Assembly (NCBI GenBank): GCA_026874595.1
Contig: CM049308.1
Location: forward strand, 92,383,624-92,447,623
From: Sipunculus nudus
Taxonomy: Eukaryota; Annelida; Sipuncula; Golfingiida; Sipunculidae
Length of the DNA: 64,000 nucleotides
Direction: 5' to 3'
Of the stretch, positions 1-64,000 are shown in pieces (position 1 is the stretch's first letter; the number at the start of each line of letters is the position of its first letter). The translations under genes and the position numbers were made by a program. The notes under the pieces are model-generated. The model was not told the DNA's origin. It did not search any database and saw only the letters and a list, made by a program, of their open reading frames with translations.

Positions 1-951
1 GTGATCCAGTCTGCAGGACATTGATTGTGCTGACCTACTAGTGCTTTATAGGCTGAGTGTTACCAGGTGCTGGAAACAGCTTGTCACCCAGCAAGGCTAA
101 TGGGTCAGTGGAACTGTGACAAATTTCATCCAGTAAGCACCCCAGCCAGTTACCACTCCAGCCAGTAAGGTATTGATTTACTGGGAAGACTTGGTGTGGG
201 CAGACTCAGCAATAACGGTGACACCAGATGATTGGGGGGGGGGGGGGGAGGGGTTTTGCAGTGATGGGGAGAGGGATCGTTAATGATCACACCCTATTAT
301 TGGCCATGGTCATCTATTTGGAGGTAGATTCTATTCAATTGTGTGGCATTTCTTTAGGATGTGTGGCTCTATTTGTTTTTCATATTTACAACATATCTAC
401 TAAAGTCCTTACTTTAAAAATTAATTCTGATATTAATTTTTTTTTACCTGAGAGTTTCTTGTTTCTACAGTCAGACAAAGAAAAAATCTTGTGTATCTCA
501 TTTCTCGCAGTCCTGGTCCAAATACAACCTTTCCAAGTAGTCCCAAACGAGCCTTGATTTCCACAAATTAATAAATATTGGACTGATACCGTAGTTTTTT
601 ATTATGCTAAATATACATAAAAATTAAGCAATGGTTTTTTTTTGGGAGGCCACTGGAATAACTTCTAGAGGCAACCACAGCAAGCCAAACCAATCACTAC
701 TCTATATCAGGTTCATAGCTGTGTGACCCCTTGTCATATGAATAAATGGGACTGTAACCTTTAAAATGCCCTTAACTGCCCTACTTTCCATTTTGTGTCC
801 ATTTTGAGCAAAATTGAGCTTTTATATTTTATTCTAAAATGCCTTCCCTATGAACATGATTTTTGTTTCCAGCTGTGTTTTGCAGCTGCCCAGGCAGCAG
901 AACTTAAAGAAACTTGTTTTATGAATGACATTATTTATATTAAAATTTCAG
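1..951 (+). other. 3' part of the last XRCC3-like intron
   Basis: This stretch precedes a well-formed acceptor (AG at 950-951) and holds no exon that I can match to RAD51-family proteins. It is AT-rich and carries a run of 15 G at 234-248. A 109-codon open frame at 228-557 begins at that G run and reads as low-complexity, unrecognisable peptide, so I treat it as chance. The preceding XRCC3 exons must lie to the left of the window, or are too short to recognise here. Confidence 0.55.
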
Positions 952-1215
952 GTGTCTGATGTTGTTGACTCTCACCAGGGAAGATGTAACAGACAGGTAA
1001 TCCCAGCACTGGGCTTGTCATGGGAGAACCTGGTCACTACTCGTCTGATGCTGCTGAGAACCAGCAGAACAGTCAGTCTCCAGCAGACAGACAGTCACAG
1101 TCTCAATACTGTCAATGCCAATGTCAGGTCCATGGAGGTCATGTTTGCACCACACCTGCCTAATTCTCTGTGTTACTACGTCATAGATAGCGAAGGGGTC
1201 AAAGGGTTGTCTTAG
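952..1215 (+). CDS. XRCC3: XRCC3-like RAD51 paralogue, C-terminal exon (partial gene)
   Basis: The exon begins after a TTTCAG acceptor, in phase 0, and encodes 87 residues plus a TAG stop at 1213-1215. The peptide has the C-terminal pattern of the XRCC3 branch of the RAD51/RecA fold: PALGLSWENLVTTRLML, the last core strand region, then an insert of about 30 polar residues, then MEVMFAPHLPNSLCYYVI and SEGVKGL. In vertebrate XRCC3 the matching pieces are PALGL-W-N---RLM, APHLP-S-C-Y-I and EGV-G. XRCC3 pairs with RAD51C (CX3 complex) in homologous-recombination repair and Holliday-junction handling in the nucleus; that is family knowledge. The Walker A and B motifs are encoded by exons outside the window. 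An internal GTAATC at 996 looks like a donor but is not used in this reading, because family similarity continues past it. RAD51 itself or another paralogue is less likely because of the APHLP/EGV-G ending. Confidence 0.8.
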   Translation: MSDVVDSHQGRCNRQVIPALGLSWENLVTTRLMLLRTSRTVSLQQTDSHSLNTVNANVRSMEVMFAPHLPNSLCYYVIDSEGVKGLS

Positions 1216-1995
1216 TGATGGCTGACGGAAATTTGATTCTTTGATAATTTCTTATGTTTAACAATACATTATAAATTGTTTGATTTGCATCAAATTTTTC
1301 AGTCATTATACACTTACATGGTATGTTCGTGAGATTCCAGGATGCTGAAGCCAAAATATTGATAACTGGACATGGGATCATGAATTGTCTAACATTGTAT
1401 TTTTTTTAGTGTTTTACATCATTTTTGTATCATTCTATAATTATCATTATTAAAATGTGTCATCCAAGCTTTACACAGATGGCTGGATTGTTTGAGGTGG
1501 TGGGTAATTTTCAGTTACTGCTACAATAACAAGCCCTGTCCTTTTAGTACTACCAGTACTGTGAGAAATTCTGGCATCCTATTGTATCTGGACACCCAGA
1601 AAAGAGCAGCTGTAAGAGATTTGAGTATCACAGAAACTTACATCCTTGTGCCTAAAAGCCCTTTGTATAATAATATGAGGTATATGTTATGCGACTTTGT
1701 ATTGTGATGTTTGGTTGTACCTTAGTCATTACAAACCTAATCATTGGTGTGTGAATGTATCATGTCTCATACTTATTGGGAGGAAGTTAAAGGACTGCCA
1801 TTATCATCTGTATCATACTTATCATCACATTCTCTGAGGTGCTTACTTATGTCAATAAATGATATTTTAATGTGTTGTCCATGTCATGCAATGGCCAATG
1901 TCTGCATTATTTGAATTACACATTACTGGCCATAAGAAGTACCTGATGAATGGGAGGTTTTATGAATTTATTAATATATATACAATAAACTAGCA
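1216..1995 (+). other. XRCC3: Probable 3' UTR of the XRCC3-like gene with polyadenylation signals
   Basis: AT-rich sequence follows the stop codon. Candidate polyadenylation hexamers are ATTAAA at 1450-1455 and AATAAA at 1854-1859 and 1984-1989. Which one is used cannot be decided from sequence. Two short open frames here (1199-1381 on the - strand and 1492-1707 on the +) have no recognisable similarity. Confidence 0.45.
1854..1859 (+). promoter_or_regulatory. Candidate poly(A) signal AATAAA
   Basis: Canonical hexamer about 640 bases after the XRCC3 stop codon, on the coding strand. A second identical hexamer lies at 1984-1989 and a variant ATTAAA at 1450-1455. Confidence 0.35.
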
Positions 1996-3590
1996 GACAT
2001 GTCTCGTTCATATTAGCTTGCTTATAAGCTGTACTCCTTAAAGTTTATGTTCATTGAAATATCAGGAAAACAAAATGTTTGTTATCTCATTAGGACCATG
2101 TGTGAAGTTTGAAATGGTTTCCATTTTTCTCTTCTGAAAATTTTAATCAGATGCCATCAATCCCTACAAAAGTTTTCATTATAAGGTGAAATTTCATATT
2201 TTTTTTGTGATTTATATATTGTTTGATTCAGAAGTATGGTGTTACTTAAATGTGTCTTTAATTATTCTGTGATGCTGATTCACATGGTATAATTGAGAAG
2301 TCATCAAAACATGACAGATCAATGCCAGACTCTACTCTTGTCATATCAGTTATAAATAATTTCAGAGATTTTTTTTAGAATATTGTAGACTGATCGAGCT
2401 GGTAAAGCTTATAAGATACCGGTGTCTTGGCTGTATTGGTATATTGCAACACCCAGGACAGGTACTGCCACCTAGCAGCAAATTATATAACTAATTCAGG
2501 GATCTTTCAACTTTACACTCATTAGGGTATGGTTCACACAGAAATTCCAGAAACAGTTTTGCGTCTATTAAGGCACTGAATTAGTTTTATTTTAAGTATT
2601 TTAGAGATAAATGTTAATACTGACGACCTGGCAGGTCTAGAGAATGATAAAATGGTGCCATACATAACTAGGGAGATACAGAAATGGAGGGTTTTCGTAA
2701 ATTAGCCACACCTCTATAAAGAATCCTTACAAAGAATCCAGTTGGGTAAATTATGTAAAAATGTAACCATATTTCTGAATACGTCTTCATTATATACTGA
2801 GTTTCTGAAACTCAAAGCCATATACTTAACTATTTTTCTTTGTGTTGAATCATTTTTTTTGTGAAGATGGTTTGTCAGTAATGTTACTTTTGGGATTAGC
2901 CTGTGTTCTTATACGCATGGCTTGCATGAGACCACAGAATATATAGCGGAATCCAACAAATTTGTTCATAGAGGTGTAGAAAATTATATAAAATGGAACA
3001 GCTCCAGTATTTAAATATGTAACGCGCATCATCCATAATCCCTACAACTGCTGCAAACACAAACTCCAAAAAAGTTGAAATTATCTAGATATTTTAAAAT
3101 GGTTGATTTTACACTTGTAGATTAGAACAGCAGAGTTACGATCTGCTCCCAGTGATTCAGATTCTAAATGTTGGTAAAACCTTAACTTATTCCTGGCATT
3201 TTTTCTTATATATCCAAAGAGTGTGCTTATAAGTGTTGAGTTTTGGGGCGAACAGATTGTATTTATGCATACATTTATCTCACCTTTATTTTCACATGGT
3301 GTGATAATTTCAGACCTAAATATAAAGTTCAGCATCTTAAAATAACGAATATTTTCAAATGAAATGCACTTGATTTATCTATATATGTTAATGACGAAAT
3401 GAGTGCATGTTTATATAAAGTGATTGGGCCACAAAGATATACCTTCTACGACACTTCAGGCACACCATAAATAAGCAGATCCTGCTGACAGATGGGACAT
3501 GGGAATGAAATACAAATATTATAGGTATTTATCCAATTTGGCCCATTAGATTATCGACCATTATTACATAACGAAATCCGTTCCAGAGAC
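1996..3590. other. Intergenic AT-rich sequence, nothing recognised
   Basis: I see no coding, RNA or repeat structure that I can name. Short open frames on the - strand at 2850-3032 and 3081-3335 are unremarkable. CpG dinucleotides become more frequent from about 2.9 kb onward. Confidence 0.4.
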
Positions 3591-4640
3591 AAAGGTCAAG
3601 AAACGTGCCAAAATGCAGGGTGTGGTTTATTTGCGTGGATATGACAGATGAGTGCCTGTGAAATAATTGTAATTTGCACCCTGAATTCAGCATAAAATGT
3701 TCTCCTCAGCCGGAGATATCTACCACCGCATGCTGTGACCCTCTGCATGGTACATTTGCAGCACTGGGATCCACTGGATACCCACTCTGCTGCATATGTA
3801 CCTTCTGGTTCAAACACTCCGAATGCCCTAGTCACACACTACAACCAACCTCTACAAGGTAGACCCATTTCTGCCAATCCTAAATTATCTCTGCCCACTG
3901 TCAAGAGGTTTTGCTACTTGGCTCTGTACCTCTCAAGGGCTTATTATCATACCTATACTCCCAAGGAACAGTTAAGTCAATGACACCACAAAACAGTACC
4001 AGGTCTCGGATTCCTAGGCATGTACATGGGAAGTGGGAGTCTTGGGGTGAGGTCCGCTTCTAACTTCTGTCCCCAACTTGGGTTATGATGCCGATTCTGC
4101 AATATGTAAATTTACATGCTGCCCTACCTTCAGTCTCAAAGTCTACTTCATGTACTGTTTTCCTCTGGCCGTCCCGACTTTCTCCAAGACGATCTGTAAC
4201 TCGCATATTCCCGTTTTTGTGGATGTTTCTCCAGGCTTTCTGTGTGCATGTTTGCTGCATGTTGCTGGGTGTCCAGCACTGGCTGAAGAGAGAACCATAG
4301 TTGGTATTGTGGACACTTTCAAATCTGGTTCTGCGTTAGTGGTCATTGTCCTGTATTCCATCGTGTCCATGTCCTCTTGCAACCCAGCTCTTACTCTTGG
4401 TAGCCTTTCCACTTCTGCTCCATGAACTTGGCCTCTCCTCTCTGATATTCTAGCACTGGTCATGCCTGATCCTATTCCTCTTCTGACTTCACCCAGGATG
4501 TTTTCGTGGCATAGTCTGTTTTCTGCTTCCTATGTAGCCTCGTTGGCTAGTCATTTTCTACTTGTCTTTGCTTTCACCCATGCCTTCTGACCTTATCGAT
4601 GGAATATAGCTTCATCATGACCAACCATCATGTTCCAACC
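3591..4640. other. Less AT-rich intergenic block, possible degenerate mobile-element remnant
   Basis: This block is noticeably less AT-rich than its flanks and has overlapping open frames on both strands (+ 4078-4425, - 4143-4463, + 3735-3983, - 3596-3835). None shows a reverse transcriptase, transposase or other motif that I can identify. Open frames on both strands at once usually reflect base composition rather than two genes. A decayed element or retroposed gene piece is possible, but the sequence does not decide it. Confidence 0.2.
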
Positions 4641-6970
4641 TTTTATTTCAGCACAGCTGAAAGTTAAGGCTTGACCGACATACTGGTAAGTCTGATAAAA
4701 GTGAAACTTGTTGGTACCTTTTGCCACTTCCAGAGGTGTTTATTAATGTTCTCATGTTTCTCCACCACCGTCACTGTAACCCCGTGTAGCATAAAAGGCC
4801 GAGCTAGACGTAGTAGATATTGATGTTGATATTGTTACGGAACCTAATAACAGCAGATCACGTAGTCATGACGAGCATAATTTTGTTACGGAGATAAATA
4901 AAAATCAGATTCTGTAACACTAGGTAGCATGAAATGTCTAGGGGAGTGAATAAAGAAGTCAGTGGTTTTTTTAAACAATTATAATTTATTCTTAAAACAA
5001 CCCTAACATTACAATACACTAAATCAATACAGTTACACAGTATAATAAATAAAGTGTACAGTACCAGAGTGTCCGGATCCCAGACTTTTCTGGATACCAC
5101 CACTGTCACAGCTCAACAAGTCCTTTAAAACATATAATCCTGATGAACAGTTCACGTAATTCTCAGAGAAAAATAGTCCAATTCAATCCCGAATTCAATC
5201 TGTTGTAATCCAAAAGTGGTAAAAGTCCCAAAGGCAAACTGAAGACTTAATAAAATCCGTTACAAAGTTCAAAGAATATCTAAAAGTACTGCAATTATCG
5301 AAAAGGTCCATAAACTGTCTCACACTCTTCAGTGTCCGCTGAAATATATTTCTCTCTCTCCCTCCCTAGGCTCTAAACAGCTATTTATAACTTTTTCATT
5401 AAAAAAAATACCAGAAATGGTAAACTCCATAGAACAAAACACCCGTAACAGGAACAGACTTGAAACACCTAGAACAAAGAACGCTGTGTTTCTACACTTC
5501 AGACCCTACATGTGGGCCAAGCCAACTCGCACGTCTCCCATGGTAACGAACTATGCTTGCGCTACAAGAATCAGAATGTAACACTCCAGTACACAATAAA
5601 CCCGGGCCTGCCTAACACGAATCAGAATGTCAACAGCGCCCAATAAAAGAAACACCTGCAACAATATATACATACCGTGATCCTCCCTCGTAAGCCAGTG
5701 ATGTTTTGCATCCCATGTCCCGCCTTCCTGATGTTGTCATTCACATTATATGTAATCGAACCGCGTTCTCGGGCATTTTATTGGATCCCTACAATTAATG
5801 GAATTATGCAGGTTTCTATCTTACGGTATTGATCATGCCCATTTAGACGTTGAGGTCAATCTAGACTGTGTTGCAATCTCCGCTAGGGCTTACAGTATCC
5901 ATAGTGTGTAAATTGTTAACTGTTGCAAAGTCTTTTAGTAGTTTCAACTGCCTGAACACCGCAGATTTATTCAACTGGTACAACTTCCGAAAAGGTGTCC
6001 AAACTTTAGCCCCTGCTCATTGAGCCGTTGGTATCGGTTCAGCTTGCTGGGGGCTGTATCTTCTCTTTTCTAAATGTAGCTCTCGGTTCATACGACATAT
6101 GTAGTTCTCTACTGACTGATGAAGTGCTCAGATCCATTCTGTTGCTCCTTATCTCATGTCTTTTCTCTCCGCTAGTTAGCGCTGCATTGTGTTGGGTCTT
6201 TTGTTCACCAAGAAACGATTGAAATCGAGCAAAACTATAAAAAAAATACTTTGACAATATTTCCCCTAGGAAAACCAGGAAGTAGTCGAAGACACAACCT
6301 CTGACTGGTTCCTAATCAAGATGTGCAAATCCCCACCCAAAGTATATTACGGTTTACCAGTCGCTTGGATTCATCTAGGCTATCTCTAGAACAAACACGG
6401 TCCATGATACCAGTGAATTAATGTCTCTGTCACTGTATATTTGATTTGCTGTATCTCAGAATAATAAAATACACTGTGGTGATAACATGCAAAATTAAAT
6501 AAATTGTTGAGCGGGCGTGTAACTGTTAACGGACATATAAAAAAAACAACCAACCATGGGAAAACATCAGTGACAAAATATATTGGTGACAACTGCTTAT
6601 CCCCTCCCCTCTGTGTCCGCTCTGGATCGAATGAACCCCCCCCCCCCCCGCCTATATCATATAGGTCGATACGGTAGCACAGAGGACAATATCACGATAT
6701 CCCCGTTTAGGTCTTAATCATTAAAATAAATCCTCTTATCATCTGTCTGGAAAGTAACTCCTGTTTATATGTCATTCATCTGGTACATTCAACAGTATAA
6801 ATAAATTCACATTTAATTATAACAATAAAAGAATATGTACATAGCTTAATTAAATGTCTGTCACTATAAACCAGAAACAAAACAGAATAACACTTGATAT
6901 ACATGTAAACCTACTATAATTCGAGCCATTTGGACGTGGTCCAAAAATGCGTTATTTAAATTTTTCTCGG

Positions 6971-7140
6971 CTGGACGCTATCCTCTGGGCACTTTCATGT
7001 CGGATCCCCGCGTCCTTATCGTATCCTGACGGGTTTATTTCTCCCAGTTTCTCGAGACCGCTTAAGGGCGCTGCCATTTTGTGTGCACAATAAAAGCCGG
7101 ATGTCGCATGTCTAAATTATGGATGTACCCCTAGTTATGA
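6971..7140. repeat. Dispersed repeat, CpG-rich copy
   Basis: Aligns by eye to 39203-39370 over about 165 bases. Shared blocks include a TATCCTCTGGGCACTT-like segment, GGTTTATTT, GCTGCCATTTTG and CCGGATGTCGCA. The family is unknown to me. This copy keeps CpG at sites where the intronic copy mostly shows TG or CA. Confidence 0.55.
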
Positions 7141-7969
7141 TCATTTGATCATTCATTGGTCCCTTGCCTGGCAGATGCATAATATTGATAAGACCGGGAT
7201 TGCACCTGTTTAGGGACATCTCTATGTACCAATATACCCGGCAATCGGATAATCCCCACTTGACCTGTCATCCTATGGGTCAGGCCCATGGCAGGGGAGC
7301 CTTTACGATATCGCCATTCAAGACTTTTATCTGTATAATCAATACTTCAATCAGCTGTCCAGAAAGTTTTCCTATTAATACGTCATTTGTCTCTTGTCCT
7401 ATAGCAAGCAATGTAATAGTGCGTGGAAAACTACCGAGGGAACACATGCTCCACCGGGCATACAATCATTGCTAGGGACTTGCCCTTCCGGTAGGCGGCG
7501 CCACTCACGCATGTCATGCGGTATGTCATTACAATTTAGATACGTACACACACACACATACATACAAACATACAGTATTTCCTTAATCAGACGCCGGGCA
7601 TCAAACAGCTGCCTGCCTTATTTAGTGGCCGAGGCAAAGCAAGGTCTCAGAAAAATAAGCGCCGGACTTAAATAGACGGGTAAATAGACACTAGTCTTTT
7701 TCAGAAGCCGGGTGTCAGAGTAGTTTTCACGCTTGCCGCCAGGTGTCTTTTCCCGTCGCTATAATTGTTGCTTTAATGGTCAAATTGACCGGAGATTGTT
7801 GTATGAATTTTTGTTTGTGTGTGTGTTGATACTATGTTTAATTCCTCTATCTTCCTCTTTTCTTACATGCATGCATATTTGTTTCCATATGTTATGTTCA
7901 TATGTTCATTGTTATAAAAGCCGATCACCGACTTAAGTAAATACAATGTTAATTTACAGTAAATACACA

Positions 7970-8006
<37 letters not shown>

Positions 8007-8558
8007 AAGCTAAAATCTGTAGAACATTGTATTTTTCAAAATATGTACTAGTCATATGTAGTTTAAGCATATTCCCCTTTGTAATTGTCTCTGTTAAAGA
8101 ATTATTTGTTCCTTTGACACACACATGCGCACACAAAGGATCAGCATATTCCTAAATATATAAACTTCATTTTGGTCCTAATGAATTATATGGTGCAGGA
8201 ATCAGTCTTGCCTAGGGCTTAGTCGCAGACGTGTCGGTAAGGTCGCCATTGATTATTAATAAGAAAACCATCCCCGTCCTGTCAGTACACTGCTTGTTGC
8301 TGCAGCGATGTCGTTGAAGCTTGGTATATAGATATACACAATAGTATAGTTGTATTGGCTTTGATCGAATATTTACACTCAAAACGTTTAGGTGCACTGA
8401 ATCGACTGACATCCCCCGTCACCGCACAGATGTTTTACGAACAGGTCTTATTTCTAATTAAAATCCACACTAAAACATGTGTACATGTGCGCTTACACGC
8501 CTGCATGTAACGAATTCTTGACTGAAATCATGTTAAATACCAATGTGTTATTTTACGA

Positions 8559-8561
<3 letters not shown>

Positions 8562-8599
<38 letters not shown>
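8562..8599. repeat. (TC)n microsatellite
   Basis: Uninterrupted TC dinucleotide run of about 38 bases. Confidence 0.95.
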
Positions 8600-8601
<2 letters not shown>

Positions 8602-8852
8602 CACCGTATATAAGCATAATAAATGTTAACAATGTTCTGGGGCGTCTTCAGATTTGCACTCTCCGGTTCTCGTCACCTGTGTCATGTCCTGTACATGTCA
8701 AGCTTTTCAGTATGTTGCTTCGTTTTGTCCTAAAGACAGTATGCATATGTAGAACTTATGAAGAGTTCACGTTTTGGACTTGAACTGTTCACGTGGGCCA
8801 TTATCATGTGTGCAATCCGTATCATATCAACACCGAAGTCCAATAGAGTGAA

Positions 8853-8876
8853 GTGTGTGTGTGTGTGTGTGTGTGT
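8853..8876. repeat. (GT)n microsatellite
   Basis: Twelve GT dinucleotides followed by G-rich sequence. Confidence 0.95.
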
Positions 8877-9780
8877 TGGGGGGTGGGGGGTGGTTCTGTT
8901 TTTAATGATACGAGCAGGTATGAAATCAAGTCCTTAGATATTTCAAGCCATTATGACCGACAAACGTCAATATTACTGTGTTTGCGGCGATATTCTTGAT
9001 TCGTAAAGTTCTTTGTACCTTCGCCAGAAAATTGTTTCTATGTCAGTTGATTAGTTTATTTTTTGCAAAATGATTAAACTGATTTTGATCAATATTTTTG
9101 TGGAAGGTTACAACCATTTACATTATAGATGAAATCTTGAAGAACATATAATATGCTTCATTTTCTTATGACACGTTACACCTTTATGAGAAGGACAATC
9201 TAGGCCCTCGTCTTTAACTATAATTTTGGGGAAGCTTGAAGTATAGATTTACAAACGAATCTGTTTGCTCGGTTGACACATATTTCTTTTCGCTTGAATT
9301 AATATATTTTCGACGCTTTGCTGTCAAACATCAAAGCTGGACCAGGAAACCTGGTAATAAACCGGATCTGGTGATCCAAAGAATTTCAAAGAACAGACGC
9401 CATTTTGAAAGGCACCCACACAAGTCTTCCTGTCTAATGTTTATAGACTGTCTTGTGTATAGACTTAAGTTTTCCCGGACAATCCGACAATGACAATGCA
9501 GCAACGGCAAAAACATCGGTCATATGAAAATTCATTGGAGTTTTCACATGCGCACGACACATCAACGACAATGCGCCACGATTATCCGGATATTTTCGAA
9601 TCGGTCTGTGAGCGATGTTTTTAACCGTACGGTGCCACTCCCGTAAAATGACTTCACTAATACCATGCAGGGACATCCTTTTCCAGCACTGAAGTTGTAA
9701 GAACACTGAGATGCACCGAAAAGGCAAAATATTGGCTTAATGGGTTAAAAAGGGTCCAGATACATGATATTATAATCTAA

Positions 9781-11408
9781 ATCTTCAGGGATGAAGATAT
9801 TGGCAGGTAAGTCTTCAGTAGAGGAGACTATGATAGCAAAAGATCTTCAGTAGACGTGAAGATGGCAAAAGTAGAAGTGACCATGAAAGCAGACAGATCT
9901 TCAGCAGAGATGACCATGATGACAGACAGATCTTCAGTAGAAGAGATCATGATGGCATAAAATCTTCAGTATAGGTGACCATGATTGCAAAAGATCTTCA
10001 GTAAAGGTGACCATGATGGAAAAAAAGTTCTTAAATAGGGGTGACCATGATGGTATAAGGTCTTCATCAGAGGTGACGTGGATAGCAAAAGATCGTCAGT
10101 ACAAGTAACCATGATGGCAAAGGTCTTCAGTAAAGGTAACCATGATGGAAAAAAAGTTCTTAAATAGGGGTGACCATGATGGTATAAGGTCTTAAATAGA
10201 AGTGACCATAACAAAAGATCTTCAGTACAGGTAACCATGATGGCAAAAGATCTTAAGTAAAGGTGACCAGACATGCATGATGGCTAAAGTAGAAGTGACC
10301 ATGATGGCAAAAGACCTTCAGTAGAGGAGACCATGATTGCAAAAGATCTTCAGCAGACATTACGATGACGGCAGCCTAATCTTCAGCAGAGATGACGATG
10401 ACGGCAGCCTAATCTTCAGAGATGACGATAATATCAGATCTTTAGCAGAGATGACGAGGACGGCAGCCTGATCTTCAGCAGAGATAACAATGACGGCAGG
10501 CAAATCTTCAGAGATGACGATAATGGCGGGTCTTTAGCTGGAATGACAAGGACGGCAGCCTGATCTTCAGCAAAGATGACAATGACGGCAAACTAATCTT
10601 TAGAGATGACGATAATGGCGGGTCTTTAGCTGGGATGACGAGGACGGCAACTTGATTTACAGCAGAGATGACGATGACGGCAGGCAAATCTTCAGAGATG
10701 ATAATATCAGATCTTTAGCAGAGATGACGAGGACAGCAACCTGATCTTCAGCAGAGATGACGATGACGGCAGGCAAATCTTCAGAGATTACGATAATGGC
10801 AGATCTTTAGCAGAGATGACGAGGACGGCAGCCTGATCTTCAGAGATGACGATAATATCAGATTTTTAGCAGAGATGACGAGGACGGCAGCCTGATCTTC
10901 AGCAGAGATGACAATGACGGCAGGCAAATCTTCAGAGATGACGATAATGGCAGGTCTTTAGCTGGGATGACGAGGACGGCAGCCTGATCTTCGGCAAAGA
11001 TGACAATGACGGCAGGCTACTCTTCAGAGATGACGATAATGGCGGGTCTTTAGCTGGGATGACGAGGACGGTAGCATGATCTTCAGCAGAGATGACGATG
11101 ACGGCAGGCAAATCTTCAGAGATGATAATATCAGATCTTTAGCAGAGATGACGAGGACAGCAACCTGATCTTCAGCAGAGATGACGATGACGGCAGGCAA
11201 ATCTTCAGAGATTACGATAATGGCAGATCTTTAGCTGGGATGACGAGGACGGCAGCCTGATCTTCAGCAGAGATGACGATACTGGCAGGCTGATCTTCAG
11301 AGATGACGATAATGGCAGATCTTCAACAGGTATGACGATGACGGCAGTGTGATCTTCAGCAGACATGACGATGACGGCAGTGTGATCTTCATTTAAGATG
11401 GCGATACT
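9781..11408. repeat. Intergenic minisatellite array, ~30-bp units with ~92-bp higher-order period
   Basis: From 9781 to about 10340 the unit is about 31 bases, of the form GATCTTCAGTA-AGGTGACC followed by ATGATGGCAAAA. From about 10345 to 11408 it changes to GATGACGATGACGGCAG plus ATCTTCAGCAGA-type units. There, three related subunits (GATGACGAGGACGGCAGC, GATGACGATGACGGCAGG and GATGACGATAATGGC) cycle with a period near 92 bases. A 102-codon frame on the - strand at 9966-10274 is a product of the repeat and not a gene. Confidence 0.9.
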
Positions 11409-14400
11409 GCGAAAATGCAGATCATGAATGTCCCTTTCTTGTGTTCGTGTCGTTAAAATATATCAGGAAACAACATGGTGACAGAAAGATCATTTTAGTA
11501 TTTCCCCATGGTAAAAAAAAAATGTTCACATCAGACTAAGCTAATTTATATCAGTGGAGTGAATAAGAACGGATGCAACAGAATGTACATTAGTAGTTGG
11601 TTGAAAAAATGGTCCGACTTCTAAAATCATGTTTGACGTAAACAGGGTCATGATTGATACAAATACTGAACTCCTATATAAGCTTACATACGACTTTTGC
11701 AATGCGAAAGCATCCAATAGGAGGGAGGCGTGTTAGTCTTACGCTTTCTGCGGTGATCTTCTGCCTGAATCCAATACGTATATATATATATAAATCTTAA
11801 TGTGTGATTGGTTTGCTCGTTTTCCACAACAAAATTACTTCTCCCATTCCAATCAGCGTAAGCATGCACAGGTTGATTTATTCTGATGATTAAAAGTTAG
11901 CGGTGCATAGGAATAATACAACCAAGTTGGTGTTTCAGCTTATCGCCTCTAAACGTGTTTTCATGTAATATAAAATCTAGAAATTTATTTTGACCGGCCT
12001 AAGCCCATGAATATGATCCAAAAAGCTTACTGAATACCAAAGGTTCATTGGATTAAATCCTGTTTATATAGACTAATACATATGCAAATAATATATAAAA
12101 TTTATATTAGCATGCAAACTTTATAATATTGTATAAAGTTACGTCAACACCTGTAATCTGAGCTCGAATTTTCTGCTATTCATCCGCCCTGGAGAATGAA
12201 TGCAGCGTGGTCTATATAAAGCTTTACTGCTCATTATAAAGTCGATGGCGAGAAAACAAACAGATTTCTTGCACGTTAATCTCCCAGACATGAAGATAAT
12301 GCGAACCCAAACCATAACCACGCCGTTTAAAAACATCATTAAATGATATATACCGGGAGGAGGGGGGGGGGGGGTAACATTGCCTTGGCTGATAAGTCGA
12401 GCAGTCTTGATAGCACAAACATCCAAGTTTCATAAATTGCAAAAGTCAAGAAGTGATTAAGTCGGATTTACCATGGTCGATGCAATTTGGTATCTGTAGA
12501 TCATTTGGCAGGGCCAGGCAAGCTCAGCTAGCCAGGTCAAGGACCGACCACGGCCTCTATATGCTGACAGACTGCTGTGACATTCAGCTTTCGATTTCCT
12601 AGACTAATTCATTCACTAGTAATTCCGTGCCTTCGTGATCTGTACCTAACTGTCTGTTCATCCGTCCCTACAGAGTTTGGGAAGTATGGCTATGTGGCAA
12701 ACAAACATGATATCATGCAGCGTTCAAAGAACGCATACCCATGGCAATAATCGGTGTTTTTTATTATGCTCGCCGAAAAATTTTAAAACGGTCAGCTGGA
12801 TGGTTGGCATTCACACATACATAAACACGGCAACTTGTGACATAATTTAGTTTTGCACACGGATACGTAGTATAGGGTATGAAACAAGATTGACAGGAAA
12901 TCAATTTATTTTCATCACAAAATTCTCGAAAGCCCTCTCTGCAGGGTCTTTCCCAGGATCAGCCCTTGCATTATGAGTAACCCGATTTAGAAACAATCTT
13001 CGTGAATGTAGATTATATACAGACCAGAAAGGCGCACCTGAGGGAAATATTAATACAAAACAAAAAACGGTCAGTACATGGTGCAATATATTTTAAGATA
13101 AAAATATTGTTTTGTAAAGGTCACTCCTACAGGACACCTTTCAAAGGTGTGAACAGCGCCCCGCGTGAAGATGGGAAATCGATAGGTTGTAACACCTGGG
13201 GCGAATCAAAATTATAGGTGCATGCGGTGATAAGGGCAAAATTGTATGCTTCCAGACAGCATGTTATACCTCCAATTTCGTTTTCAAAGATGGCACTTTA
13301 TGGATTCTGGCATCTTTAAACACCTTGATAGATTCTGCATCATTCGGCATACGTATTCCACACTGTTCCACCAACACCTACCGAAATATCATTAGTGATT
13401 TGCATAAATGAAACATTTTTTTTGTTTTTTGATGGGAGCAAAGTTTTTCATGCCCTGCATCCAGTTCAGCGTCACCGCGCCAAGCATGCAGCGAACTATC
13501 ATGCTGAATTCTGCGAATAAAATACAAACTTGCAAAGGAAAGTATCAGAATAATATTGCTACTAAAAGTGATAGGTTATACTGATCAAATATTCGTTTGT
13601 GCACGTTTGCATCCTGAACACAAATTTAAGGAATCAGGTTACTCTCCTTTAATAATAGGCCTAACAGTATTCCATTCCAACGATGAATAGAACTTTGGAG
13701 TAAAAATCATCTTTTCATGTGAAAGGATATATTTCATGAAATAATCATTCACTTCTGATGAAGTATCAACTGAGCGGTGAGCACTGGTTCACCACTACAC
13801 AGCGAGTGCGTCTATAAATCCTGTTGCGGGCCACTGATCACCCAGTGCAGTGTGCATGAAGAAACGCCCTCTGGCGGTATTGGGCCTTGTGACAATCAAA
13901 TATATATATATATTTATTTATTTGTTTCTGTATCGTACACTAGTTATAGGCCTAAATTATGGGCCAATTCGGAACACAGTAATTTACACTGCCCATTTCT
14001 AAAATAATCTTCGTGCTTGATCTGTTTATACCCTAGCCTATGATAAGTTAGGGAATCGTAAATAAAAAAGAGGGGGGGGGGGGGGGGGGGGGGGGAATTT
14101 GCAGCCGAGCGAGTAACCAATAGGATGGAGGTAGGTGTAAGAACTGGAGCATTAATGAAGCACTTTTTCAATAACTAATTTTGTTTCAAATATCTGTATG
14201 CTATAATTATTCGGCGCACCCTCTAATGTTACACGTTAAACAGCGCACCCGCTATACGTTGAATAGCCCAGATCGAAGACAAAGTATCAACACTTTTCAA
14301 CCGACTTTCATTCTTTCCAAAAAAGGGGTTCCAGAAGCATGAGCCCACAGTTGTTATGTAAATATATTTTCCGTTTTGGCTATTTTTTTTCCGCTAATTT

Positions 14401-15300
14401 TTAATTTAAATTATAAGGAATGCTCATGTACAAAATATTGAAGCCTCCAAGCTTTGAAAACAACGAAAATGGCATGCTCAGGTAATTGTTATTGTAAAAG
14501 CACATTGTCTTTCTGTAGGTTTCGTAAAAGAATACCCAGCATGAAGATTTTATGAAGTAATTCCATGTATTTATCTTGGACCAAGCACTGCAACCTATTA
14601 AACCAGGTCAAAATTATGGCTCATTTTTATAATTAGTGAACTGACACGTATCCTCTGATTGACTTCCGCGTTAACCCTGAAATGAATGCTTTGTGTTCTG
14701 AGGTGTAGATCTGTATCTTGAAATTATTGCTCACGCTACCCTCAAATATAACATCCAATATACCGTCCTCAGCTCCTCTATTTAGCAAATCAATTCATGA
14801 TGCTTATACACGCATTATGGATATAAACGTGCACCATTATAATACATCGAATGAAACGCAACTTCTTCGTGAATGATGGGTAAAGATCAACCATATCCAC
14901 TGTGTATTCATCTCCTTGATGATTAATTAAACATTTTTAATTATCATAGGAGATCATTAAGATTCCGAGTTTCAGTGCTTATCATCCGGTGTTCTGTGTT
15001 TAAAACTGATGAATGTCTCAATCATGCCAGTTATTTTGCGTTTTGTCATACATGTCTACATCGACTTGTTTCTTCAGTAGGCCAAGGGCAAGGTGAACTA
15101 CTTAAAGTTAAGCCTGCACAGCGTACAGGTTGGCCTCAATGCACGTCAACATTCAGATTGTGCCGAGTATATCTAACAGGTGCGCTTATGACGTTACCAT
15201 TGTGATATTCTCACATTGTAGCTATCCATAATATCCAATATTATGCCTGTGGATTTGATTCTGTCTTTAAAATTGACAATATCCATATTAAAGTCTTCTT
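11409..15300. other. Intergenic sequence upstream of MARK
   Basis: No gene is confidently recognised. It contains G13 at 12362-12374, G24 at 14072-14095, short TA runs (near 11778 and 13900) and one candidate terminal exon at 12674-12750 (see findings). CpG is frequent compared with the MARK introns. Enhancers are possible but cannot be called from sequence alone. Confidence 0.45.
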
Positions 15301-15339
15301 CCTTGCGTTGGAGACAAAACTCCCGCTTCTGGTTTCAGC

Positions 15340-15460
15340 TGATCGCTCCTGGACTCATGACGTCAGTGACCCAAGCCCGGCCAATCAGGTGCCCGTGTCG
15401 GCCCTGACGTTTGCACACGACCCGCTGATTTGGCGTGGAAGACAAGTCGGCCATCTTAGT
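15340..15460 (+). promoter_or_regulatory. Candidate MARK promoter with CRE, CCAAT and YY1-like sites
   Basis: A short stretch, less AT-rich than its surroundings and rich in CpG, lies about 400-500 bases before the MARK start codon. It holds a full palindromic CRE TGACGTCA at 15358-15365, a CCAAT box in the context GGCCAATCAG at 15379-15388, a CRE half-site TGACGT at 15405-15410, and GGCCATCTT (YY1-like) at 15449-15457. No TATA box is evident. The transcription start is inferred to lie shortly downstream. CRE/ATF and NF-Y binding are inferred from motif match only. Confidence 0.55.
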
Positions 15461-15626
15461 CAAGGGCTTCCCTGAAATTTTTTATTTGAAGCCATGAAAC
15501 CACGTTAAAAAGAGAATTTCTGTTCGGTTTGACTGACTATTTCTTAAGCCTCAGTGTATGGAAGGTTAAGGGCCACCCATCTGCAGACAGCGGAAGTGGA
15601 TAACTGCTCTGAATGCTTGGATATCC

Positions 15627-15839
15627 ATGTTCTTTGTGGGGCAACCGGCTCGAGATTTTGACGTCTCTGTGAATTCGGGTGCTACGACAGGGTTGTTATT
15701 TGCACTTCCGAGGTGTCACATGCAGCAAAAGGGTTCGCTACAACTAAGATTAAGACCTACAGCTTGTATTGCACTCAATGGTCTTGTTTATAAACAAGGA
15801 AATTGTCCTTATTTTGTGTTACCACGGGACGTAATTTAA
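15627..15839 (+). other. Upstream open reading frame in the MARK 5' UTR (70 codons)
   Basis: An ATG at 15627 opens a 70-codon frame that stops with TAA at 15837-15839, eight bases before the MARK start codon and in a different frame. If transcription starts near 15.45 kb and the leader is unspliced, ribosomes would meet this frame first. The peptide has no recognisable domain. It may act as a translational brake or may be spliced out or chance. Confidence 0.3.
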
Positions 15840-15847
15840 TATTCAAA

Positions 15848-15919
15848 ATGTCGACAACCAGGAATGCAGGGGTTCTACAAACGGTCCACGAATCTGTGAC
15901 ATCTGATCACAAAAACAAG
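15848..15919 (+). CDS. MARK: MARK/Par-1 kinase, coding exon 1 (N-terminal tail)
   Basis: The start is ATG at 15848 with A at -3 (CAAAATGTCG). Twenty-four codons, beginning MSTTRNAGVLQTVHESV and ending TSDHKNK, run to a GTAAAT donor at 15920, in phase 0. Vertebrate MARK proteins begin with a short, poorly ordered tail of the type MSARTPLPTVNERDTENHTS, and the MS-TR...L-TV-E...HKN pattern here fits that tail. The exon joins in frame to the phase-0 exon at 21276. It follows the CRE/CCAAT promoter directly, which supports it as the first coding exon. The tail is not catalytic and is variable among paralogues, so this exon is less certain than the kinase-domain exons. Alternative first exons elsewhere are possible. 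Confidence 0.75.
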
Positions 15920-18900
15920 GTAAATATGACAAAGATGCCCCTCCTAGTCCGTCTCCTGATCCTCTTTCACACCTCTGTATCACTGTTTACCTATCCTAGG
16001 AGAGAACCCCTTTCCCTGGACCCCCACCCCTTTTCGCGACCCCAGTCCAGGCTTCAGTGAAATTAACATTTGCAGTGTGCAGCGAAGTTTACTGATCGTC
16101 CGAAAGGTGTGATTGTGCGATAAAAAAGTTTTTTTATTCACCTTTAATATAGTGAAATAACTGAAAAGAAGTCTTTACAGAGAGTGGATGGGTCCTGGTG
16201 AAATAGCTGTGAACATCAATATTACATGACCTCATGAAATGTTTGATTAAAAACGCTTTTATTGAAAGAAAAGTGGCCAGGTGGCTGCTGCCAACTAACA
16301 TGAGTTGATTTTTGTCTAACATTTTGCAGTTTCTGCATTTGCCAAGCATTTACACTTTTACAGTCACTGTTATGTTAGAATGACAGCCGGTCACCCTTGA
16401 ACACGAAGTATTCTTCATCTTGTCATAATAACCAGAAATTAAAATGTTTACAAAGTGATGTATTTCATCCAGTGACTGTTTTTATCAGTAAATGTTATGT
16501 TTGGATATTTTTTAATGTGCTTTCTTGCATCGCCAAATAATAAATGGTACAAGCAATATTTCATTGAAGTGGAAAATTGGTTGAGCCTCTGAAATGGGTA
16601 TCATTCATACAACATATATAAACAATAAATATACCTGATATCTGAGATTATTAAGATTTGTGAGTTGATTTAGTGATGAACTAATCTGTAATCATCACCA
16701 GTTTGCACATTCTGATTTGCTTTCCATATTTCACATCTGATCATTAATACAGGGTGGAATCACACCTGAAAATGTTTTCAGCATTTCTGTTTCTGTCCTG
16801 CAGTCATCCACTCAGAAAAGCCCCAAATCGCGCCCAGGTGATATCACTGGCAGGGTTACCACCCCAAAAGCTGCAATACCCCGAAAACAGGTTGGTTGAT
16901 GATGTCCTGGCCTGCACAGATCAAAGGGACATTAAAGTTTTAATTCATACCTTTCTTATTGGCTTGCTTCCAGTGCACACATATCTATGCACATGAATTG
17001 TCCAGCATTTAAGTTCATTGTAAGGTAATTGGGGCAAAGTACAAAGTCTGATTGCCCACCTAAGTGCACCTCAAACAGACAGGAAATATTATTTGGTGAA
17101 TTAGCAAGGATTACAATCACTGTTGGAGCCATGGTAAGCATTAAACAAAATTAAAGCATTGGTAATTGAATACATTTCAATTTGTTATGATAAATATTAC
17201 AATTTACCTTCTGGTAATTTAATTAAGAGTTCATAAGAAATCTGCAGAGGAAAATTTATATTGCACTCTTGAGATCTCATGTGCAGTTGATAACTGACTA
17301 GTTAACTAATGCATGAATAACAAGGGATTAGGGGTTTTGTAGAGAAAGAGTTGAATTACAGTGCACATGCTTTTGCTTGCAGCATGCTAACCTCAAACAC
17401 TTGTTTGCCAGTGCCTGGAGCATACGTATTTTAATGTTAACTGGTTTATTTTACAATACATAAAATTTGTTTTCACCTGTTTTGTTAGCTACTTTTATTT
17501 TGTCCATCTCTGCTGCATTGATGTTTGTTTCACAGCTGCCTGAAACCTGACCAGTTTTCAGATTCCTTCAAGGCTTCTGTTCTTGTCATCCTTTTGTTAC
17601 CATTGCTGCTTACTTTGCAATGTTTAATATATATGCTCCATATTTCTGAAAACCATAGTTTGAAAATTGTCATTAGAAATTACATGCTTTCAAATACCAG
17701 TCCCTCTTCCTTGTTACCTGAAGAGGTACATGCTGGTGTCTTTTGTGACCCCACTAGACTTTGGTAATAGACAATAAATTTAAAAGGATCATTTGGCTCA
17801 ATTGCCAGAATAACATGATCCATATGAATGGAGCTCTAAGCAGGCCATACAATATACTTCTGTGGCAGACTCTGCAGACCTCCTGTTGAACAAATGCCAA
17901 CTCCTGTTGCATCCAAAGTGAAAACTCATGTTTTCTTCCATCTTAAGCACAAAATTATGCTTGTTTTAAGTGTGAAAATCCCCATGCAAGTCAGTAGCGT
18001 ACATGATGGACAGTCTTATTTGTTACTAATGGTGCCCATAATCTCCAAAACCTTCCCATGTTTTGTAGTTTTATTGCAGTTTTGCAGTGATTGTTCATAA
18101 GAAAGACATTTTTTGCACCACAAGCAAGGATGCATGTTATTTGAATACAAGCTTGAAATTTGGATAGCATTAGTGAATGAATTTATATGCCACTGTTACG
18201 CTTGCATGATCAGTGCAGTCTGTTTTGATTCCCATCAGCATATTAATACCAAGACTGCACAATGCCTCCTGTAGGCCTTCATGTATCACACCCAGGTAAC
18301 CTGCCTGGGGTATGGAGATAAGAAATATGATGTCACACATTGGAGAAACCCACTTATGATATCAGGGATGAGGAAAACTAAAAAATAACCATGTAGAAAA
18401 ATCAGAATTAATAATGGTGTTTAACAGTCACCATGTCTCATTATGATAACACTTGCTGACCCAGTTTTTGGATGAAAGCATAGTGCTTTTGAATTGTACC
18501 TTTCAGAAATGGGATGGTCCATAAGTCTCTTTATACTGAGAAGCTTTCAGATATAGTGTGGTAAAGTGTAATACAGTATGTTTCAGATCTGATTTGATGA
18601 AAGTGTTAATATAGAAGGTAGTTTGGCTGGTGGAGCCTGTGTTCCTCAAAACATTTTTTGAATAAAACCTTGGGTTTGTTGTTCTATACTAGTATACCAT
18701 CCTGCCTGACTAATATATTATATAATTTATTTTGCAGGTTAACTCTTGGACTGCTTGTTTTGTGTCTTCATGTGTACAAAATTTTATTTCAGTCCCATCA
18801 TCAGACAATTTGATGATTCAGGACATGATTGTATTTCAGTTTTCTTATGACATGTACTCAAAGTTACACTACTTTTGTCACACATACTGAATCTTACACT

Positions 18901-21275
18901 TCTGTGTCATGTGTTACTGCATGGTGTTTCTGTAATATGTGCAGTGAAATCTCTCCTGATGGCCACCAAGCTATCATGACCACCTTGCTAAGACCACTTT
19001 TGTTTGGTCCCAGACTGATGGTAAATCATCACTAAAACACTTTAAAATCATGGTGGTTGTTTAACAAGATTTCACTGTATTTGCTTAACATTATGAATTT
19101 ATAATGATAAAAGTGCCTAATCTCTTACCTTTTGGAAAAGAATTTATATGATTTCTGGCGTCCTCTGTGTATAGATTTATAATCTAAAGGTAATTTTGGT
19201 TGTGAAAAATTCTTATAAAGCCTTCTGGGAGGATGTGTTAATTCTTTATCAACATGTTTGTAAACAAAGCAATGTTGACAAATAGGGAAAAAAAACAGGT
19301 AACCTGAGGTGGTAGGTTGAGCCATGCGGAGGTAGAAAGGTCACTTGTTGCAAAACACAATTTGCATATAGCTCTTCCTTATCTGACTTGCTGCCAGATA
19401 CCCTTTTTGAATTTGCTTTATTATTTTGGTGGGCCCCTACATATTATAAACATGTTGATATAAAACAGGCAGCCTGTGTGTGGTGATATCAACATTTTTC
19501 TGGACTTTTTATGAAAGCTCCAAGGGAGAACCTTTAGTTTATAATGGTCAGATAGGTCGTTGGGGCTCCTTAAGGCAACATCAGCACAAGTTTCTTAAGA
19601 AATAGCAGTTTATGATATTTCTTGTATTTAGTTTTCATTATATTTTTTTAGACAAAGTAAGAGAAGAGAAGGAAAGTTTGTTCTGGAAAGAGACCACAGG
19701 CTCAAAGTTCCTGCAATACAATATAATTAAAAAAATAGAAATACATGCTTCAAGTAAACAGAGAACTCCCTTTCAATTTGCATACCTACAACCAGATTGT
19801 TAGAGACCAGTGTACTTATTAAGCTGATCCTCTGTGACAGTTACTTCAGTAAGTTATATCTCCATGTTTTGAATTTAAAGCCATGGTGATAGGGCACTTT
19901 GCTACAAAATGACTAAAACTGATCACAAAAACTTTTAAGTTACTTACAGGGTTATTGCTAGACAAAATATTAGTGCCAGCTAAATTTACAGACACTGGCA
20001 AAGCAAGAGGAGATGGTCACGGCCAGGGGGGTCACTGCGAGGAAGCCCATCCCTGCTACCCCCTACTGGCACCCACCAGCGTGGCTATAACCTTGGTTAC
20101 TAATCATTAATACATTTTCTAGGTTGTAGTATCATATCAATAACACAAGAACAAAAGCAACATTGAACCAACTTTGGAATTAGACCTTGTTGCACCCTGT
20201 CTTTACATACAACCTTTTCAGTGCTAATCTGATTTGCCTGACTTATCTAGTGTCCCATTTCCACCTAGTTTGAGTTGTAAAGTCCTTTTATATATTGCCC
20301 TGTGTAAATTGGGGGAAAGAAAGGTGCACATAATCCATAATAAGCATAATCTTTTATTCCATCCAGCATTGGTAGAATTCATTTGTGATGCCCCATGGTG
20401 TGTTCATGTCATCAAAGTAAGATAAACAACCATCAGTACTAATGAATTAAAGATTATTAAAGTGTGAATGATATGGCATCATGGTAGGTATTATTATCTG
20501 TAACTTTTCTTTTTTTTATAAAAATTTATTTTATAAGATGTGTTTTAATAACCACACTGTTATGTGATGCTTGGCATGCTCCCCATGCTTTAGCAGTGTG
20601 AAATGATTGTCCCTTTTTTGTTCATACTTAATACCAACCTTACTAAGTTATATTTGTAATAAATATGCAGGAAGCTTGCTTTTGTGTAAATAAAATTTTT
20701 ATAAATTGTTATAAATGACCTTAAACACTAAGGTGTCAGTAAAAGATCCATCAGTTTTTTTAAACAAATAGGCTTTTTATTAACTTTAATAATTAATGAA
20801 TTATCTATTGCCTTTTTAAAGTTTGTCTTTCACCTGTGTAAATAATTCAGCAGGTGCAAATGAAAAAGTTCAGGTAGGTTTGTAACTGGGGAAAAGGAGC
20901 AGGTAAATCAACAGAGCTGAACTTGACATTGTTGCTCATTTGCAGTTAATTGATTAGTAAATGTGTATTATTAATTTATAATTGTTGGTTTTATGCTGGA
21001 TAATATATGCATGCAATTAATGGTTGTTAGGTTTTCACTACTAAACAACTATGTAACAACCACGGTGCTTGGTATTTGATTACCTTCCATCGTGTAGAAC
21101 ATACTGACATCAGCACCATTTGATTCTAATGTAAACCATCACACTCGCATGTGTGTGAGGGAGCTTGATGGTGTTATATTCTTTGTAGGATACACTTATA
21201 GGAATGGTTGACACTCTAGCGGATGGTCACTTCTTTGTACATGAGGTGAAACCTTCAATATTTTGTTGCTTTCAG
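15920..21275 (+). other. MARK intron 1
   Basis: GT at 15920 to AG at 21274-21275, 5,356 bases, phase 0. The sequence is AT-rich and becomes strongly CpG-poor within a few hundred bases of exon 1. I found no further MARK exon in it, and the N-terminal reading frame does not need one. A dispersed repeat lies at about 19270-19505. The other short open frames have no recognised similarity. Confidence 0.7.
19270..19505. repeat. Dispersed repeat copy (pair with 52580-52825)
   Basis: Aligns by eye to 52580-52825. Shared blocks include GTTGCAAAA, TCTGACTTGC-GCCAG, TTGAAT-T-TTT and CAGCCTGTGTGTGGTG. The family was not identified. Confidence 0.55.
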
Positions 21276-21428
21276 GGTACAGATGACAATGCTAACCCCA
21301 GAATATCGTCCTCGCGAGGGAGGACGGCCGATGAGCCACACATAGGGAAATACCGGCTCATCAAAACCATTGGCAAGGGCAACTTTGCCAAGGTGAAATT
21401 AGCCAAACATGTGCCAACAGGAAAGGAG
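21276..21428 (+). CDS. MARK: MARK/Par-1 kinase, coding exon 2 (linker and glycine-rich loop)
   Basis: Acceptor TTTCAG ends at 21275 and donor GTAAGT starts at 21429. The exon is 153 bases, 51 codons, phase 0 on both sides. It encodes a Ser/Arg-rich linker ([14 protein letters not shown]) and then [31 protein letters not shown], the start of the Ser/Thr kinase domain. IGKGNFAKV is the glycine-rich ATP-binding loop (GxGxxxxV). The [21 protein letters not shown] string is characteristic of MARK/Par-1 and separates it from SIK and BRSK relatives. MARK kinases phosphorylate the KXGS motifs of tau and MAPs and control cell polarity at the cortex; LKB1 activates them. That biology is family knowledge. 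The exon boundary after ...TGKE matches the known human MARK exon layout as I remember it. CpG is retained in this exon (near 21309-21333) although the surrounding introns are depleted. Confidence 0.93.
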
Positions 21429-24400
21429 GTAAGTTTTGTTTAAAAAAAAAGTCTTAATTTATCATTGTCTATTTACGTCTTTGTTTAGTTCTATGCAGCA
21501 GTCTTTATTGTCAACAGGTGACTCACAGTCTAGAGTAGACACTGTGCTGACTGCGTTTTGCCATTGAGTGGTGTTTGTATGGATAAACTAAGATCTGCCA
21601 CCATTGCAAAGTTAGAAATCAAGTCTAGGATTAGTATTTTCTTGAATGGGTGTTAAACATGTTGAGAAATAATTTTAATAATTCCAGGGGTCAGTGATAC
21701 ACTGCTTAGAGCCTGACATCATATTAAATTTGTCATTAAGCTGTTGACTCTTGGGTATATTAAGCCAAAAGCATAAATTATTGACTCCCATTTTCAAAAT
21801 CAGCATTCTGTTGCTCATACTGCACAACCATTTGGGATGGAAACAACAAGTATAGCAGTGAAAGGCACATTTTTCTGTGAATGTGTTCATATTGAATCTT
21901 CCGAACCCAAAAGTTTATAAATTCAGATTGGTACTTGACGTCCAAGATTCCAAGCACTATAGCCTGATGGCTCCTGATTCAGCAACTTTGTCTCTGGAAA
22001 GTAGGTCACAATGAACTCTTTACACTAGAGTTCCAGCAACTTTTAAACATTATTTGCAACTTGTAGCCACAAAGGGACGTCACTGCTCCAAGTGCTTTGT
22101 ATTGCTTTTGTGAATTTGCTTCCATCATGATGTATCAATTGCAGCTAATGAACAATGTCGTGGTTGTATTTAGTTTTCATTAACAATACAAAGGATGCAT
22201 ATATAGAGTGGCACAATTCACTGTTTAGTTGCTGGCAGTGAATTATTTGTAAAAAAAACAGTTGCCAGCTTTGATAACCTCTTTAGAAAAAAGAATACTG
22301 GTTACAGCTGAAATGGTTGTGACCTTGTTTGCTCCTTAAATTGAAACCATTGTATTACTATTAATGATGGTATTATTCATGTATTCCCTGAGAGTAGTAC
22401 CTCATTAAAAGTGTCCTCTCTGTCCGGCCTGTTATGATTGATTTTGGCTTTATAAATTAGACATTGTCTGTGCACCTTTAAAGCATGCTCTTAATAAAGC
22501 AGACAAACTGGACTAGAGTTCTCTAATATATTCTTGGGTCATATTTCACATGTATTTCCAATCTTTTTGTGTCAGGTGCTGTATTTCTACCTTCAGGCCT
22601 GTGCTGCTATTTCTTACCAAGCTACAATTTTTATAAATTGACTGTGGTACTCATGAAGTCTGATGTCTCTTTCTCCACTTGAGCCAACTAACTGAGACCT
22701 TATTCACAGATACACAACTGGCCAGTAGACAGGCAGTTCAGAAATAGGATCAGAATTAAACAACAAACTTGAACAATGGAAATAATAGCTGCTTTAGTAA
22801 CCCTTCTAAGAGACAAAAACAGAGATTTTTGTTTAAATTATTTCATTGTGCAGGTAATTGACAACAGATAATGTCTTACCTGTGTTTTTGTTAAAGTCTG
22901 TCTGTTATTTGGATAGCTTAGACCCAAATTATAGCTGATGGAATATATGATCTTATTTTCCTGCTTTCGGGAACCAGCCAGAATAATTGGACTCAAGATA
23001 AAAAAAACGTACTGTGTGTACAGTGTTTATTTTTACCTAAGTCTTGAGTTCATGACCTGGAGCTTTGAAGTACATCAAGTTCAAATATGACAACTGATTA
23101 TGAAAAAAGTGAAACACACTTAACCAGCTCTGAACACAACCATTTGTATGGCTTTTACATTCATTTCATGAATAAATGTGTAAATTGATTGGTCTTCTAA
23201 CATGACCAATGACTGCCATGTTTATTGGCCCTTGGTGGTCATGCATTTTGCTGAGATGTATATGATTACACAGGAAGGCTGCCATAAATAAGTATTGTAA
23301 TTTATACTGGCTGGTAGTAATTTTAGGCTTTGTTCAGGACTTGTTTCTTATTCAGATATTTATATGGTATTTTAGTCTGACAATCTTAAGGTGAGTCAAT
23401 GCAAAGTCGATGAAGTCATCATTTAATTATTATTTTTTTTTTTACTTTGGCATTAGTTATATTCATTGAAATGGAAATTTTTAAGTGTATCTCTCTCTCT
23501 CTCTCTCTCTGCCTCTGTCTCTGTCTCTTGGACATGATTGCCCAAGATCACTCTAAAATGCACTGAATTTCATGGGCATGTAGCTTGACTCTTTACCTTT
23601 ATTATTGTGTTGCTGGTACAAAAACCTTGCCAAAAACGGCACATGCCTGGGACACTTGCGTAATCTTGTTAACAATGGTTTACAACAGCATGGCATCACA
23701 GAGCACCTTTGTCACCCATCACAATTTCATTACTTGTCTTAAAACATGGGAAGGTTAGGAGAAGAGAAAATCTCATTTGCATATATGCTCCTCACGCAGC
23801 AGTTATACACAGCAGTCATCCTGGACAGGCTTTGTTTTAACTTCTGCATTGTTAAGCAAGATTCTCTGGGTGCCACCACCAGGGTTGGCACAGAACAAAG
23901 ACGTGACACCTGTTATCATTTTTCTGATTTTTGGCCTGTTGCAGAACCTGTGTTTACAATAGGATCAACAAGAGTTGGTATCCCTTGTTTAAAATTTGAA
24001 ACTGGATGATCAGTGTGATACCACACACCCATTGGTCTGATTACCATTATTCGCTCTGCCAGCCCTGGTGGTGAAACCCGGAGAATCTTGCTGTACATAG
24101 CAGCGGTTAAAGTGGGAGTTATGTAATTTGCATACAGCCCTAACGGTAACATAATTATAAGACATCAATTGGTTTGCACTCATTAAACATAGATGGAACA
24201 TCAGGAGTAAGTCTGGTTATTTTGCATCATGGGTCATCATTGTATCTGTATGTGTGTATTCAGGTTGTTTGTCATTGGCATAACAGACCCTTATATCTGT
24301 GATAATAACACGTAGGTGGTTGATTTCAGTTTTCATCCAGGCCTTTAATAATCTCATCATCATTGTGTCAGAGTGTGTGATAAAGCAGGTAGAAGTTTCA

Positions 24401-26509
24401 CTACTTCCTTATTCAAGTTTTCAAAACCAGCATGATTTTCATATGATGAATTCTGTGGTTTTAATTTATTCAAATGTTAATGTTATCTATAACCACGTTA
24501 GTCGAGTCTGAGTTGCAGGCACACTTGACATTTATATGAAAAGTTATATGTATTACAGGTATTTTACTGCTGGGTTTTGATGAGGTCTCTGTACCCAGCT
24601 GGGCATATTTTCCACTTTCATCTATTCTTTTCAAGCTTTTTTTTGTCAAAGAATGCCACAAGGAATGCCATCAAATGTTCTCTACAGTGACTCTGTTTTT
24701 AATTTAAGCATGATTGTATAGCAATTTTTCTATCCCTTTCAATAAGAATATTAATAAAAGGTGCACTCAGTTTATCCCAGTATCAAATGGCATGATATGG
24801 CACTGAGAAAAGATAAGATGCAAAGCTGTACACAGAAATAAGTAAAGTGCAAACTTTATACTCTAACAGTTAACATATATGTTTAAAGTTGAATATTGAT
24901 TTTGTAGGCTATGGCTAATGCCAGGAACATTATCAAATAAGTTTGTTATTTAGTTATGTAAGGAATAAGCTGGAACTTTCACTTTTTCCTTTTGAACTGA
25001 CAAAATATTGTCTGTTCAAAATGTATTCTGTCAGATTATTGGAAGTATAGATTTATTGAATGTGGTCCTATCACTAACCCAGTGTTCCAGATTGCAGGGA
25101 AATATAGCCACTCAGGTGTCAACAAATGTTTCTAATTAGCCCGGTTTTCTGTGCAGTTTCACCAGTGGATACATTTAGAAGTATATTCTGCTTGTAATGT
25201 AGAGATGAAGCAGAATTCCCCCAAGTTGTCAGTTATATTCACCCATCTGTATTGCTGATACACACAAGAGCATACTTGATACATTTATTGTATAAACATT
25301 AATGTAAACACAGAATGTGATGCAGATTCACATGTTTAATATAACATTACCTATAAACTTAATTACTACTAGTACATTGAGCATACATAGTACTTTAACA
25401 AGGTAACCCGATACAGTTTACCAGACCAGTTACTCTGGATTAGATATCTTTTAAAACTTAGACCATCAGCCATTGATCCAGTCCATGCCGCACTGTTACT
25501 GGCATGTGTTGCCTGCTTATTTATCGCCATATTCAGCCTAGGTCTGATTTGCATAATGAATTAGATAAGAGAAATAGTGTTGCATATTAATGAGGATCAG
25601 GCTGAATTCTTTGGTTATGGACTTGTTACACAGCTGGCAAACCATTCATTCAGGTTTAGTCACTGGATATTATCATGTTACTTTGACCTCTGGATTGCTA
25701 TGCTGATGTGGAGAGGAATTATAAATGTCATTAGCTCATGATAGTAACCCTCTATATTTCCTTTGAACCTGTGGATTCATATTGATTATTTGATGTTGGC
25801 TTTCGAAGTGGGGCCAGCATGAGAGATGCATATATGAATAAGTGTTTGAAATACATTTTTTACCTAATAAATACTATACCACTTGAACAATTAGTTTCAG
25901 ATGGATGCTGAAGGTCAAATGGTTGATACTTTGCTGTTTCTAATTTCATCGTCATCGTGCTCCTTTTTCATTGTACATCAAGGGATAATCATGCTGTTTG
26001 TTTAAAAAATAATAAAAAAAAGATAAATTATGGTGACTGAAAATTGTATTTCTGATATTTTATTGATTATCTTGAATCCCCTGCTGGCATACCATAGACT
26101 ACAGCTGAGCTTTTGCTGACATGTTCTGTCTTGCTGTGCACACGTCTAAATATGTCCATGGAAGGCTTGTATGAACCTTTTGGAAATGTCTGCCCAGCCA
26201 CTCTGTATTTCTGTGATACTGAATGCAAAAGATGCAGTTACTGCAAGTGGCAGATGATGACATATCCCTATTATTATTTGGCTTGTGTTTCTCAAACACT
26301 TCATCAATTCCAGAATATGGATCAGGTATAGTCTTGAACTACTAAAACATAATTTAACATTAATCAGCTGGAGTAAGGAATTGACAGGAATGTATATGTG
26401 TTGCAGATTTGTCAGTTGCCAGGTATGTTGATTAAATTTGATGTCAAATGTTGGCTCATCTTACATTTTTTTAGACTGTTACTTAACACATTTTGCACTT
26501 ATCTTTCAG
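21429..26509 (+). other. MARK intron 2
   Basis: GTAAGT at 21429 to CTTTCAG at 26503-26509, 5,081 bases, phase 0. AT-rich and CpG-poor: no CpG in 24661-24900. It contains a (TC)n tract at 23491-23510 and a foldback repeat with arms at 23855-23894 and 24055-24092. Open frames overlapping the foldback (for example 23746-24009) have no recognised similarity. Confidence 0.75.
23855..24092. repeat. Foldback (inverted) repeat in MARK intron 2
   Basis: The left arm at 23855-23894 (AGCAAGATTCTCTGGG...) and the reverse complement of the right arm at 24055-24092 (AGCAAGATTCTCCGGG...) agree at nearly all of 38 positions, both including CACCACCAGGG. They are separated by about 160 bases. A MITE-like or foldback element is the likely source; the family was not identified. 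Confidence 0.75.
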
Positions 26510-26563
26510 GTTGCCATAAAAATAATAGACAAGACACAGTTGAATCCATCCAGTCTACAGAAG
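26510..26563 (+). CDS. MARK: MARK/Par-1 kinase, coding exon 3 (VAIK lysine strand)
   Basis: The exon is 54 bases, 18 codons, phase 0 at both ends, encoding VAIKIIDKTQLNPSSLQK. The acceptor is ATCTTTCAG ending at 26509 and the donor is GTAAGA at 26564. The lysine of VAIK is the ATP-anchoring lysine of the beta-3 strand, and DKTQLNP-SLQK is a MARK-family signature leading into the alphaC helix. The size and both boundaries fit the MARK gene layout, in which the next exon is 49 bases and starts with the LFREVR segment. It is separated from that exon by an intron of about 36 kb. Confidence 0.95.
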
Positions 26564-28829
26564 GTAAGACCATTTCTTTGTTTGAATATGCAGTTTTAAT
26601 CAAATGTCTATGTCTATATAACTTAATATTTGCATATTTATAAATAAAAAAAAGTGCAACAATCAGTTCAGTTGCCAACTTGACAAGGATACATATATGT
26701 GAATAAATTCAGCATTTACATAGTATAATAAACCTCACCTCAGCAAGAGAAAAAACAAGCTTTTTAATCGAGTTTAAAAAGTTCAGACAACACATACATA
26801 AATTGAAGTGGTAAATGTTATGCATGCCTAATAACATGATGAATTCCTGCATGTCCAGTTACTGTTTAAAATGCAGAAAATGTTTGTTACTTGAATCTTT
26901 GATGGTCTCAGTCTAAAACCAATTAAATAATCTTAAGTATGACTCTGAAAATCTGTAAGCAAAATCTAATAATTAGTTGCAATTAATCTTTGATTTATAT
27001 ATTTTAAGTAATTTTCTTCTAAACACATTGACTTTTAAGGGCAAAAAAACATACACAAACTCTGATTACTTGTTAGTAATGGATAATGACTGTTAAGGTC
27101 TATATTTTAGTAAGGCTTCTAATGTAAATATTCTTCTATTGTGACACTTGTGCAAGATTTCATATATCTGTTTCCATAATTGGACAAGTTTTGATAGATT
27201 TACAGTAAAAAATACAGACAGAAAATATTAATGGACATTGATAAAAGGATCCCACATGCATCTCTGAATGAAGTTGTGATGATACTATTGATTTAAAATA
27301 GGCAAATAGAAGCGCACATTCTATAGGTCAGACCAACTAAATATGTGAATAAATATATGAAATGTGACAGGACATATGTATATTATAGTAAAATTAGATA
27401 AACCAGGTATTTGAAAAGCTCAAAAATATCGAAATGAAGTTATTTACTTCTGAGACTATCAAAAACAAGTTTTCTTGACGTGTTATTTGTGAAGTTTACT
27501 TTGAATAATCAGCAAATAAACCTAATGTGTAAGAACAGAAAAATACATATACATGTATCTGCAGTCTGCATCATTTTATGTTGGATGTTTTCCACTGAAA
27601 GCCAGATAACCTGGTGTTTAGTTTGTGATCTTTAGTCAATATCCACAATCTAGGTATACCATCTTGAACATATCAGGTCTGCCACGTGCAACTTTCAATT
27701 GTAGTTTAATGCTGTATCTTTTTTACTCCAGTTTATCCAGCAGCATTAATGTATGTACTGTGTATGAGGTTTTATCAGCTGTTACAATATGGTTAACCAA
27801 CTGACCTGTCATTGTGTTGATAGTTTGGCAGGTTTAGGTTACTTTACATTTTCATGCATTTTCCTGTAATTATCGGCTGTGTGAATGGTAATTATACCTC
27901 GCCTGAATGTTCTATGCATAACATGGTTAAAAAAAGCTCTGATTCAAGATTTTATTTTCAACTGAAAACTTAAGAATCGGATCTATGAACAACATTTTTT
28001 GCAAGTAATCAAGTATTGCCCAGAGATTTATCATTGTCTGTAAATGGGAACAGTGATGTTAAAGGTTGATTATGTCTTGTATGAAATGTCATCAAGAGAG
28101 GTACAAGACCATGAACTGCTGTAATATGGAGTTGATGTGATATGTGGTGCTGCTATAGAAAAACCTAAAGGCCCCTGGTTGGCCCTGGTGCAACATTGGG
28201 TGTTCAGTGGTGCTTGGTGTCTTTGTGTGCCACCAAGTATTATTTGCTAGTAAAGACTGGCATCTTTTGTCCAGTGCCAGGTATGGAGCTTTCTATAATA
28301 CCTGGAGCTTTAGTTGTAAGCTTATGCAGGGTGGGCTATGTAATTGCTTACACACAAGGCCCGCAGTGTGGGGGGCATTCAGTGAAACCTGTATGTTGCC
28401 ATGTCAGAGTCAATGTTGTTTGAAGGAAATCATCGCAGACAAGGCCAGGTTAATGGTGATCTTCAGGGTTTAAGATTTCCTGGTGAATGGTTGCTAGGCA
28501 ACCTGCAGCTTCCTTCTGGTTGTGATGCCCTGGATACTGATTAAAGTTGCTTTGACGTGGAGGAGGGCAGCTCTAATGCTGCCCGAATGAATCTTGTAAC
28601 ACATGGATCAAATAGTTTTAGTGGTTTACCAAGCAGGGGAACATAGTTTTTCTTCAGGAAAAATTTATCAGGTTATTTTCTATGGAACATTTTTGGCCTA
28701 TCTGAGTGGGATTCCTGCAGTATCTGTATTTAGTATTGCAAAATAATGCAACAGATGTTGTGACTGTAACATAAATATAAGGCTATCAGCCAATTTGAAT
28801 GTTCATACACAAAAAGTGTTTAACAAAAA

Positions 28830-28909
28830 GTCCTTGCTACCAAAAAGATAGATACAAATAAATATGCCTCATGACAAGTTAATAAATGGCCTGGTGTTCC
28901 CATGTATTT
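28830..28909. repeat. 80-bp direct repeat, copy 1
   Basis: Differs from 29636-29715 at one position in 80 (GTCCTTGC versus GTCCTAGC), so the duplication or conversion is recent. A 27-base block starting GAATGTTCATACAC also occurs twice nearby, at 28797 and 28910. Confidence 0.9.
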
Positions 28910-29635
28910 GAATGTTCATACACAAAAAGTGTTTAATTTACCTATGAGAACTGCGAATTCAGCTGATTTTCTTTGTGTATTAACATTTAAGGATATGTGT
29001 TTTGTAGGAGTATAAAAAACTGGTACAGAACACAGTACCCTGTGTTCCTTCTTAATCTCATGATGATAAAATAAGCTGTAATTTAGTGATCAATAAAAAT
29101 ATATATTAATACAAGTACATTATTAAAGATTCAAAAGCTTTCAAACAGATACTGTAGGTGTGTGTTCCTGAATCAACAACAAATATTCTTTATGTGAAAC
29201 CATTTAGAACAAGCATGATAGTCTAGAGAAAAGAAAATGTTAAATATTACATATTACTTGATATCATATACATTTATAGACATTATTATATTTTATACCC
29301 CTGCTTGGAAGGGGGGGGGGGAGGTTACTGAACTGAACATTTTGTATTTTCATCTGTTCCACAGATGGTCTTGAGATCTTTCATGGCAGGGAAGGAGGTA
29401 TTATATTTTGCTTGATGAAGATGGAGTGCCCTTAAATCTTTATCAATTTAAGGTGCAAGTTTTAATCAATTGTAATTAAGATAAGCCGATAACAGGTGCT
29501 TTGATATGTAAATTTGGAAATCTCTAGTTTAAATTTAAGTAGTTGGATGAGTATTTCCATAAATCTGTAAACCCACAAACAGAAATCTTCCTATAAACAT
29601 AGTTCAGCACGTTTAAGTTAACCTAGCTAGAAAAA

Positions 29636-29715
29636 GTCCTAGCTACCAAAAAGATAGATACAAATAAATATGCCTCATGACAAGTTAATAAATGGCCTGG
29701 TGTTCCCATGTATTT
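29636..29715. repeat. 80-bp direct repeat, copy 2
   Basis: Near-identical partner of 28830-28909, 806 bases away, lying just before the first copy of the 370-bp repeat at 29740. Confidence 0.9.
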
Positions 29716-29739
29716 ATAAACCTAGATTAATAATGTCAT

Positions 29740-30115
29740 ATTTTGACATTGAATACTACATTTATTTCCCTACACCTGTCTGATAAGAGCGTCCAATCTC
29801 CGGTAACATGAAAATAAACTTAAAAACACCTGCACAGGTCACGTTAGGAATAGTGTATTCATTAGTTTCATCATATACATGCAACAGTTCGGCAAAACCC
29901 ACTGTGCTATATAACCATTAAACAACATTACTAATATATAAAAAAAATAAAAATTATGACCATGGATGGCACAGAAAATTCTGGGAAAGTTCTAAGGTTT
30001 ATTACTGACTAACTTGCATTAAAAACACTTGCATGTTTATATAAATTTATATAAGTTTATTGCTTTATGTATAAGGTTAGGTTGCCCACATTCTGTATTT
30101 TACTAGAACCTAATT
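29740..30115. repeat. ~370-bp repeat, copy 1 (left of the 46-bp array)
   Basis: Aligns with 32275-32650. Shared blocks include CATTGAATACT, TTCCCTACACCTGTCT, AACACCTGCACAGGTCA, ATCATATACATGCAACAG and GTAAGGTTAGGTTGC. The family was not identified. Confidence 0.8.
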
Positions 30116-30271
30116 GATTTAAAAAATAATGTATTTATGAAAAAAGATCAGGTAAAATAGTTCAAACAGATATACAGATTATTGTCTATAAAAGGTTTGA
30201 ACAACCCAAATTACCCACAAAAACAGGCAATCTGCATATTTTGCTCTGGAGCCATGGATAAACGGACATAA

Positions 30272-32274
30272 TTTTTAGGTCTTGGTTAATCATCACAAAA
30301 TGTGGATATGGGTCAGAGCAGGGCAGTCTTAGTTAATCATGTAAACATTCCACAGCAAGACATTCTCAGTTAATCATCTTGTGTATGTGTTCCACAGTAA
30401 GCCAGTCTCAGTTAATCATGTCATCTATTTGGTCCACAGCAACACAGCCTTAATTTATCATCTTGTTTATGGGGTCCACAGCAAGACAGTGTTAGTTAAT
30501 CATCTCATGTATGTGGTCCACAGCAAGAATCTCAGTTAATCATCTCATGTTTGTTGTCCACAGTCAGTCTTGGTTAATCATCTTGTGAATGTTGTCCACA
30601 ATAAGTCAGTCTCGGTTAATCATTTTGTGTATGTGGTCCACAGCAAGACCATCTAGTTTAATCATCTCATGTATGTGGTCAATAGCAAGACACTTTGAGT
30701 TAATTATCTTGGTATGTTATCCACAGCAAGACAGTCTCAGATAATCATTATGTGCACATGTATGCTCCACAGCAAGACAGTCTCAGTTAATCATCTTGTT
30801 TATTTTGTCCACAGTAAGTCAGTCATGGTTAATGATCTTGTGTAGGTTGTCCACAGTAAGTCAGTCTAGGTCAATCATCTCATGTATGTGGTCCATATTA
30901 AGTTAGTCTTGGTTAATCATCTCATGTATGTGGTCCACAACAAGACAGTCTCAGTTAATCATCTCAAGTATGTTGTCCACAGTCAGTCTTTGTTAATCAT
31001 CTTGTGAATGTGTTCCACAGTAAGTCAGTCTCGGTTAATCATTTTGTGTATGTGGTCCACAGCAAGACCATCTAGTTTTTATCATCTCATTTATGTGATC
31101 CATAGCAAGACACTTGAGTAAATTATCTTGGTATGTGGTCCACAGCAAGACAGTCTCAGTTATTCATTATGTGCACATGTATGCTGCACAGCAAGACAGT
31201 CTCAGTTAATCATCTTGTTTATGTTGTCCACAATAAGTCAGTCTTGGTTAATCATCTTGTGTATGTTGTCCACAGTAAGTTAGTCTAGGTTAATCATCTC
31301 ATGTATATGGTCCACAGTAAGTCAGTCTTGGTTAATCATCTCATGTATGTGGTGCACAACAAGACAGTCTCAGTTAATCATCTCAAGTATGTTGTCCACA
31401 GTCAGTCTTTGTTAATCATCTTGTGAATGTTGTCCACAGCAAGTCAGTCTCGGTTAATCATTTTGTGTATGTGGTCCACAGCAATACCATCTAGTTTAAT
31501 CATCTCATTTATGTGGTCCATAGCAAGACACTTGAGTTAATTATCTTGGTATGTGGTCCACAGCAAGACAGTCTCAGTTATTCATTATGTGCACATGTAT
31601 GCTGCACAGCAAGACAGTCTCAGTTAATCATCTTGTTTATGTTGTCCACAATAAGTCAGTCTTGGTTAATCATCTTGTGTTTGTTGTCCACAGTAAGTTA
31701 GTCTAGGTTAATCATCTCATGTATGTGGTCCACAGTAAGTCAGTCTTGGTTAATCATCTCATGTATGTGGTGCACAACAAGACAGTCTCAGTTAATCATC
31801 TCAAGTATGTTGTCCACAGTCTCGATAAATCATTTTGTCCACAGCGTGGACCACAAGACAGTCTCAGTTAATCATCTAGTGTATGTGGTCAACAGCAAGA
31901 CTGTCTCAGTTAATCATCTCTTGTATGTTGTCCACAGTCATCTTGTGAATGTTGTCCACAGTAAGTCAGTCTCGGTTAATCATCTCATGTATGTGGTCCA
32001 CAACAAGACAGTCTTGATTTATCTTCTTGTGTATGGGGTACACAGCAAGACAGTCTTAGTTAAACATATTATGTATGTGTTCCACATCAAGACAGTCTCA
32101 GTTTATCATCTGGTGTATGTGTTCAACATAAGACAGTCAGTTTATCATCTGGTGTATGAGGTCCACAGCAAGACAGTATCTGTTTTTAAATCAACTCATG
32201 TATGTGGTCAACAGCAGGAGTCTCTGTTAATAATCTTTTTGCATGTTGTCCACAGCAAAACAATCTCAGTTATT
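30272..32274. repeat. 46-bp minisatellite array with 419-bp higher-order repeat
   Basis: Units of about 46-47 bases have the form CAGTCTCAGTTAATCATCT, CATGTATGTGGTCCACAG, CAAGA; there are roughly 43 of them. A longer period is also present: the segment TCAGTTAATCATCTCA followed by a shortened unit recurs at 30532, 30951, 31370 and 31788, giving a 419-base higher-order unit of nine subunits. The 240-codon frame over 31723-32445 is a by-product of this array plus the next repeat. Confidence 0.92.
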
Positions 32275-32650
32275 TTGACATTGAATACTTCATTTTTCCC
32301 TACACCTGTCTCAGGTGAGAATCCAAGCTCAGGTAGCATGAAAATTAACTTTAAAAACACCTGCACAGGTCAAGGTAGGAATAGTGTATTCATGAGTTTC
32401 ATCATATACATGCAACAGGTCCGCAAAACCTACTGTGCTACATAACAATTAAACAATGTTACTGATATATAAAATAAAAAGAAAAATAAAACTTATTTAC
32501 CATTGATAGCACAGAAAATTCCTGTAAAATTCTATAGTTTATGACTAGCTTGCATTAAAAACATTTGCATATTCATATCAGTTTTTCTGATTTTATTGGT
32601 TCATGTGTAAGGTTAGGTTGCTCGCATTCTTTATTTAACCACAACTTGAA
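32275..32650. repeat. ~370-bp repeat, copy 2 (embedded in the 46-bp array)
   Basis: Second copy of 29740-30115. The 46-bp units resume after it, to about 32825, so this copy lies inside the array. It contains CTGTCTCAG directly followed by GTGAGA at 32315, where copy 1 has a different sequence. Confidence 0.8.
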
Positions 32651-32825
32651 TGGGTCAGTTTCATCTGGTGTATATGGTCCACAACAAAAGACAGTCTCAG
32701 TTAATCATTTCCTGTATGTGGTCCACAGTTAGTGGGTTCCATTTATTGATCACATCTCAGTTAATCATCAGGTGTACATGTCTAAATGGCCCATAGCAAG
32801 ACAGTCCCAGTTAATCATCAGTGAG
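32651..32825. repeat. Continuation of the 46-bp array
   Basis: Degenerate units with GACAGTCTCAGTTAATCAT and TGGTCCACAG resume downstream of the 370-bp repeat. Confidence 0.75.
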
Positions 32826-32850
32826 CCATCATATTCGTTTTCAAGGCAAT

Positions 32851-33001
32851 CAGAGATAATTTATCGCAGTTTGTGTACATTTTCTTTGGTTAAGACATAT
32901 GTCTATATGTTTAATATGGACACTCAGAGATAATTTATCACAGTTTGTCTACATTTTCCTTGGTTAAGACTTATATGTCTATATATGTTTAATATGGACA
33001 C
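32851..33001. repeat. 74-bp tandem duplication
   Basis: CAGAGATAATTTATC begins at 32851 and again at 32925; the two units are nearly identical, with small insertions in the second. Confidence 0.85.
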
Positions 33002-33827
33002 TGTATATCCCACAGCACAACAAGTGCAAGGCAACCACTGCCTGTCAATCTTGGCTTTTGTGTAGGTTCCATAGCAAGAGTTTTAAGAATATCTGGCACA
33101 TGTGGCAGTGATGCTCCCATCTCTGTAATCATCACAGATTATGTACATATGTATTGTCGGTTAGAATTAATGATGACAAGGTGTACACTTTCCATGACCA
33201 GGAAGTATGAGTTACTCACCACTGGTTGCACATACTCATTCCATGGCTTAGCAAGCAGAGTTCATCCTCAAAATGACAATTTATAGCATCAGAGACAAAC
33301 AATCTTATTCTGCCTGACTATTCAGAAAGAGATGGTGTTGTTTACAAACAAGCATATTATACCTGACTATTCAAGAGGAACCTATAGAGCACCAGGACAT
33401 CCTAATGTTAACGGCAAGACCCCAGGCTTAACCCCCAGGTGCACTGTTTCCAGACAGTGGCCGGGTCCTTGTGCTGTAACATGCTGTTTGCTCACAAAGC
33501 ACGGTTATTTTTACAGCCTGGTGGGGATTATCAGTGAGGAAGAAAAGTATACAGCTCATCCCTGGGCTGAAATTATTCATTTTGCCCGGCTGAGTGTACT
33601 TAAAGGAGAGCCTGTAAGAAATGACCCCTGGCTGCCCACGTGGAGACCTTTATGTTCCTGATAGAGCAGAGTGGAGTCTTTATCACATGTTTGTATATCA
33701 GGCTTGTATTGATCCTGAATAAATGATATTATAATGATGGTGCCATTATGTACCAGTAGTAGTATAAACAACACAGAGGACTGGTTAGTAATAATGATTA
33801 TATATAAATTAGAGTATTGGTTATAAT

Positions 33828-34015
33828 CAGGATAGTGGTTATTACAGTAAAAAATAATGATAAAATTATAATAGAATAATAATAATAACAATAATAATAT
33901 ATTCAGGGCCCCAGATCATTAATTTGAATTTCAAAATTGCATTGAAGGATCAAAAGAAAATGAAGTAATCTATATTTGTAAATTATTTTTTACTGTAATA
34001 ATAATCACTATCCTG
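33828..34015. repeat. Inverted repeat, ~32-bp arms
   Basis: The left arm 33828-33858 (CAGGATAGTGGTTATTACAG...) matches the reverse complement of 33982-34015 with a 3-base indel, over a loop of about 123 bases. A MITE or foldback relic is likely. Confidence 0.7.
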
Positions 34016-35494
34016 GTGATACAGACCAATATTACATTAATTGGTAATTTGAATCAAATGTTATGAGATCTAAAATTGAAACAACTTGTAATTTAGAAGT
34101 ATTGTTTACAAAAATGCATACACAAAAAAGATTCCATGTACTAGCTCTTTCTCTCGTTGATCTTGCACATGCATTTCCTCACGATGATGTTACTAAAACC
34201 TGTAAAGATCTGTGGATAGCTGACTGTTACAGGTCTGTTTGATCAGGTGGCTACAGATTGTATGTGTTCTATCCACAAATATATAAAGTGGTCTTGGTTT
34301 ACTGTATACTTGCCAGTAAGTGACACTTCAGTAGTGTAGAGAAGGGAAAACCGGTGAAGCTGTTAACGCTGGAGGCCAGGGGGTTATCGTTCAAAGTGCA
34401 GTTGGATGTTTACTTGTGTGTATTTGGGTCACCTCAGTCCTGACCTCGCTTAAGCCAAATGTGGAGCACTCCTCCATTGGTCTTGTGAACATAGATGATC
34501 AATTATTATTGGGGCATTGCTTGAGCTGTGTTATATGTTATTTCTAGAGAGAAGCTTGGAAATACACAATCAAAGGTAGTGTTTCCTGTGCAGGATAAGG
34601 ATGTGAATATTATGCAAGACCTTGTGATATCAAATTGAAGTCATAACCTGTTGGCTCTTTTGCATTAGTTGAATAATAAATGTGTATGAAATCTGCTTGC
34701 AACAAACATGTAGCAACACAAACAGGTTTTGCACAGTATGAAGTAATATGATTTGGAAGAATCTTAAATGGTAAAACCTGTCCAAAATTTGTAAAATCAA
34801 CCCTTAGTAAAGGCAGGCAAATTCTTAAATTGTAAACCTGTAAAAAATACAAACCACCTGGGGAAAGGCAAAATTTTTATTTATTAATTCCTCTGATAAT
34901 TTTCTATCGGCACTGAAAATTGTATTTGCACAGAGCATTCCCTTAAGATTTTGTTGGCATTAAAATTGTATGTCAGATTGTCAGCACATGCATGTGCTCG
35001 GCAGCTTGTTAATACTGATGTAACTTGCAGGAATCAGTATTCTTATTTAGACAGTTTGTGGGGGAGCAGGGTACTTGTGACTTTTTGCAGCTGAAATCTG
35101 CTGTTACTTGTTTGATTGGCAGGTCATCTGTATGCCTGGAAGTTCTCCAGTTGTCGTATTGAGAATATTCAGGCACACTGGCAGTATTCTGTCGGTCCGC
35201 TATTCATATTCATGTCCTCCATGTTCAGTTCAACAGTGAAAAACGATCTTACTGTATTTATTAACACTTGCCATTGCAGAGCAGAATAATACTAACAGGA
35301 ACCATGTTTATTGACAGTATTGTATAATCTCAGGTGGACTCTCCCATGCTCTAGTTAAGTGTCATATTCAATGAGTTTTGGAAAAAATGTTAGTTTGAAC
35401 CAAAGACCTTGTGAATAGTATGTCCATTTCACTATTGCACGGCTTGTTAACTCAGCTCAGTTCACCAACTATCGTATTGAATGTACAGAATTGT

Positions 35495-35915
35495 TTGTAA
35501 TATTATGTGTATTATCTCGTGCCATTTTATAGTTCATTTTGGCTTTTAAAATAAAAACTATTCCCTGCAAATTTATCCCGGCACTTGCTACCCCCAGTTC
35601 ACCTGTTTTATATGTTTTGTTATGGTTCTGTTTCTGTTTAACCATATCAAGACCAGGTCTGACCTTGTGCGTGCATGCATATGTCACAAACAAGGGGAAA
35701 AAACATGAAGGGAAATACACAGAAGAAACTTCAGTTTAAGTAAAGCTTGAAAAATGTGGATTTGTACAGTTTAGCAACAATGAGTGATGAGCTCACCAGG
35801 TAGCATGCCACTGGGCATGCCCTGTGCAGGCATATTTTCCTACTTGTGTATAGGAGTTAGCAAATAGTTTTAGAGTGAACTTTGTCAGATAGCATGATAT
35901 TTAAAATACTGATAA
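35495..35915. repeat. Dispersed repeat, copy 1 (pair with 36640-37085)
   Basis: Diverged direct copy. Shared blocks in order: ATATGTGTATTATCTC, TTCACCTGTTTTATA, TAACAAGAC-like, GAAACATGAA, GAAGCTTGAAAA-like, ACCAGGTGGCATGC-like, and CTTGTGTA-AGAAGT. Family unknown. Confidence 0.65.
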
Positions 35916-36639
35916 AACACTAATATTTCATGTGTATTCAGTGTGCCTGGTATGTGAATAGGTCCCTTTAATAGGGATAAATAATTAAAAATAATAAAGA
36001 TTCCTTTTTTCGTTCATAGAAAGTTGTCAAAAAGGGTTTTTTTTTTCAAGAATAAAATAATAAAATAGAATTGCTTAGCAGGTGCTAATTAGTTTCTTTA
36101 AAATATGTTTCTGACCAAAAGCATTTCACCTGTAAGTCATGACATGGCACTCAGGAACTATTATAACATGATAGGCATGGCTGTCCATCAGATAATCAGT
36201 AAAGTTATTTATTTGACACAGGGACATAGAGGAAAATCTTTGCATTATGGTATATCTGTGTACTGGTGTATCATCACAGACTTACTGTGCAGGCATCAGA
36301 GCAGAACTCTAGAAATTTCAAACAGTGGGCCCTGAATGCTCTAATGAGCTTTGAACCAGGGTACCTTCCCCTTTGAAGTCCACCTGGACCTTTCTGTTAG
36401 AGCTTGCCTTGAGATGGCTGACATTTGTGCAGCCTCATCATGCTGTTTGTTTGTATTTAAGGACAGTGAACTTATTCTCTGAAAGGTCTTGGTGTTTGGA
36501 ATATTAGATGGTAAAAGGTTGTCATATGTCCAAATGAATGAAATGACTACCAGACAGCTCCTTGCAGTCTTTCATATTTGTCTATACACATGTATAATTG
36601 GACACTAGAGAGTTCTTTAAAGTGACATAAACATTTGCA

Positions 36640-37085
36640 ATAATATGTGTATTATCTCACGCTGTTAGTTCATGTTGGCTGAATACAAAAGTATTCCAGC
36701 AAAACCATCTTTATCATGCAGACTTATATCTATTCACCTGTTTTATACATTGTTTTGGTGTAAGAGTTGGAGTAAACTCAGTCCACATGTGTCTGTTTAT
36801 CATAACAAGACTGTTTGACCAGAGGTTAGATCTTGAGTAAGCACGATAACTCCTAACCAAGGAAAAGAAACATGAAAGGATAAAGGCAGGAGAAACAAGT
36901 TTTTGAAGCTTGAAAAGTCTTTATTTGTGAAGTGGGGCAGTACGGCTACCAGGTGGCATGCATCCTATGTTTATGTTTAGTGCCACTGGTTGTGCCTGGT
37001 ACAAGCTTTTCTCCTCCTTGTGTACAGAAGTCGGCAAACTGTTTGAAAACAAAGTATTGGCAGATACCATAATATTTTAAGGAGA
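36640..37085. repeat. Dispersed repeat, copy 2
   Basis: Partner of 35495-35915 in the same orientation, about 1.1 kb away and clearly diverged. Confidence 0.65.
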
Positions 37086-39202
37086 AAACACTTTGTTGCT
37101 TGTATATTTAACATACCTTGTTTTTGAATATGTCCCTCTAAATTTATAGTTGTGATCAAGGCTGCAGTGACATTTTTATTAGAGCATATGAAATCAGTAT
37201 ATGAAATGTTCAGAAAGCACAAATAGGATAAATAAATGTTTTGCGTTAACAAATAACCCCGGAATAGGTGTAGCCAAATAATCACCAAGAATTGTTTGTG
37301 GATCTATACTGATCTGCCCTCATTAAAAACAGAGTTAATGCACCTAAATAACCTTGGAACACCCAAGTTAATATTTGTAAATCATCATTTGCTGTAACCA
37401 CAGCCCAGAGATGTGGTTATACCCCACTTGCATATATGTATAGAATTGGTGTAATATATTCGTTGATAAGGGTTATATGTGAAACAAGGTATTTTGATTT
37501 ATAATTCTCTCTGCGTTATTTTAGGATTGCTTTATCATGGAGGAAGTTGGCCTCTGTCCAGCTCAAACATGTATATAACCTCTCATTGTTAAAGCAGTGA
37601 AGGAAATCATGTTTGTATAATAAGAGTGATATGATCAGTGCCCAATTTAGTTACCTGCTCAGTCGGTATTTGATGTAATAAGTGCCTTTACCATAATTAC
37701 CCCCCCCCCCCCCCGGAGTTTTTAGGGCTAACAGAGCTCTAATCTGGGTAACTTAAGCTGTTATCATGCCTCATATGTACAGTTGTTTGAGCTGAGGGGA
37801 ATGAATGGCTAACACGCAAGTCATAAGGTCAATGGCTGTAATGTCTTATGTGTGGCACCCCCTGGATATAACATGGTGCGTTAATACTTTCAAAAAGAAA
37901 GACACCCTGCAAAAATACAATGTGTACATATGGCACAAGTGCTTTTTTGGGTATAAAATAATTTGTAAAAAAAGGGGGGCGGCTTTTTATGTTGAATACG
38001 ATAATAATATTGTCCTGGATCTATTTATATCAGTTGTATCAGTAACCCTTGAGTTGTGATTATGTGTTCATGCCTAGCATGATATGAGTGTTTTTATGGT
38101 ATCCATACCCCACTGAGTGAAATGACAGCTGCAGTGCTGGTTATCATGTATGGGTATGACTGTAATCCAAGAGATTTCTCTGCCTGAGGACAAATAATAA
38201 CACCAGGGACTTTAAATGTGTATTGTTTGTTCTTGCTCTATAATGTGACCTGCTGGATCCATTGAATGGTGATTTAATCCAGTTTTCATACAGTGCCTAA
38301 AATCATTTGAAGTCATGGTTAATCATAAAAAAATATTGCAGGGTCTTGAAATAACTAAAAACTTTATGCCTGAAAGGAGTTTGAACAAATATTGAAATAT
38401 CCAAATGCGTATTATGAAAAATGGGCCATATAAGACTTACAGTAGTTACATCTTGGTATTTTAAGATGCATATAATTACAGTGTGTTAAAATAAGTATAA
38501 AATCATTCATGGTTAAAGTCTTCTCTCTAGAAACAAAATGCTCAATATATGCTTTACTTCTACGTAGAATTTCAAGCACAGTTTTATTGGTTTCAGCAGG
38601 TTTGAAAGGAAATTTGCATTTTATTGGTCTTTGGATATCGGGTGTCAGAGTCTGAGAATATTTTCTCCATGAGTGTGTATAACTTGTATTTGACTTGACT
38701 GGCTGTTCCAGCATTAAGCATTGGGCCTGCAGCATCAGCAGGATCAGTGGCCCAGGTCTTACTGTTGTTATCAGCCGACTGGGTAGAGCAGCATTGTTCA
38801 TGGAATATAATCCAGCATTGTCTGTGATGCTGAAGCAGTGCTCATCAGAAAAATTGCTCAGTGGCTCAGCCTAATCTCCCGGAACTATTGTCTCCAGGAG
38901 GTCATCAAGGTATGCTCAAGGTTGCTCAGGATTAAATCTGCAAACCTGGATGTTTCCATTATGGGATTATCATGGTAATGACAGATCATGTGTTTTGTAT
39001 AAAAATCTGCAAAAAATGGATGTGTTTGCTAATTGCTATTGACATAGTTACAGGATTTAAGTAATCATTAAACTGTAATGTATATCTTCTACTGTAATTT
39101 GAGGATTTTGACATTTTCCAAAAAAGCATTATTTTGCATGCTCTACTCTTTGCTGATGGTGTCCTCTTGCTGTCATACTCCCTCCAAACATAGATTCTCT
39201 CA

Positions 39203-39370
39203 TAGAGGCTGTCCTCTGAGTACTTATGTGTAACGTCCCACTCCCTTTATCAAATCTTGTCAGGTTTATTTCACTAAACCACTCATGGGGGCTGCCATTT
39301 TGCATACACTAATACCCGGATGTCACAGGTTGTATATCATACTTATAGATTTACCACAAGTTAATATTTA
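39203..39370. repeat. Dispersed repeat, CpG-depleted intronic copy
   Basis: Relative of 6971-7140. At positions where that copy has CpG (GACGGG, GGGCGC, GTCGCA) this one has GTCAGG, GGGGGC and GTCACA. Confidence 0.55.
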
Positions 39371-41559
39371 ATGATGCCCTATTGATTAAACTATGCCGGG
39401 CCAGTTCTGGATTTCCAACTTAAAAACACTCTTTCATGTGACTTTAATGGGGGTACGTAGGTCTGTAAATGGTATCAATTTATATGTTACTTTTTTACTG
39501 AAATTGACCTACATAGTGCATGATATGCCTTTTGTTTTTAACCATATGGGTTTGTGCCAGTGTCCACAGTTTGAGAATATATGACTGAAAGGTCTGTGGC
39601 CTGAATGTCCATTGAGTGAAGGTCCTGCACTCATTCTCAGTTTAATGTGTCCATTGACCCATCCTGGACACAATGTAACAAGGTTTCCACATGACTGGTC
39701 TGGGGCCAGTGGGTGTGTGAAGTTTTCCACCTTTGCTACATCAAATGTACCAGCTGCACCAGGCTGTGTTATTCATGACAGTGATAATTGGCCGGCTTGC
39801 TGTGACAGCTGAAGCAGACTTATCTCTGCCTGGCTGCTACAGGGCACCTGTCTGTCTGTGTCAGTGTGTTAGTCTAGTCTATGGAACCTGTCTTCTCTTC
39901 TGCTGCTAATTTTATATCAGATTATTGTTACAAGGTACATTAATTCAAACTGGTCAGGAACTATAAATTTAAAAAATGTTTGTTTCAGTCTAGTAACTGT
40001 TTTTGGAGGTTGTTCTTTCTTTTGTTTCCAAACTTAAGATAAAGCAAACCCTTCTTAATATTTTGTTCATGCTAACAGATTACAAACATCATGTAACTGT
40101 GACAACAGTTAACCAAAGGTGTACTTCTTTGCTTTAGGATTCAATAATAAATAATTACTAAATATATTTCGGTCAAAATACCTCATTTCTTGTAGGGAAA
40201 AAACTGTTATGATGTATTTCATTTTGCCTTTTTATCAATCACCAAGCATGTGGCCATAAAATAAACTGATAATAGGAGCTCGAAGAAGCTAGACCTGTAA
40301 AGAATTGAGAGTATTCTGTAACACCTGGGCTTGATATTGTCAGTGGGGGGGGGGGGGGATTCGTTACCCTCTTGGTAGGTCTGGTGATTATGATGCCAAG
40401 TTTGATAATTTAAACTTGTGCAGCCAGGTATGAAGGTAAGCAAAACAGGTATATATGATACAAGGAGGATGCTTATTGTAAACCCTGCTCTGTTTTCCTT
40501 GATCATTATCATGGGATGAGGATGGGTAAATAGGCTTTCAGATGTGTTGACTTATGTTTTGTTTGACTACAGTGATGGTTCCTCTCTCACTACAGTTTAG
40601 TCACCAAAAACACTGTTATATAACTATTGATGGACTACCATACCATACTAGCAGGTAGATTTTGCTGCCTTTTTAGGCTTTTTGTATTTATAAATGGACA
40701 GTAAGTCAAATCAGACTGTGCCCTGTTCACACTGTGAATCCTAATGATACACAAAATAGACCAAAATATCATTGTTGGGGAGAGAGGGAGACCCCTGTTC
40801 ATTGGAGCAGTATCTGGAAGTATTGACCACACATCTTACACAGCTTGAGTATAGATTAGCCAACGCCATCTGCAGAGGGTTGGACATGTTTTGACATTGA
40901 CACTGAAAGCAATGAACCCCATGGACAACACATGGTGTTTATAGAACATGGCACTCTTTTGTCATGTGACACAGAAATTGCTTGCTGAGGTGGGGCTACA
41001 CATCACAAATTGTAGGTTTCTGTCCCCATTAGATATACCTCTTGTCAGATTTATAGTTTGACCGACATCTGAGTCCCCCCACCATCAATTATACTGGGTC
41101 ATAAATAGGTCATGTCAGGGTCAGAAGGTCAAGCTTGAAAATTGCTTCCATCATGATGGACATCAATGATGAGTGTGTGAGGAAGTTGGGAATGTGGCTG
41201 GCCCAGCTGCTGCTCCAGTCATTGGGCAGCTGCAGGTATAAACCCTGTCCAGTCAGGTGTAGTAAGATGTCTGAGGCTGGGAGGGCTGGACAGCTGATCA
41301 TGTTGCGGAACTGGTATGGGTCAGCAGGATGGGTGGAGCTGATGAAGTTACCCAGCAGTTAAACTGTTTATTTTCACAGTCTGCTGAAGATTATGGATCC
41401 TATCAGTCCAAACCTCTGTTGCTGCAGCCATGCAACATACAGAATTGGTGCCACAACAGAATTGGTCCCACATACAGATTTGGTTCCAGTATAAAGGGAC
41501 ATCCTTGGATGAATGGTTTTTAGCTCAGCTGACTGAAAGTCATCTGAGCTATAGCGATC

Positions 41560-43885
41560 ACTCTTTGTCCGTCTGTCTGTATGTCCGTCTGTCCACCAGG
41601 CACAAATCATAACCGCTGAACCTAGAACCTTGTAACTTGGGATTCTGAGAGGTCCATGAAAAATCTCCTTGGAAACCAGAAATTAGGTCTCTGTTACCCA
41701 TATCCTTCGAGCTATCGGGCCCCAAAGTACCCCCCAGAAAAGTCAAAAATTTCATACAAAAACTTCAATATCTATTAACTACTTGACTGATGGTCATGAT
41801 TTTTGGCATACATATTGATCATGAGATGTTCCATCACTTCCTGCAGACTGGTGGCGCCACCTGTATTTTTCGATTTTTTACAAATTTTTTTCTCTATTTT
41901 TGAGACCTTTAAAAATGTGAACATCTGTTAACAAGGCACAAATCGTAAAGCCTAGACCTAGAATCTTAATTCTTGATACACTGAGAGGTCCATGAAAAAT
42001 CTCCTTGGAAACCAGAAATTAGGTCTCTGTTACCCATATCCTTTGAGCTATTGGGGCCCCAAAGTACCCCCCAGAATAGTAAAAAATTTCATACAAAAAC
42101 TTCAATATCTCAATAACTACAACACTGATGGTCATGATTTTTGTCATACATATTGATCATGAGATGTTCCATAAGTTCCTGCCGACTGGTGGCGCCACCT
42201 GTATTTTTCGATTTTTTTACAATTTTTTCCTCTATTTTTGAGACGTTTAAAGATGCTGTCATCTGTAAACGTGGCACAAATCGTAACCGCTGGACCTAGA
42301 ATCTTCATTCTCGACACACTGAGAAACCTATTAAAAGTCTCCGTGGAAACCATAAATTAGATCTCTGTTACCCATATCCTTCGAGCTATGGGGCCCCAAA
42401 GTACCCCCCAGAAAAGTCAAAAATTTCATACAAAAACTTCAATATCTCATTAACTACTTGACTGATGGTCATGATTTTTGGCATACGTATTGATCATGAG
42501 ATGTTCCATCACTTCCTGCAGACTGGTTGTGCCACCTGAATTTTTTGATTTTTTACAAATTTAAAAATGTGAACAGCTGTTAACAGGGCACAAATCATAA
42601 AGACTAGACCTAGAATCTTCATTCTTGACACACTGAGAGGTCCATAAAAAGTCTGCATGGAAACCTGAAATAAGGTCTCTGTTACCCATATCCTTTGAGC
42701 TATGGGGGGCTCCCAATAACCCCCCAGAATAATGGAAAATTTGATAAAAACAAACTGCAACATCTCAATAACTACAACACTGATGGTCATGATTTTTGGC
42801 ATACATATTGATCAAGAGGTGTTTCATCAGTACCTGCAGACTGGTGGTGCCACCTGTATTTTTTCAAATTTTCACAATTTTTTTTTCTCTATTTTCGAGA
42901 TTTTACAGGATGTAGTTATCTGTCAACAGGGTACAAATCGCAACAACTGGACCTAGAATCTTCATTGTTGACACACAGGGAGACCCATGATAAGCCCCAT
43001 GGACACCTGAAATTAGGTCTCTGTTACCCATATCCTTTGAGCTATGGCACTCCAAAGTACAGCTCAGAATAATGGAAAATTTGATACAAAAGCTGAAGTA
43101 TCTGAACAACTAATGCAGAGATCACCATAATTGTTTTCATGGATATTGATCATGGAGTGTTTCATCAGTTTCTGCAGACTGGTGGCACCACCTGTATTTG
43201 TTCGATTTTTTTACGAATTTTTTCTCTATTTTTGAGACCTTTAAAGTTATGAACATCTGTTAACAGGGCACAAATCATTAAAACTGGACCTAGAATCTTC
43301 ATTCTTGACACACAGGGAGACCCATGAAAATTCTCCATGGAAACCTGAAATTAGGTCTCTGTTACCCATATTCTTTAAGCTGTATGGCTCCAAATTACCC
43401 CCCAGAATAATGGAAAATTTGATACAAAAACTGCAGTATCTCAATAACTACAACACTGATGGTCATGATTTTCGGCATACATATTGATCATGACCTGTTC
43501 CATCAGTTTCTGCAGACTGGGTGCGCCACCTCTATTTTTTTCAAATTTTTATGATTTTTTTTCTCTTTTTTTGATACCTTTAAGATGTGGTTATCTGTCA
43601 ACAGGGTACAAATCGCAACAACTGGACCTAGAATCTTCATTCTTGTCATGCAAGAAGGCCCATGAAAAGTGCCTGTGGAAACTTAAAATTAGGTCTCTGT
43701 TACCCATATCCTTCAAGCTATAGGACTCTGAAGTATCGCTCAGAATAATGGACAATTTGATACAAAAGCTGAAGTATCTGAACAACTAATAGGGAGATCA
43801 CCATGATTCTTTGCATGGATATTGATGTTTGTAAGTGTTTTTATTAGTTTCTGCAGACTGGTGGAGCCACCTGTATTTTTGTACC
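41560..43885. repeat. ~337-bp tandem array (about 7 units)
   Basis: The segment around GGCACAAATC (or GGTACAAATC) recurs at about 41599, 41935, 42273, 42587, 42930, 43267 and 43605, giving periods of 314-343. Each unit contains AGGTCTCTGTTACCCATAT, TGATGGTCATGATTTT and, near its end, CTGGTGGCGCCACCTGT or a variant, followed by a T-rich stretch. Short - strand frames here repeat the same peptide and are not treated as genes. Confidence 0.92.
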
Positions 43886-43959
43886 CGCCAAAACGAAGTT
43901 TTGTGGATACTATGTTTTTGACAGGGTTCCTCCGCCGTTGCGGCGTTCGTTTCCAGAGA

Positions 43960-45480
43960 GCTCCTCTGGGACTTGATTTTATCAGCTTTCCAAGCTCATA
44001 TCTCGGGAACCGTTTGACTGATCAGGAAATAAAATTTATACTAATGTAGCCCTTGGATAGCTCTATAACATACACAACATACGCCACCTGTAACCATGTT
44101 TGCACAGTGTCCATCTGTTCATCTGCCTTTGGTTAAAATCACTCATATCTCTGCAGTGAATTGACTAATTCACCTGAAATTCGGCATGCGTATACATCCT
44201 GGATAGCTTTCTTGATTTTATGACAGGTGGCGCCACCTACATTCTCATTCACGCTGATGACATCCAAGCTCATATTGCGGGAACCGTTTGACCAATCGGG
44301 CCAAAATTTTGCATGTATATAGATCTAACATAGCTCTTTATCATACACAAAACTGGTGGCGCCACCTGCAACCATTTTTGCACAGCGTCTGTCTGTTTGT
44401 CTGCCGTGCAATAATGTCACTCATATCTCGGCAGTGGTTTGACATATCTGCCTAAAATTTTGCAGTTTTATACATCCTGGATAGCTTTCTTGATTTTATG
44501 ACAGGTGGCACCACCTACATTCACGTTCACGCTGATGACATCCAAGCTCATATCTCGGGAACCGTTTGACCGATCGGGCCAAAATTTTGCATCTTTATAG
44601 ATCTAACATAGCTCTTTATCATACACAAAACTGGTGGCACCACCTGCAACCATTTTTGCACAGCATCTGTCTGTTTGTCTGCCGTGCAATAAAGTCACTC
44701 ACATCTTGGCAGTGGTTTGACATATCTGCCTAAAATTTTGCAGTTTTATACATCCTGGATAGCTTTCTTGATTTTATGACAGGTGGCGCCACCTTTATTC
44801 TAGTTTATGCTGCAGACATCCAAGCTCATATCTCGGGAACCGTTTGAACGATTGGGCCAAAATTCTGCATGTGTATAGATCTCACATAGGTCTTTATCAT
44901 ACACAAAACTGGAGGGGCCACCTGCAACCATTTTTGCACATTTCGCACAGCGTCTGTCTGTTGGTCTGCCGTGGCCTAAAATCACTCATTTCTCTGTAGT
45001 GGTTTGACATAACTGCCTAACATTTTGCAGGTTTATACATCCTGGATAGCTTTCATGATTTTATGACAGGTGGCGCCACCTACATTCTAGTTAACGCTGC
45101 ACACATCCAAGCTAATATCTCAGGAACCATTTGACTGATTGGGCCAAAATTGTGCTTGTGTTTAGATCTCACATAGGTCTTTATCATACACAAAACTGCA
45201 ACCATTTTTGCACAGCGTCTGTCTGTTTGTCTGCCGTGGGCTAAAATCACTCATATCCATGTAGTGGTTTGACTTTTCTGCTTAAAATTTTGCATATGTA
45301 TACAACTTGGACAGCTTTCTGGATTTGTGGTAGGTTGCACAACCTACATACACATTTAGGCTGCAGACATCAATGCTAATATGCAACATACCTCACTCTG
45401 TTTCCCCTTGCAACTCAATCCATGCCTCACTTCACTCTGATTTTGGCAGATACACGTAGTCACTTGTCGGCTACCCGTAT
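43960..45480. repeat. ~278-bp tandem array (about 5 units)
   Basis: CATCCAAGCTCATAT-like starts lie at about 43987, 44261, 44539, 44817, 45104 and 45368. Each unit has TCTCGGGAACCGTTTGACC, GGGCCAAAATTTTGCAT and two palindromic cores of the GGTGGCGCCACC type, at roughly 128/150-base alternating spacing. Confidence 0.92.
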
Positions 45481-45689
45481 TCTAGTTTTTAAAGTTTACA
45501 CATTTTTTCTCTATTTTTCAGATATATAAATACAGACTAAATCTTGGCCTGTTGGTTAAACTGTTTGATGCTTCAGTTGAATGGGTATCTATCATTCTGA
45601 TGATAAAATTTCCTTTTGTGAATCTTTTCCCAGTCAGCTGAGCGTCATGACCCATGGGTCACTTGTTAAGGTTACTGCTGGCCTTGGAA

Positions 45690-46180
45690 ATCATTGAAAT
45701 CCAGTTTACCTATTGTGCCAGCTATCACACTATTTCAAACATATTGTCTCAAGAACCATTTTAACCATTGCCATTAAATTTTTATGGGAGATAGGTACCA
45801 GGGAGAGACTGTGTGCTGTCAGAAATGAAACATGTCTGCCAGGCAGCCACCTTTGAATTCCTTTCAAGTGCCTTACCTCAAAAACCAATCAAGTAATTAA
45901 TTTGAATTTGTAAAGAAATTGCTACTTATTAGAACGTGTGCTATCCAATTCTAAGTCCATCAGGATTCAAATATGGTAGCCAGACTACCATCATGGAATT
46001 CTTTTCACATGCATTGTCACAAAAAATGTTGGCTGTGAAAGTTTGATGAAGATTGGTCCATATTATCAGAGGATGTGCCAATGTCAAACCAATTAGAAAT
46101 CTTCTCGGCAGCAATCTTTGAATTCCATCATTGAGCATTATCTCAAGAAGCGAATGCAGCAGTGCCCTAACTGTGGACAT
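45690..46180. repeat. Degenerate ~140-bp tandem repeats
   Basis: Three to four diverged units share a TTTGAATTCC(T/A)TTC-like block, a CATTGTCACAAAAA / ATTATCTCAAGAA-like block and a TTTGA(A/T)GA-like block. They follow the right end of the 4.1-kb element. Confidence 0.5.
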
Positions 46181-47924
46181 TTACTGTCCTGATCGGTTCT
46201 ACTTTAATCCTATATTCCTTTATTTCCATATTGATAGAATTGATTTGTTAACCAGATTAAGATAGTACAGAAAATTGTTAGATATAATTTGAATTAATGC
46301 CCACTGTTATTAAAGCCCTCTTTTATCTCTTATTTGTACTGGGCCATCCTGGCCTGTGACATGACAGACCTACAGACAATCATTCATATACATACCTTAT
46401 TATATGTTCAGAAGTAGTGAGGTTGGTTTCCATTTCATGCTTAATTTACTGCTGCAAGACTGATCCAGTTTGCTGACGGTTTGTTTAGTGTTTTGCTCCA
46501 CTAAACAGCCTGGTGTTAATGTACAATTGAAAGACCTGATGGATTCTTGCTGCATCTTGATTCTGGACAGATGCTGCGATACTGAAACAAAAATCAACAA
46601 GTGTCAACAAAAATGCTGCACACATAATCAAAAATAGCTGTATGATCACCTCATTCTGACAGATATGTGTCAGAACAATGCTATTTTCAAAACTTTTACA
46701 GAAATACAAGCATATCTATGTGACCTTAAAACATTGCAATATGGATTTTAAGATAATGTCAAGATATCCTATGGCAAAACTGCAGGTTAAACATATCTGT
46801 GTGAGCTTCTTCATTGTTCAAGCAATTTATACCACTGAAACGGGGAAATTTAATTAAATTTTACAGGTGATTTTCAGTACTAGTATTTTATCAAATTTTG
46901 TGATTGTATTATTATAATCAAATGTTGTGATATTATTATAATTTTCAATATGAATGTTGCTAGCAAGCTGAGATGTTTTAAAAAAAATCATGAAAACCTG
47001 GTGTGCTATCCTCTAATTGGAATCTATTGGTTACACTTGGCTATGACCAGCATTAAATGATGTGGGTGATAATTATGATCATGGAGTGAGTGTATCAGGA
47101 AGATCAGGACAGATGTTAGTGATTGTTGGCATTATCTGGTCTGCATCCTCGCAGCAACAACAGCTGTACCGGGTGTAAGGTGTGGCCCTGAGTCACTTCA
47201 CATGCTCCAATGTTTTTGTGCATACTGCGCTCAGGTCATGCCCTACCCAAAGAATACAAACATTGATTTACATTACTCTAACATTGGGCTGATCACACTG
47301 CTTCTCCTCTTGCCTCGTTAGTCATCTGTGAAAACCACATTATACAAATATCCCAAAGCACAGTGTGATTACTCAGTTATTATAACCCAGAATACATGTG
47401 GTCAAATTTCTCACACGAAAATGTGAAAATGCCTCCATCATGTCTAAAAACATTTTTGAATATTATATAAATTATTAGTGTCATTTTAATTATCAAATTA
47501 AGATTTGAAAATTAAAATGGTTCCTCAATATTTATTTTCTGCAGTATGTGTAAAATTAGTGTTGGTGATACCTTACTAAAAATTAGATCAAAGCCTGCCA
47601 CCATGGAAATTTCAATATAGGGCACACAGATAAGTGTGTCAAAACAATTGGTTTGTTGATTTTTCTACCTCTCCTTTCTCTCAATGCTGGATACAGGTAC
47701 CAGTTCATATATATATGTTGCCCCCCCCCCCCCCCCCCCACACACACCATACTTCCTATTTATGATACAAGTCTCTTCATAATTTTCCGAGTACCTCATT
47801 GAATGTACTATATGCTGGTGCTGCACCCACATTTCATTTCCTGCTTAGGTGAATAAACTAGTCACAAGTACATTGGATGATTGCTGTATCTATATTGTTT
47901 CCGTGCATTAATTGTATCCAAAGA

Positions 47925-48790
47925 CAAAGTCGGGGGATAATATGTTTTCATACCGGTCCCGCTGCCGCATATAAATCTTGTTAGCGTGATAACTCAAAAA
48001 ATATTTCACAGATCTTTACCAAACTTTGTATATGTATAGATATTGGTGAGAGGACAACGCCTATTTAAAATGAGGTCATGACCTTGACGAGGAGAGTGTC
48101 CTTGACCTTGAATAGGTCCAATTTAGGGGAAAATCACACAAATTCTTAAATATCTCAAGAAATCTTGCATGGATTGATCCAAAAATCAAGTTGATGGAGG
48201 ATCATGGATAGGGTTGTCATTTTCTAGAAACTGGTGGCACCACCTATTATTCTTTACTTGTTTTCGTGCCGTTTAATACCCCCAAAATTGCCACTTGACA
48301 GAACTGTGAGCATTATAAGTCAAAAACTAATGGACAGATTTCTTTTATATTATGCATATACATAGATAAGGGTTATGGGATGATGTTTATTTAAATTGGG
48401 GTCATGACCTTTCCTATGAGAGTGGCCTTGACCTTGAATATTGCCATATATGGTGAAAATCACACAAAATCATTAATATCTCAATAAGGGATGCATTGAT
48501 TGGTCCAAAAATCAACTTGACTGAAGATCTTGGATAGTGTTGTCATGTACCGGAAACTGGTAGCGCCACCTGTTATTCTTTTACTTGTTTTTGTGCCGTT
48601 TAATACCCCATCATTGCCACTTAACAGTACTTTGAGCATTATAAGTAAAAAACTGATGGAGAGATTTCTTTTATATTATGCATATACATAAACATGGGTT
48701 AGGGGATGATGTATATTGAAATTGGGGTCATGACCTTTTCTATGAGAGTGACCTTTTCTATGAGTGTGGTCTGATATTAATTGTTGCTGA
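47925..48790. repeat. ~326-bp tandem repeat (2-3 units)
   Basis: CATTATAAGT recurs at 48311 and 48637, with a diverged equivalent near 47985. The units share ATGCATATACATA, GGGGTCATGACCTT, ATCACACAAA and an ending CTGGTGGCACCACCT / CTGGTAGCGCCACCT. Confidence 0.85.
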
Positions 48791-51700
48791 AGATGGGGGG
48801 CCTATTCTTAAAGGGGGGTGGGGATTAATTGTCTGGGGATACTATGGCACCTGCGACACCTAGAAATACCTAGTTTAGTAGAAAGGTTTAGGGGTACAAT
48901 AGAGATTTGTTAGGTGGATCTTACCAATAAGTAAGTAATCTTATCTATCAGTGTAATACACAACAGGTGCCCCATATTTGACCTTTCTTTGGAGAGATCT
49001 ACACAAAGGATATGGAACTGGTCTGCATTTATTTTCCAGTGTTCACTGGTGTCCCCTTTGAAGCAGGCCAGGCATATATACTTATGATAATTACATTTGG
49101 CTTGTTGGCATGTTTACAAACAGGTAGAGCTTGAAAACTGGGACACCTTGAGTATGTTCATGGGATCTGTCATTATGTCTTCCTAGTCATATTTCATTCA
49201 TGGCAATAAGCCTACTCTGACATAATGTTGACAGCATGTTTACAATCAAACACCCAGGACCAACCAGAATCATATATATATTTCATCAGTGTCATTTTGG
49301 TGACAGGAATGCTGTGTGATGGTTACTTTTTTTAAGTGCCAAGGAAAGGTCTGGTCTTATATCTTGATTTAATAGTTTGACCTAGAAAATGCTTGCCTAG
49401 TTCAGAAGAGATGACAGAGTTATAATCTTTTAGTAATTTGGATACTCACCCCCCCCCCCCCACTTCCTCAGCCAATAAAAATTACCCCTGAGAGATGAGT
49501 AAGGCAGTATATTATGATGAAAAATGCCAACTTGGACTAAATGTGTTGCATTTGCATGATGCAAATATTTTTATAAGCTGTAAAGCTGATAAAGGAATGC
49601 CTTGTTAATACCAGGTTATGGTGGCTGTTTGTTATGTGAATACAAAGGCCCAGGGTTACATTTATATTATATTACAATAGTGACTCACTCATGTGGTTAT
49701 ATTACATATTAAAATGTCATATCTAGAGTTGTATGTTGTAAATTTTGAATGTTATTGTTTGATATATAACCAACTAAAGTGTCCTTTTTTATTCCATTGT
49801 TTATTATAGGGCTTAGATGACCTAATATCAGCTGGTAATAGGGGAAATTACTGGAGTCCTTTCACCCATGTAGATGATTTGTTCTTTTTAAGGTTAAATC
49901 AAAATTATTAATTACAAAGCATTATACATTTATAGACTTTTTAGTTCTAGTCTGATTAATCTTCTCTAATTGAAAAATGAATTTTGCAAATTAGATATGT
50001 AACTGTATAGTTAAAATGGTTTGTGTAATTCAGAGATAAAAATAATTCCATAATATGTGAGGGTGATTTACCTTGGAGGGATCTATGGTTGCTGTCAAGG
50101 ATGTGGTTACTGTAAATACCTTATTTTTAAGGTAGCAACAGGTAGTAAAAAGTTTATAATGTACTCTTTTGCTGCAAATGGCATATGGCATTAAGACACC
50201 TGTGGATGAAGCACAGGCCAGCCATTAGCAGGTGATACTTCATAACATTGTGAACATCAGAATCCTTTCAAGAAGTTAATCAATAGCTTATTGCAAGATC
50301 GAAGGAACCAGGGCAGCCTCATACACACACAGGCTTAAAGTCATAAGGGAAATATATAATGTGCGACGCTGTATTTGTCCCCATGCTGAGATCCTTTGGA
50401 AGAATTTTGAAAAAGCATCACTGTGCAATTTTGTATTTCTTTGTACTGTGGAACACTCCAGAAAAATATGTAATAAGCATGATGCTGTTGAGGGATTTGG
50501 AGGCAGAAGCAGGTCTTTCTTGTGAGGTTATTGTGAAGTCTTACGTACAGTGGGATTGACAAACACAGCCAGAGCTGTATCATTGTTGAGGAGCAGAGCT
50601 AGAGCCCTGGGACTTTAATCCTGTCCAGAAAAGGTGGCGCAGGCGCTGCCTGGTCCACTGCCCTGGATGCCTGCTCCTGCTGCAGAATCCAAAGGATGTG
50701 GTCAAATATAAGTCTGATATTGTTTATCCAGTCCTCGCGAGGAAAAAGGTTAACATACCATAGGTTATATCATGTATACAACTCTGTGCTGGTAATTAAA
50801 ACTCGGCTAGGGTTTTTGTTTGACTTAGGTTTCATTGCTGGTTTCTTCACAGTGCAGTTGCGGTGAATCTGTTGTTTTCACTGACTCCATATTTAATATT
50901 ATCAGTGCACAGAGTCCCTGCCATGACTGATAACTGCCTGAAAAAAAGATCACCATGGAAACATACTAATAATCTGTTTTGCGGATTAATGCTATAATAA
51001 TGACTAATGTTGTCTGCTGTTGTTAACCTTTTTACTTCACTGAATAAAGCATGGTCATTCATTGAACACCTCTTTGAATAAAAGATCTCAGTTATTTGTC
51101 AAAGATTTTGGAAATGTTAAACCATCAATACTAGTTGATTTTGTTATTTGAGTCTGACATGTTATCTTGTTGGAATTAACTCAGTATTTGAAATCATCAC
51201 AGGTGAATATAGCATGAAGAAACTGTCACATGATGTTTCATTTGTTCATGTTTTGTAAGCCAGATATGGGAGTACCTGGCAGTCATAGCAGAGGTCTTCA
51301 CAGAATAAACTCTGGTTCCGCAGAGCTTTTTCTTCTGATTACTCTGGCTACCTTGGACAGAGATTGTCAATGTTGCGGCAATCGCTGCATCAATAATTAC
51401 CCAACCAGAATGGCTCCATCACTGAAGCCCTGTCTGGCTGCTGTAGGTGATTCGCAGATCCTGGTGCTCTGTTTAAAGGGACATCATATTGAAGGCCTCA
51501 TACACTTCAGCTTTATCTGATTTGAGAGCGATGCAGGAAAATCAAAACACCAATTGCTGCATGACTAATTATGCAGTTGTTGAAAATTTGAAATTATAAA
51601 ATTTGCAAGATACCATTGATATATACATGATTTTATGACTTGTAAAATGATTAATAGCACGTCAGATTGAAATAATATTAGCTAGTAGACTTAATAAAAT

Positions 51701-52579
51701 GCTTTTATACTTGATATTGTATTGTAAAGGTGAGTGATACACTTCAGTATAAGAATCATGATTCATCCTTTGATTAAGATTAAATATATCGTGATATATC
51801 TTTATTGGCTCAAGAAATATTCAAATGATCATTTCATGCCAACATTACAATGATAAGGTTGCTTTAGCTTATCAAAGTTTTAAACTGTGTCACACTTTGC
51901 AATAGAATGTTTATAATAGCTAACACAGTAAATGCGTGTATTTTTAGCAATTTCATTGCAAACATTACATCATCCACTAATTAAAGGAAATGACAAGTGA
52001 AACTCCAAATCCAGTTTCCTGATACCCTCTATGATAATGATTATTAATAAATGTGAAATAAAAAGAATGCTAGTTTTGGTACAATACCAGTTTAATGCCA
52101 GCTCTGCGGTGTGGGTATGGTCCCAGACAATGTTTGATTTGTTTGGTTCCTCATGATTAAATTGACCTGGTGGCCATGTGATGGATTAATTTATCATATG
52201 ACTAGGAAATGAAGCCAGGCATATGGACAATGACTGTCATTCTCCAGGAAGTTCCTGATCACATGATGACAGTAGTGAGAACTAGGGGGTAACATTACCT
52301 GTACATTCATGTTCATTACAGCGTAGCCAACCACATCCCTGTCTCCTGTCAGGTGGTCACATACAAACATGGACTGTTTGAAAGAAAATGTTTCATGAAC
52401 AGACACAGCCCTGTATCGTGCACAGACCTCCCAGCCAGTATCTGAAAGTCAGCTATTCATGGCCTTTTCTATAGAATATGTCATATCTGTCTTACTGTGC
52501 ATATATATTTATGAACTCAAGTTAATTCTCTCAGGAAAAGTTCTTATATTTCCTCTGTGATGGATGTATGAGCTTGTGT

Positions 52580-52825
52580 ATCTACAAGCTGTTGGCAAAC
52601 AGAAAAAAAAAATTTATTACCATAGATGGTTGGTTGCATATATATGTGGAAGCCACTAGTTGCAAAATGCCCTTTGGAAAACTCTGACTTGCAGCCAGCT
52701 GCCTTGTTGAATATATTTGGATTATTTTGCTCGGGGGGGGGGGGGGGGGGGGGGCCCATCTTATTAACATAAGGACACAAACAGACTCAGCAGCCTGTGT
52801 GTGGTGGGATTGGCATTTTCTGGCC
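52580..52825. repeat. Dispersed repeat copy with expanded G22 tract
   Basis: Relative of 19270-19505. Where that copy reads GGTGGGCCCC, this one has 22 G (52733-52754) followed by CCC, so the run seems to have grown from a short GGGCCC core. Confidence 0.55.
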
Positions 52826-52871
52826 TGTAACGATTATCTTTAGTAAATAGATGTCAGATTTGGAATATGCC

Positions 52872-53296
52872 CTTGTTACATCCTCTCATCCCTCCATCTC
52901 CCAGTACCAGTCAAACTCAGTGACACTTATTACTGTAACATCCTCTCATCTCTGCATCTCACAGTACCAGTCAAACTCAGTGACACTTATTACTGTAACA
53001 TCCTCTCATCCCTCCATCTCCCAGTACCAGTCAAACTCAGTGACACTTATTACTGTAACATCCTCTCATCCCTCCATCTCCCAGTACCAGTCAAACTCAG
53101 TGACACTTATAACTGTAACATCCTCTCATCCCTCCATCTCCCAGTACCAGTCAAACTCAGTGACACTTATTACTGTAACATCCTCTCATCCCTCCATCTC
53201 CCAGTACCAGTTAAACTCATTGACACTTATTACAGTAATATCCTCTCATCCCTCCATCTCCCAGTACCAGTTAAACTCAGTGACACTCATTACTTG
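52872..53296. repeat. 60-bp minisatellite (about 7 units)
   Basis: The period is exactly 60 bases: ACATCCTCTCATCCCTCCAT, CTCCCAGTACCAGTCAAACT, CAGTGACACTTATTACTGTA. Units differ at only a few positions, so the array is young. Because 60 is a multiple of three, an open frame of 156 codons runs through it. Confidence 0.97.
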
Positions 53297-56200
53297 TGTT
53301 ATGAATGTTGGGCCTTTGTAATTTCTTGCAAACTTTAGTTTGAAACTGACCTGGTTACTATGGCTTGGCTTCTGTGGCGTCTCAATCGACTTAAATGCTA
53401 CATCACAATAGAAAATAAAATATTTTGTTAGTCTTATAATGTTATGAGTATAGGAACCATGTTTTTATTTTGAGTAATTATGAAGTATTATGATGATTCC
53501 CAGCCTTATAACAATAGTACAGGGAGCATCATACAGGGAGCATGCTAATACACACTTGAAAACAAGGAAGACATTCCTATAATAATAATAATTAATTTCT
53601 TGTTGCACATATTTAGGGCAGTTTGCAGTTTGCTTCAGTGTGTATAAATGTATGTTGTGTTATATATCACAGAGTATGACTATTATCATGATGACACAAT
53701 GAAGATATAGTACAAAGAATGAAGGAAACCTTATTAAAAGTTAAGTCAGTAAATTTTGCTATTATGATTCACTCTGATACCTGAATTTAATATCAGTGTG
53801 TGAGTCAAAATTCCACAGTGATAGAGGGGTGACTTGGATTTAGGGTGAATGCTTTGTGGGACTGGTTTGGTATTCCCATTTGGACTGTATTGTGGATATG
53901 GCATGTCTTGTGAACAGGAAATGCAGCCTGATATTTGTCAGGGCAGTATGTGGGCCACACACTGTGTGTGAAGGAGAACAGGTCCTGACAGGGAGCCCTC
54001 TTGACCCTCATGTATAATCTCTCACACTGCCCTGAGTGGTACCACTGTCATTTGCAAATATGGCCTCCCCAAATACACGCAGTTACCAAGTCCAGTATAT
54101 TCTATTATATCAAGAGAGTCACAGTTCTCTGAACAAGAGAGTGAGAGACAGAAAGACAGACTTTATTAGACCAAGGAACTGTTTACATCTGAAAATTAAA
54201 ATTGATCTTTCACTGAGATGTAACATTTAAGGAGAGAGCAATTATTGGATGACCGTTAAAAGAAAAACATGATGTATTAAATGTAAACCACATCCCAAAA
54301 AGGATACTTCTCCAGTCTAGTTTTTGTGTTATTTATTGGGAGAAAGCAGTATATAGGTATGTAAGAGATAAATGAACAGTTGATCACAAGTGAAAAAGCA
54401 AGGAAAGGTTACAGTGACCAGACTGTATACAGGAATCTGTATCATCACATGAAATAGGTGTATGATTAAATGAATAAACCTGTGTTATATCCTTTGCAAA
54501 AGAAATTTAGTGTCAGAACTGTTGAAAGTCCATTTGGTAAAGTCCTACCCTGAAGCCTAAGTTGATATGCTACAGTTAAATAATCTCAAAGGTAGTATGA
54601 TAAACTGCCAATTGATAGATGATTCTGGATGATGCCCCAAGTTTTATATATTTTATTATGAACCTTTTAATGCAGTTGAAAGTGAAAAGGGAAACTTGTA
54701 ATCTGAAGTGAAGGAGTACAACAAGTACTTTTACTACTACTGTATGATCTGGTACTTAAAGCTTTGTAACCCTGGAGGTAATTGGTGCAACAAAATCCTG
54801 TACCGCTCCAGTACAAACCAGTATATAACATGTGTACATGTAACCATTGCGCTGCAGCACTTCACAATCTGTACCTGTCATTGTTGTGTGTATGCCGTGT
54901 ATGATCAGTACACTAAATGTTTACACTTGGATGAAAAAAAGGGTACTTGAACTGTACCCAAGTACCACTGACATACACAGTTCAAACGGTGGTACATGAT
55001 ATTTGGGAATTTTATGGAAGTAAAAAGATAAACTACAAACTATCCAAACTGTGCAGTCATGACCTTCCTCTTTTCATCCCAACACAGATTTTAGGGACTG
55101 GGTGTTTATGAATATTCATGTGGGAATCATAGACCTGTTGAATATTCATGATTTGCTCCATTACCTACCAGTAAAGACATTGATCTTGAAAGGTAAATGC
55201 CCTCTTGTTAAACCCTGTGTCAAAACATAATTATCCATTTCAACTGTACTCTGTTTGAAAAACAAGGTACACCAACTAAAGGTGCTATTATTGACTCTGA
55301 GTATATGAAACCCTAATATCTTGAAGGCTTATAAAATGAACACAGTGTATCATTCTTTATCATATGTTGAATCTTTTCTTCTTTCAGAAGTTTCTTGTCT
55401 AGTCCCTTCTTTTGAAAAAAATCCCATGGCATACAAGATTGTCCATACAAGATACAAGATATAAAAAATAAATGTTTGAGTGTACTTTAGCACCTCAAGA
55501 TCATACACTGACACCTCTGCATCAGTAAAATCCAACCCCCCACAATAAGCTTGTTTATTTAGCCACCAATAGTCAAGCACTTGGGTCTGGTGCAGTTCAT
55601 TCCGGTTGAACTTTGTCAAGACCTAATCTGATATGGAGATTTCTGTCTCCTGCAGGCACACATCAACCTGACATTAAAAAAGTTGACATGATCTAGTGCA
55701 TGACAAGTTCAGAGTTTTGTCTAAGGATCCAAAAATGCTGTACTAAGGATGTGCCTGATAAGGGGATTTCTTTTGCAGTGTGATGGAGCACATATACTGA
55801 TGCTTGTATAAGGTGTTATTTATAGTGAAGATGATCAGGGAGAATTGACATAGATAACACATGCATAAGAAACACTGAGAATCAGGAAAATTGATATATT
55901 TCAATTACTTGCAGTAATTTGTTACAAGTTAATATTATCCATCATTACTGTAGTTTGTGTCAACCAGTCATCTTTATTTATTGTTTTGATGGTATGTTTA
56001 TTAATATCTTAAAAAGGCTTTCAGTTAAAGTTTATAGAGATGCATGTCTTTGTAATGTTGCACAAAACTTTGTGGAAGAAACTTGCTTGTAAATATTCTA
56101 ATTATTTAATTTATGAACATGAATATTATAATGAATGGTATACAAACATCTGAAAAATACATATATTGACAATATGCTCACACCCTCTTTTTTTCTGTAT

Positions 56201-57109
56201 GAAACTACCTTTCTGAAATATTATTATAGTCTGTGACTGTTTCATTATAATATAACTTATTTATTTCAATATTCAGGCTTGCAGACAGGTTTGAATGAGT
56301 TAAAGCCCCAGGTGGTTTGATTGACAGCTGAATGATACAAGTTACCAGATAACCAGCTTACTTATTACATATACCATTTCTTACATGAGGTAATTTTAGT
56401 TTGATTTAATTTATATTTAGAGGTCAGTGAGAAAGTGGGGAATTTTTATTTTTAATAAAAAGGGATTGTTATTTTTGTTTGCATTTTACACTTTAATTCC
56501 TTCCTGTGAAGCACAAACAAAGCACCAAATTCCAGTACTGGCAGATTTCCCAGAAAACTGTTTAACAGTTTACAAATGGATAGAACAGCAAGAAATCGCC
56601 TGAATTACTTTTTCCATTGCCATGATGTCATCGCTGCTTATTTTGGCAGGTTTTAATGTGTGTTTAGTGTATCCATCATTTTGATTGCTGGTGATGTGTT
56701 TATTAGGTGTTTACCACCTGCTGTAATTCAAACAGATTAACATGGTAGGATTGTTTTTCTTTCTGAATTCTGTCATGCTGTCATACCACAAACAGTTAAT
56801 GCAGCCTGGGTAAATTAAGTAACTGATGATATAAAGTGATGTTCAGGAGGAGACCAGTTTGGTTGTGTCAGGAATGTGTTACCTGTATGTAGCTGTCTGG
56901 CAGTGTTACATGTTTTTAACCCACGAGTACTGAGCACTGCTGATTTTTCGTCTAAATACACTTTTAGATAGTATCAGCTGTTGCTTTAAAATTAGGTCTT
57001 TCAAGACCTATAATTTTAAAATGAAGCACCAAGTATATTTTTGTCAAAATACTGCTGAAAACTGGCCTTTTTACACGCCCATCTGTGATAGAACGTATTA
57101 TGGTATACC

Positions 57110-57560
57110 TTCGGTATGTCTGTCCGTCTGTCAACTTTATGTGTCTCCGCAATAATTTACTGGGGCTTTGCTTGATTTTCACAAATCTCACCATTACTAC
57201 TCAGCAATAGATTATCTCACCCAGGTTCGATTATGGGCAAAATTCACGCATATTTAATAAGGTCAGAGCACACCAGACTACTTTGTGCTGTCGCCATGAT
57301 AACTTATGAGAATTGGATAGATTTTGATAAAACTTAACACAAATATTAATCAATATATCTCACGTAAGTTCGATTTTCAGCAAAATCCATGCATATTTAT
57401 TGGGGTCAGAGGATACCAGACTTGGTTGCTCCATGGTGACTTAACAAAAGTCTTACTTATTTTTATGAAGATCTTTAAATGTATTTACCAATAGAGTTTC
57501 TCCCATGAATTACATTCTCAGCAAATTTTGTGCATATTTAATGAGGTCAGAGGTCACCAG
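57110..57560. repeat. Degenerate ~143-bp tandem repeat (3 units)
   Basis: CGATTATGGGCAAAATTCACGC at about 57228 recurs in diverged form near 57371 and 57515, each followed by ATATTTA(A/T)T--GGTCAGAG and ACCAGA. It is preceded by a GTCTGTCCGTCTGTC run like that at the start of the 4.1-kb element. Confidence 0.7.
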
Positions 57561-58124
57561 ATACTTCACAGGCGTATTATGCACCATTTGCATTGCACTT
57601 GATCAAATATACACTGCAGGCTTCATTTAAGTCAAAGAACAGGGGCTAAAATCTAGGTCATTTTGACCAGTTCAGTTTTCCCTAGATAACAAAATATATC
57701 TTCAAATGATACATGTACACTCTGAAACAACAGTGTATTATGTTTACCATACAGCCATGACTAGGAAGACTTGGATGTCCCCCGTTTACCAGATTACAGA
57801 ACACAGCAAACATAAAAAGTAAAGGTTGGTTCGTTAAAGTATATAGTTACCATGGCTGTAAAAATAAAGAGACCACACAATGTTGTGTACATATACAGAG
57901 GTGTTTTTGAGAGTGTTGTGCTGAGTTGATAGTTCCGTCAACTTGCCCTGTTTTACAAGCTGATCTCCTGGTCCCTCCGTGACTTTGCTTACATAAACCT
58001 GTATACACCAGTGTACAAACAGCTTCGTATGCATATGGTGCCATACTCCATGTAACAGTTGTAGAGACTTGTTTGGACTTGGTCATGTATCACAGTATAC
58101 ATATGTCAGGGTAGAGTTAGTGAT

Positions 58125-59140
58125 CTGGTAGAATTGGAGTTTCTACTGGGAGAAACTATGATCGTAGTCTCTGCTGGTAGAAACCATGATCAGAGTTTCT
58201 ACCAGTAGAAACTCCGATCTCACTGGTAGAGATTCTGATCGTGGTTTCTACCAGTTGAAACTGCGATTGATCATTACACAACTAATTAACACCTTAACTG
58301 TGACAGCTTTCACACCTTGTGAGTTGTTTGGTTACGAGAACAAACATTAAAGGTAAAACATTAAAGGTAAACATTTCACACCTAATCAATACTTGCCTGT
58401 TATCTTTCCCACTTAGTGAATTATTTTGTTTGAAGAACAAACATCAAGCATAATAATTTTAGAACACAGTGGTTCCTTGCCTGTGATATACTGGAAAATA
58501 AATAGGAAATAAATTCACAGGTTTTTAAAGGGGAAAAAGGCATAAGAAATAAAGTGACAATTTTTTAAGAAAATTCACATATTTAATATTTAGATAAATA
58601 TATAATATTATTAAACAACCATAGAAACTTATTTCAGGATTTGCACCAATAGAGTTCCTATCTATAGATCCTACCAGTAGGATCGCATTTTCTACTGGTT
58701 GGCTTATTTATCATTAATTGAAGTTCCTACCAGTAAGATGGCAGTTTCTACTGGCCTGGTAGGATTGCAGTTTCTACTAGTTGGCTTATTTATCATTAAT
58801 TGAAGTTCCTACCAGTAAGATCACAGTTTCTACTGGCCTGGTAGGATTGCAGTTTCTACTGGTTGGCCCATAAGTAAAATTGAAGTTCCTACCAGTAGGA
58901 TCACAGTTTCTTCAGGTAGGAACTGTGATTGGAGTCTCTACCAGTATAGTATCAGTAGAATTGAAGTTTCTAACTGTAGGATCGGAGTTCCTACTGGTAG
59001 AAACCATGATCAAAATCTCTACTAGTAGGATCGGAGTTTCTACCTGTAGAAACTCCGATTGTGGTTTCTACCAGCAGAGACTCTGATCGTAGTTTCTACT
59101 GGTAGAAACTCCGATTCTACCAGATCGCAGTCTCTACCTT
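58125..59140. repeat. Array of short hairpins, GTTTCTAC-N2-GTAGAAAC type
   Basis: Many copies of a ~26-base unit (GTTTCTACTGGTAGAAAC then -CGAT-) occur in both orientations at 58125-58275 and 58640-59140. Inside it, a larger 82-base tandem unit (GGCTTATTTATCATTAATTG ...) starts at 58701 and 58783, with a diverged third at about 58864. AT-rich sequence of about 360 bases separates the two parts. Confidence 0.85.
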
Positions 59141-62100
59141 GACACATATATTATAGATAATTTAGTTTAAGGTATATTAGGTTAATGAAAAATTTAAACT
59201 ATGACATGTGATCAAATTTCCTGAGAACAAGTACCAGCTGATAGGATAAGATAAACATTGTGTTTAAACAATCTTATCATGATGTAAGACAAATAAACAT
59301 GTACCCTGAATGATAATGAAATATATAGTAATGAGAAGTACTTGAAATACAAAGGGTAACCTGAAACAAGTCATACATTTGACAGTCATCCAGTGGGTTA
59401 GGTCATGTCATCATATTGTAAGGCATTAACAATGTCATCTTACCTCAGCCAAGGTTTTCATATTGGCTTGCTGGTTCTCTTTTAATTTTACTAGGAGCAT
59501 TTACAAGGTCATTAACCCATCTCATACCCGGATCCTGTCATCCTTTAATGTTTTTTCTAGGTCTGTATACAGATTCAAGATCATTTATTTTTCTGTTGAT
59601 TTTCTCTTTGATTTCTTATTTACAGTCTATTTTTCAAACTTAAAAGAGGAAGGTTTTTATATGAAAGGTCGATTTGATTAGTTGGACAGGTTTTTTGTGA
59701 GCATACATATGCTCACTTCACCCAGGATCCAGATGGCCAAAAACAGATGGCCTTGTGTGAAAACCTTGTCTTGCACTTCTGTTAATATTGGCCCTGATGA
59801 TTGGCCACAGCAGAGAGGCGCATTGCTAATTGACTGGCAATTAATACCGTAATATAAATCTGTGGTAAATTTGCTACCAGATACATCCTTATGTACTTAC
59901 TGTGGTTATTATGGCCATTTATGTTTGTGATCTGCGGAATGGAAATAAGATAGGAAATTTCTTACTTTGTGTTTTGCTTCCAAGACTTACAGAGCAAGTG
60001 AAGTTAAGCTGTCTGGATTTTGGTTTAATCATGATCAGCAGCTGATGTCATAAAGTTTATTATCCTAGGTACATGAACTGAATGCAATATGAGATCATGA
60101 TTATTATTACATGAACTGTTTACCTGTAACATGAGATATCTGACTTTCAGGTCAATGATGGGAGGTCTGTCAGGAACAGGTGTTCCATCCATCAGTGTCT
60201 TGACAGGTTAAAGTACCTGAATACCACAGTATTAGGTTTAATTGCAACCCACCAAGGAAAAAAAATAATGAAATAGAATGGACTGAGTGTAACCCTGTTG
60301 TCTTAGGTCAGACAGTTCATTAGTATACAACCAGGTGACAGATGATTTGTGTATCTAGGGGATTCTGTGCAACAGATGGTTGTGCAGAACACTCATGTTA
60401 ACCTGATCATGCAGTTTCTTGCATATATTTGGCCTTCCAACAGTCGAGCTTTTGCTTATCAGCAAAATGTTCACTTCATATCATTATTGAATTTGCTCGG
60501 CTCTGTATCATGACAAGAGTCCAGTCTGTTTTCGTGTTACCTTTATTTTAGTCACCTTTATAGGTCAACCATCATTTTGTGTTACCTTAATGCCAATAAA
60601 GCCTGATTTCTTAAACTGGTTAATATGTTTAATTTGATGTCCCCAGTATGTTGTACATTAATAGCTATTTGTGAAATGGTTAAAAAAGTAGCAGTCAACC
60701 TGCTTATATCAAGCTATACATCAAGCAGGAACGAACTGGCCACTTTTGGTCTTTCACAACCTCTGGTACTAGCCATATGTAAGCATTTTAAGGAAAGACA
60801 ATTTTCTAATTGAAATTAGGTCTCTGTGACCTCATTTATAATAACTCAACAAAAAATAAGTAAATTATCTTCAAATGCCACATAGATCAGAAACAGACAG
60901 GATATACTCCTGGTCCTGATGTAAATTTATTTTTGGAGTTGTTAAGTAATGAATGTTGAGATGTTGTCATCACTCACAAGTGGCCTCTATAGTCATGTAT
61001 CTTCAGACTTGTGACACTATATGTGATCTTCTTGCTTTGTTACACCACACCAGAGGTGTTTCCATGATTGATATCTTTGTCATACATTCAGGGTCAGGGA
61101 TAGGCTTGTCCATATGGAAAATGCAGGACAGTTAGCACTGTTTGACATAAGTGTTAGATAATGAGAGTTGTCATGTCAACATTGATATACTGTCAGGGTA
61201 TGGATAAAATTTATCGTGTAAGTTTTTCATAACATAAGATTGATATTGTATGTGGCTGTCCAGACTGTCAGCTAGTACTGGCAGCTAATATATGTCATGA
61301 TTATCACAAAACTTTATAAAAGATGGAATTTCATGATGGAAATGCTATAAATGTTAAGTTAAAGTAAGATATACTATATAAATTCCTTGCTCTGAAATGA
61401 CATTGTGCCTGCACAGCAGTTAAAAGGGAAAAATTAACATTAATCATTATTACTACAAACTTGCCAAACATCATAAGTATGTATATGGGTGTGTGCCAGC
61501 ATAAACCAAGAGCGTTACTGCTACATGATGAGCATCTGAAATGCACTGAACCAGAAATCCAGTGGATAAGAAATAAACATGGGTGCAGTGAACTGAAAAC
61601 CAATTAAATAATCATTAATTATATTGCAGAGTTCTAACTGAAAAACAATTTATAACTTGTATGCACAGAACTGAAATATGATTATTAATCTTGGTATTTT
61701 TATCTAGGAACCGAACATCATCCCATAAATATAATATGTATATATGCAAAGAAGCAAAAACAAAACATGATGACTACAGCAGCACAAATTCAAAGAATTG
61801 GTACTGATTAATAATATTCTTCAATCTGAAAAATAAAATAGCATAATGCCATATTAAGGTGAAATGGTACCTGTTCTTATATAAAATTACATCAAAATGA
61901 CTGTTTGTGTGTGCTACTTTCCTTATTTCATCCAATGCATTATTGGCTCAAGAATATTTGAGCATTGTTTCTTATCAAGTCAAGATATTAAAAATATATT
62001 GGAATATCATCTTTTAAATGTTAACAATTCTATGCATGTTGCTTTGTTCATTATATTTTAACATATGTATGGTGTGTATAAATTCGTAAGACATTCCTGC

Positions 62101-62561
62101 CAAGATATATATTTAGTTTTGAAGTTTTAGTAAACATTTATCAGGGTTTGTCAGTAGTAAGGAAAAAAAATTGGAAATAATTTTTTTTTTTGGGGGGGGG
62201 GGGAGGAAAAAATTGTAAAAAGAATCAGAAGTCAAGTGAAATCAGAATTAAGCAAATCTAGTAAATGTTTTGATGGAAATTTGAAATTTCAACTTCTTTA
62301 CAAAACAATTACTGTACGTGCTCAGACTTCTGTATACAGGCTTAAAAAATAGTAATTTATGCTATTTAAACCCCTCTGTTGCCTGCATCTGAGCAAAATA
62401 ATTAGGGTGGTTTCAAATGAAAATATTGAAGCAGACTTCCCTGTGTTTTATTGATCTGGGAAAAGTTGAACATTCATAAAGGGTTCCAATTGGGATGTGG
62501 CAACCTTGCTGAATTTGTCGCAAAACCTGGTACTTTTGGTAAACAAAAATACTCATTTCAG

Positions 62562-62610
62562 CTGTACAGGGAAGTAAGAATAATGAAAACATTGGACCAT
62601 CCTAACATAG
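62562..62610 (+). CDS. MARK: MARK/Par-1 kinase, exon 4a (alternative alphaC helix)
   Basis: Acceptor ATTTCAG ends at 62561 and a strong donor GTAAGT starts at 62611. The exon is 49 bases, starting in phase 0 and ending in phase 1 (ATA G|), and encodes LYREVRIMKTLDHPNI plus the first base of the next codon (Val in the family). The E of REVR is the alphaC glutamate that pairs with the VAIK lysine of exon 3 in active kinases. It differs from exon 4b at 12 of 49 bases and two residues: Tyr for Phe at position 2 and Thr for Val at position 10. Family members have Phe and a hydrophobic residue there, so 4a is the derived version. Its pyrimidine tract is weak (CAAAAATACTCATTTCAG), unlike that of 4b. 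Including both exons would shift the frame. Confidence 0.85.
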
Positions 62611-62698
62611 GTAAGTTTTGTTATATGTGTGGCCTCTGCAGGCTTGCTGTTGGTGTGGTTCTAACCTAACCCTGCCCTTGCCTGCTCTGTCTTTGCAG
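62611..62698 (+). other. 88-bp intron between the alternative exons 4a and 4b
   Basis: GTAAGT to CTTTGCAG. It contains CTAACCTAAC at 62661-62670, a strong branch-point match whose candidate branch adenines lie about 54-58 bases from the 4a donor and 30-34 from the 4b acceptor. A long pyrimidine-rich tract follows (62671-62695). Confidence 0.8.
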
Positions 62699-62747
62699 CT
62701 TTTTAGGGAAGTAAGAATAATGAAGGTTCTAGATCACCCCAACATAG
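62699..62747 (+). CDS. MARK: MARK/Par-1 kinase, exon 4b (canonical alphaC helix)
   Basis: Acceptor CTTTGCAG ends at 62698 and donor GTGAGT starts at 62748. The exon is 49 bases with the same phases as 4a, encoding LFREVRIMKVLDHPNI. This matches the family form (LFREVRIMK-L-HPNIV in vertebrate MARKs), so it is probably the ancestral copy. With exon 3 it supplies the Lys-Glu pair of the kinase N-lobe. The pyrimidine-rich tract and consensus branch point upstream suggest efficient default use. Six codons differ from 4a only silently (seven bases) and two change the residue (five bases), which suggests selection on both copies. The following exon (VKLFEVIE... in the family) is not in the window. 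Confidence 0.93.
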
Positions 62748-64000
62748 GTGAGTGTGCTTCTGTGATATCTTCATTGTTGTCATCCTCTCTGGTGCTGAAA
62801 TTGGTAAAGTTAATATCTGCTGATGCTGGTGTGGAAAAAACTGGCACTGGTCTAGTGAGACAAGAAGTTATAAATAACACATCATGTTTAGGATTATCTC
62901 ATTTTGACAAAACTATAGACTATAATATACTTTTTTTGTGGTCACAGAAATGCTTTATTCCTCTACAAAGTCAGCTGATACATAGAGCCCCGTTTTTTCC
63001 GTTTTAACAGAAAAATGGACGGAAAAACGGAATTACGGTTCGAAAACAGAACAAGGGTTCAAAAACCGAATTTTATTAAATGCATGTAATACGGCGGAAA
63101 GTTGGAATTTAGAGCAGATTTAAATTGCAAATAAAGAAATTCTCAGCCAATATCTTGTAAAAAAATCTTTCAAACTGCACCAGCCATCTACATAATGATT
63201 TAACAAGCAAATTCTGCCAATTTCGGCTCACAACTGTTACAGTAAGCACCAAGCTTTGATGTTACGATTATTAACAAACATGCCTGAAACGCAGATACCT
63301 TTGTGTGACATACATGCGGTTTCGCCGTGCGGTGGTAATCAGCCGAACCAAATCAGAATTATTCCAGATTCAATTCTTCAGTCCATTAAACCAACATTTT
63401 ATTACGTAAACATAATTGTGAGCTGTTTCTGTATTAATGAGAATTTTCTCTGTTAAAGTTTATACGCCAGAGTAAGCCAACCGAAAATTTTCCCTTATTG
63501 GGCCTATTATCGCCCATCCCGCCTCGTTCCCATGTATCTAGGTCACACTTCCGGGGGAGGGGGGGGGGGGATCCTACCATGGGTGGACGCAACACGTCCA
63601 TGTTACGTTCCCCTTCTATTTAACCTGTGTAGTTACTTCCCCGGTAGTTCTCCTGCTAATTATCTTTCCTATTAATTTCATCACATTCGGCCAAGTCCGC
63701 TTATTCCATTTTGAGTTATCTCTCATGTTTTTGCTCTCCCATGGTGTCGGATCTAGACGATTCGTCTCGACCCGCATCTTTTCACCTGGTTGCCTCTCCT
63801 ACCCGGTTCTCTGTCTTCGACCGCTGCCTCCCCGCCGGCCCCCCGCCGGCTTCCTTCCTTGTTTACGGAGCTGGCTGTTGCTGTCATGCTGGATTCCTCG
63901 GGGCTGCATAGAGCTGAGGTAGGTAATTCCGGCCCTCCTGCTTCCCCCTTTTTTTTTTTCAGCCGCCCTTGCTTCCTGTGATTCCCGCTGCTCCGACAGG
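62748..64000 (+). other. MARK intron 4 (start), with CpG-rich insert toward the right edge
   Basis: No next kinase exon is seen by the window end. At about 62985-63110 a CpG-containing stretch with short inverted pieces (TTTTTTCCGTTTT / ACGGAAAAACGG) appears. After about 63440 the sequence turns GC-richer, with G5-A-G12 at 63553-63570 and open frames in several phases after 63711. A mobile-element end is the simplest explanation; no domain was recognised. Confidence 0.45.
63480..64000. other. GC-rich, CpG-rich segment, possible 5' end of a mobile element
   Basis: Composition changes abruptly from the AT-rich, CpG-poor intron. Three overlapping frames begin between 63711 and 63790; one starts MVSDLDDSSRPASFH at 63741 and stops at 63909. 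A donor-like GAG|GTAGGT lies at 63918. I cannot assign a family, and the segment is cut by the window edge. Confidence 0.25.

Follow-up and report, generated by a model that had tools for sequence, protein, structure and literature searches.

Mutually exclusive exons within kinase domains are already known from p38, JNK and FYN. Those of Mapk14 (p38), Mapk9 and Mapk10 (JNK) lie in the C-lobe. The catalytic-domain exons of these three genes are spliced in a mutually exclusive manner, one per transcript (PMC1431701), and the mutually exclusive pair of FYN gives rise to the isoforms FynT and FynB (PMC9741552). In a survey of human genes, 377 of 629 clusters of mutually exclusive exons (60%) contained exons not divisible by three, and of the 273 such exons mapped onto structures, 87% began or ended within a helix or strand (PMC5740500). 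Here we describe a pair of neighbouring homologous exons, 4A and 4B, in a MARK/PAR-1 gene of Sipunculus nudus. The window analysed, meaning the whole stretch of 64 kb, takes in no more of the kinase domain than its start; the gene runs past the window end together with the exon that follows 4B. Exon numbers are those of the original prediction, and exon 1 was not located. The features of the gene within the window are as follows.

21276-21428, plus strand: MARK/PAR-1 exon 2, opening the kinase domain and encoding its glycine-rich loop; 51 residues, 153 nt in frame
26510-26563, plus strand: MARK/PAR-1 exon 3, encoding VAIKIIDKTQLNPSSLQK, which includes the VAIK lysine; phase 0 at its 3' end
62562-62610, plus strand: exon 4A, 49 nt, encoding LYREVRIMKTLDHPNI plus G; first version of the alphaC helix, with a strong donor and a weak acceptor
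62611-62698, plus strand: intron between 4A and 4B, 88 nt
62699-62747, plus strand: exon 4B, 49 nt, encoding LFREVRIMKVLDHPNI plus G; second version of the alphaC helix, with a strong acceptor and a strong donor

Exons 2 and 3 lie upstream of the pair on the same strand and in compatible phases, each was found as a single copy in the window by tblastn, and an intron of about 36 kb separates exon 3 from 4A. Exon 2 matched a MARK N-lobe segment, used as a tblastn query, with an E-value of 3.9e-15, and its splice sites scored 11.63 (donor) and 8.27 (acceptor at 21276). Its match to Pfam Pkinase was weak and partial (E 0.015, 15.2 bits against a curated cut-off of 31.7), as expected because the exon is a fragment of the domain. 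The donor of exon 3 ranked 10th among 4,011 GTs and its acceptor 23rd among 3,577 AGs (score 10.11). When the peptide of exon 3 joined to 4A was compared with PDB, MARK1-4 chains were matched at E-values of 1.3e-12 to 5e-14, the best SIK3 match at 1.1e-8 and the best BRSK2 match at 5.6e-5. With 4B in place of 4A, the corresponding values were 5.9e-14 to 3.7e-15 for MARK1-4 and 9e-10 for SIK3. Among AMPK-related kinases, the encoded N-lobe is thus nearest to MARK, and 4B outscored 4A against the MARK1-4 chains, the 4B query being one residue longer. In the PDB alignments displayed, which comprise MARK2, MARK3 and MARK4 and not MARK1, all three kinases carry Phe at the position of the 4A Tyr; at the Thr site of 4A they have Val, Ile and Gly, respectively. 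Judged from these chains and not from outgroups, 4B would be the common form, with 4A derived.

The window also contains several repeat arrays. A dense field of tandem repeats, their periods ranging from 32 to 424 nt, occupies 9812-11391, upstream of exon 2. Within the intron between exon 3 and 4A, a minisatellite with a 42-nt unit extends over 30349-32272 (38.2 copies at 30349-31937 and 8.0 copies at 31938-32272), lying partly inside a stop-to-stop open reading frame at 31702-32445, and long-period satellites of 338 and 278 nt are found at 41599-43880 and 44082-45382. Seven copies of a 60-nt repeat with 95% matches lie at 52874-53294, where two frames are open; the open reading frame at 52847-53338, scanned in one frame, had Pfam matches below the curated cut-offs only. 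A Pfam search of 7 of the 23 listed open reading frames and of exon 2 gave matches for exon 2 and the 52847-53338 frame only, all below the curated cut-offs, and scans of the whole window for Rfam families (at gathering thresholds) and tRNAs detected nothing.

Direct comparison of 4A and 4B showed 37 of 49 identical bases, a shared phase and GT-AG borders, and in both exons the closing G is the first base of the following codon. The two are homologous tandem exons within the same intron interval, of equal length, and each follows the phase-0 end of exon 3. Aligned in register, they share 9-12 of 15 bases per 15-nt block across the exon and the 4A donor, in contrast to 1-6 of 15 in blocks outside the exon and splice sites, and the introns flanking the two copies are dissimilar (11/30 and 12/30 matches). 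Since the likeness ends at the splice sites, the duplication is visible only in the exon and its splice sites. No third copy was found on either strand of the 64-kb window; the best ungapped match elsewhere was 29/49, a chance-level value, which argues that the resemblance of 4A and 4B is not due to chance. At the protein level, 2 of 16 residues differ: a Phe or Tyr two residues ahead of the conserved Glu, and a Val or Thr six residues past it. 4A keeps the reading frame, the Glu and the HPNI motif. The coordinates, the exon lengths, the 88-nt spacing, the shared phase, the peptides and the 37/49 identity given in the original prediction were all correct, and the alignments indicate that the tandem exon duplication on this key regulatory helix is real and apparently old.

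Pathway counting between the copies gave 9 synonymous changes over 9.83 sites and 3 non-synonymous changes over 38.17 sites, so that silent divergence is saturated and replacement changes are far rarer than silent ones in a comparison of the dN/dS type. The earlier count of seven silent differences among twelve is accurate for codons whose amino acid is unchanged and becomes 9 synonymous and 3 non-synonymous by pathway counting. We simulated free drift of 4A with a transition weight of 2, scoring the probability that no stop and no more than two amino-acid changes would arise; with 12, 10, 8, 6 and 4 changes on 4A, P was 0.001, 0.005, 0.018, 0.08 and 0.32, respectively. The saturated silent sites and few replacements suggest that the duplication is old and that both copies are constrained as protein. 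As to the earlier claim that neither copy is a pseudo-exon, constraint is favoured on both, but free drift could account for 4A if only 4-6 of the 12 changes fell on it; the simulation by itself would leave room for a mostly passive 4A. The rank of the 4A donor, 11th among 4,011 GTs, is a further sign of exon use.

Splice sites were scored with vertebrate-type matrices, which may not suit this species, and ranked among the AGs and GTs of the plus strand of the window. By this measure, the 4A acceptor scored -1.16 (rank 1530/3577 AGs), near background, and the 4B acceptor 12.21 (rank 4/3577); the 4B donor ranked 8th among the 4,011 GTs. The 4A acceptor consists of TTTCAG with little pyrimidine tract. 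The description of all four sites as intact was therefore too generous for the 4A acceptor, although it applies to the two donors and the 4B acceptor, which are strong. In lineages whose pyrimidine tracts are short, as in nematodes, such a TTTCAG core may be sufficient. The weak acceptor predicts either a pair that is unequal and regulated or a 4A that mostly goes unused, and it would feed the rival readings of a rarely used 4A and of a poison exon equally. The sites of both exons are of the GT-AG kind and look U2-type, so no U2/U12 incompatibility was seen.

Joining 4A to 4B brings a stop codon into frame.

62704-62706, plus strand: conditional stop TAG, in frame only when 4A is joined to 4B

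The joined product reads ...LDHPNI-Ala-Phe-stop, terminating two codons into 4B. The stop strengthens the original prediction that joint use of both exons would not give a full kinase. A transcript that skips both exons is 49 nt short and should by arithmetic be out of frame. The 88-nt intron contains two CTAAC branch-point candidates whose adenines lie at +54 and +59 from the 4A donor, 34 and 29 nt before the 4B acceptor. The proposed steric minimum between donor and branch point is about 50 nt (PMC7969005, PMC5740500). Because the candidates lie just above this value, the steric barrier is borderline and joining of 4A to 4B is not physically excluded; the barrier to joint inclusion is the in-frame stop. 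In the human survey, reads joining mutually exclusive exons were present in 83 of the 377 frame-shifting clusters (PMC5740500), which indicates that frame alone does not stop joining. For an RNA-structure switch of the docking/selector kind, none was detected within the flanking stretches tested. The fold of 62540-62770 had a z of +0.54, and 141 of 200 shuffled sequences folded at least as stably. When the 88-nt intron was paired with the 400 nt upstream and downstream, 16/30 and 24/30 shuffles did as well, respectively; with 1500 nt upstream and 1253 nt downstream the counts were 11/30 and 27/30. Splicing-factor motifs (TGCATG, ACTAAY, YCAY and others) in 62300-63000 were listed without a chance model and do not constitute evidence.

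On these grounds, we consider it most probable (roughly 0.72) that 4A and 4B are tandem homologous mutually exclusive exons, with 4B as the default, 4A as a weak exon that requires activation, and double inclusion as a dead end. An old local duplication would have copied a 49-nt exon that encodes the greater part of the alphaC helix and runs into the beginning of the alphaC-beta4 loop. With its very strong acceptor and a sequence nearer to known MARKs, 4B would serve as the default, and 4A, combining a weak acceptor with a strong donor, would be included only where splicing activators favour it, then replacing 4B. Transcripts with both exons would be cleared by nonsense-mediated decay, transcripts lacking both are expected to be out of frame, and the two kinases would differ at two alphaC positions only, a change expected to tune and not to abolish kinase regulation. 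Mutually exclusive use, the central claim of the original prediction, remains the best reading and is strengthened because joining creates a stop and because silent sites are saturated while replacements are few. Degenerate DNA patterns of the exon, with and without the donor, had no matches in virus and prokaryote collections, a result with no bearing on animals.

The same stop two codons into 4B would also suit a poison exon, in which 4A plus 4B ends the frame and regulated inclusion of 4A lowers MARK dosage with no second kinase being made. The weak 4A acceptor would fit such a role, and the 88-nt intron could be spliced, its branch-point candidates lying at an ordinary 29-34 nt before the acceptor. 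A poison exon needs no kept protein, yet the encoded peptides differ at just 2 of 16 residues across saturated silent sites, and we regard this reading as unlikely. We also think it improbable that 4A is a decaying or unused copy and that the protein comes from 4B alone. An acceptor at rank 1530/3577 is what such a copy might carry, and free drift would be compatible with just 4-6 of the 12 differences having arisen there (P 0.32 to 0.08); against this, 4A has one of the highest-ranking donors (11/4011) and has retained the frame, the Glu and HPNI despite the saturated silent sites.

Tandem artefacts of alleles or paralogues occur in assemblies of heterozygous invertebrate genomes, and 4A and 4B could in principle be two alleles or a mis-joined paralogue set side by side. 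The differing flanking introns (11/30 and 12/30), the single copies of exons 2 and 3 recovered by tblastn in the window and the saturated silent sites all argue against such an artefact, in whose favour nothing was found and which we judge very improbable. A last reading places the role of the pair at the nucleotide level and concerns a stretch common to both exons.

62568-62587 (4A) and 62705-62724 (4B), plus strand: 20-nt core AGGGAAGTAAGAATAATGAA, identical including silent positions, with an internal donor-like GAA/GTAAGA

Under this reading, the core would serve splicing, as an enhancer or a decoy, and the amino-acid difference would be of little consequence. Five consecutive degenerate codons are identical at their silent positions, against differences in 8 of the 10 others; the P-value is 0.016 in a runs test and 0.007 for the longest identical run, and the internal GAA/GTAAGA ranks 161st among the 4,011 GTs. 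The statistic was, however, chosen after viewing the pair, and a single pair was available. As the whole explanation, such a role seems highly unlikely; it is compatible with mutually exclusive use and does not exclude it, and the core could work in both exons as an enhancer or decoy of splicing.

MARK/PAR-1 kinases govern cell polarity and the microtubule binding of tau-like proteins. In MARK2, the catalytic Lys82 pairs with Glu100 of alphaC (PMC3724675), and by alignment the two variable sites of 4A and 4B would correspond to MARK2 Phe98 and Val106. The UBA/AID domain acts upon alphaC in AMPK and SAD-A, and alphaC takes part when the UBA of MARK or MELK docks on the N-lobe (PMC3724675, PMC4686854). 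The UBA-tyrosine pocket of MELK includes Lys62, next after the R-spine Leu61 (PMC3724675), and our alignment would place MARK2 Val106 right after the equivalent of this Lys62. In SAD-A, the UBA packs against alphaC at its C-terminal end. For MARK and MELK, the same source describes UBA domains that regulate activity indirectly (PMC4686854), which weakens a direct analogy with SAD-A. It is plausible that exon choice changes kinase regulation. The proposal that the Tyr or Thr of 4A forms a new phosphosite is unsupported. Possible, though doubtful, is the fuller scenario of two full-length MARKs that are tissue-regulated and differ on alphaC only, the Tyr/Thr form shifting the setting of alphaC or the docking of the UBA. 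If this were true, polarity signalling would be tuned by swapping the regulatory helix itself, and a natural pair differing at two residues on alphaC would represent an evolution-tested experiment on alphaC tuning in the MARK family.

In the passages covered, the literature on MARK2, MARK3 and par-1 exons described no mutually exclusive alphaC pair; the supplementary tables of surveys of mutually exclusive exons may list MARK. MARK2 has no mention in the main text of PMC9741552, PMC5740500 or PMC7954323. The oyster kinome contains four MARK genes, and the stem 'splic' is absent from the main text of that report (PMC4883820). The original prediction knew of no description of such a switch in MARK genes. 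Drosophila par-1, of the same gene family, is listed among the genes with mutually exclusive exons (PMC3303723); its alternative exons could match the alphaC exon, which would lower the novelty of the pair.

Mapk14, Mapk9 and Mapk10 resemble the present locus in having alternative exons inside a Ser/Thr kinase domain (PMC1431701), whereas the MARK pair encodes the alphaC helix of the N-lobe and its mutually exclusive use is predicted from sequence. FYN provides a tandem homologous pair that, like 4A and 4B, reaches the N-lobe of a kinase, but FYN is a tyrosine kinase and its pair takes in the SH2-kinase linker plus the N-terminal kinase region that holds the ATP site (PMC9741552). Exons 4a and 4b of OGDH are likewise neighbouring and homologous and are mutually exclusive. 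In the human gene it is the position of the branch points, 25-41 nt from the 4a donor, that keeps the two exons from being joined (PMC7969005). In comparison, the candidates in the MARK intron lie at 54 and 59 nt, and the stop that arises upon double inclusion is the clearer barrier.
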